From an uncultured Candidatus Saccharibacteria bacterium (lineage in GTDB: Bacteria > Patescibacteriota > Saccharimonadia > Saccharimonadales > Saccharimonadaceae): 38,042 bases of DNA. Below the pieces are notes generated by a model. That model did not search any database. It saw nothing but the letters and a program-made list of their open reading frames with translations, and was not told the DNA's origin. Below, one piece after another: positions 1 to 38,042 of this stretch (its first letter is position 1; every line of letters begins with the position of its first letter). A program made the translations under genes and the position numbers. The stretch lies in assembly GCA_947165975.1 (NCBI GenBank), contig CAMVCL010000009.1:1-38042 (forward strand). The letters run 5' to 3'.

Positions 1-1
1 C

Positions 2-1057
2 ACAGTCCAAGGTGAGATGGGACAACAAAGTGCCAGTAATGGAGCAAGTACTACCCTCTGGGCCTCTAACTTCAAGAAGGATGGCTATGGCTTTGCTGGC
101 TGGAACACAGCCTATGACTACTCCGGCACTAACTATGGTCCTAACCAGACCATCACTGCTCCTAGTGATATAAGTGCTAATGGCCTGTCATTATACGCCA
201 TCTGGGTTAAATCTGCTGGTGATATGCAAAACTGGGGTTATGATGACTGTGGCAACATGCACGTTGGCGATGTTACTGCCTTAAAAGATAGCCGCGACAA
301 TAATGTCTACGCCGTAGCCAAACTTGCAGACTATAAATGTTGGATGATAGAAAACTTAAGATTAGATAATACCCCAGAACTATCTGGTTTCAATACTAAT
401 AATCCATCTCTCCCACTTACAAACACTTGGTGGTTTAGTACAGACAATGATAGTGATATTAAACCAACCTCCAATTATCTCTCAACCACTACGGATCCAA
501 CTTCTACTGCTTGGTGCAATGTATATAATTCGTCCAACTGTCATGATCAATCCATGCTAGCCACTAATAATACTACTCTCTTTACCTATAATACGTCGCA
601 AAACTACAGTGTATCTAGTAACGTTTACTCCTATGGTAACTATTATAATTGGTATTCAGCTACAGTAGGACACGGTAATTATAATACATCTAGTGGAATT
701 GTAGAAGGTGACATCTGCCCTGCTGGCTGGCATCTGCCTACCGGCGGGAATGACTCAGAAGAATTTGGTTTGCTAGATATCGCATTGGGTGGTATAGGCG
801 CAAGAGAAACTTCAGAAGTGGTTTCTAATAGTTGGCGTTCTTTTCCTAATAACTTTGTCTATTCGGGTGACGTAGCTGGATCTTCAATTGAATATCGTAA
901 TTCATTTGGGATATATTGGGCATCCAGAGCATCTTCTAATTCCAGTGCACGTGGTCTCAGTTTGAACAGCAGCACTATTTATCCGGGCACGAACAGTATG
1001 AGTAAATATATCGGTAGGATGGTGCGTTGCGTCGCTAATGTTCAAATAAATGTGTAG
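2..1057 (+). CDS. FISUMP-domain surface protein with InlB-type repeat, 5' truncated
   Basis: The reading frame is open to the left edge, so this is the C-terminal part of a longer gene; the ATG at 17 is probably internal. The first ~60 residues (GYGFAGWNTA, then LYAIWV) look like a Listeria-Bacteroides/InlB B-type repeat. The rest matches the Fibrobacter succinogenes major paralogous (FISUMP) domain: KCWMIENLRLDN near residue 110, GDICPAGWHLPTGG near 236, and a terminal GRMVRCVANV. These domains occur on secreted proteins, and the Asn/Ser/Thr/Tyr-rich composition with few Lys fits an extracellular location. The protein stops right after the FISUMP domain, with no LPxTG motif or C-terminal anchor, so any anchoring signal would lie in the missing part. 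Base use is more C-rich than in the neighbouring plus-strand genes. Ligand and function are unknown. Confidence 0.8.
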   Translation, partial: TVQGEMGQQSASNGASTTLWASNFKKDGYGFAGWNTAYDYSGTNYGPNQTITAPSDISANGLSLYAIWVKSAGDMQNWGYDDCGNMHVGDVTALKDSRDNNVYAVAKLADYKCWMIENLRLDNTPELSGFNTNNPSLPLTNTWWFSTDNDSDIKPTSNYLSTTTDPTSTAWCNVYNSSNCHDQSMLATNNTTLFTYNTSQNYSVSSNVYSYGNYYNWYSATVGHGNYNTSSGIVEGDICPAGWHLPTGGNDSEEFGLLDIALGGIGARETSEVVSNSWRSFPNNFVYSGDVAGSSIEYRNSFGIYWASRASSNSSARGLSLNSSTIYPGTNSMSKYIGRMVRCVANVQINV

Positions 1058-1129
1058 GATAAGTCTTAGTGTGATTAGAGCCTAGAGCGTATATTGATCG
1101 ACTTTCTGAACTTATGTATATTAACGCCA

Positions 1130-1138
1130 TGATATAAT
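1130..1138 (+). promoter_or_regulatory. Extended -10 promoter of sbcB
   Basis: TGA followed by TATAAT (1133-1138). The box ends 6 nt before an ATG at 1145 that opens a five-codon ORF leading into sbcB. The same 6-nt spacing is found at several leaderless-looking genes in the window. No convincing -35 was seen. Confidence 0.55.
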
Positions 1139-1158
1139 CATTTTATGAAAGGTGAAGA

Positions 1159-2502
1159 ATGAAGACGTTTTTCTTTTATGACTTGGAGACATCGGGATTA
1201 AGGGCGCGTGAGGATAGGATTATGCAGTTTGCGGGGCAGCGGACGGATATGAATTTGGAGCCGATTGGTGAACCGGTGAATATCCTTGTAAAGATGACGA
1301 ACGATACGTTACCGAGTCCAGGTGCGATTAATGTTACGAAAATTACTCCTCAAGACACTTTAAGAGATGGAATTATTGAGGCGGAATTTTGTAAATATGT
1401 GACTGAAGAAATCTTTGTGCCCAATACGGTGGCGGTTGGATATAATACGGTAAGATTTGATGACGAATTCATGCGGGCGACTTTGTGGCGAAACTTTTAT
1501 GATGCCTATGAATGGGAGTGGAAGGATGGACGGAGCCGTTGGGATCTGCTTGATGTAGTAAGATTAACTAGGGCTTTAAGGCCGGAGGGTATTAATTGGC
1601 CGTTTCGTGAGGATGGTAAGCCCACTAATCGTTTGGAACTAATCACTAAGCTTAATGGTTTAGAACATAAACATGCGCATGATGCGCTTTCTGATGTGTA
1701 CGCGACAATCGCGGTGGCAAAATTGATCAAAGATAAACAGCCTAAGTTATTTGAGTTTTTATATAAGATGCGCGAAAAGAGTGCAGTAAAGAAATTAGTA
1801 AATCTTGAAGACAAACAACCGTTTGTTTATGCGAGCGGTAGATATTCAAATGAACATAATAAGGCTACGGTTGTTGTGCCACTTACGGCGGGACGGAATG
1901 GAAACGTACTGGTGTATGATTTACAATATGATTTGGAAAAAATTATGGCAGAATCTGTTTCAGCCGTTCGCTCTACATTTTTTCCGACCGTAAAAGAATT
2001 ATGTTACAATAAATGTCCGGCAGTGGCACCTTTGGCGGTTTTGGATGCGCAGGATGGTTGGAGCAAAATTGGACTAACTAAAGAACAAGTTGAGAAAAAC
2101 CTACAAATACTTACGAAGCATCCAGAGTTCGCTGAACGCATGCGGAGCGAGTATGAGAATCGGCCGGAATTTCCGCCAGCAGTAGAGCCTGAAGTGGCAC
2201 TCTATGATGGATTTTTGAATGATTCAGATAAAGTAAAAGTTGCGGCAGTTCGGAATGCAGAAGTTAGAAATCTTGCAGATTTTCACCCAGAATTTATTGA
2301 TGAGAGATTGCCAAAGCTATTGTTGCATTATAAAGGACGAAATTATCCGGAATGTTTATCTGAATCGGAAACAGAGTCGTATGAAAAATACCGTCGACAG
2401 AGATTGGAGCGACAGGTGCCAGAGTTCATGGCGGAACTCAAAACAATCCAAGATGATTTTCTCAAAGAAGAATTGATGCTTTATTTGCAGTCTTTAATGT
2501 GA
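1159..2502 (+). CDS. sbcB: Exodeoxyribonuclease I
   Basis: Predicted 3'-5' single-strand DNA exonuclease acting in recombination and mismatch repair; 447 aa against about 475 in E. coli. DEDD-family motifs are visible: ExoI as YDLETSG (D8, E10), ExoII around GYNTVRFDDEFMR (94-106), and ExoIII as HDALSD (H174, D179). The E. coli-like SPGAINVTKITPQ stretch lies at residues 53-65. The C-terminal half fits the SH3-like and helical extension of ExoI and is more divergent. The start at 1159 is set by AAAGGTGA upstream; a 5-codon ORF overlaps it as ATGA. The gene is convergent with ldh and the two stop codons touch. Confident family call. Confidence 0.93.
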   Translation: MKTFFFYDLETSGLRAREDRIMQFAGQRTDMNLEPIGEPVNILVKMTNDTLPSPGAINVTKITPQDTLRDGIIEAEFCKYVTEEIFVPNTVAVGYNTVRFDDEFMRATLWRNFYDAYEWEWKDGRSRWDLLDVVRLTRALRPEGINWPFREDGKPTNRLELITKLNGLEHKHAHDALSDVYATIAVAKLIKDKQPKLFEFLYKMREKSAVKKLVNLEDKQPFVYASGRYSNEHNKATVVVPLTAGRNGNVLVYDLQYDLEKIMAESVSAVRSTFFPTVKELCYNKCPAVAPLAVLDAQDGWSKIGLTKEQVEKNLQILTKHPEFAERMRSEYENRPEFPPAVEPEVALYDGFLNDSDKVKVAAVRNAEVRNLADFHPEFIDERLPKLLLHYKGRNYPECLSESETESYEKYRRQRLERQVPEFMAELKTIQDDFLKEELMLYLQSLM

Positions 2503-3417
2503 TTAATATTTTACTTCGCTAATAGCTTTTTTGAGGACATTGATGGACTTTTGGAGTTCGATACTTTCGTGTTCGGAAAGTTTAAGGTCGAGGCGACGAA
2601 TGATCCCCTCGCGGCCAACTACAGACGGAAAACCAAAAGAAGTATCAGAAAATTGATCGTACGAAGAGACAGCTAGAACACGCATCTCGTCATTTAGGAT
2701 CGAATTGAGAATTTGGGCAACACAGGTGGCGATACCATAGTAGGTGGCGCCTTTTTTGTCGATGATGTCATAAGCTTCGTTTTTAACAAAGTCAGAAATG
2801 TCATTACGGGCTTGTTTCGGTAAGAGTTCGGTAACTTTTTGTCCACCAACATCAGCCAATGACCAGATGGTAAGTTCGGTGTCGCCGTGCTCGCCGATTT
2901 GATAGGCATGGACAGATTTTGGATTGACATTGAGATAATTGGCAATACGAGTGCGCAGTCTGGCCGAATCAAGTACCGTACCAGAACCAATTACGCGTTC
3001 AGAAGGTAAACCAGAAAACTTCATCGTATAATAAGTCAGAACATCCATTGGATTTGAGACAACAAGGAAAATACCATTAAAACCAGAATCCATAATTTGT
3101 TCAACCATACCTTTTAATATGTTGACGTTCTTGTTGAGTAAATCCATGCGGGTTTCGCCGGGTTTTTGGGCGGCGCCGGCGGTAATAACAACAACATCAC
3201 AATCTTTAGCGTCTTTATAAGTGCCGGATTTGATTTTGACGTAACTTGGAGAGACGGCTAATGCATCGCGAAGGTCCATAGCTTCGCCTTCGGCGTCTTT
3301 AGCAATAATATCTGTTAAAACAATTTCGTTGACGGCAGTGCGTTGATTGATTAAAGCGTAAGCAATGGAAGCGCCAACATTTCCTGTGCCCACAATCATT
3401 ACTTTGTTGTTATCCAT
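2503..3417 (-). CDS. ldh: L-lactate dehydrogenase
   Basis: NAD-dependent reduction of pyruvate to L-lactate, which would regenerate NAD+ in a fermenting cell. The protein is 304 aa. The Rossmann motif GTGNVG is at 10-15. The substrate loop AGAAQKPGETR (80-90) carries Gln84, the residue that favours lactate over malate dehydrogenase activity. Catalytic GEHGDTE gives His177, and SGTVLDSARLR (145-155) is typical of LDH. The start ATG is preceded on the minus strand by TGC-TATAAT and only 6 nt, so the transcript is probably leaderless. It diverges from the DUF2207 gene and its stop abuts sbcB with no visible terminator. Confident call. Confidence 0.95.
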   Translation of the reverse strand: MDNNKVMIVGTGNVGASIAYALINQRTAVNEIVLTDIIAKDAEGEAMDLRDALAVSPSYVKIKSGTYKDAKDCDVVVITAGAAQKPGETRMDLLNKNVNILKGMVEQIMDSGFNGIFLVVSNPMDVLTYYTMKFSGLPSERVIGSGTVLDSARLRTRIANYLNVNPKSVHAYQIGEHGDTELTIWSLADVGGQKVTELLPKQARNDISDFVKNEAYDIIDKKGATYYGIATCVAQILNSILNDEMRVLAVSSYDQFSDTSFGFPSVVGREGIIRRLDLKLSEHESIELQKSINVLKKAISEVKY

Positions 3418-3423
3418 AAGCGT

Positions 3424-3432
3424 ATTATAGCA
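3424..3432 (-). promoter_or_regulatory. Extended -10 promoter of ldh (leaderless)
   Basis: On the minus strand this reads TGC TATAAT, followed by 6 nt and the ldh ATG. Transcription should start at or next to the A of the start codon. It lies within about 20 bp of the opposing -10 box of the DUF2207 gene. Confidence 0.7.
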
Positions 3433-3442
3433 TATTGTGATG

Positions 3443-3448
3443 TATAAT
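3443..3448 (+). promoter_or_regulatory. -10 box of the DUF2207 gene (leaderless)
   Basis: TATAAT ends 6 nt before the ATG at 3455, matching the spacing seen upstream of ldh, leuS and others. This favours 3455 over the ATG at 3437, which lies upstream of the box. Confidence 0.65.
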
Positions 3449-3454
3449 AATAAT

Positions 3455-5332
3455 ATGAAGAAATCAATAATTATTATTACTTTATTATTGTCGAACTTTA
3501 TTATTGCTCCGGCGTGGGCAGATACAGATGATTTTTACTTTAGTGATTTTACAGCGGATTATTATTTATCTAAAGATGATGAAGGAATAAGCCATTTAAG
3601 AGTTGTTGAAAATTTGACGGCAGAATTTCCTAATTATGCGCAAAATAAGGGAATTGTACGAAAAATACCTCTAAGCAATCAAGATAGAAAAAATATAACA
3701 TTGCCTAATCTGGATGAATCTGATGTAACGTTACTAAGGAATGGTGTTAGTGAACCAATTTGGAGCCTAAGTCGATCAGGGGATCATTACACATTAGAAA
3801 CAGGTACAGATGATTATGTGCTTGGGACTCAAGTGTACACAATTGGATATGAATATCAAAAAGTAATAACCGACTTCTCTAATCATCAGGAATTATATTG
3901 GGATACCAATGGTAATGGTTGGCCACAGAAATTTGATTCGGTGACGGCGCGAGTACATTTTGCAGATGATTTGCTTGATGTTTATACTGGTGAAAAATGG
4001 TGTTATGTTGGCAAATATGGTGAGAATAATCAAACGCGTTGTAATATAACGGAAATAGATGATGGCTTTGAATTTACTGTCGGTAGACTTAATTCTTATG
4101 AAAACTTAACTTTTGATATAGAGATAAAACCAAATAGTTTTGTGGTACCAGAACCAGAAATCAGCTATGCGTTGGTGGTTGCGACGGTCGTGTTTTCAAT
4201 AATCGCTATACTAATTGTGGGAGTTTATTACGCTAATAATCGAGATGCACGTGAGAAAATAAAGAAGTATAAGGATATGATAGTGGCGCCACAGTATCAG
4301 CCCCATTCGACTTATGATTTGGTAGAAATGGCAGAAGTATACTTAGGATATAAAAAGGATGTTAAAGTAGGGATGATACTTGATATGATTGTAAAGAAAA
4401 AAATACTATTAAGAAAAAAAGAAGAAACTTTATCGTCAGGAAAAAAATGGGAGATAGTTATTAATGACTATGATAAACTCCAACCAGAAGAAAAAACAAT
4501 ACTAAGATTATTGGGTGCTAGTGAGGATATGAAAAATGGTGATGCAATAGAGTTAAAGGCATGGCGTACTGAGACGGGTTTGGTAAGTATTGGTAAAGCG
4601 TTTGATTCTCTGAACTTGCAAAAGATTAAGAGTGATGGATTGGTGAGTAATAAATATAAACTTGGAGAGACTGGTGCAGTTAAGTTTTCGGATATAAAAT
4701 CGATGATTGCAATGAGAACGATTGTTGTGGCGCTATTTGTTTGGTGTTTTTCATTAGCATTTGTTATTCAAACTGTTTCAGATTTAGAATTAGGAAAAGG
4801 AAAATATGCAGTTTATGAAAGTGAATGTAATATTGCGCTAGCAATTGTTGTTGTGGTTGTCGTATTTATGTTTTTGTTATTAAGCCATAGAAAAAGAGTG
4901 ATTTCCAATGTGACGGACGAAGGTTTAAAGACATCTAACTATATGGAAGGGCTAAGGCTATATATTAAAATGGCAGAGACTGATAGATTAAAATTTTTGC
5001 AGAGTGTAGATGGGGCTGATATTTCTGGCAGTGGGGTAGTGAAGTTGTATGAAAAACTATTGCCATATGCTGCAATATTCGGATTGGAAGAAAGTTGGAT
5101 GAAAGAGATGAAAAAATATTGCGAGATTAATGGGGTTGTTGAGCCAGACTATCTATTAACTGGTATTACGGCGGCGGAATTGTCGCGTAGCGTGCGAACT
5201 GCAGCTTCTTGTGCAAGTAGCTCTGGCCATACGATTGCTGGTGGCGGGAGTTATTCATCGTCTTCTTCTGGTGGAGGAGGTGGTGGCTTTTCCGGTGGCG
5301 GCGGCGGCGGAGGTGGCGGCGGCGGTCGATAA
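3455..5332 (+). CDS. DUF2207 family membrane protein with glycine-rich tail
   Basis: A 625-aa membrane protein of the DUF2207 type. An N-terminal signal peptide (MKKSIIIITLLL...APAWA) is followed by an extracellular beta-rich domain of about 210 residues with the DUF2207-like NKGIVRKIPL and ELYWDTNGNGWPQKFDSV patches. A transmembrane segment follows near residues 240-263, then a cytoplasmic region with a winged-helix-like stretch, then two more segments around 425-445 and 460-480. The C-terminus is a Ser-rich then Gly-rich tail ending in about 11 consecutive glycines plus Arg, common in this family. An in-frame ATG at 3437 is possible, but the -10 box lies between the two ATGs. Function of the family is unknown; a cell-envelope role is inferred. 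Confidence 0.85.
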   Translation: MKKSIIIITLLLSNFIIAPAWADTDDFYFSDFTADYYLSKDDEGISHLRVVENLTAEFPNYAQNKGIVRKIPLSNQDRKNITLPNLDESDVTLLRNGVSEPIWSLSRSGDHYTLETGTDDYVLGTQVYTIGYEYQKVITDFSNHQELYWDTNGNGWPQKFDSVTARVHFADDLLDVYTGEKWCYVGKYGENNQTRCNITEIDDGFEFTVGRLNSYENLTFDIEIKPNSFVVPEPEISYALVVATVVFSIIAILIVGVYYANNRDAREKIKKYKDMIVAPQYQPHSTYDLVEMAEVYLGYKKDVKVGMILDMIVKKKILLRKKEETLSSGKKWEIVINDYDKLQPEEKTILRLLGASEDMKNGDAIELKAWRTETGLVSIGKAFDSLNLQKIKSDGLVSNKYKLGETGAVKFSDIKSMIAMRTIVVALFVWCFSLAFVIQTVSDLELGKGKYAVYESECNIALAIVVVVVVFMFLLLSHRKRVISNVTDEGLKTSNYMEGLRLYIKMAETDRLKFLQSVDGADISGSGVVKLYEKLLPYAAIFGLEESWMKEMKKYCEINGVVEPDYLLTGITAAELSRSVRTAASCASSSGHTIAGGGSYSSSSSGGGGGGFSGGGGGGGGGGGR

Positions 5333-5359
5333 CCAAAAATATTTGAAAAAAAATGAAAT

Positions 5360-5368
5360 GTGTTATAA
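5360..5368 (+). promoter_or_regulatory. Extended -10 promoter of the proline-rich protein
   Basis: TGT followed by TATAAT about 50 nt upstream of the ATG at 5417. Unlike its neighbours, this gene would have a leader of about 40 nt with a Shine-Dalgarno (GAAGGAAG). Position is accurate to a few bases. Confidence 0.5.
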
Positions 5369-5416
5369 TTAAACCATAAGTATATTATAAATAATTTAAT
5401 TTTGAAGGAAGAAGAA

Positions 5417-6403
5417 ATGGATCCAACGAATAATCCAAACCCAACACCAACACCAGAGCCAGGTGCTGCTCCAGTCCCTGATGCGCCTGTCGTAAATCCA
5501 GGAGCATCAGCACCTATTCCAGACGCACCGGTAACTAATCCAGAACCACCTGTGGTAACTCCAGGTAACCCTGCGGCGGTTAATCCGGTTTTTCAACCTG
5601 AAACTGGTGGTTTGGCGGCAACTGATCCTATTATGAAACCAGAAGCTCCAACCCCACCAGATCCAGTTGAAGAAGAATTGAAAGCCCCAATGAAGGCCGC
5701 TGGTCCAGTTCCAGGCTCGATTGGTTCGGCTGTTTCTGGTCCGCAGGATGGTGCGGCGTCAGAAGCTCCAGCTCCAGCAGATAATCCTTTTGCTACACCA
5801 CCTGCAGAGCAAACTCCGAGCGTATCTTTTAGTGATCCAGCAACAGAGGCTAAGGGTGGCGCATCGGCTGCAGGTAAACCAGCTAAAAATAAGAAAATGG
5901 TTTTGATAATCCTGATTGTTGTAGCTGGTATGGTAGTAATCGCTCTTGCCGCTGTGCTTATCATGCAGTTAATGAACAGTAATGGTTCAAATCCCAATCA
6001 ATCATCTAGCTCTGGGGATTCTAGTGTAAGCGCGGAGCCAGGCGAAGAGTATGGCGGCGGTGGCGAAGGTGTCTCTGTCGAATCGGGCACTTTAACTTGT
6101 ACCAAAGAGATGGATGCACAAGAAGCAGCTAAAAATGAAGATGCAACTTCGGGAACTGTTACGATTGAAGCTAAATTTGAAGACAGTACTGTGACTGAGT
6201 TTTCTTTAACTCGTTCAGTTAATAATGAGTCGACTGGTGAGTCTGAAGTGGTCGAATCACTTAAATCTACTGCAGAAGAATTGACCTTGGCGAGTGCCTC
6301 AAATTTTTACCTTACTGCTGAGGAAGGCCAACCGCTTGATGTTTCAATCGATACCGTTAAGAGTACCTACGAGAGCCTTGATTTTACCTGTGAAGTATTG
6401 TAA
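5417..6403 (+). CDS. Proline-rich single-pass membrane protein, unknown function
   Basis: Not recognised as a named family. It has 328 aa from the ATG at 5417, which has GAAGGAAG just upstream; a TTG at 5402 in the same frame would place that Shine-Dalgarno inside the gene. Residues 1-155 are rich in Pro, Ala, Asn and Thr with repeated PDAPV/TNP-like units. After a Lys cluster (157-160) comes one transmembrane segment (161-185). The remainder is acidic, Ser/Gly-rich and should be outside, with two cysteines (GTLTCTKEM and the final FTCEVL) that could form a disulfide. The layout resembles CPR N-in/C-out envelope proteins with a disordered cytoplasmic proline-rich arm. metG follows within 10 nt. 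Confidence 0.7.
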   Translation: MDPTNNPNPTPTPEPGAAPVPDAPVVNPGASAPIPDAPVTNPEPPVVTPGNPAAVNPVFQPETGGLAATDPIMKPEAPTPPDPVEEELKAPMKAAGPVPGSIGSAVSGPQDGAASEAPAPADNPFATPPAEQTPSVSFSDPATEAKGGASAAGKPAKNKKMVLIILIVVAGMVVIALAAVLIMQLMNSNGSNPNQSSSSGDSSVSAEPGEEYGGGGEGVSVESGTLTCTKEMDAQEAAKNEDATSGTVTIEAKFEDSTVTEFSLTRSVNNESTGESEVVESLKSTAEELTLASASNFYLTAEEGQPLDVSIDTVKSTYESLDFTCEVL

Positions 6404-6406
6404 AAT
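6401..6406 (+). promoter_or_regulatory. -10 box of metG overlapping the upstream stop codon
   Basis: TAAAAT, whose first three bases are the TAA stop of the preceding gene, ends 6 nt before the metG ATG. This matches the leaderless spacing elsewhere. No Shine-Dalgarno precedes metG. Confidence 0.5.
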
Positions 6407-6412
6407 ATCTTC

Positions 6413-7828
6413 ATGAAAAACAGATACATAACGACGGCAATACCATATATGAATGGAAATCCACATATTGGTCATGCCGTCGATTATTGTTTGGCGGATG
6501 TCTGTGCTAGATATTATAATCTGCGAGGCGATAAAGTGCGCATGCAGGCTGGAACTGATGAACATGGTAGCAAGATTGCACAAAAGGCGGACGAACTGAA
6601 TATCGATGTTAAGGCTTTTGTTGATGAGAAAGCTGGAGCCTTTCAATCGTTTATCGCTAAACTCGGTGTAGAATATACTGATTTCGTGAGAACGACTGAT
6701 ATCGCACACGAAAAACGCGTACAAAAAATATGGGAAAAACTTTCAGAACATATATATAAAGATAATTATGAGGGTTGGTATTGTACTGGTTGTGAGCGGT
6801 TTATAACTGATAAGGAATATGAAGAAAATGACGGAATTTGTCCTGATCATCAAAAACCTTACGAAAAACTGAAAGAAGAGAATTATTACTTGAGGATCTC
6901 AGATTTTAAAGATGAGATTCGCAAGGCAATACAGACTGACAAAATGTTGATCTTGCCAGAATTTCGAAAAAAAGAAATTCTAAAGCTATTAGAAGAATCA
7001 CCTGATGTTTCAATTTCACGACCAAAATCACAATTAGAATGGGGAATTCCGGTACCGAATGATGATTCGCAAGTTATGTACGTTTGGATAGATGCACTAT
7101 CTAATTATATTACCGTGTTGGGGTATCCAGAAAAAGATATTACTGCATGGTGGCCAGCGACAGCTCAATTTGTCGGAAAGGATATTTTGAGATTCCATAC
7201 GATTATTTGGCCAGCAATGTTGCTTGGGTTGGGCCTTAGCTTACCAAAAGTTGTAGTCTCACATGGTATGATTTTGGCTGATGGACAGAAGATGTCTAAA
7301 TCGATTGGCAATGTAGTAGATCCTATTGAAGTGATAGATTCTTATGGCTTAGATGCATTTAGATATTATTTCTTACGCCATATTGATACATTTAATGATT
7401 CTGATTTTACATGGACAAAATTTGAGGACGCCTATAATAATGAATTAGCTAATGATTTGGGTAATTTGGTGCAACGTTTAGCTACGTTGGCTTCTAAAAA
7501 TAATATATCAGTACCAGATTATAGCAAAATAAAGCTTTCTGCTGACTATCTTGCATTAATGGATAAGTTTGAATTTGCAAAAGCATTTGACTATGTTTGG
7601 GGAAAGATTCAGGGTTTGAATCGTCGTATAGATGAAGAGAAACCTTGGGCCTTGGCTAAACAGGGTGAAGTTGAGAAATTAGAAAAATGTTTAACGTGTT
7701 TAATTCTTGATCTAATGCAGGCTAATACGGAGCTTTCACCATTTATACCAAATACAAGTAGTAAGATCAAAGAAGTTTTTTCCGATATGATAAAACCACC
7801 AAAAACTCCACTCTTTCCTAAGAAATAA
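6413..7828 (+). CDS. metG: Methionine-tRNA ligase
   Basis: Charges tRNA-Met with methionine in the cytoplasm. 471 aa, shorter than E. coli (about 676), because the C-terminal dimerisation/tRNA-binding extension is absent. The class I motif HIGH is exact (PHIGH, 17-21) and KMSKS is at 293-297. A connective-peptide zinc knuckle is kept (CTGC, then CPDH some 20 residues on). GTDEHG is the methionyl family signature. The gene has no Shine-Dalgarno, and a TAAAAT box sits 6 nt before the ATG. It ends 3 nt before the stem of a strong terminator shared with the convergent aquaporin gene. Confidence 0.96.
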   Translation: MKNRYITTAIPYMNGNPHIGHAVDYCLADVCARYYNLRGDKVRMQAGTDEHGSKIAQKADELNIDVKAFVDEKAGAFQSFIAKLGVEYTDFVRTTDIAHEKRVQKIWEKLSEHIYKDNYEGWYCTGCERFITDKEYEENDGICPDHQKPYEKLKEENYYLRISDFKDEIRKAIQTDKMLILPEFRKKEILKLLEESPDVSISRPKSQLEWGIPVPNDDSQVMYVWIDALSNYITVLGYPEKDITAWWPATAQFVGKDILRFHTIIWPAMLLGLGLSLPKVVVSHGMILADGQKMSKSIGNVVDPIEVIDSYGLDAFRYYFLRHIDTFNDSDFTWTKFEDAYNNELANDLGNLVQRLATLASKNNISVPDYSKIKLSADYLALMDKFEFAKAFDYVWGKIQGLNRRIDEEKPWALAKQGEVEKLEKCLTCLILDLMQANTELSPFIPNTSSKIKEVFSDMIKPPKTPLFPKK

Positions 7829-7860
7829 AAAATAACCTCCTGATAGGAGGTTATTTTTTG
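7827..7860. terminator. Bidirectional rho-independent terminator
   Basis: A perfect 10-bp stem AATAACCTCC/GGAGGTTATT (7831-7840 and 7846-7855) with loop TGATA, flanked by A4 on the left and T4 on the right. It can stop metG from the left and the aquaporin gene from the right. Confidence 0.92.
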
Positions 7861-7870
7861 TTGTTTAGTT

Positions 7871-8791
7871 TTACTCTTCACTAGAAAGTTTACTAGTAAA
7901 ATCTGAAAGGTAGAAACCAACTATGCCGCCAACCATAGGTAGTAATGCGAAGATTGAGAGTGCTTGGCAGATACCGCCGAGGATTTCTCCAAATGTTTCG
8001 CCTGCGGTCGGGAAAATTTGCATCATGATTGCGACTGCTGGGTTCATGATGAAGTTGTTGTTGAGGCCGAGGAAAGCTGCTGAAACAACATATCCAATGA
8101 CGGTTGCCAGAATGATACCACCAGCAACTACGGCTGCAAAGGTAAATACACTGCGTTTGTATTCAAGTGCACGTGCATAGAAGAATGCAATAATACAAGC
8201 ACCGAGAAGTTCTACCATAGCAAATAGCCAGAATTGGTTTTCTCCAACTGCTGTTATGGCTGGAATTTCATAGGCTGTTTCGCCGCCAGCTAAGTGGAAG
8301 GCGTTAAAGATGAGCCAGCCTAGCCATGCACCGAGTACTTCTGCAATGATATACATGATACCGCGGATGACAGACATACGGCGTGAAGCCATCATACCAA
8401 CTGTTACTAATGGATTGAGGCAGGCGCCAGAGAAAGCGTAGATTGCAACTAGGACTGCAACGACTGCAAACGCATAAGTTGCGAGGCTAGCAATACCCAT
8501 TAATGAAACGGAAAACAGCAATAACGCAACGAGCATGGTACCAAGGATTTCGCCAATTAACGCACCATAGAATTTATGATCCTTAAAAATTGTCAAAATT
8601 CCTTCTTTACCTTCATATTTTTTTGCAAAGAAACCAGAAAGACAGGATTTCTTCTTGGTTGTCTTAATCGCCACCTTGTTTGTTTTAGGAGCTTCGAGCT
8701 CTGACTTTGCTGCGGATTTTGCGGCAGCTTTGGATTTGGTCGATTCAGTCTTTTTGGACTTAGTCGACGCTTTCGACTTTTTGGTCGCCAT
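7871..8791 (-). CDS. Aquaporin/MIP-family channel with altered pore motifs
   Basis: Major intrinsic protein family, 306 aa. Residues 1-50 are a Lys/Ser/Ala-rich cytoplasmic tail unusual for the family, followed by about six hydrophobic segments (72-100, 104-120, 142-166, 186-206, 214-240, 268-298). The first pore loop reads SGACLNPLVT (121-130), so NPA is NPL (126-128). The second is MNPAVA: NPA at 250-252 is kept, but the following Arg of the usual NPAR selectivity filter is Val253. Both changes should widen the filter or change its selectivity, so water, glycerol or another small solute is possible. AAAGGAGG sits before the start, and the gene has its own TGG-TATAAT promoter divergent from the gene at 8888. 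Confidence 0.88.
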   Translation of the reverse strand: MATKKSKASTKSKKTESTKSKAAAKSAAKSELEAPKTNKVAIKTTKKKSCLSGFFAKKYEGKEGILTIFKDHKFYGALIGEILGTMLVALLLFSVSLMGIASLATYAFAVVAVLVAIYAFSGACLNPLVTVGMMASRRMSVIRGIMYIIAEVLGAWLGWLIFNAFHLAGGETAYEIPAITAVGENQFWLFAMVELLGACIIAFFYARALEYKRSVFTFAAVVAGGIILATVIGYVVSAAFLGLNNNFIMNPAVAIMMQIFPTAGETFGEILGGICQALSIFALLPMVGGIVGFYLSDFTSKLSSEE

Positions 8792-8820
8792 TTATTCCTC
8801 CTTTAAATAATATTTATATT

Positions 8821-8829
8821 ATTATACCA
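8821..8829 (-). promoter_or_regulatory. Extended -10 promoter of the aquaporin gene
   Basis: On the minus strand this reads TGG TATAAT, about 30 nt before the ATG, with a strong Shine-Dalgarno AAAGGAGG in between. Confidence 0.65.
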
Positions 8830-8840
8830 CGAATTATTTG

Positions 8841-8849
8841 TGCTATAAT
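8841..8849 (+). promoter_or_regulatory. Extended -10 promoter for the 77-aa membrane protein gene
   Basis: TTTG then TGC TATAAT. It is back to back with the aquaporin -10 (17 bp between the two hexamers). A second TATAAT lies at about 8866-8871. Confidence 0.6.
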
Positions 8850-8887
8850 AAAAAAGTTATCAAATTATAATTTATTTAGGAAAAAGA

Positions 8888-9121
8888 ATGGGTGTAATCG
8901 TAAACAAAAAAGATACTGATAATGAACTTTCGCGTAGAATTAATGCTGATCTTAGGGCGAAAGCAATGGAGACTGCAAATATTGATGATGGGGGTGATGT
9001 AGATTTGGCAGAAGATGCCGAATATTTGCGTGATCTGAAAAAGACTGGTAGATTTGGATGGGTTTGGATTGTTTTGATTGGTCTAGCGATTTTGTCGTTA
9101 ATTTCAATTGTGTTTATGTAA
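8888..9121 (+). CDS. Small C-terminally anchored membrane protein, unknown function
   Basis: A 77-aa protein, not recognised. The first 55 residues are charged and probably cytoplasmic (ELSRRINADLRAKAME, then an acidic stretch and AEDAEYLRDLKKTGR). The last ~20 residues form one transmembrane helix ending in FM, so it is tail-anchored. TTTAGGAAAAAG gives a plausible Shine-Dalgarno. It lies 33 nt upstream of the 982-aa membrane protein on the same strand, so a joint envelope role is possible, though the downstream gene also has its own TATAAT box. Confidence 0.7.
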   Translation: MGVIVNKKDTDNELSRRINADLRAKAMETANIDDGGDVDLAEDAEYLRDLKKTGRFGWVWIVLIGLAILSLISIVFM

Positions 9122-9154
9122 AAATATAAACACAAGTGGTATAATATATTATAT

Positions 9155-12103
9155 ATGGACAATGAACTAGGTAAGAATGATCCGTTTCGTGGTATGCAGA
9201 CTGGAAAGGACGGTGTAAGACCTGGTTTTTTGGGTGGAGCTGGTGGTGGTGATGCGCCTGATGGGGTAAGAAAAAACAATGTGGCCAGTGGCTTGTCTGC
9301 GGCTGAAGAATCAGCAACAGGTGATGGTGATATAGGGTCTGGTGAGGGACTTGACGGTGCTAGACAAGCGGAAAATGATACAAGTGGGTTGTATTTTGGT
9401 GCTGGTAAACCATTAGTTCCAAATAAAGGTAAGGGTTTCTTTAAAGGTAAGTTTGGTAAATCTGGTCCAATTATTGGAATTTTTTTGGCATTATTTGGTT
9501 TTGGTGGCGTGATGTTTGGCACGCAAACTTTTCAGCCTTTTAGCCTTTTGGCTCAATTTGAAGAAACTTTTAATTCGATGCATACTTCTGCTAATGAACG
9601 TACCAATCGGTTCTTCCGATATCAAATGTCTACTGGAAGAACAAAGAACCCGATTAAGGGTGGAATTCTTTTTGGAAAGAAGTTTTCGATCAGTAAAAAA
9701 CAAGCGGCTGAACTTAGTAAACAGGGTATAGAATACGATGAAGATTATAATGGTAAAAAAGTATTAAAAATGGCTGGGCCTGATGGCGAGGAATTGATTA
9801 TTACGCCGGATAATTTTAAAGAAATTTATTCGAGCAATTCTGATTTTTTCCAAAAGTATAACGCCGGTTCTATGACGTGGAGAGGGAAGATAGCCAACTG
9901 GTTTGGTACTACGACCTCGAATTACCTGAAGAACAACAAATTGACTCGTAATATGTTTGAGAAGTACAAAGAAAGAGTGGCGGAGGCGGAAGGCGATTCT
10001 CTAAAAGCAACAAAAGAGATTATATCTGAAAGGACCAAGATGGAAGGTGATTTAGATATGAGAGTTGCGAAGGAAGGCGAAGATGATGAGGGCAATACTA
10101 AGGTTGATGGTGAAGACGAAAAAGTTAGTACTGAGAAGATGCGAGGTGATGAGTATGCGGATGCAAAGATGAAGACAAAAGGAATGCTTGATGATATGAG
10201 CGGAAAGTTTGCTAATGCTGCTAATGTTGGTTGTGCTGCATTGAACTTGGTGGGCGCGATCAGCTTACTGGTTGCAGCAAATGACGCTATTCAAATTATC
10301 AATCTAACTACCGGAATGTTTGAGACAGTTGATAAGACCAAAGCAGGATATGGCGATAATGCGCCAATTCATGATTTTACTAACGCATTGAATACGAGGA
10401 TGTATAGCACGACGCACCCTATCGTTGGTGAAGGAAATGGAAATGTGTCGGATAGTGGTATTGAAGGCATGTCTTCGGAAGATGCAGTTACTACATACAA
10501 GACGGCAATGGAGGCTGCTGGTGTTTCAGCTTTATATAGCGGTGGTTTAGTCAATCCAAATGATCCTAGTGTGCAAAGTTTTAATATGACTAGCAGCATT
10601 AAAAGAGTTTTGGGCGGTATTGGCGTAAGCATGAAATCATATACTGGATGTTTGGTTGCGAGAGCTGGCGCGGCTGCGGTTTCGTTGGCGGTCGATGGTG
10701 TTGAGATTGTTGGGTGTGTTGCTGGTCTTCTTGGCGCTGCATTTACGTTAGGTGCTTCTGCGACCGCATGTGGACCATTGGCTGCTTCAGCAATAGCTAA
10801 AATAGGCCTTGGAATTGGGATAAGTGTAGCTTTAAATGGAATTGTTTCATTAGTGATCCCGTCTGTGGCTAATCTTTTAATGAGGGATCTAGTGTCTGAT
10901 TTAGGAGGAGAAGAACTAGGGAATGCTCTGACTTTAGGTGCTAATATGTATCAGGGTTCAGCGCATCGTTCTAACGGGGGTTCTCCAGCAACTATAGAAA
11001 ATTATAAAATATTTGCTATGGCGCAGCAGGAAGTTATTGCCGAGAACGCTAGGTATGAACGCCAAACTCTAAGCCCATTTGATTTAACCTCTAAAAATAC
11101 TTTTCTTGGTACGATAATGACTAGAATGATGAGCTTCGCGCATTCGAGTTCGATCGTCAATATTGTCAGCGCTGGTAATTCCGCTGTGACTACTTCGATT
11201 GCTGCCTTATCACCAGCTGCTTCAGCTTATGATGTTGCGGAAAGTTTGCCTGATAATATCGAAGATTATGAATCAACTTGTCCATATTTAGCTTCGATTG
11301 GTGCAATCGGGGATTCATTCTGCCATCCATACGTAATCACAGATTTGAATACTATCGATAAGGATCCAGTTGAAGTATTGGATAAAGTTGCAGACTATGG
11401 TGGTTTTAGCGGCAGTGCGGATGACGAAAATGTAACTATCGATCCGGATTCAGATCTGGCTAAATATATCAGATATTGCGACAATAGGTCTTCAATGTTT
11501 GGGATCGCAGATCAAAATATTGCTAACGAAGTTGGTGGTCGTGGCGATGTTAATACTGGTAGCAGTACCTTTAATGCTGGAGCAAATGGTGCAATTGGTG
11601 CGATTCCGGTAATCGGTGATGCTATTGATATTATCCAATCAACGGATCAATTAGATCATATTGGGTATATCAGCGGAGAATCTTGTGTGGCTGGCAACAC
11701 AAATGATGCTTCTAAATCTCCGGATTGGAACAAAGCTAAATACTACCAACGTTTTATTGAAGATCAATCCCTGGCCGAATCGATGGGTATAATCAACAAA
11801 TCCGCCGTGACGGCATATCTTGAGGATTATTATGAGAAAAACCCTCTAGATAATTCGTATGAAGGAATCTTAGCAAGATATTCTGGAATGACAAAAGATA
11901 ATGTAATCGCACTTTTGGACTTCATTGATTATGCAACATTTGTGGCAAATTATGATCCTTCGGAACGATTTGCTTTTGGTTCTCCGGTGGTAGAGGTTGA
12001 CTCAGAGATAAATTATGAACATGAGAATGTTTTGAATGGTGATGGAGTATTGTTTGGCGCTATCGTTTATGCTGATGTAAGAAATCGTAGTTTTGCGGTG
12101 TAA
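9155..12103 (+). CDS. Large multi-segment membrane protein, unknown function
   Basis: A 982-aa protein, not assigned to a family. Residues 1-100 are polar, Gly/Asp-rich and presumably cytoplasmic. A transmembrane segment at about 104-123 is followed by FQPFSLLAQFEETFNSMHTSANERTNRFFRYQ-type sequence and a long charged region (150-345). A hydrophobic patch lies at 356-385, and three to four adjacent hydrophobic segments span 495-580, rich in small residues and Cys. A soluble C-terminal region (600-982) contains conserved-looking Cys (STCPYL, SFCHPY, RYCDN, ESCVAG). The hydrophobic block followed by GNALTLGANMYQG vaguely recalls VirB6/TrbL-like proteins, but I cannot support that call. A TATAAT box at 9140-9145 lies 9 nt before the ATG and there is no Shine-Dalgarno. 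Confidence 0.75.
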   Translation: MDNELGKNDPFRGMQTGKDGVRPGFLGGAGGGDAPDGVRKNNVASGLSAAEESATGDGDIGSGEGLDGARQAENDTSGLYFGAGKPLVPNKGKGFFKGKFGKSGPIIGIFLALFGFGGVMFGTQTFQPFSLLAQFEETFNSMHTSANERTNRFFRYQMSTGRTKNPIKGGILFGKKFSISKKQAAELSKQGIEYDEDYNGKKVLKMAGPDGEELIITPDNFKEIYSSNSDFFQKYNAGSMTWRGKIANWFGTTTSNYLKNNKLTRNMFEKYKERVAEAEGDSLKATKEIISERTKMEGDLDMRVAKEGEDDEGNTKVDGEDEKVSTEKMRGDEYADAKMKTKGMLDDMSGKFANAANVGCAALNLVGAISLLVAANDAIQIINLTTGMFETVDKTKAGYGDNAPIHDFTNALNTRMYSTTHPIVGEGNGNVSDSGIEGMSSEDAVTTYKTAMEAAGVSALYSGGLVNPNDPSVQSFNMTSSIKRVLGGIGVSMKSYTGCLVARAGAAAVSLAVDGVEIVGCVAGLLGAAFTLGASATACGPLAASAIAKIGLGIGISVALNGIVSLVIPSVANLLMRDLVSDLGGEELGNALTLGANMYQGSAHRSNGGSPATIENYKIFAMAQQEVIAENARYERQTLSPFDLTSKNTFLGTIMTRMMSFAHSSSIVNIVSAGNSAVTTSIAALSPAASAYDVAESLPDNIEDYESTCPYLASIGAIGDSFCHPYVITDLNTIDKDPVEVLDKVADYGGFSGSADDENVTIDPDSDLAKYIRYCDNRSSMFGIADQNIANEVGGRGDVNTGSSTFNAGANGAIGAIPVIGDAIDIIQSTDQLDHIGYISGESCVAGNTNDASKSPDWNKAKYYQRFIEDQSLAESMGIINKSAVTAYLEDYYEKNPLDNSYEGILARYSGMTKDNVIALLDFIDYATFVANYDPSERFAFGSPVVEVDSEINYEHENVLNGDGVLFGAIVYADVRNRSFAV

Positions 12104-12154
12104 TTATTGATTAATTAATGATTTCTTTGTTTTGATTTTTTCTCAATTTAGCGG

Positions 12155-12160
12155 TATAAT
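12155..12160 (+). promoter_or_regulatory. -10 box of pheST
   Basis: TATAAT about 31 nt upstream of the pheS ATG. The intervening AT-rich leader contains a five-codon ORF ending on the pheS start. Confidence 0.45.
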
Positions 12161-12191
12161 ATATTAATATATTATTTATGGGAATAAACTT

Positions 12192-13151
12192 ATGAATGAG
12201 TTGGAGAAACTAAAACAAGAATTAAAGAAGATAAATGCAGAGGCGGTTGGTGTCAAAGATTTACCGGTCGAGAAAAGGGCTGAGTTTGGTCGTAAGATCA
12301 ACACTAAGAAGGCCGAGATTTTAGCAAAAATCGCAGAGGCGGAAAAGGCTCTATTAGATGTAGATGCAGAACCGATTGATGTGACGGCTTGGTCGGGCAC
12401 AAATGAAGCGATGCCAGAGTTCTATCCAACTGAATTTGGTTCTAAGCATCCTTTGATGACTGAATTAGATAGGGTGATCGAGATTTATCAGATGATGGGC
12501 TTTGATGTAATGGAGTCGAGACAGCTTGATGATGAATTCCATATGTTTGATTCTTTGAATTTTGCTAAAGAACATCCGGCACGTGATGGTTATGATACTT
12601 TTAGGACTGAAGAAGGTTTAATTCCGCCTGCACATACTTCCACAATGGAACATCGTGCTCTGAAAAAGTATAAATATAAGTTAGAAAAAGGTGAACCAAT
12701 TGCGGTGGTTATTCCGGGTCGTGTATATCGTAATGAAGATGTTGATGCGACTCATGAGCACACTTTTTATCAATGTGAGGGAATGTTTGTTTCGAAAGAT
12801 TGTACGCTTGGAAATATGTTAGGTGTATTGCGAGAATTTTTTGAGCGTTATTATGAACAAAAATTAGAGATTAGAACTCAACCGGGCTATTTTCCGTTTA
12901 CTGAGCCTTCGGTGGAGTTGTTGATCGAGAAGCCAAAATCCTTAGGTGGCAAAAAGGGTGATTGGCTTGAGATGTTAGGTTGTGGAATGACTCATCCAAA
13001 TGTTTTGAAGATGGCTGGGATTGACCCAACTGTGTATCATGGCTTTGCTTGGGGTGGCGGTATTGAACGTTTGGTTTTACTAAAATATGCTTTAGGCGAT
13101 ATTCGCTTGTTTGAGTCTGGTAATCTTAATTTCTTAAGGGAGTTTAATTAA
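12192..13151 (+). CDS. pheS: Phenylalanine-tRNA ligase alpha subunit
   Basis: Catalytic subunit of the (alpha-beta)2 PheRS that charges tRNA-Phe. 319 aa, slightly short. The N-terminal 1-55 is a charged helical region corresponding to the tRNA-binding coiled coil, shortened. Class II motif 2 is seen as RVYRNEDVDATHEHTFYQ, and motif 3 as GFAWGGGIERLVLLKYALGD near residue 290. The Phe-specific EPSVE and GCGMTHPNVLK segments are also present. The ATG at 12192 overlaps the TGA of a tiny upstream ORF; GGGA 10 nt before it is a weak Shine-Dalgarno. pheT starts 2 nt after the stop codon's last base, so the two subunits are co-transcribed and probably translationally coupled. Confidence 0.96.
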   Translation: MNELEKLKQELKKINAEAVGVKDLPVEKRAEFGRKINTKKAEILAKIAEAEKALLDVDAEPIDVTAWSGTNEAMPEFYPTEFGSKHPLMTELDRVIEIYQMMGFDVMESRQLDDEFHMFDSLNFAKEHPARDGYDTFRTEEGLIPPAHTSTMEHRALKKYKYKLEKGEPIAVVIPGRVYRNEDVDATHEHTFYQCEGMFVSKDCTLGNMLGVLREFFERYYEQKLEIRTQPGYFPFTEPSVELLIEKPKSLGGKKGDWLEMLGCGMTHPNVLKMAGIDPTVYHGFAWGGGIERLVLLKYALGDIRLFESGNLNFLREFN

Positions 13152-13152
13152 A

Positions 13153-15516
13153 ATGAAAATTTCACTAAACTGGCTAAAAAAATATGTAGATATTAAAATA
13201 CCGGATGAAGAATTAGTGCGGTTGATAGGTGCGCGCTTGGTTGAAGTGGAAGGAGTGATTGATGAAACCCATAAATACGATAATATATATGTAGTGCGCG
13301 TAGAATCGGCTGAAAAGATTCCGGATACTCATTTAACATTATGCAAAATCAATGTAGGTGATATCGAGGTGAAAAACGTTCCAAAAACTGACGGTTTGGT
13401 GCAAGTAATGTGCGGAGCACCAAACGTACATGCGGGAATGTTAGCAGCTTGGATTGCGCCTGGAGCAGTCGTGCCAGCATCTGTACATGAAGATGCGCCG
13501 TTTGTGATTGGCAAGCGAACGATGTTGAAAAAATATGATTCTTATGGGATGCTGGCGGCAGCGGATGAATTAGATCTCGGTGTTGATCACGAGGGAATAA
13601 TAGAGATAGAACCCAGCATGGCGAAACCAGGAGAAGCATTTGCCGATGTATTTGAATTAAAAGATAAGATTTTGGAGATTGAAAACAAGTCATTGACGCA
13701 TAGACCGGACTGTTTTGGTTTGATTGGGTTTGCGCGAGAAGTTGCCGGAATCTTGGGACAGAGATTTGATGAACCTATTTTTCTAACACATGAAACTGTT
13801 TTTGAGGCAGGATTTTTGGAACAGACTAAAAACAGTGTACGAAAAAAAGGTACTAAGATAAAGATTAAAATTGAAGATGCTAAAATTTGCCCACGCTATA
13901 CTTGCGCACAAATCAAAATTGTTGATCCGTTGGCGAAGAATAAGTATTTTTCTATGATGGATACTATTTTAGCGAAATCTGGCATGCATAGTATCTCGAA
14001 AATTGTTGATGTGACAAATTATTTGATGCTACTGACTGGGCAACCATTGCACGCTTTTGATTACGATAAGTTTAATAAAGTTGGTGGGACGTCAGAGCCA
14101 AATGTGATCGTAAGAGTAGCCAAAAAAGGCGAAAAAATTGAACTATTAGACGGGAGTATACTTGAGTGTACGAGTGATGATATTTTGATTACTTCAAATA
14201 ATGTGCCGGTTGGCTTAGCGGGTGCGATGGGTGGAGCAAACACGATGATTGATGAAAATACAAAGAATGTGTTTTTGGAGGCCGCGACATTTAGCTTGTT
14301 TAATCTACGTAAGACTCAAATGTCGCACGGGATTTTCTCAGAAGCTATTACGAGATTTACTAAAGGTATACCTGCCGGTGGAACTTTTAATGTGTTGGCT
14401 GAAGCTATCAAAGAGATCAATGGTAAAGTAATTGATATGAATGATGAGTGGATGGAAGATGTCAAGTCAAATACCGTTGAAGTGAGTGTTAATGAGATAA
14501 ATGATTTACTTGGGACACAGTATGATGAGGCGTTGATTATAAAAACTTTAAGTAATGTCGGATTTGATATCAAAAAGAAAGGCAAGAAGCTGCTAGTGAT
14601 TGCGCCATATTGGCGGACAGACATTCATATAAGCGAGGACATAACCGAAGAAGTAGGTAGGTTGCTTGGGTATGACAATATTGCGCCAGTTTTGCCACTT
14701 CATTTGACGGCTGAGCGTAATCCGGCGTTTGTATTGAGGCGTAGAATTCGTGAACTGATGGCAAGATATGGAGCAAGCGAAGCTTTGACCTATAGTTTCG
14801 TAAGTGGTAGATTACTCGAAAAAGCCGGTCAAGATGTTAAGAATTCTTATAAGATCATCAATTCAATTTCGCCAGAATTGCAATATATCCGTCAATCAAT
14901 CGTACCAAGTTTGTTAGATAAAACATATATGAACGAAAAATTACCGGTTGATAAGTTTGCGATCTATGAGATGAATAGTATTTATCGTAAAGAATACGGC
15001 ATGGACACTGAGAGTGTGCCGATAGAGAAGGCATCGCTAGGTTTTGTGATAGCAGAACGCAAGAATAAAGACACGGCATTTTATAAGGCGAAGAAATATG
15101 CCGCGAAGTTATTTGAAGAACTAAATATTGAAGTTGATTTTTTGCCATTAGAAGGAAAAAGAGCCGAAGAAAAACCATTTGAACCAAAACGTTCAGCTGA
15201 AATTTTCATAAATGAAGAATATGTTGGTGTGGTTGGTGAGTTTAAAAATTCGGTGAAAACAGAGTTTAAGTTGGCTCCATATGTGGCGGGATTTGAAGTG
15301 GACATAGAATTGTTATTGAAATATATGTCACAAAAGAAGACAATTGCTTTTGGCGTAAAGAAAAAAGAAGACTTGACTATTACGACGAATAAAACATATG
15401 CCGAGGCTTTGAAACAGGTTAAAAAAGATTATCCAGATGCACAAATTTTGCCAGGAGTGATCTATCAAGCTGAGGGGCAAAATGATCGAAATATCACTTT
15501 TCATATTATTAAATAA
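13153..15516 (+). CDS. pheT: Phenylalanine-tRNA ligase beta subunit
   Basis: Structural and editing subunit of PheRS, 787 aa, full length. Domain order: N-terminal MKISLNWLKKYVDI; an OB-fold tRNA-binding domain (about 40-150, with CGAPNVHAG); B3/B4 editing domain (about 210-400, TNYLMLLTGQPLHAFDYDK); B5 domain (about 410-490, VSVNEINDLLG...EALIIKTLSNVGFD); and the catalytic-like core with EDITEEVGRLLGYDNI. The C-terminal FDX-ACB anticodon-binding domain is divergent but recognisable by its position and the closing NITFHI. It is coupled to pheS with a 1-nt gap. The next gene, ftsE, is 52 nt downstream without an obvious terminator. Confidence 0.96.
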   Translation: MKISLNWLKKYVDIKIPDEELVRLIGARLVEVEGVIDETHKYDNIYVVRVESAEKIPDTHLTLCKINVGDIEVKNVPKTDGLVQVMCGAPNVHAGMLAAWIAPGAVVPASVHEDAPFVIGKRTMLKKYDSYGMLAAADELDLGVDHEGIIEIEPSMAKPGEAFADVFELKDKILEIENKSLTHRPDCFGLIGFAREVAGILGQRFDEPIFLTHETVFEAGFLEQTKNSVRKKGTKIKIKIEDAKICPRYTCAQIKIVDPLAKNKYFSMMDTILAKSGMHSISKIVDVTNYLMLLTGQPLHAFDYDKFNKVGGTSEPNVIVRVAKKGEKIELLDGSILECTSDDILITSNNVPVGLAGAMGGANTMIDENTKNVFLEAATFSLFNLRKTQMSHGIFSEAITRFTKGIPAGGTFNVLAEAIKEINGKVIDMNDEWMEDVKSNTVEVSVNEINDLLGTQYDEALIIKTLSNVGFDIKKKGKKLLVIAPYWRTDIHISEDITEEVGRLLGYDNIAPVLPLHLTAERNPAFVLRRRIRELMARYGASEALTYSFVSGRLLEKAGQDVKNSYKIINSISPELQYIRQSIVPSLLDKTYMNEKLPVDKFAIYEMNSIYRKEYGMDTESVPIEKASLGFVIAERKNKDTAFYKAKKYAAKLFEELNIEVDFLPLEGKRAEEKPFEPKRSAEIFINEEYVGVVGEFKNSVKTEFKLAPYVAGFEVDIELLLKYMSQKKTIAFGVKKKEDLTITTNKTYAEALKQVKKDYPDAQILPGVIYQAEGQNDRNITFHIIK

Positions 15517-15568
15517 ATAATCTTGTGTTTTGTTTGAATTCTTTTTGCACTTATGTTAATATGTAGAT

Positions 15569-16336
15569 ATGATATTACTTGATTCGGTTACGAAACAATA
15601 TCCGGGTGATTCTGAGCCGGCGCTTGATAATGTTTCGTTACATATTGAGCCAAATGAATTTGCTTTTTTAGTGGGTAAGTCTGGTGCTGGCAAATCAACT
15701 CTAATGAAGATGATAACTAAGGAAGAAGTTCCTGATTCTGGTAAGATTATTATCGGCGGGATTGACCTCGATTATGTAAAAAAGCGTCATATTCCGGGCT
15801 ATCGTCGTCGTCTTGGTGTGGTTTTTCAAGATTTTAAACTATTACCGCGCCGTACTGTATATGAAAATGTTGCTTTTGCCCTTGAGATTGCTGGAATGAG
15901 CGGTAAAGAAATTCGCAAAACCGTACCAAAGGTACTTGAATTGGTAGATTTATTAGATCAGGCGAAGAAATTCCCCGATCAGTTATCTGGTGGCCAACAA
16001 CAGCGTGTTTCGATTGCGCGTTCGGTGGCTAGACAGCCAAAGATTTTAATTGCGGATGAGCCTACTGCTAATCTAGATAAATTAACGACCGAAGAGATTA
16101 TTCAGCTTCTGAAAAAGATTAATGATTTTGGCACGACTATTCTTGTCACGACACATAATGAGAATATCGTCAACAATTTGCAGCGCCGCGTAATCACGTT
16201 AAAGGGTGGTAAAATTGTTAACGACCAAAAGAATAACGGTATTTATAAATTGGATGAACGCCCGGTGCCTAAAGCTCCTGTTCGTAGAGTACAGACACCT
16301 GGACATGCGTTAAGGCCTAGGAGGGTGATACAGTGA
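15569..16336 (+). CDS. ftsE: Cell division ABC transporter ATP-binding protein FtsE
   Basis: ATPase of the FtsEX complex, which transmits the state of the divisome to a peptidoglycan hydrolase outside the membrane. 255 aa. Walker A GKSGAGKST at 36-44, signature LSGGQQQR at 139-146, Walker B ILIADEPT at 159-166, and a switch His in TTHNENI. VVFQDFKLLPRRTVYENVAF is typical of FtsE. A basic Pro/Arg-rich tail follows residue 228, longer than in E. coli FtsE (222 aa). The stop overlaps the GTG start of ftsX (GTGA). No strong Shine-Dalgarno is seen. Confidence 0.96.
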   Translation: MILLDSVTKQYPGDSEPALDNVSLHIEPNEFAFLVGKSGAGKSTLMKMITKEEVPDSGKIIIGGIDLDYVKKRHIPGYRRRLGVVFQDFKLLPRRTVYENVAFALEIAGMSGKEIRKTVPKVLELVDLLDQAKKFPDQLSGGQQQRVSIARSVARQPKILIADEPTANLDKLTTEEIIQLLKKINDFGTTILVTTHNENIVNNLQRRVITLKGGKIVNDQKNNGIYKLDERPVPKAPVRRVQTPGHALRPRRVIQ

Positions 16337-17367
16337 CAGCAGCCGAAAAAGTAGAAAAAGAAAAAAAATTAAAGAAGATTTCTAAGAAGAATCTAAAGAC
16401 GATGCAAAAGAATCGCAAGCGTCACGTTGCACGTGAGCAGGCTCGAATCATCAAATATGGAACTAGAGGTTTTTCGCGTAATATTTGGTTATCTTCTGCA
16501 GCAACCGTTGTGATGGCTATTACTTTAATTATTCTTTTTGTGACGATTGTGGCTAGTGTTATTTTGACTAACACTGCCGAAATGATGAAAGATAAAATTG
16601 ATATTACGATTTACCTTAAGCCAAACACCTCCCAGGAAGATTTGGATAGTTTAACTAGCGAGATCAAGAAGGATTCGAATGTTAAGAGTGTTGACACTTC
16701 AACTTCGGAAGAGGAATACGAAAAATTCTTAGTAGAGAATGGTAGCAGTGAAGATATCTTGAATATTCTCGATGATGAAATGACTAAGATGATGATTGCC
16801 AAAATGCAAGCGACTATGCGTATTAAAGTTTATGATGTAGATAATTTGGATAGCATAAAGAATATTGTTGATAATGGCGAATTGTTTAGTAAATTTACAG
16901 ACGAAAGTATGCCCCCGACTTACGATGTCAACCGTAATGAGATTGCCACAATTACTTCTTGGGCAAGGATGGCTAGAACTGGTGGTATAATCTTGGCTGC
17001 AGTATTTTTGGTAATATCGATCTTGATTATCTTCTCAACAATCCGTATGGCGATTTTCTCTCGTAGGGAAGAAATCTATATGATGAAGTTGGTTGGCGCA
17101 GATAAGAGTTTTATTCGTGGCCCATTCTTGGTGGAGGCTGAGATTTGTGGTATTATCTCTGGAGTAGTGGCTGCAACTTTATCCTATTTCGGTTTTAGAT
17201 TTCTTTCGCCTAAATTAGCTGGTTATGGTATCAACGTTGATGCAATTAATAATATCCTTGAATCGAATCAATTGATTTTGGTTTTCTTGGTGTTCATTGC
17301 GGCTGGAGTGATAATTGGTAGAGTTTCAGCGAGACTAGCCGTCTCCAAATATTTGCATAAAACATAG
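16333..17367 (+). CDS. ftsX: Cell division protein FtsX
   Basis: Membrane partner of FtsE, 344 aa, GTG start overlapping the ftsE stop by 4 nt. Residues 1-50 form a Lys/Arg-rich cytoplasmic extension. TM1 is at about 56-78. An extracellular loop of about 120 residues (DITIYLKP...SVDTSTSEEEY) is the part expected to contact the hydrolase. Three TM segments follow at about 214-236, 262-285 and 310-332, flanking the FtsX motif RREEIYMMKLVGADKSFIRGPF. The PcsB-like hydrolase is encoded directly downstream, as in streptococci. Confidence 0.94.
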   Translation: MTAAEKVEKEKKLKKISKKNLKTMQKNRKRHVAREQARIIKYGTRGFSRNIWLSSAATVVMAITLIILFVTIVASVILTNTAEMMKDKIDITIYLKPNTSQEDLDSLTSEIKKDSNVKSVDTSTSEEEYEKFLVENGSSEDILNILDDEMTKMMIAKMQATMRIKVYDVDNLDSIKNIVDNGELFSKFTDESMPPTYDVNRNEIATITSWARMARTGGIILAAVFLVISILIIFSTIRMAIFSRREEIYMMKLVGADKSFIRGPFLVEAEICGIISGVVAATLSYFGFRFLSPKLAGYGINVDAINNILESNQLILVFLVFIAAGVIIGRVSARLAVSKYLHKT

Positions 17368-17373
17368 AGCTTA

Positions 17374-17382
17374 TGGTATAAT
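17374..17382 (+). promoter_or_regulatory. Extended -10 promoter of the PcsB-like gene (leaderless)
   Basis: TGG followed by TATAAT (17377-17382), ending 6 nt before the ATG. A TTGCAT 18 nt upstream of the -10 (17353-17358) is a plausible -35. The gene can therefore be transcribed separately from ftsEX. Confidence 0.7.
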
Positions 17383-17388
17383 CATATT

Positions 17389-18567
17389 ATGATTAAGCTT
17401 AGAAACAAACATAAAATAATTATAGTAGTAGTTGCGGCGTTGATGGTTGTTTCGCCTTTGTTTGGTATCTTTAAAAATAGTAATAATTCAGTTTTAGCAC
17501 TTTCGAAAGCCTGTCAAAATTCAGCTGCTTGTTTAGAAGCTGTTGAAAAAGAGCGTGAGGCTAACAAGAATGCTGCTAAAGCAGCTGATTCTGCAAACGC
17601 TTACCAGGTAAAAGTTACTGAACTATCATCTGAGATTGCGAGTAAAGAGGCTGAAATTGCTGGCTCTGAAGCGGAAATGAAAGAGTTGAAGAAGCAAATT
17701 AAGATCAAAGAAGCAAAATTAGCCGAAGAGCAAGAAGCTTTAGCGAAGTTGTTAGTTAATATGCATTTTGAATCTGATGCTGAACCGATTAGAATTTTGG
17801 CTGGAGCAACTTCAATTTCTGACCTGGCTGAAAAGGCTGCCCGTGAAGAAACAGCTAAAGAACAGATTTCGGCGTCTGCTGCTGCGATTAAACAGACCAA
17901 GGAAAAATTAGAAGAAGATAAAGCTGAGGTCGAAACACTAATTGCTGAACAAAAAGAAGCTAGGAAGACTTTAATGTCAAAAAAATCAGAACAACAAGCT
18001 TTGGTTGAAAAATACGAAAATGATGCTGAAGCATACAACGAAGTAGCAAAAGCAGCGCAAGAAGCTCAACGAGCTGCTGAAAAGGCTGAACAAGAAGCTC
18101 ATCCGGAACTTTATCGCGGTAGTTCTTATACTGGAGCCAATACTTATCCTTGGCAAGCCGATTGTCCTGATAGACAAGATGCCTACGGTACGACTCTGAA
18201 TGGTTATTATATAGGCGGATTGGTTTGTGAATGTGTAAGTTATACGGGCTGGAAAGCATATGAGATTTATGGTTTAGTTTTGGCGTGGGGAAATGCTTAT
18301 AACTGGGATAACCGAGCACGCTCGGCTGGTTATGAAGTAAATAGAACTCCCGCTCCGAATACGATAGGTCAAGTTGACAGTGGAGCTTATGGTCATGTAT
18401 TCTGGGTGGAAAACGTGAATGGTGATGGTTCAATCAATGTGACCGAATATAATAATGCTTACGCCACTCAACTTTATTCTGGTTCGTTCCACTATGGTGA
18501 CTTTGGTTCGCGCACAATACCGGCTAGTGAAGTGGGTTGGTATAATTATATCCACTTAAAAAAATAG
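17389..18567 (+). CDS. PcsB-like CHAP-domain peptidoglycan hydrolase
   Basis: A secreted 392-aa murein hydrolase. Signal/anchor segment at 10-28 with LALSKA after it; a long coiled coil from about 45 to 235 (EIASKEAEIAGSEAEM and similar), broken near 125-150; then a CHAP amidase/endopeptidase domain from about 250. Likely catalytic residues are Cys282 (CECVSYTGWKAYE) and His336 (YGHVFWVENVNGDG). The coiled coil plus CHAP domain next to ftsEX is the architecture of streptococcal PcsB, whose coiled coil is activated by FtsX; the same role in daughter-cell separation is inferred. It has its own leaderless promoter and a terminator 7 nt after the stop. Confidence 0.9.
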   Translation: MIKLRNKHKIIIVVVAALMVVSPLFGIFKNSNNSVLALSKACQNSAACLEAVEKEREANKNAAKAADSANAYQVKVTELSSEIASKEAEIAGSEAEMKELKKQIKIKEAKLAEEQEALAKLLVNMHFESDAEPIRILAGATSISDLAEKAAREETAKEQISASAAAIKQTKEKLEEDKAEVETLIAEQKEARKTLMSKKSEQQALVEKYENDAEAYNEVAKAAQEAQRAAEKAEQEAHPELYRGSSYTGANTYPWQADCPDRQDAYGTTLNGYYIGGLVCECVSYTGWKAYEIYGLVLAWGNAYNWDNRARSAGYEVNRTPAPNTIGQVDSGAYGHVFWVENVNGDGSINVTEYNNAYATQLYSGSFHYGDFGSRTIPASEVGWYNYIHLKK

Positions 18568-18573
18568 TTATAT

Positions 18574-18602
18574 AATCCGTCAATTTAGTTGGCGGATTTT
18601 TT
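18574..18602 (+). terminator. Rho-independent terminator after the PcsB-like gene
   Basis: Stem AATCCGTCAA/TTGGCGGATT (18574-18583 and 18589-18598, one T-G wobble), loop TTTAG, followed by a run of T. Confidence 0.88.
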
Positions 18603-18619
18603 ATGAGTATTCTTTTTTG

Positions 18620-18628
18620 TGATATAAT
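18620..18628 (+). promoter_or_regulatory. Extended -10 promoter of the S41 protease gene (leaderless)
   Basis: TGA followed by TATAAT (18623-18628), ending 7 nt before the ATG at 18636. This selects that ATG over the upstream in-frame ATG at 18603. Confidence 0.65.
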
Positions 18629-18635
18629 TATTCTT

Positions 18636-19832
18636 ATGAATAAAGAAGTGGAGTGGAAAGAAAAAAAGACAAGTTTAGGTAATGCGATCATAGTCTCAAT
18701 TTTGATGTTGGGGCTTGGTGTGCTCTTGGGGATGAACTGGAAAAATTGGTTTGGTGGATTTGCGCCATATCTAGGTCTTGAAAAAGATCATGCCTCTGAA
18801 GTTGATTGGTCTAGCTTAGACGAAGTTTATAATAAATTAGCAAATTATTATGATGGTGACATTTCACAGGTAGATGTGATCGAGGGTGCAAAGAAGGGTT
18901 TAACGGAGGCACTTGGTGACGTCTATACGGTATACATGGATGCCGAGGAGGCACAAGAATTTGAAGATGATTTACATGGGAATGTTGGTGCGGGGATAGG
19001 TGTTGAAATGGGTATGCGTGACGGCTATGTACGAGTCTTACGTACGTTACCAGATAATCCAGCTCGTAAGGCGGGGATTTTGGCAGGCGATATATTCTAT
19101 AAAGTTAACGGAGAAGAAGTATATAGCCTATCGACTGAAGAGATTTCAAAAAAAGTACGCGGGGAGGCTGGTACTGAGGTTGAGGTAACAGTGATTCGTG
19201 ATGGAGAAGAGAAGACCTTTAAAATGAAACGTGAGGTAATCAATAATGTCTCAGCGTATGTTGAATATGATGGCTCTACGGCAATCGTGACAGTGACGCG
19301 ATTTGATAATGATACTGGTACAATGGTACAAGGTTTTGCGAATGAGTTTGCTGACAAGGGTGTTAAAAAAGTGATTCTGGATTTACGTGGTAATGGTGGT
19401 GGTTATGTTACGGCGGCACAAGATTTACTAAGTCTTTGGATTGACGGTGACACTATCTTGGTGCAGAAGTCGAAGCATTCTGAAGATAAAAAGACCAATT
19501 CAAATACCGGTAAGGCAATTCTGAAAGATATGAAGACGGTTGTATTAGTGAATGGATCTACTGCTTCGGCTTCGGAGATTGTAGCAGGGGCTTTGCAAGA
19601 TTATGAAAAGGCTACAATTGTCGGTGAAACAACCTATGGTAAGGGAGTTGTTCAAAATCTGTTTGACCTCCCAAATGGTGCTAAACTGAAGGTGACGACG
19701 GCCTCTTGGTATACGCCGAAAGAACGTTCGATTAACAAGACTGGTATTGAGCCAGATGTGAAAGTTGAGCGTTCGTACGAAGATATTAATGCGATGAAAG
19801 ATCCGCAATTAGACAAAGCCAAGAAATTGTGA
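18636..19832 (+). CDS. C-terminal processing peptidase (S41 family, PDZ)
   Basis: A membrane-anchored serine protease of the CtpA/Prc family, 398 aa from 18636. N-terminal TM segment at about 14-33; N-terminal helical part 50-115; PDZ domain around 115-195 (GAGIGVEMGMRDGYVRVLRTLP, PARKAGILAGDIF); protease core from 205. The catalytic dyad is Ser in GSTASASEI (S311 or S313) and Lys336 in TYGKGVVQ. The substrate-groove motif LDLRGNGGG is at 248-256. The start is chosen from the -10 box; the ATG at 18603 lies on the terminator's T-run. Substrates are unknown; an envelope-processing role next to the division hydrolase is inferred. Confidence 0.93.
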   Translation: MNKEVEWKEKKTSLGNAIIVSILMLGLGVLLGMNWKNWFGGFAPYLGLEKDHASEVDWSSLDEVYNKLANYYDGDISQVDVIEGAKKGLTEALGDVYTVYMDAEEAQEFEDDLHGNVGAGIGVEMGMRDGYVRVLRTLPDNPARKAGILAGDIFYKVNGEEVYSLSTEEISKKVRGEAGTEVEVTVIRDGEEKTFKMKREVINNVSAYVEYDGSTAIVTVTRFDNDTGTMVQGFANEFADKGVKKVILDLRGNGGGYVTAAQDLLSLWIDGDTILVQKSKHSEDKKTNSNTGKAILKDMKTVVLVNGSTASASEIVAGALQDYEKATIVGETTYGKGVVQNLFDLPNGAKLKVTTASWYTPKERSINKTGIEPDVKVERSYEDINAMKDPQLDKAKKL

Positions 19833-19892
19833 TAAGTTAAAATTAACAGATATATTTCGGAGAAGTGTTAGGCACTCTCTTGGAGGTTAATA

Positions 19893-21119
19893 ATGAAAAT
19901 AGTAATCGCATCAGCAGTATATTATCCACAAATAAATGGTGTAGCTAGGTTTTCGCATAATCTGGCAATGGGATTAGTTTCACGTGGACATGATGTGATA
20001 GTAATCTGCCCCTCTCAGACCGGAGAATCACATGAAGAAAAAGTTGATGGTGTCCGTGTGATGTATTTGAAGTCGGTAAACGCAAAAGTTTACCCAGATC
20101 AGATACATGATGTCCCTGAGAAACGTAAAATTTTGGGTATTACTATGCCGCGTTTAATCTACAAGTATGGCTTTAGAGTTTCGGTTTTTCCAGCACGTGA
20201 AATTAGGGAGATATTAGATGATTTCGCACCTGATGTAGTACATATTCAGGTTTCTGATCCGATTGGATTATCGGTAGCTTCATATGCTAGAAAGAATAAT
20301 ATCCCAGTGGTGACGACTGAGCATAATCAGCCTGAAGTAATCACTGACCCATTACATATGCCAAGGTTGTTTAAAAAGCCTACCAACGTGCTTTTGTCGG
20401 CCTATTTTAGGAATCGACAGAGTAAAAGTGATTTTGTGACGATGCCGACTGAGCAATCGATTCGAAACCTACTATCTGATCATGATTTGGGTGTGCCAAT
20501 TGCGGCTGTTTCAAATGGTGTAGACTTGTCGAATTTTAAGCCTGGTAAGGCATCAGCTGAGATTTATCAGAAATACGGAATCGATAATAAGAAAAAGACA
20601 GTTTTATATGTGGGTAGAGTTGATCCAGAAAAAAAAGTTGGTTTGGTGGTAGAAGCATTTTTAAGAGCTAACCTTGATAATGCCCAAATGGTTGTGGTTG
20701 GTGATGGAGTTGATCGACTTCGCTTAGAAAGATTGTATAAGACCAAGAAGGATGTGAAGTTTTTGGGACGAGTAGTGGGTTCTGATTTGTATGAATTATA
20801 TAAGGTTGGTGACGTGTTCGTTACGGCATCTGAGATCGAAACTCAAGGAATCGTATTGATTGAAGCAGCGGCTACTGGTTTGCCTTTAATTGCAGTTGAC
20901 AAGGGAGCCGTGGCTGAGGTTTGTTTAGATGAAGAAAACGGTTTTCTTTGTGAACCTGGGTCAGTAGCAGAAATTGCAGCAGCGATTAAAAAAATCCTTT
21001 CTGATGATAAACTAAGAAAGGAGTTTTCTAAAAAATCGCTGGAAATAGCAAAAGAACATGATTTTGAAACGACACTGGATAAGTTCATTAATATTTATAA
21101 TAAGGTTACTCGGCATTAG
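19893..21119 (+). CDS. Family 4 glycosyltransferase
   Basis: A GT-B fold retaining glycosyltransferase, 408 aa, cytoplasmic or membrane-associated. The N-terminal acceptor domain begins MKIVIASAVYYPQINGVARF. The C-terminal donor domain shows VLYVGRVDPEKKVGLVVEAF and the EX7E motif in ETQGIVLIEA (about 314-322). The overall pattern is close to glycolipid and phosphatidylinositol mannosyl/glucosyltransferases such as diacylglycerol glucosyltransferases, but donor and acceptor cannot be read from the sequence. CTTGGAGG gives a clear Shine-Dalgarno, unlike the neighbouring leaderless genes. It may make membrane glycolipid or a cell-wall polymer. Confidence 0.88.
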   Translation: MKIVIASAVYYPQINGVARFSHNLAMGLVSRGHDVIVICPSQTGESHEEKVDGVRVMYLKSVNAKVYPDQIHDVPEKRKILGITMPRLIYKYGFRVSVFPAREIREILDDFAPDVVHIQVSDPIGLSVASYARKNNIPVVTTEHNQPEVITDPLHMPRLFKKPTNVLLSAYFRNRQSKSDFVTMPTEQSIRNLLSDHDLGVPIAAVSNGVDLSNFKPGKASAEIYQKYGIDNKKKTVLYVGRVDPEKKVGLVVEAFLRANLDNAQMVVVGDGVDRLRLERLYKTKKDVKFLGRVVGSDLYELYKVGDVFVTASEIETQGIVLIEAAATGLPLIAVDKGAVAEVCLDEENGFLCEPGSVAEIAAAIKKILSDDKLRKEFSKKSLEIAKEHDFETTLDKFINIYNKVTRH

Positions 21120-21140
21120 CTTTAAGATAGGGGGGATTTA

Positions 21141-21149
21141 TGGTATAAT
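21141..21149 (+). promoter_or_regulatory. Extended -10 promoter of leuS (leaderless)
   Basis: TGG followed by TATAAT (21144-21149), ending 6 nt before the ATG. There is no room for a Shine-Dalgarno on the transcript. Confidence 0.72.
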
Positions 21150-21155
21150 ATTTTT

Positions 21156-23453
21156 ATGGATAGATATAGACCGCTAAAGATAGAGCAAAAATGGCAAAAA
21201 AAATGGGAAAAGGAAGAGGCCTTTAAAGCCACTGAGGTTGAAGGAAAACCAAAAGTGATGTTAGCCGAGATGTTTCCATACCCGTCGGGTGCAGGACTTC
21301 ATGTGGGACATGTACGAAACTTTACGATTGTGGATGTTCTGACGCGGTTCTTTAGACAACAGGGATTAAATGTGATGCGGCCATTTGGCTACGACACTTT
21401 CGGGCTTCCAGCCGAAAACTATGCGATTAAGACTGGTACGGCTCCACAAGATATAACAGCGGTTAATATTGCTAACTTTCGTAAACAAGCCAAAAAACTT
21501 GGTTATGCAATAGATTGGTCTCGTGAAATCAACACCTCAGATCCAGAGTATTATCGTTGGACACAGTGGTGTTTTTTGCAGCTATTTAAAAAGGGTTTAG
21601 CTTATCAAAAAGAATCATATCAATGGTGGTGTCCTGAAGACCAGACAGTGTTAGCGAATGAGCAAGTTGAGAATGGCAAATGCTGGCGTTGTGGGCATGA
21701 AGTTGAAAAGAAAAAGATGAAGCAATGGTTTTTCAAGATCACTGAGTATGCGGACGAGCTTTTAGACGAAATTGATAATCTTGAATGGCCGGAAAAGATC
21801 AAAGTTATGCAGAAGAATTGGATCGGAAGAAGTGTAGGCGCTGAAATTGATTTTGAAGTTGAAGGCGGAAGTCCAAAAATTCGAGTATTTACGACACGAG
21901 CAGATACAATTCTTGGGGCGACATTTTTAGTTTTGGCACCAGAATACGCTGGGCTTCAGCATATTGTTTCGGATGATTGTAAAGAGGCGGTCGAAAAATA
22001 TAAGGCAGATGCTTTGAAGAAATCCGAAATTGAGAGACAAGAGAACAAGGAAAAGACAGGAGTATTCACTGGTGCTTACGCTATTAACCCTGCGACAAAA
22101 GAAAGAATTCCGATTTATGTTGCGGATTATGTTTTAGCGGGTTATGGTACTGGGGCAATTATGGCGGTGCCTGCATATGATGAGAGAGATAGGGAGTTCG
22201 CTGAGAAATTTGATTTACCAATTGTTGAGGCGGAATTGATTGATAAAGATGCCTATGGGACGCCAAAAATTACTTACCGGATGCGTGATTGGTTGATTTC
22301 GCGTCAGCGATATTGGGGTTGCCCAATTCCGATTGCATATGATAAAGATGGTAATCCTCATCCGATCCCAGAAGATCAGTTACCTGTGATGTTGCCAGAG
22401 GTGAAGGATTACAAACCCGATAAAACGGGTCGATCGGCTTTGGCTAAAGCTAAGGATTGGTTGACCGTGGAAATACCCGTCAAAGATCCTAAGACCGGTA
22501 AGACTCATATGGAAAAAATGACTAGAGAAACCGATACATTAGACGGTTACGCTTGTTCTTCGTGGTATTTGTGGCGTTATGCTTCGCCGCATGATGATAA
22601 GGCGGCTTGGGACGAGAAAGCGATTTCGTATTGGGAACCGGTAGATTATTATTGTGGTGGCGATCATGCAGTAGCACACCTTCTTTATGTCAGGTTCTGG
22701 TGTAAATTCTTTGCAGATGAGGGTTTTTTGCCGTTTAGGGAACCAATCAAGAGATTGCTTTATAATGGCTATATTAATGCTCCTGATGGTAAGAAAATGA
22801 GTAAATCTAAAGGTAATGTGATTGATCCCTTGGATGTGATTGATGATGGTTATGGTGCGGATACTTTGCGTACTTATGAGATGTTTATTGGACCTTATGA
22901 TATGGACGCAGCCTGGGATACGCGAAGTGTTGGGGGCGTTTATCGATTCTTAAACAGATGCTATAATCTTTGTTTTGATGCGAAAGCTATACGTGTTGAT
23001 GATGATAAGAATGTAGTCGTGCGTAATAAGACCATAAAAAAAGTGACAGAGGATATACATCGTTATAATTTCAATACTGCAGTGGCGGCATTGATGGAAT
23101 ATGTGAATGAATTGTATAAAAATGGTGCTAGTAACGAAGACTTAAAGGTTTTAGCTAAACTATTGAAGCCGTTTGCTCCTCATCTTGCTTCCGAAATGTT
23201 GGAAAAGTTAGACAGTGATGAAGAGTGGCCAAGATGGGAAGAAAAATATTTGGTTGCAGATACGTTAGAGTTGGTAGTGCAAGTAAATGGTAAATTGAGA
23301 GCAAAATTGGACATTAGTGTGGATGACTTAGAGGATGAAGAGAAAATTATCGAGATGGCCAAAACCGATAGTAGAGTGCAAAAATACGTTAAGGGCGGCA
23401 TAAAGAAGACGATTTTCGTGAAAAAGAATCGACTTGTAAATATAGTAGTATAG
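21156..23453 (+). CDS. leuS: Leucine-tRNA ligase
   Basis: Charges tRNA-Leu. 765 aa, short compared with about 800-880 in most bacteria. HIGH-type motif HVGH at 49-52, KMSKS at 547-551. A zinc knuckle in WWCPEDQTVLANEQ...CWRCGH (about 158-184) is kept. The CP1 editing domain is present (TRADTILGATF, GYGTGAIMAVPAYDERDREF with the editing Asp), but the segment that normally joins it back to the catalytic core is missing: the sequence runs almost directly to YRMRDWLISRQRYWG. The leucine-specific insertion before KMSKS is also minimal (YNGYINAPDGKKMSKS). Anticodon-binding and C-terminal domains follow. Confidence 0.96.
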   Translation: MDRYRPLKIEQKWQKKWEKEEAFKATEVEGKPKVMLAEMFPYPSGAGLHVGHVRNFTIVDVLTRFFRQQGLNVMRPFGYDTFGLPAENYAIKTGTAPQDITAVNIANFRKQAKKLGYAIDWSREINTSDPEYYRWTQWCFLQLFKKGLAYQKESYQWWCPEDQTVLANEQVENGKCWRCGHEVEKKKMKQWFFKITEYADELLDEIDNLEWPEKIKVMQKNWIGRSVGAEIDFEVEGGSPKIRVFTTRADTILGATFLVLAPEYAGLQHIVSDDCKEAVEKYKADALKKSEIERQENKEKTGVFTGAYAINPATKERIPIYVADYVLAGYGTGAIMAVPAYDERDREFAEKFDLPIVEAELIDKDAYGTPKITYRMRDWLISRQRYWGCPIPIAYDKDGNPHPIPEDQLPVMLPEVKDYKPDKTGRSALAKAKDWLTVEIPVKDPKTGKTHMEKMTRETDTLDGYACSSWYLWRYASPHDDKAAWDEKAISYWEPVDYYCGGDHAVAHLLYVRFWCKFFADEGFLPFREPIKRLLYNGYINAPDGKKMSKSKGNVIDPLDVIDDGYGADTLRTYEMFIGPYDMDAAWDTRSVGGVYRFLNRCYNLCFDAKAIRVDDDKNVVVRNKTIKKVTEDIHRYNFNTAVAALMEYVNELYKNGASNEDLKVLAKLLKPFAPHLASEMLEKLDSDEEWPRWEEKYLVADTLELVVQVNGKLRAKLDISVDDLEDEEKIIEMAKTDSRVQKYVKGGIKKTIFVKKNRLVNIVV

Positions 23454-23473
23454 TTTTAAACTTACGCACTGCA

Positions 23474-23482
23474 TGTTATAAT
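23474..23482 (+). promoter_or_regulatory. Extended -10 promoter of the glutaredoxin gene (leaderless)
   Basis: TGT followed by TATAAT (23477-23482), ending 6 nt before the ATG at 23489. Confidence 0.68.
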
Positions 23483-23488
23483 GATGGC

Positions 23489-23701
23489 ATGGTAAAAGTA
23501 TATACAACACCAACGTGTGCTTATTGTCATGCCTTAATGGATTGGTTAGAATCAAAAGACATTAAATATGTTGAAAAGGATGCCACTAAAGAATCTGACA
23601 TAAAAACAGTACCAGTAACTGAGGTGGACGGTGTTAGGATTGTGGGGTTTGATCGACCCGGTATCAAAAAAGCCTTAAAGGCGGCTGGATTATGGAAATA
23701 A
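23489..23701 (+). CDS. Glutaredoxin/NrdH-like thiol-disulfide protein
   Basis: A 70-aa thioredoxin-fold protein. The CxxC active site is C10-A-Y-C13 in TTPTCAYCHALMDWL; a cis-Pro region TVPVTEVDGVRIVGFD near 45-60 is typical of glutaredoxin/NrdH. It would reduce disulfides or ribonucleotide reductase in the cytoplasm; the electron donor is not evident. The ORF overlaps the next gene by 10 nt, so the two are translationally linked. Confidence 0.85.
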   Translation: MVKVYTTPTCAYCHALMDWLESKDIKYVEKDATKESDIKTVPVTEVDGVRIVGFDRPGIKKALKAAGLWK

Positions 23702-24198
23702 TTTTAGTTTTGGATAATATTCGCTCCACTTATAATGTCGGGGCGATTTTGCGTACGGCAGAAGGATTTGGGGTTACGAAAGTTATTCTATCTGGTTATA
23801 CGCCGAGAGTACATGACGTCGATCTATTACCGCATCTTAGAGCTAAATTGGATAAAGAGATTCATAAGACTGCGTTGGGGGCAGAAGATATGCTTGATAT
23901 TTATGCATGTGGTGATATAAAAACAGAGGTAGAAAAATATCATAATGATGGGTGGCAGATTATAGGATTGGAGAATAATATTGACGGAGTACCAATCTAT
24001 GCTCTGAATAGTCCAGAGTGTAAAAAACAATTAAATGAAAAGATTGTTTTGATTTTGGGTGAAGAAGTTAATGGTATTGATAAAGCTCTGTATGGATTAA
24101 TTGATTTATTTGTAGAGATACCGATGAAAGGTAAAAAAGAATCTTTTAATGTATCAGTGGCGGCCGGAATCGCACTTGCACTTCTGTCGTTTTCGTGA
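23692..24198 (+). CDS. SpoU/TrmH-family RNA 2'-O-methyltransferase
   Basis: A SPOUT (trefoil-knot) SAM-dependent methyltransferase, 168 aa, the minimal size for the family. Motif 1 LDNIRSTYNVGAILRTAEGFG (about 5-25), motif 2 VLILGEEVNGID (about 118-130), and motif 3 IPMKGKKESFNVSVAAGIAL (about 144-163) are clear. It most likely methylates a ribose in tRNA or 23S rRNA; the exact target cannot be deduced. The start overlaps the glutaredoxin gene by 10 nt. The stop is TGA, evidence that UGA is not reassigned. Confidence 0.9.
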   Translation: MEIILVLDNIRSTYNVGAILRTAEGFGVTKVILSGYTPRVHDVDLLPHLRAKLDKEIHKTALGAEDMLDIYACGDIKTEVEKYHNDGWQIIGLENNIDGVPIYALNSPECKKQLNEKIVLILGEEVNGIDKALYGLIDLFVEIPMKGKKESFNVSVAAGIALALLSFS

Positions 24199-24237
24199 TA
24201 AAATAATTGAAATTATCTATTAAACTAAAGGAGTACA

Positions 24238-24396
24238 ATGCCTGAACCTAAGAAACAAAGTAGTCCACGTAAGACTGGACTTCGTAGGAGTCACCTCAGG
24301 TTGGAACTCGCAAAGCGTGTTAATAAGCTCTCGCCTGTTAAAGCTTTTGAGACCAAGAAGAGGACCCCTAATCTAAAAGTTAAAACTAATAAATAA
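24238..24396 (+). CDS. rpmF: bL32-like ribosomal protein without zinc cysteines
   Basis: A 52-aa basic protein (MPEPKKQSSPRKTGLRRSHLRL...). The N-terminus follows the bL32 pattern (M-x-x-P-K-x-x-x-S then K/R-rich, TGxRRSH-L-L). The usual C-terminal four-cysteine zinc ribbon is replaced by SPVKAFETKKRTPNL, with no Cys in the whole protein. AAAGGAG is placed 5 nt before the ATG. It sits immediately upstream of nusB. Very basic composition supports a ribosomal protein; identity as bL32 is likely but rests on the short N-terminus. Confidence 0.75.
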   Translation: MPEPKKQSSPRKTGLRRSHLRLELAKRVNKLSPVKAFETKKRTPNLKVKTNK

Positions 24397-24412
24397 AAGA
24401 GAAGATTAAAAA

Positions 24413-24955
24413 ATGGCAAGTAATCGACATTTAGGTAGAGTAATTGTTTTACAAAGTTTGTATGAATATGAATTGAGAACTTTGGCAAAGGATCCAGAAG
24501 TCGATTTAGACGTTATTGTTGCAAAAAATATTGAGCCTTACGAAAAAGCGCTTGGTGATACGGAGTTTGTGTATAATTTAGCACATAATGTGACCGATAA
24601 TTTTGAAACTCTTGATAAGGCTTTGGCGCCGATGGCACCAGAGTGGCCGATTGAGTCTATCGCGGCAATTGATCGAAACGTCTTAAGGATGGGCCTTTAT
24701 GAACTTTCGGAATGTAGGGATAAGATTCCACCGAAGGTTGCCATTAATGAAGCCGTAGAACTAGCTAAAGCATTTGGTTCTGAGAATTCATCGAAATTTA
24801 TCAATGGTGTACTAGGCACGGCTTATAAAAAATTAGGAATTATTGAAGAGAATAATCATGGACCAAAGAAAAAGACCGGTGCGTCCAACAAAACCGATAA
24901 ATCCACCAAAACCGGCGAGACCTCTAGCGGAACCAACAGCAAGAAGAGCGCTTAA
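24413..24955 (+). CDS. nusB: Transcription antitermination factor NusB
   Basis: Partner of NusE/S10 in rRNA antitermination. 180 aa; the helical NusB core spans about 1-145 ([16 protein letters not shown], then [14 protein letters not shown] and [30 protein letters not shown], all family-typical). After residue 148 comes a Lys/Thr/Ser-rich, low-complexity tail of about 32 residues. The DNA for that tail is also read in another frame by the start of the Nudix gene. Lies 16 nt after the bL32-like gene with AGAAGA-type spacing before the ATG. Confidence 0.94.
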
Positions 24956-25484
24956 AGTTCCAGAGGCGTTGCCAACGGATAGGATTAAGGAGTCCACATT
25001 TGACAAAATAAAATCGGCGGTTTTTCGTAAGAAGTCGGCGATTCAGTCAATTGTTAGAGAACCTACTTCAGGGGGGATCATTTTTCGATTTACTAAAGAT
25101 AAGAAAGATATTGAGATTCTTTTGATACAGGACTCAAAAGAACGCTGGACAATCCCAAAGGGACATATTGAGCCAGGTGAAACTGCTAAAATGACGGCAC
25201 GTCGTGAGATTGAAGAGGAAACTGGTTTAAAGAATGTTTCGGTATTATCTTGGTTGGGAAAGATCCATTTCAAGTATCGCAGGATTGATAAGCTAGTTCT
25301 AATGACTACTCAGATTTATCTAGTTCAGGCGTTGGATAGTCATGAACAACCGATTCCGGAAAAGTGGATGAAGGGGATTAAATGGTTTTCGTTTGCAGAT
25401 GCACTAGACGCAATCGAGTATGAAGATATTGAAAAATTGATGCTGATCGCGAAAAAGAAAATTCGCGCCGGCGATTATAAGTAA
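24858..25484 (+). CDS. Nudix hydrolase
   Basis: A Nudix-family pyrophosphohydrolase, 208 aa from the ATG at 24858. The Nudix box GX5EX7REXXEEXG is complete at about 102-123 ([22 protein letters not shown]). Substrate is unknown; the family cleaves nucleoside diphosphates linked to other moieties, including Ap4A and oxidised NTPs. Residues 1-60 are Pro/Lys/Arg-rich and look disordered; the DNA for residues 1-32 lies inside nusB in another frame. An internal TTG at about 24970 preceded by AGAGG is an alternative start that would avoid the overlap. rnc follows 9 nt downstream. Confidence 0.87.
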
Positions 25485-25493
25485 AGGAGGCGA

Positions 25494-26198
25494 ATGGATT
25501 TAGGGGCATATAAAAAATTTGCTAAAGATAAGCTAGGATTTGAGTTTAATGATATTAATTTATTGGTAACAGCTTTAACTCATCGTAGCTATGTAAATGA
25601 ACATAAAAACACTCATGAGCATAATGAGCGCTTGGAATTTTTAGGTGATGCGGTCTTAGAGCTAGTTTCTTCAGATTTTTTGTATCGTAATTACAACGAA
25701 CCTGAGGGAATTATGACTGCAGTGAGGGCAGCTTTGGTGCGAACTGAGTCTATTGGGGCGGCAGGCCATGAGTTAGGTTACGCACCTTTAGTGCGAATGT
25801 CTAAAGGTGAAAAGATGGGCTCTGAGCGAGCGCATGATGTAATTTTGGCAGACTGTTTTGAAGCCGTGATTGGGGCAATCTATCTTGATCAAGGTTATGA
25901 TGCGGCACGAGATTTTATTGATAAGCATATTTTGGTGAAGATTGATACCGTGTTAGAAGAGGGTAGCTGGCGTGATCCAAAATCATATGTACAGGAATTA
26001 GCTCAGAAAACCGATGGAGAAACTCCGATTTATCGAACCCTTAAAGAAGAAGGTCCGGACCACGATAAAATTTTTACAGTGGGGATTTACGTTGGTGATA
26101 AATTGAAGGGTACAGGAACTGGTCATTCTAAGCAAGAAGCCCAAACTGCGGCAGCACGTGAGGGCGTGAAAAAGTATCGCGCGACTGGTGCGAAATAA
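25494..26198 (+). CDS. rnc: Ribonuclease III
   Basis: Double-strand RNA endonuclease for rRNA processing. 234 aa. Signature NERLEFLGDAVLEL at 44-57; second acidic cluster DCFEAVIGAIYLDQG near 121-135; a C-terminal dsRNA-binding domain from about 157 (DPKSYVQELAQ...GTGTGHSKQEAQTAAAREGVKK). A strong Shine-Dalgarno AAAGGAGG precedes the ATG. Forms a run with nusB and the Nudix gene. Confidence 0.97.
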   Translation: MDLGAYKKFAKDKLGFEFNDINLLVTALTHRSYVNEHKNTHEHNERLEFLGDAVLELVSSDFLYRNYNEPEGIMTAVRAALVRTESIGAAGHELGYAPLVRMSKGEKMGSERAHDVILADCFEAVIGAIYLDQGYDAARDFIDKHILVKIDTVLEEGSWRDPKSYVQELAQKTDGETPIYRTLKEEGPDHDKIFTVGIYVGDKLKGTGTGHSKQEAQTAAAREGVKKYRATGAK

Positions 26199-26219
26199 TA
26201 ATATTTTAAGGGGTGGATA

Positions 26220-26248
26220 TTGACTTATGTGTATTTTTGTGCTATAAT
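26220..26248 (+). promoter_or_regulatory. Consensus sigma70-type promoter with extended -10
   Basis: TTGACT (26220-26225), exactly 17 nt, then TATAAT (26243-26248) preceded by TGC. This is the best-matched promoter in the window and drives the 134-aa gene. Confidence 0.85.
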
Positions 26249-26298
26249 TATAGTATAAGCTATTGCTGTCATATACGTTTCAAGGGAGGGTTGAAAGA

Positions 26299-26703
26299 AT
26301 GGCAGAGAACATTAAGATTTCGGATGCTTCAAAGAAATACTGGGCAGCTGTACTTGAGGTGATCGATGCTGCGGGGAATTATGCGGCGGCACTCAAATTG
26401 TATGCAAACTTAGCAGATAATACAACGGCCTGGCAGGTTAAGCCTGTTTTAGATAAATATTACGAAGGTAAGATGTCGAATCTTAAAGACGCAATCTTAT
26501 ATCGTAAGGATTTGTTTAACGCTAAGGTCAATAAGTTAAATATCCTATGTATGCAGAACGATATTAGGGCAATCAAAAGTCCAGATAGATTACTTAAGTT
26601 GTTGCTTGACCCAAAAAGAAGAAGATCCTACAGAGATAAGGCGATCAGACGTCTCAATAAAAACAAAATTTGTCCATTGCAGGATTTTGAAGCAAAGAAA
26701 TAA
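26299..26703 (+). CDS. Unknown basic 134-aa protein
   Basis: Not recognised. Starting at 26299 with GGGAGGG some 8 nt upstream, it encodes 134 residues, mostly helical and basic at the C-terminus (LLDPKRRRSYRDKAIRRLNKNK). No signal peptide or TM segment; two Cys (NILCMQN, KICPLQD). The basic tail could bind nucleic acid, but this is only a guess. It is a single-gene unit bounded by a near-consensus promoter and a strong terminator, which suggests high, independent expression. Confidence 0.75.
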   Translation: MAENIKISDASKKYWAAVLEVIDAAGNYAAALKLYANLADNTTAWQVKPVLDKYYEGKMSNLKDAILYRKDLFNAKVNKLNILCMQNDIRAIKSPDRLLKLLLDPKRRRSYRDKAIRRLNKNKICPLQDFEAKK

Positions 26704-26712
26704 TTATTATTT

Positions 26713-26745
26713 GAGGAAGACGGTTGTCTTCCTCTTTCTTTTTTT
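26713..26745 (+). terminator. Rho-independent terminator
   Basis: Perfect 9-bp stem GAGGAAGAC/GTCTTCCTC (26713-26721, 26726-26734), loop GGTT, then TTTCTTTTTTT. Confidence 0.93.
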
Positions 26746-26791
26746 GACCAGTTATGATATAATGGCAAAGATATTAATTTAAGGAGAAAAA

Positions 26792-27190
26792 ATGCTAGCG
26801 ATTCGCATGCAACGTAAAGGCCGGGCGCATTATCCTACGTACCGGATAGTCGTCCAAGAATCACAGCGTCATCCGCTTTCGGGGCGCATTGTGGCTGAGG
26901 TCGGCAATTACAACCCTGCAACTAAAGAAACTACTTTAGATAAAGAAGCGGTTGAAAAATATTTAAAGAATGGTGCTCAGCCTTCAAGCCGAGTGGCGTT
27001 TATCTTAAAGAAAAATGGTGTTAAATTGCCTAAGTGGTACAAAGAATCCACAGTCAAAAAAGCAAATGCTAAACACGCTGATAAATTGCGCAAGAATCAA
27101 CCAAAAGAAGAGGCTGCGCCGGCTGAACCTGAAGCAGGAGCACCAGCTGAAGAAGCCACTGAAACACCGGCTGAAGAAGTTAAAGAATAA
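26792..27190 (+). CDS. rpsP: 30S ribosomal protein S16 with acidic tail
   Basis: Ribosomal protein bS16, 132 aa. The core (1-80: LAIRMQRKGRAHYPTYRIVV, GRIVAEVGNYNP, YLKNGAQPS) is standard. After about residue 105 there is an Ala/Pro/Glu-rich acidic extension (PAEPEAGAPAEEATETPAEE) not present in the short E. coli form (82 aa). AAGGAG precedes the ATG, and TGA-TATAAT lies about 30 nt upstream. khpA follows, a common bacterial neighbour, but here separated by a terminator and its own promoter. Confidence 0.95.
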   Translation: MLAIRMQRKGRAHYPTYRIVVQESQRHPLSGRIVAEVGNYNPATKETTLDKEAVEKYLKNGAQPSSRVAFILKKNGVKLPKWYKESTVKKANAKHADKLRKNQPKEEAAPAEPEAGAPAEEATETPAEEVKE

Positions 27191-27191
27191 C

Positions 27192-27220
27192 AAAATAGTC
27201 CCTACCGCGGGACTATTTTT
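27192..27220 (+). terminator. Rho-independent terminator after rpsP
   Basis: Stem ATAGTCCC/GGGACTAT (27195-27202, 27209-27216), loop TACCGC, then T-run. It is followed at once by TGT-TATAAT for khpA. Confidence 0.88.
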
Positions 27221-27221
27221 G

Positions 27222-27230
27222 TGTTATAAT
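27222..27230 (+). promoter_or_regulatory. Extended -10 promoter of khpA
   Basis: TGT followed by TATAAT, immediately after the rpsP terminator; leader of about 25 nt with GGAG. Position is accurate to about 2 nt. Confidence 0.6.
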
Positions 27231-27261
27231 TTTAGTATAACAATAATAAATGGAGAAAAAA

Positions 27262-27669
27262 ATGGCTACTATTGATCAGCAATTCGTAGAATACATCGTT
27301 AAAACTTTAGTCAATAATCCGGAAAAGGTAGCAGTTGAGCGTAAGATAGATGAAAAAGGCGTACTTCTATCTCTCACCGTTGATCCATCTGACGTGGGTC
27401 GCGTGATTGGTAAGCGTGGTGTGACTGCGCAAGCAATCCGAGTCTTGCTAAGGGCACTTGGTACTAAACAGGATGCACGTTACAATTTGAAGATTGTTAA
27501 TACCGACGAAGAAGAAGGTGAGAAGAAAGAAACTGAGAAGTCAACTACAGAACAGGAAGAAGCTGTCGATGAGGTGGAAGAAGTGGAAGACGAAGAGGAA
27601 GAATCTTCATCTGATCTTGCGGAAAAAACTCGTGCTGAATTGGCTGATCTAGATGATTTAGATATCTAA
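27262..27669 (+). CDS. khpA: KH-domain RNA-binding protein KhpA
   Basis: Small RNA-binding KH protein, 135 aa from 27262; GGAG lies just before this ATG and within the codons after the alternative ATG at 27250. The KH fold covers residues 1-75, with the GxxG loop in GRVIGKRGVTAQAIRVLLRAL. The rest (about 80-135) is a strongly acidic Glu/Asp tail (EEVEDEEEESSS) longer than in other bacteria, where KhpA is usually about 80 aa. KhpA works with KhpB in cell elongation and small-RNA control in other species. Followed by two terminators. Confidence 0.9.
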   Translation: MATIDQQFVEYIVKTLVNNPEKVAVERKIDEKGVLLSLTVDPSDVGRVIGKRGVTAQAIRVLLRALGTKQDARYNLKIVNTDEEEGEKKETEKSTTEQEEAVDEVEEVEDEEEESSSDLAEKTRAELADLDDLDI

Positions 27670-27678
27670 TACGTTAAG

Positions 27679-27710
27679 AACCGCAAGGCTACAGTGCTTT
27701 GCGGTTTTTT
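27679..27710 (+). terminator. Rho-independent terminator after khpA
   Basis: 11-bp stem AACCGCAAGGC/GCTTTGCGGTT (one G-T wobble), loop TACAGT, then T6. Confidence 0.92.
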
Positions 27711-27729
27711 GGTCTTTATATTTACAACC

Positions 27730-27759
27730 AAAAAATCCCTTCAACGGTAGGGATTTTTT
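27730..27759. terminator. Second, bidirectional terminator-like hairpin
   Basis: AAAAAATCCC/GGGATTTTTT around an ~10-nt loop. It follows the first terminator and insulates rpoBC from khpA. Confidence 0.75.
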
Positions 27760-27865
27760 AGCATAGATAAGCTCTCAACTTATTTTATTTTTGTTGTAAG
27801 CGAACTCGCAGTTAGTTAGCTTATGTTTAATTATACGTAACTTTTTTAAAAATGCAAGACTTTTC

Positions 27866-27894
27866 TTGATTTTTTTTGGAAATTGCGTTAAAAT
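27866..27894 (+). promoter_or_regulatory. rpoBC promoter
   Basis: TTGATT (27866-27871), 17 nt, TAAAAT (27889-27894). An alternative is TTGCGT (27884-27889), 18 nt, TATAGT (27908-27913). Either gives an rpoB leader of about 150-170 nt. Confidence 0.6.
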
Positions 27895-28068
27895 GAAAAA
27901 CAAGAAGTATAGTGTGCCTATTTTTGTGCAACTTTAGAAGTAGCGGGGCTAGAGTAGAAACAGGCAGTAATCTTCGGCGCTGAGACAATTTGAGACGTAG
28001 GGCGTGGAGTCTTTATGTCTTATGTTTTGTCAAAAAAGATTAATAACACTAATAATAAAAGAGGTAGA

Positions 28069-31000
28069 ATGGCTACAAAACCACGTACCGGTGAAAGAGT
28101 TTTTTTCACTGAAGGCGACCAAGCCTTGCCTATCCCGGATCTAACAGCACACCAAAAAGATTCGTGGGCAGACTTTGTCGAAAATGGCCTAAGAGAGGTT
28201 TTTGCTGAGTTGAATCCAATCGACGACTACACTGGGCAAAAGTTATCTCTTAGATTCAAAGATTATTACTTTAAAGAACCAAAGGAGACGGAACAGGAAG
28301 CTAAATATAATCTAGCGACCTATGAAGCTCCACTTCACGTTTTGGTCGAGCTCGAAAATAAAACTACGGGCGAAAAGAAGGAACAAGATATTTATTTTGG
28401 TGATTATCCATGGATGACCGAACGTGCAACATTTATCATTAACGGTACTGAGCGCGTAATTGTATCCCAGTTGATTCGTTCTGCTGGTGTATTTTTCAAT
28501 GCTACTACGATTGGTCTTCGCAACTACTATGGTGCGAAGGTGATTCCTGGTCGCGGTGCTTGGCTTGAGTTTGAGACGGCCGCTAATGGTGCGATGTATG
28601 TTAAGATTGACCGTCGTCGCAAGATTCCAATTACTACTTTCTTGCGTGCACTTGGTATGAGCCAATCCGAGATCAAGAAAAAGTTTGCCAAGGTTGATAA
28701 TGGTGAACGTAGTTATATTGAAGCTACACTTGAGAAAGATATTACTTCTACGCAAGGCGAAGCTTTGCTTGAAGTTTATCGTAGATTGCGTCCAGGTGAT
28801 TTAGCTACAGTTGAAAACGCTAAATCAATGATTGAGCGTACTTTCTTTGATCCAAAACGTTACGACTACTCAAACGTTGGTCGTTTCAAGATTAATCGTC
28901 GTCTCAAATTTGATACTCCTAATGAACCAAAGTTTAGGACTTTGCAGATGGATGATGTTGTGGCGATTATTTCAGAGATTATTCGCTTAAATAACACTCA
29001 AGAACCAGCCGATGATATTGATTCGCTCAGTAATCGTCGTGTCAAATTGGTAGGCGAGTTGGTACAACGTCAATTCCGTCTTGGCATGCTTCGTTTACAG
29101 CGAAATATTCTTGACCGTATGTCAATGGCGAGCCTAGAAGATGTTACTCCTTCTCAACTATTAAATTCACGTCCCGTAGTAGCTGCTGTTAAAGAATTCT
29201 TTGCTACCTCACAACTATCGCAGCTCATGGACGAAGTTAACCCATTTTCTGAATTAGCACACAAACGACGCCTTAGTTCGATGGGCCCTGGTGGTTTGAC
29301 GAGGGAACGCGCTGGATTTGATGTACGGGATGCACACCCGACGCATTATGGCCGTATTTGTACGGTTGAAACTCCAGAAGGCGGTAACGTAGGTTTGGTG
29401 TTGAACTTTGCGACTTATGCCAAAATTAATCAATATGGCTTTATTGAGGCGCCATATCGAGTAGTAAAAAATGGTAAAGTAACCGATGAAGTTGTCTATA
29501 TGGATGCAGATACTGAAAATGATATGATTATCGCAGACGCATCCGTTAAACTTGATAAGAATGGTAAGTTCGTTGAAGATTGGGTATCTGCTCGTGTTCA
29601 TGGTACTCCAGCTCAGGTAGAGGCAAAGAAGGTTACTCATATTGATGCGGCTCACAAGGAGATTTTGGGCGCTTCCGCTTCTTTGATTCCATTTGTTGAG
29701 AAAAACCGTGTTGACCGTTCTTTGATGGCTTGCGCAATGCAGAAACAGGCGGTACCGCTACTTCGCCAAGATAATCCAATTGTTGGTACTGGTATTGAAG
29801 GTGAAATCGCTAAAAATACTTCACAATTAGTAATGGCTACTGGCGCCGGTGTAGTCAAAAAAGCTGATGGGGAATCAGTCATTGTGACTTACGATAAAGG
29901 TGGCGACGTAGAATACAAGTTGCAACACTTTGAAAAGACCAATGATGACCGTTGTTATAACCAACGTTGTAAAGTCAAGCGTGGTCAAAAAGTCAAAAAA
30001 GGTGATATCTTGATCGAGGGTGCTTCGATTAATGATGGTGAACTCGCACTTGGACGAGACTTACTTGTTGCATTTATGCCATGGCGTGGCTACAATATGG
30101 ATGATGCAATCGTAATATCGAATCGTTTAGTTGAAGACGACACTTTAACTTCGATTAATATTAAAGATTTCGATGTTGAAGTTCGTGAAACTAAGCTTGG
30201 TCCAGAACAGGTTACTCGTGATATTCCAAATGTGTCTGAACACTCACTTCGACATTTAGGCGAAGATGGTATTGTCACCGTTGGTTCAGAAGTTAAGAAT
30301 GGTGATATCTTAGTAGGTAAGATCACACCTAAAGGCGAACAGGAACTTAGTTCAGAAGAGCGTCTACTTCGTGCTATCTTTGGCGAAAAGGCTAAGGATG
30401 TCCGCGATACTTCAGTGCGCATGAATGGTTCCTCTACTGGTAAAGTAGTTGACGTAAGAGTCTATACTCGTGAACAAGGTCACGACTTGAAGGCTGGCGT
30501 AATCATGCAGATTAAGATCTTTGTAGCAGAAATGCGAAAGATTGGCGTTGGTGACAAGTTAGCTGGTCGTCATGGTAACAAGGGTGTCGTTTCTCGAGTA
30601 CTACCAAAGGAAGATATGCCATTTATGGAAGATGGTACTCCAATCGATATTGTGCTTAGCCCAATGGGTGTACCAAGTCGTATGAACCTTGGTCAGCTAT
30701 TTGAAACTCACCTTGGTATGGCGGCTAGAGCGCTTGGTTATAAGGTTGCTACCCCATCCTTTAATGGTGTGCCAGATGAAGTAATCAGTGATGAGCTCGA
30801 AAAGGCTGGCTACGCTCGTGATGGACGCGTTCAGCTTTATGACGGTCTCACTGGTGAGCCATTTAATGAACGTACTAGTGTTGGTGTAATGCACATGCTG
30901 AAACTTCACCATATGGTTGAAGATAAGATTCATGCTCGTTCAACTGGTCCTTACACGATGGTAACACAACAGCCACTTGGTGGTAAGGCTCAAAATGGTG

Positions 31001-31449
31001 GTCAGCGTTTTGGGGAAATGGAGGTCTGGGCACTTGAAGCTTATGGTGCAGCCACAACCCTACAAGAGATGCTCACTATCAAGTCAGATGATGTTTATGG
31101 ACGCGCAAAGGCTTATGAAGCAATTATCAAACATGAACCAATTGAAGGACCAAAATTACCAGAAGGCTTCAACGTTTTAGTAAAAGAGCTTCAAGGTCTT
31201 GGTTTGAAAGTTGATCTTTTGGATCATGGTGAAGCGGCTGATGCTGGTGACGTGATTGAAAAGACTTCGAAAGAAATTGAAAAAGATAAAGATGATCAAT
31301 CCATCTATGATCAACATAAAAAAGATACTGAGCCACAGATTCTTGATCTTGATGATTCTGAGGCTGAAGCCATGATGGCTGAGGAAGGTATCGAAATAAC
31401 GGAGATTGACGAGGATGATGGTACCGTTGATCTCGGAGAGGAGTTCTAA
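28069..31449 (+). CDS. rpoB: RNA polymerase beta subunit
   Basis: About 1126 aa, shorter than E. coli (1342) since lineage-specific insertions are absent. All landmark regions are visible: QKDSWADFVENGLREVF near the N-terminus; the rifampicin-pocket region SQLSQLMDEVNPFSELAHKRRLSSMGPGGLTRERAGF, which keeps Q513, D516, H526, R529 and S531 (E. coli numbering) while nearby positions differ; MPWRGYNMDDAIVIS; GDKLAGRHGNKGVVS; and the C-terminal GGQRFGEMEVWALEAYGA. The start at 28069 has AGAGG 4 nt before it and aligns with other RpoB N-termini; an in-frame ATG at 28015 with GGAG is possible and would add 18 residues. The C-terminal 60 residues are an acidic tail. rpoC follows by 1 nt. Confidence 0.97.
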   Translation: MATKPRTGERVFFTEGDQALPIPDLTAHQKDSWADFVENGLREVFAELNPIDDYTGQKLSLRFKDYYFKEPKETEQEAKYNLATYEAPLHVLVELENKTTGEKKEQDIYFGDYPWMTERATFIINGTERVIVSQLIRSAGVFFNATTIGLRNYYGAKVIPGRGAWLEFETAANGAMYVKIDRRRKIPITTFLRALGMSQSEIKKKFAKVDNGERSYIEATLEKDITSTQGEALLEVYRRLRPGDLATVENAKSMIERTFFDPKRYDYSNVGRFKINRRLKFDTPNEPKFRTLQMDDVVAIISEIIRLNNTQEPADDIDSLSNRRVKLVGELVQRQFRLGMLRLQRNILDRMSMASLEDVTPSQLLNSRPVVAAVKEFFATSQLSQLMDEVNPFSELAHKRRLSSMGPGGLTRERAGFDVRDAHPTHYGRICTVETPEGGNVGLVLNFATYAKINQYGFIEAPYRVVKNGKVTDEVVYMDADTENDMIIADASVKLDKNGKFVEDWVSARVHGTPAQVEAKKVTHIDAAHKEILGASASLIPFVEKNRVDRSLMACAMQKQAVPLLRQDNPIVGTGIEGEIAKNTSQLVMATGAGVVKKADGESVIVTYDKGGDVEYKLQHFEKTNDDRCYNQRCKVKRGQKVKKGDILIEGASINDGELALGRDLLVAFMPWRGYNMDDAIVISNRLVEDDTLTSINIKDFDVEVRETKLGPEQVTRDIPNVSEHSLRHLGEDGIVTVGSEVKNGDILVGKITPKGEQELSSEERLLRAIFGEKAKDVRDTSVRMNGSSTGKVVDVRVYTREQGHDLKAGVIMQIKIFVAEMRKIGVGDKLAGRHGNKGVVSRVLPKEDMPFMEDGTPIDIVLSPMGVPSRMNLGQLFETHLGMAARALGYKVATPSFNGVPDEVISDELEKAGYARDGRVQLYDGLTGEPFNERTSVGVMHMLKLHHMVEDKIHARSTGPYTMVTQQPLGGKAQNGGQRFGEMEVWALEAYGAATTLQEMLTIKSDDVYGRAKAYEAIIKHEPIEGPKLPEGFNVLVKELQGLGLKVDLLDHGEAADAGDVIEKTSKEIEKDKDDQSIYDQHKKDTEPQILDLDDSEAEAMMAEEGIEITEIDEDDGTVDLGEEF

Positions 31450-31450
31450 G

Positions 31451-34400
31451 ATGGCGTGGATGGATAATTTTATCAGCGCTTCAGACTTCGATTCAATTCG
31501 TTTGTCGGTTGCTAGTCGTGACGATATCTTGAATTGGAGTTATGGTGAAGTAACCAAGCCAGAGACGATCAACTATCGTACTCAAAAACCCGAACGTGAT
31601 GGTTTGTTTTGTGAACGTATCTTTGGGCCAACTAAAGACATTAATCCACACGATTCTAAGCTAAAAGGTGTACGTTCACGAGAAGCTGCCGTAGATAAAG
31701 AAGGGAATCTAGTAACGAAATCGATTACACGTCGTGAACGTATGGGTCATATTTCCTTGGCGGCACCAGTTGCTCACATCTGGTTCATGCGAGGAATCCC
31801 GTCTGCACTTAGTCTATTGCTTGATATCACCGTTAAAAATATCGAAAAAGTGGTTTACTTTGCTACTTACTTGATTACCGATGCTAAAACTGATGAGATT
31901 CAGAAGACTTTAGAGAGTCTGGAAGGACAGACAAACGCAGCGCGCGATGCAATCAAGCTTCGCTATGAGAAGGAAGCAAAAGCAGACGGTGCTGATGTAA
32001 AAGCTCTAGCCGAAGCCCAAACTAAGGAGTTGGAAGAGCTTGAAGCTGATTATGCCGCTAAAAAATCGATGCTTGATTCATTTAAAAAAGGCGGCGTGAT
32101 CACTGAGGTTCAATATCGTAATCTGCCTGAGGAATATGAAGATTTAATTACGGTCGAGATGGGCGCTACTGCAATCAAAAAGATGCTTGATGAGATTGAC
32201 CTCGATAAGTTAATTGAAAAATTGCATAAAGACTGCGAAGAGGCTAAAGGTCAAAAAGAGAAAAAGATTCAAAAACGTCTCAAGACTCTAGAAGGTATGC
32301 AGGCAGCTGGAATTAAGCCAGTGGATTTGATCTTGACGGTCATACCAGTGATTCCGCCAGATCTTCGTCCAATGATTGCTTTGCCTGGTGGTCGTTTTGC
32401 GACTTCTGATTTAAATGATTTGTATCGTCGCGTGATCAACCGTAATAATCGTTTGAAGAAATTACTTGATTTGAATGCACCTGAAGTGATCTGTCGTAAT
32501 GAGATGCGTATGCTTCAAGAGGCTGTAGATGCATTGATTGATAATTCAGCAGCACATGGTTCACGTGGTGCCAACTCAACTAATGGTCGTCGTAAACTTA
32601 AGTCTTTGTCTGATTTATTGAAGGGTAAACAGGGTCGTTTCCGTCAGAACTTGCTTGGTAAACGCGTTGACTACTCTGGTCGCTCAGTGATCGTAGTCGG
32701 TCCAGAATTGAAGCTTAATGAATGTGGCTTGCCAAAGCAAATGGCATTGGAACTCTTTAAACCATTCGTGATTTCTTGGTTAATCAGCAATGAATATGCA
32801 AATAATATTCGTGCTGCATCGAGATTAATTGAATCCAAGGAGACGGTAGTTTGGGATGCACTTGATGAGGTGATTAAAGGTAAGTATGTACTCTTAAACC
32901 GTGCTCCATCTCTACACCGTTTGTCGGTTCAGGCTTTCCAGCCACGTTTAATTGATGGTAAAGCCATTAAGCTTCATCCATTAGTAGCTTCAGGCTTTAA
33001 CGCGGATTATGATGGTGACCAGATGGCCGTACATCTACCACTTTCTGACGCTGCACAGGCAGAGGCTCGTGAACTAATGTCGGCTTCAAAGAATTTACTA
33101 AAGCCAGCAGATGGTTCTCCGGTGCTTGCAATTTATCAGGACGTAGTACTCGGTGCTTATTATCTAACTTATGATAAGCCTGGCACTGATACAGGTGATC
33201 CAAAAGCATTCTCGAGTGTTTATGAGGCAGAGATGGCTTATGACCAGGGGATTATCGCTTTGCAGACGCCAATTCGTGTGTTTACCAAACGTGAGATTCG
33301 TGACACGACTCTTGGTCGCGTGATCTTTAACGAGATTTTACCGAAAGATTATCCGTATGATAACTCTGTACAAACCAAGAAACATCTATCAAAGGTAATG
33401 GCGGACATTTTCGATCGTTATGGTTCAGAAGTAATGGTGAAGACTGCAGATGATTTGAAGGACTTAGCTTTTGAATATGAGACAGTTGCTTCTATCTCAA
33501 CGGCAAAGGGTGACTATCCAACTTATGACGAAATTGATGACTTCATTGCTGAAGGTGATGCTAAAACGGCTTTGATCCAACAACAATTCGACGATGGTTT
33601 AGTAACAGAAGAAGAACGCTATAAGTTGACTATTGCGAACTGGCGCGATATTGACAAAAAGATTTCCGACTTCTTGTCTAGTAAATTATCTGAAATGGAT
33701 ACCGATATTGCTGTAATGGTGAACTCGGGTGCCCGTGGTAATATTTCGAACATTAAGCTCGCATCGGCGGAAATTGGTATCATGGTGGATATCAATAACA
33801 ATGAAATCGAGCTTCCAGTGAAATCTTCATACAAGAAAGGTTTAAATACACTTGAATCATTTATTGCTACACGAGGTGCACGTCAGGGCCAGGTGTCAAC
33901 GGCACTTCGTACTGCTGATTCTGGTTACCTCACTCGTCGTTTAGTGGATGTTTCGCAGGATGTATTTACTACTGATGAGGTGGCTGATGATCCGGGCTTT
34001 ATGGTCTACCGTAATGAAACGGAATTATCTGGCATTAGTTTTGCGGCACGACTTAATGGTCGTTATACTGCTGAAGCAATCCCAGGTTATCTTGAAGCCG
34101 ATGAATTGATCACTAAAGAAATGGCAGAACAGCTTGAAGCTGACGAAAAGATTGAATCCGTTAAAATTCAATCGATTTTGTCGACCACTGCCGTAGATGG
34201 TATTCCACGTAAGGCCTATGGTATTGATATGTCGACCCGTGAGTTAGTGGCTGCTAATGAACCAGTTGGTGTAATTGCAGCTCAATCACTTGGTGAACCT
34301 GGTACACAGCTAACCCTTGATACTAAACATGGTTCTGGTGTTGCTGGTTCTGGTGCGATTGCGCGTGGTCTTCCTCGTGTTGAAGAGCTTCTAGAAGCAC

Positions 34401-35284
34401 GTACGCCGAAAGGTCAAGCCTATGTATCGCCAATTGATGGCGTGGTAGAAATCTGGGAAGATGGTAATCATTACGTTGCACAAATCACTCCACAATCTGG
34501 CGCAATCGAGCGGTTTGAGCTTGATGGCCGTAAGCCTGCAGTCAAAGATGGTGAAAAGGTTAAATCTGGTACTACTTTGATCAAAAAGAGTGGCGACAAG
34601 GCTGCGATTAAAGCTCCACACGAAGGCGTTGTAGAACTTGTAAAAGACGCAATAATCTTGGTTGCTGCCGCTAGTGGCTCTGTTAAGCTCGAGATTCCTG
34701 GTGATGCTGAGTTGGTCGTTAAATCTAATGATACCGTTGAAGCGGGCGATAGATTGACTACTGGTTCCTTAAACTTGCAGGATTTGCTCAAATATAAAGG
34801 TATCGAAGCAACTGAACGTTACATTATGAACGATGTTCTCAACGTATATGCGGCTCAGGGACATGAAATTTCACCAAAGCACCTTGAAATTCTGGTTCGT
34901 CAGATGTTCTCAAGAGTACAGATTAAAGATCCGGGCGATTCGGACTTTGTGACTGGTGATATTACTTCACGAGCGACTGCAACTTTGGAGAATCAAAAAC
35001 TTGAAGAAGCTGGCAAGGAGCCTGCAACCTTTACGAATTTGCTACTTGGCATTACAAAAGTATCAATTTTCTCAGATTCGTTCCTTTCGGCGGCGTCCTT
35101 CCAGGATACTACTCGCGTACTTATCAATGCAGCCATCAATGGCCGTGTGGATAGATTACGAGGTCTGAAGGAGAATGTGATTATTGGTCGTAAGATTCCA
35201 GTAGGAACTGGAGTTACGCCACTTGAAGATTTTGAAACTTCTGACAGTAAAGAGCCAACAGAAGCAGATATCGAGAATCTATAA
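31451..35284 (+). CDS. rpoC: RNA polymerase beta' subunit lacking both zinc sites
   Basis: 1277 aa. The N-terminal core is clear (WSYGEVTKPETINYRTQKPERDGLFCERIFGPTKD), and the catalytic loop is NADYDGDQM (517-525; the usual Phe is Tyr, all three Asp kept). The zinc-ribbon stretch normally holding four Cys between FGPTKD and RRERMGH (about 64-94) has none. The second zinc site is also gone: positions matching E. coli C814, C888, C895, C898 are Ala845, Thr912, Pro919 and Ala922. The F-loop region after SGARGNISNI is divergent (KLASAEIGIMVD instead of RQLAGMRGLM). The bridge helix and EPVGVIAAQSLGEPGTQLTLDTKH are intact. The start at 31451 has GGAGAGGAG upstream; the stop is TAA. Confidence 0.97.
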   Translation: MAWMDNFISASDFDSIRLSVASRDDILNWSYGEVTKPETINYRTQKPERDGLFCERIFGPTKDINPHDSKLKGVRSREAAVDKEGNLVTKSITRRERMGHISLAAPVAHIWFMRGIPSALSLLLDITVKNIEKVVYFATYLITDAKTDEIQKTLESLEGQTNAARDAIKLRYEKEAKADGADVKALAEAQTKELEELEADYAAKKSMLDSFKKGGVITEVQYRNLPEEYEDLITVEMGATAIKKMLDEIDLDKLIEKLHKDCEEAKGQKEKKIQKRLKTLEGMQAAGIKPVDLILTVIPVIPPDLRPMIALPGGRFATSDLNDLYRRVINRNNRLKKLLDLNAPEVICRNEMRMLQEAVDALIDNSAAHGSRGANSTNGRRKLKSLSDLLKGKQGRFRQNLLGKRVDYSGRSVIVVGPELKLNECGLPKQMALELFKPFVISWLISNEYANNIRAASRLIESKETVVWDALDEVIKGKYVLLNRAPSLHRLSVQAFQPRLIDGKAIKLHPLVASGFNADYDGDQMAVHLPLSDAAQAEARELMSASKNLLKPADGSPVLAIYQDVVLGAYYLTYDKPGTDTGDPKAFSSVYEAEMAYDQGIIALQTPIRVFTKREIRDTTLGRVIFNEILPKDYPYDNSVQTKKHLSKVMADIFDRYGSEVMVKTADDLKDLAFEYETVASISTAKGDYPTYDEIDDFIAEGDAKTALIQQQFDDGLVTEEERYKLTIANWRDIDKKISDFLSSKLSEMDTDIAVMVNSGARGNISNIKLASAEIGIMVDINNNEIELPVKSSYKKGLNTLESFIATRGARQGQVSTALRTADSGYLTRRLVDVSQDVFTTDEVADDPGFMVYRNETELSGISFAARLNGRYTAEAIPGYLEADELITKEMAEQLEADEKIESVKIQSILSTTAVDGIPRKAYGIDMSTRELVAANEPVGVIAAQSLGEPGTQLTLDTKHGSGVAGSGAIARGLPRVEELLEARTPKGQAYVSPIDGVVEIWEDGNHYVAQITPQSGAIERFELDGRKPAVKDGEKVKSGTTLIKKSGDKAAIKAPHEGVVELVKDAIILVAAASGSVKLEIPGDAELVVKSNDTVEAGDRLTTGSLNLQDLLKYKGIEATERYIMNDVLNVYAAQGHEISPKHLEILVRQMFSRVQIKDPGDSDFVTGDITSRATATLENQKLEEAGKEPATFTNLLLGITKVSIFSDSFLSAASFQDTTRVLINAAINGRVDRLRGLKENVIIGRKIPVGTGVTPLEDFETSDSKEPTEADIENL

Positions 35285-35294
35285 TAGAATTAAT

Positions 35295-35417
35295 AACTAG
35301 AATAAATATCATTCGGGGCCGCGTCGCTCGCGCTCGTCGGTACGGGGCTTGCGTGCTAAGTCTCGCGCTGTCGCGCTCCGAATTGCCCCGAATTGATATT
35401 ATTCTAGTTGTTTTTTT
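35295..35417. repeat. GC-rich element in a long inverted repeat (rpoC-secY intergenic)
   Basis: Left arm 35295-35319 (AACTAGAATAAATATCATTC then GGGGC) and right arm 35385-35409 are near-perfect reverse complements over 25 bases, with a 1-nt slip. They enclose about 65 bases that are roughly two-thirds G+C by eye (GCGTCGCTCGCGCTCG..., TCGCGCTGTCGCGC) in an AT-rich genome. A T7 run follows at 35411-35417. It could act as a terminator for rpoBC and may also be a mobile or repeated intergenic element. Confidence 0.7.
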
Positions 35418-35460
35418 AGGTGATGTGTGTTATTATTAGATGTAGTTATTAAGAGGTTTT

Positions 35461-36894
35461 ATGCATTTCAAGACTATTTTCAAATCGCTAAAAAATAAAG
35501 ACATGCTGAAACGAGTAATGATAATTCTCGGTATCATTGTGGCTTATCGTTTATTGGCGCAGATTCCTGTACCAATGGGTGATGCTGCTACGTTTAAAGA
35601 AGCAGTCTCTAATTTGTTAGAAAAATCAGATTTTTCGAATTTTCTGAACTTAATTTCCGGTGGTGGGTTAGCCTCGTTTAGTATTATCCTTGTTGGTATG
35701 TCTCCATACATTACGGGTTCGATTGTGGTGCAGCTTTTGACTAAGGCTATTCCACGACTCGAAGAGTTATCGAATGATGGTGAGACGGGTCGTCGTAAGA
35801 TCAATCAATGGACGCGCATCTTGACTGTTCCTTTGGCGATTGTACAGTCCATTGCTTATATCTTTATCTTATATCAATCTACCGTTGCGGCAAATATTGC
35901 TTCTGATTTTACTCCTACTGCTGGAGATTGGGCTTTATCTGTGACGGCAATGACGGCCGGCTCGGTACTTTTGATGTGGATGGGTGAATTAATCACAGAA
36001 CAAGGTGTTGGCAATGGTATTTCTACATTGATTTTCGCGTCCATCATCTCACAGCTGCCTAATACTATGGCGACGCTCTGGGCTTCGCTGACTGATACTT
36101 CTCAGGGTTCGCTTAGCTTATTTGGATGGCTTAACCTACCAGTGAACCCAACTACATTCTGGATTATTCTTGGTTTTGCTGTTGCTATGTTGTTTGTAAT
36201 CTATTTCTTGGTTAAATTGAACGAAGCACAGCGTATTATTACAGTGAATTATGCTAAGCGTGTACATGGTAACTCGTCATATGGAGGCATTAAGTCGATT
36301 TTGCCTATTAAGATGATCGCAGCTGGTGTGATTCCAGTAATCTTTGCCACAGCGTTCTTGTCATTGCCGGCATTGGTTGGGCAAGTTATGATGTCGGTTA
36401 ATCCGAGCAGTGAAGTTGGTGCAGGACTAGTTTCAACCTTTTCAGCGCCATCAGCAAGTAACTTTAAGACTATGTATCCTGATGGAATTACTGGCCAGTG
36501 GTTTGTTTATCCAGTGGTATATTTTATCTTAGTATTTGCATTTACCTATTTCTATACTTCAATCATTTTCAATACGAAAGAAATTGCCGATAACTTACAA
36601 AAACAAGGTGGATTTATTGAAGGGGTACGCCCTGGGATTCAGACTGCAAATTATCTAAGTAAAGTAGTGAATCGTTTGGACTTGTTCGGGGCTTTGGCTC
36701 TTGGTCTTGTGGCAATGTTGCCGTTTATTACGGACTATATCTTTATTGTGGTTACAGGTGCACCAATAGGTCTCTCGATCTCGGGTACAGGTCTTCTAAT
36801 CGTAGTGACGGTGGCGTTGGAGAATCTAAGGTCGGTGGATTCTAGAGCACTAATGATAACCTATGACGATTTTGGGAATGAGCTTAAAGATTAA
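35461..36894 (+). CDS. secY: Preprotein translocase subunit SecY
   Basis: Pore subunit of the Sec translocon, 477 aa with about ten transmembrane segments. Typical stretches are RVMIILGIIVAYRLLAQIPVPMG, ISGGGLASFSIILVGMSPYITGSIVVQLL, GQWTRIL-like QWTRILTVPLA, GELITEQGVGNGIS, and a C-terminal NLQKQGGFIEGVRPG...TANYLSKVVNRL. It has AAGAGG before the ATG. In other bacteria secY is in the spc ribosomal operon and is followed by adk, map and infA; here a sortase overlaps its 3' end and infA comes next. Confidence 0.97.
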   Translation: MHFKTIFKSLKNKDMLKRVMIILGIIVAYRLLAQIPVPMGDAATFKEAVSNLLEKSDFSNFLNLISGGGLASFSIILVGMSPYITGSIVVQLLTKAIPRLEELSNDGETGRRKINQWTRILTVPLAIVQSIAYIFILYQSTVAANIASDFTPTAGDWALSVTAMTAGSVLLMWMGELITEQGVGNGISTLIFASIISQLPNTMATLWASLTDTSQGSLSLFGWLNLPVNPTTFWIILGFAVAMLFVIYFLVKLNEAQRIITVNYAKRVHGNSSYGGIKSILPIKMIAAGVIPVIFATAFLSLPALVGQVMMSVNPSSEVGAGLVSTFSAPSASNFKTMYPDGITGQWFVYPVVYFILVFAFTYFYTSIIFNTKEIADNLQKQGGFIEGVRPGIQTANYLSKVVNRLDLFGALALGLVAMLPFITDYIFIVVTGAPIGLSISGTGLLIVVTVALENLRSVDSRALMITYDDFGNELKD

Positions 36895-37564
36895 AGGGTG
36901 GCGCAAGATTATAAAATGGTCAATTTGGTCAGTCATTTTGGTGGTATTCTTAGTATTTTTGATTCGCATTATAGCTTTTGAGAATAAATATTATAATGAG
37001 AAAGAGGGGAGTGAACGTGCTGTTGCTACATTGAATACCTCGTCTGATGACTTGGACGAAAATAAGCCGAGTGAAGATGAGATAAAAGTATATACTGTTC
37101 CACCAGATCGTCCGCGTTATCTTTCTATTGAAAAGCTTGGCATTGTTAATTCTAGAGTTTTACCGATGGGTGTTAATACTAGCGGAGAATTAGATACGCC
37201 GCGTAATATCTTTGATGTGGGTTGGTATGAAGGTTCAGGTAAGCCTGGACAGGGCGGTACGGCAATCATTGATGGCCATAATGGTGGACCTCATGTGCAC
37301 GGAGTTTTTAAGAATCTACCAAATCTGCAAAATGGTGATACGATCAAGATTGAGCGTGGTGATGGAGAAGTCTTTTTATACGAAGTAGTGGAAAATATTT
37401 CAGTTTCATTAGATGAGGCAGATAAATATATGTCGACGGCAGCTAAAACACCAGAACCTGGTAAAGAATCTATAACTTTGATCTCGTGTACGGGAGAGTG
37501 GTCACAGCAACGCGATACTTATCTTTCCAGGCAGTTTACTAGGGCCGTGCTTGTGGAAAACTAG
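36863..37564 (+). CDS. Sortase family transpeptidase
   Basis: A membrane-anchored cysteine transpeptidase that would attach or process surface proteins. 233 aa from 36863 (an ATG at 36878 is an equal candidate; neither has a clear Shine-Dalgarno). TM segment at about 15-37, linker to 80, then the sortase domain. The catalytic His is H139 in IIDGHNGG, Cys is C209 in TLISCTGEW, and the Arg is R223 or R227 in YLSRQFTRAVL. GVFKNLPNLQNGD is the familiar sortase loop. The class (D/E/F-like) is uncertain. The ORF overlaps secY by 32 nt (17 from the second ATG). No substrate with an obvious LPxTG-like tail was seen in this window. Confidence 0.88.
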   Translation: MTILGMSLKIKGWRKIIKWSIWSVILVVFLVFLIRIIAFENKYYNEKEGSERAVATLNTSSDDLDENKPSEDEIKVYTVPPDRPRYLSIEKLGIVNSRVLPMGVNTSGELDTPRNIFDVGWYEGSGKPGQGGTAIIDGHNGGPHVHGVFKNLPNLQNGDTIKIERGDGEVFLYEVVENISVSLDEADKYMSTAAKTPEPGKESITLISCTGEWSQQRDTYLSRQFTRAVLVEN

Positions 37565-37610
37565 TAATAATTGTTTCATTTGAATTTATTATTTTGATCT
37601 GGATTTTCTC

Positions 37611-37639
37611 TTTACAATTAATGTTTTTTGTGCTATACT
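37611..37639 (+). promoter_or_regulatory. infA promoter
   Basis: TTTACA (37611-37616), 17 nt, TGC-TATACT (37634-37639). The -10 ends 13 nt before the infA ATG, so the leader is about 7 nt and holds no Shine-Dalgarno. Confidence 0.7.
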
Positions 37640-37652
37640 TAACGAGTAATTT

Positions 37653-37877
37653 ATGGCTAGTCAAAAGGAAGTGATTAAACTCACGGGTAGTGTTGTTGAA
37701 GCATTACCGAATACCCAGTTTCGGGTTGAACTCGAGAATGGTCATATTATTGTTGCCCATATGAGTGGGAAGATGCGAAAAAACTATATTCGTCTCGTCC
37801 CGGGTGACAGAGTCGAGGTTGAGTTAACCCCTTACGATCTTACAAAGGGTAGAATCAGTTTTCGGCTCAAGGATTAA
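37653..37877 (+). CDS. infA: Translation initiation factor IF-1
   Basis: A 74-aa S1/OB-fold protein that binds the A site during initiation. [64 protein letters not shown]-type sequence is almost the complete family consensus. It has its own promoter after the sortase gene and a very short leader. rpmJ is next, as in many spc/alpha operons. Confidence 0.97.
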
Positions 37878-38011
37878 TATTAACTGTTGTATTTTTTACA
37901 ACATTTAATTTGGAAGAAAATAGTTAAATACTATTTGCAAAAGTATTTAGCGAAGTTCTCTATTTTAAAATGTAAATTTTACAACAATAACAAGGAAAGG
38001 ATTTTAACACA

Positions 38012-38042
38012 ATGAAAGTACGTGCAAGTGTTAAAAAAATCT
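38012..38042 (+). CDS. rpmJ: 50S ribosomal protein L36, 3' truncated by window end
   Basis: The first ten codons read MKVRASVKKI, matching bL36, and the frame continues off the right edge. AAGGAAAGG lies upstream. The genomic context after infA supports the call. Whether its zinc Cys/His residues are kept lies just outside the window. Confidence 0.88.
   Translation, partial: MKVRASVKKI

Follow-up and report, generated by a model that had tools for sequence, protein, structure and literature searches.

Between rpoC and secY of an uncultured Candidatus Saccharibacteria bacterium lies a hairpin that is far richer in GC than the DNA around it, which raises the question of what this element is and how its long stem arose. 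We addressed this using the window, meaning the whole 38,042-nt stretch of DNA analysed (contig CAMVCL010000009.1), together with related genomes.

A GC-rich hairpin between rpoC and secY

The hairpin lies between rpoC, which carries Pfam RNA_pol_Rpb1 domains and ends at 35284, and secY (PF00344), which starts at 35461. A preliminary description had reported a near-perfect AT-rich inverted repeat around a GC-rich core, followed by a T-run, and each of these could be located. The parts are as follows.

35295..35312, plus strand: 5' arm, AACTAGAATAAATATCAT; locus-specific; L099, L210 and L206 have homologous arms that covary at this site
35313..35391, plus strand: 79-nt core of a dispersed element (covariance model 83.8 bits, E 7.9e-16; pair counts from 79 copies)
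within 35313..35391, plus strand: P1 closing stem of the core, TCGGGG/CCCCGA, enclosing a three-way junction
35321..35356, plus strand: P2 hairpin of the core (alignment columns 9-44), based on covariation
35358..35384, plus strand: P3 hairpin of the core (columns 46-72), with covariation at 46/72, 49/69, 55/62 and 56/61
35392..35409, plus strand: 3' arm, ATTGATATTATTCTAGTT; the reverse complement of the 5' arm except for two bulges
35411..35417, plus strand: T-run of seven T directly 3' of the stem, with which the hairpin is shaped like an intrinsic terminator whose loop is very large

Aligned without gaps, the inverted repeat has 28-nt arms (35292-35319 and 35385-35412) that are 79% complementary and 65 nt apart, and the outer stem becomes nearly perfect once two 1-nt bulges are allowed. 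The GC content is 0.64 in 35320-35399 versus 0.25-0.45 in the surroundings. The unit that is repeated elsewhere is 35313-35391; the arms outside it are locus-specific and do not belong to the repeated unit. As RNA, the hairpin folds with -60.8 kcal/mol, compared with -38.7 +/- 4.0 for shuffled versions (z -5.6; none of 200 shuffles as good), and the minus strand folds similarly.

The core is a dispersed family found in one genus

The preliminary description had suspected a genome-wide repeat family, and searches of the whole genome and of related genomes bear this out: further copies in the same genome and throughout the genus exclude a single copy without conservation. With the covariance model we identified three copies in the genome of the window, the window copy included; the other two are both diverged, one near the N-terminus of a FemX-like gene (L002) and one in a linker of the GTPase Der (L003). 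In a sample of one genome per species, a DNA search detected the core in 17 of 60 genomes, all of one genus. The covariance model detected it in 70 of 80 genomes of that genus, at no more than 23 copies per genome, and gave no hit in 24 genomes that represent other genera of the order. Scanning GTDB genomes with a sequence pattern returned at least 119 stretches; among the matches listed, all records were Candidatus Saccharibacteria, mostly from ruminant gut and including Candidatus Nanosyncoccus alces.

This distribution suggests that the core is mobile; mobility is read from distribution because no transposase or integrase is linked to the core, the transposase search having covered Y1. Spread driven by a reverse transcriptase was rejected, as the copy-rich genomes G060, G026, G018 and G064 have no PF00078 match; neither reverse transcriptase nor Y1 presence tracks copy number. 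An exact-match search of viral contigs for a viral origin gave none. In a count of gapped inverted repeats on sampled contigs, coding inverted repeats were present in three sampled genomes of the genus, with none coding in G042, G054/G055 or G058 and none within ORFs of contig C1 from the genome of the window; G040, for which the shuffled control was equally high, was left out of this count.

The core covaries as a three-way junction

Alignment of 79 cores revealed a conserved, covarying three-way junction formed by P1 (columns 1-6/74-79), P2 (9-44) and P3 (46-72). Across the alignment 94.0% of cells are paired, 18 of 28 pairs have changes on both sides, and there are 274 doubly changed cells, a level reached by none of 500 shuffles and compared with at most 57 for slid versions. 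Entire P2 stems are exchanged between copies (GCTCGC/GCGAGC, CGTCCG/CGGACG and GTTTTCCCC/GGGGAAAAC). The window copy has mismatches at two of 15 P2 pairs and, folded alone, adopts a different structure inside the core than the family model. The preliminary description had also raised a structured RNA; as regards a known family, no match was found, with the curated Rfam covariance models giving nothing at the gathering score nor at E up to 1. In several copies (L091, L096, L147, L160 and L054) a second hairpin, for instance ..CAATTCGCGTCCCAAGGGGCGAGCG, is nested in the P2 loop, and the genic ones among these keep the frame.

Most copies lie in frame within conserved genes

Most distinct copies (140 of 161) form in-frame, stop-free parts of open frames that span at least 150 aa; the other 21 are intergenic or located at gene ends, and none clearly disrupts a gene. 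According to NCBIfam, the host genes encode NifS, TrmD, MnmA, Der, AlaS, LeuS, LepA, ObgE, PcrA, PepN and others. The TAA or TAG common in the core would be read in two phases and is changed in all seven genic copies in those phases; since this number is small and such copies were counted as open by definition, stop avoidance supports rather than proves translation. From frame and stop avoidance together we infer that the insert is translated. For annotation, the extra Arg-rich peptides in occupied proteins would then be element-derived.

In NifS, the residues that are invariant across the alignment are untouched by the insert. An AlphaFold model of this protein, built from a shallow 29-row alignment, has a mean pLDDT of 73.7, with mostly about 45-60 in the insert region, and weakly supports a disordered loop there. 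The same NifS loop also holds other GC-rich elements with different cores, in frame and with paired arms: L164, L168 and L171 are of one type and L169 and L173 of a second, alongside L170 and, from the genome of the window, L166. Several element families thus seem to share tolerant sites. At the TrmD site of G060, a decayed in-frame remnant, AREFAFHSGLRPASHYI (L225), with an apparent core deletion suggests loss via in-frame deletion.

The arms are inverted copies of local host DNA

The core is flanked at each locus by inverted repeats of about 18-19 nt that are specific to that locus. Arm pairing stays near 0.9 over roughly the first 17 nt outward from the core and reaches the background of 0.57 by 20 nt, and true arm pairs have an energy of -27.9 kcal/mol versus -9.1 for arms taken from different loci; in 12 of 148 copies arm pairing is no better than the 5% tail of the control. 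For eight pairs of cores that are at least 98.5% identical, seven of them within one genome, left-arm identity is 0.35 versus 0.33 for all pairs. That near-identical cores have unrelated arms indicates that the arms do not travel with the core.

Comparison of occupied genes with empty orthologues, the latter from species about 75-84% identical in DNA, shows where the arms come from: one arm is host sequence, from which the other has been copied in inverted form. At MnmA site 2 the conserved (L)KDVFLR stretch of the host makes up the 5' arm and recurs inverted as the 3' arm, with arm scores of 14-16 in six occupied genes versus 3-6 in ten empty ones. Another MnmA copy (L090) is copied from the opposite side, that of the conserved VLVRLRH flank, and in a TrmD copy (L076) the host variant GGATGTTTGC has its counterpart in GCAAACATCC, down to the variant codon. 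Both orientations of the core occur at the same NifS, TrmD and MnmA sites. Across seven species the NifS arms differ yet pair in register (84% versus 39-49% when slid); because the host flank is itself conserved, this site could reflect one old insertion or repeated ones. Net insertion length is about the core only at MnmA site 2, the core plus 8-14 nt in TrmD and the core plus about 22 nt in NifS, and since it differs by site it does not separate insertion from overwriting. A pyrimidine adjoins the core in 97% of copies. The outer arm ends, 19-20 nt from the core, are enriched in CCC on the 3' side and in GGG on the 5' side, which may reflect a target preference or a trace of an older nested element (GGGTCCTG..CACCC).

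Template switching as a likely maker and keeper of the stem

The explanation that we favor as a whole, and with reasonable though not full confidence, is a non-autonomous mobile palindrome whose stem is drawn from local DNA, most likely by template switching. The 79-nt core would spread, or be homogenised, within genomes of one Saccharibacteria genus, and each copy would cap a stem of about 18-19 bp, built from one arm of original local DNA and a second arm copied from it in inverted form. When the DNA is replicated, the ends of the core, being self-complementary, would fold back in single-stranded DNA, and the polymerase would briefly copy the opposite flank and then return, so that template switching would both make and keep the stem. 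Genic copies would be read through in frame as a whole unit, adding roughly 30 residues at tolerant loops or linkers; intergenic copies would lie at terminator-like stems; and the window copy would have taken the place of the rpoC terminator loop. In documented cases template switching has made the arms of inverted repeats perfect and flipped the spacer between them (PMC8604942, PMC8794818), and it would explain both the two core orientations at one site and the arms changing together; arms copied from either flank also fit. Against it, the arm end near 18-19 nt is fairly sharp, which is not obvious from open-ended switching, the spacers in published cases are shorter than 79 nt (PMC8604942, PMC8794818), and the core's route to new sites is left unaccounted for.

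The fairly sharp arm length would be accommodated if the insertion event itself makes the arms, with dedicated machinery joining the core to a host 3' end, after which the hairpin would fold back, copy about 18 nt of flank as an inverted target duplication and rejoin. The presence of arms on nearly every copy, those with identical cores included, the pyrimidine beside the core and the NifS net length of about the core plus one arm all agree with such an event. Yet the net gain at MnmA site 2 roughly equals the length of the core, the arms at orthologous sites go on changing together, which would call for a continuing process or repeated insertion, and no candidate enzyme was found that tracks copy number, reverse transcriptase and Y1 included. 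We regard this account as possible but distinctly less probable; the same tentative standing applies to its corollary, that the element, by its own means of moving, creates an inverted duplicate of some 18 nt of target flank and so represents a new insertion mode. If true, each new copy would be born a near-perfect hairpin, half of it host DNA and pre-adapted for translation through.

Selection on RNA structure, with the stem setting the GC-rich core apart from the rest of the mRNA and arm pairing preserved through compensatory substitutions, would suit the covariation of the core and that of the arms at the orthologous NifS site, but selection alone explains neither the exact inverted copying of conserved host codons, rare variants included, nor the flipping of the core at one site, and we consider it unlikely. 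More doubtful still is insertion into the loops of existing hairpins such as terminators. Intergenic copies do lie in terminator-like stems, and some cores (L091, L147 and L160) have elements nested in their P2 loop; for the genic sites tested, however, the idea is contradicted by the empty MnmA sites, whose low arm scores indicate no palindrome. One empty TrmD site (L230) is partly palindromic by chance. That the element is an intron-like segment removed from the mRNA, or one bypassed by ribosomes, could draw on its strong structure and its position in essential genes; nearly all genic copies nevertheless keep the frame and avoid stops, which neither removal nor bypass would require, and we hold this to be the least probable of these readings.

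Comparison with known systems

The closest known kind of element is the Rickettsia palindromic element (RPE), relatives of which have been reported in Wolbachia and Methanocaldococcus. RPEs are dispersed palindromes of roughly 100-150 bp, found both in intergenic DNA and as in-frame insertions in conserved protein genes, where they add an extra peptide (PMC2229807, PMC10969869). The element described here is likewise a dispersed palindrome, of about 117 nt when the core and two arms of about 18-19 nt are counted, and likewise makes in-frame, stop-free insertions in conserved protein genes. The terminal inverted repeats of RPEs, in contrast, are described as part of the element, at 12 bp (PMC2229807), and their repeat identity as lost with time (PMC6649704), whereas the arms here are locus-specific inverted host copies that stay paired and are unrelated between near-identical cores. 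A covarying three-way junction as core and a different phylum are further differences. Because RPE terminal repeats belong to the element and the arms here do not, we class it as a variant of the mobile coding palindromes, set apart from RPE by description.

Coding inverted repeats whose arms evolve together, with template switching proposed as the cause, are also reported from mitochondrial genes of Nematomorpha (PMC6649704); in the accessible part of that report, those repeats are long and perfect, both arms encode conserved residues, and no dispersed conserved core is described. Template-switch mutations at quasipalindromes resemble the present case in that inverted copying perfects arms and flips the spacer (PMC8604942, PMC8794818), but the known cases are isolated short repeats, whereas here a dispersed element gains arms at each site. 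REP/RAYT elements and MITEs are similarly short, dispersed, non-autonomous and structured, and differ in that copies of the present element are mostly inside genes. With respect to MITEs, no fixed terminal repeat beyond about 6 bp moves with the core, and no target duplication was recognised, although the arms may overwrite one. A RAYT-type REP was rejected: the Y1 transposase (PF01797) is present in two of 60 genomes, that of the window (G000) is without it, and five control genomes have Y1 matches.

In the literature searched, which excludes most subscription journals, we found no relevant earlier report of palindromic elements in Saccharibacteria and no description that combines a dispersed core, largely placed in frame in essential genes, with an inverted copy of landing-site DNA. 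Very few lineages are known to carry mobile coding palindromes, Rickettsia being the best-known case, and the present family adds an abundant, independent case in tiny-genome episymbiotic bacteria, in genes that are likely essential and at recurrent tolerant sites. Since local flank sequence is preserved in the arms, every copy reveals how it or its stem was made, which renders two questions testable, namely how palindromes insert and how long perfect stems originate and are kept up.

The window copy at the probable rpoC terminator

Among relatives, the rpoC-secY site carries a full core in one other species (L099), what appear to be truncated remnants in G083 and G026 (L210 and L206), a different but similar element in G068 and G081, and a plain short terminator with no core in G003, G025 and others. 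The two arms have changed together here (CTAGAAT/ATTCTAG, CTGAAT/ATTCAG and CTAAAT/ATTTAG). Judging from these sequences, we conclude that the window copy is not new at this site and appears to have been retained, either as the rpoC terminator or as a substitute for it. The window hairpin is a stem-loop with a direct T-run 3' of a gene, where relatives have short terminators; the copy is probably now a component of the rpoC terminator and would still end rpoC transcription. A scan for the canonical terminator consensus, which allows loops of 3-8 nt, did not recognise the hairpin because its loop is large. The earlier idea of a terminator expanded by a REP/MITE-like element therefore holds in substance for a MITE-like expansion, given the short terminators of relatives, and fails for a RAYT-type REP.

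Just after the terminator and upstream of secY (window about 35423-35437), a GTGTG/GTATG..TAT-like motif resembles an extended -10 promoter; it was not listed by a consensus scan and is repeated at the same place in L193, L200 and L209. At two further loci (L218 in G006 and L221 in G018) a different gene, not rpoC, precedes secY, which shows that not every member of the genus has the rpoC-secY order.
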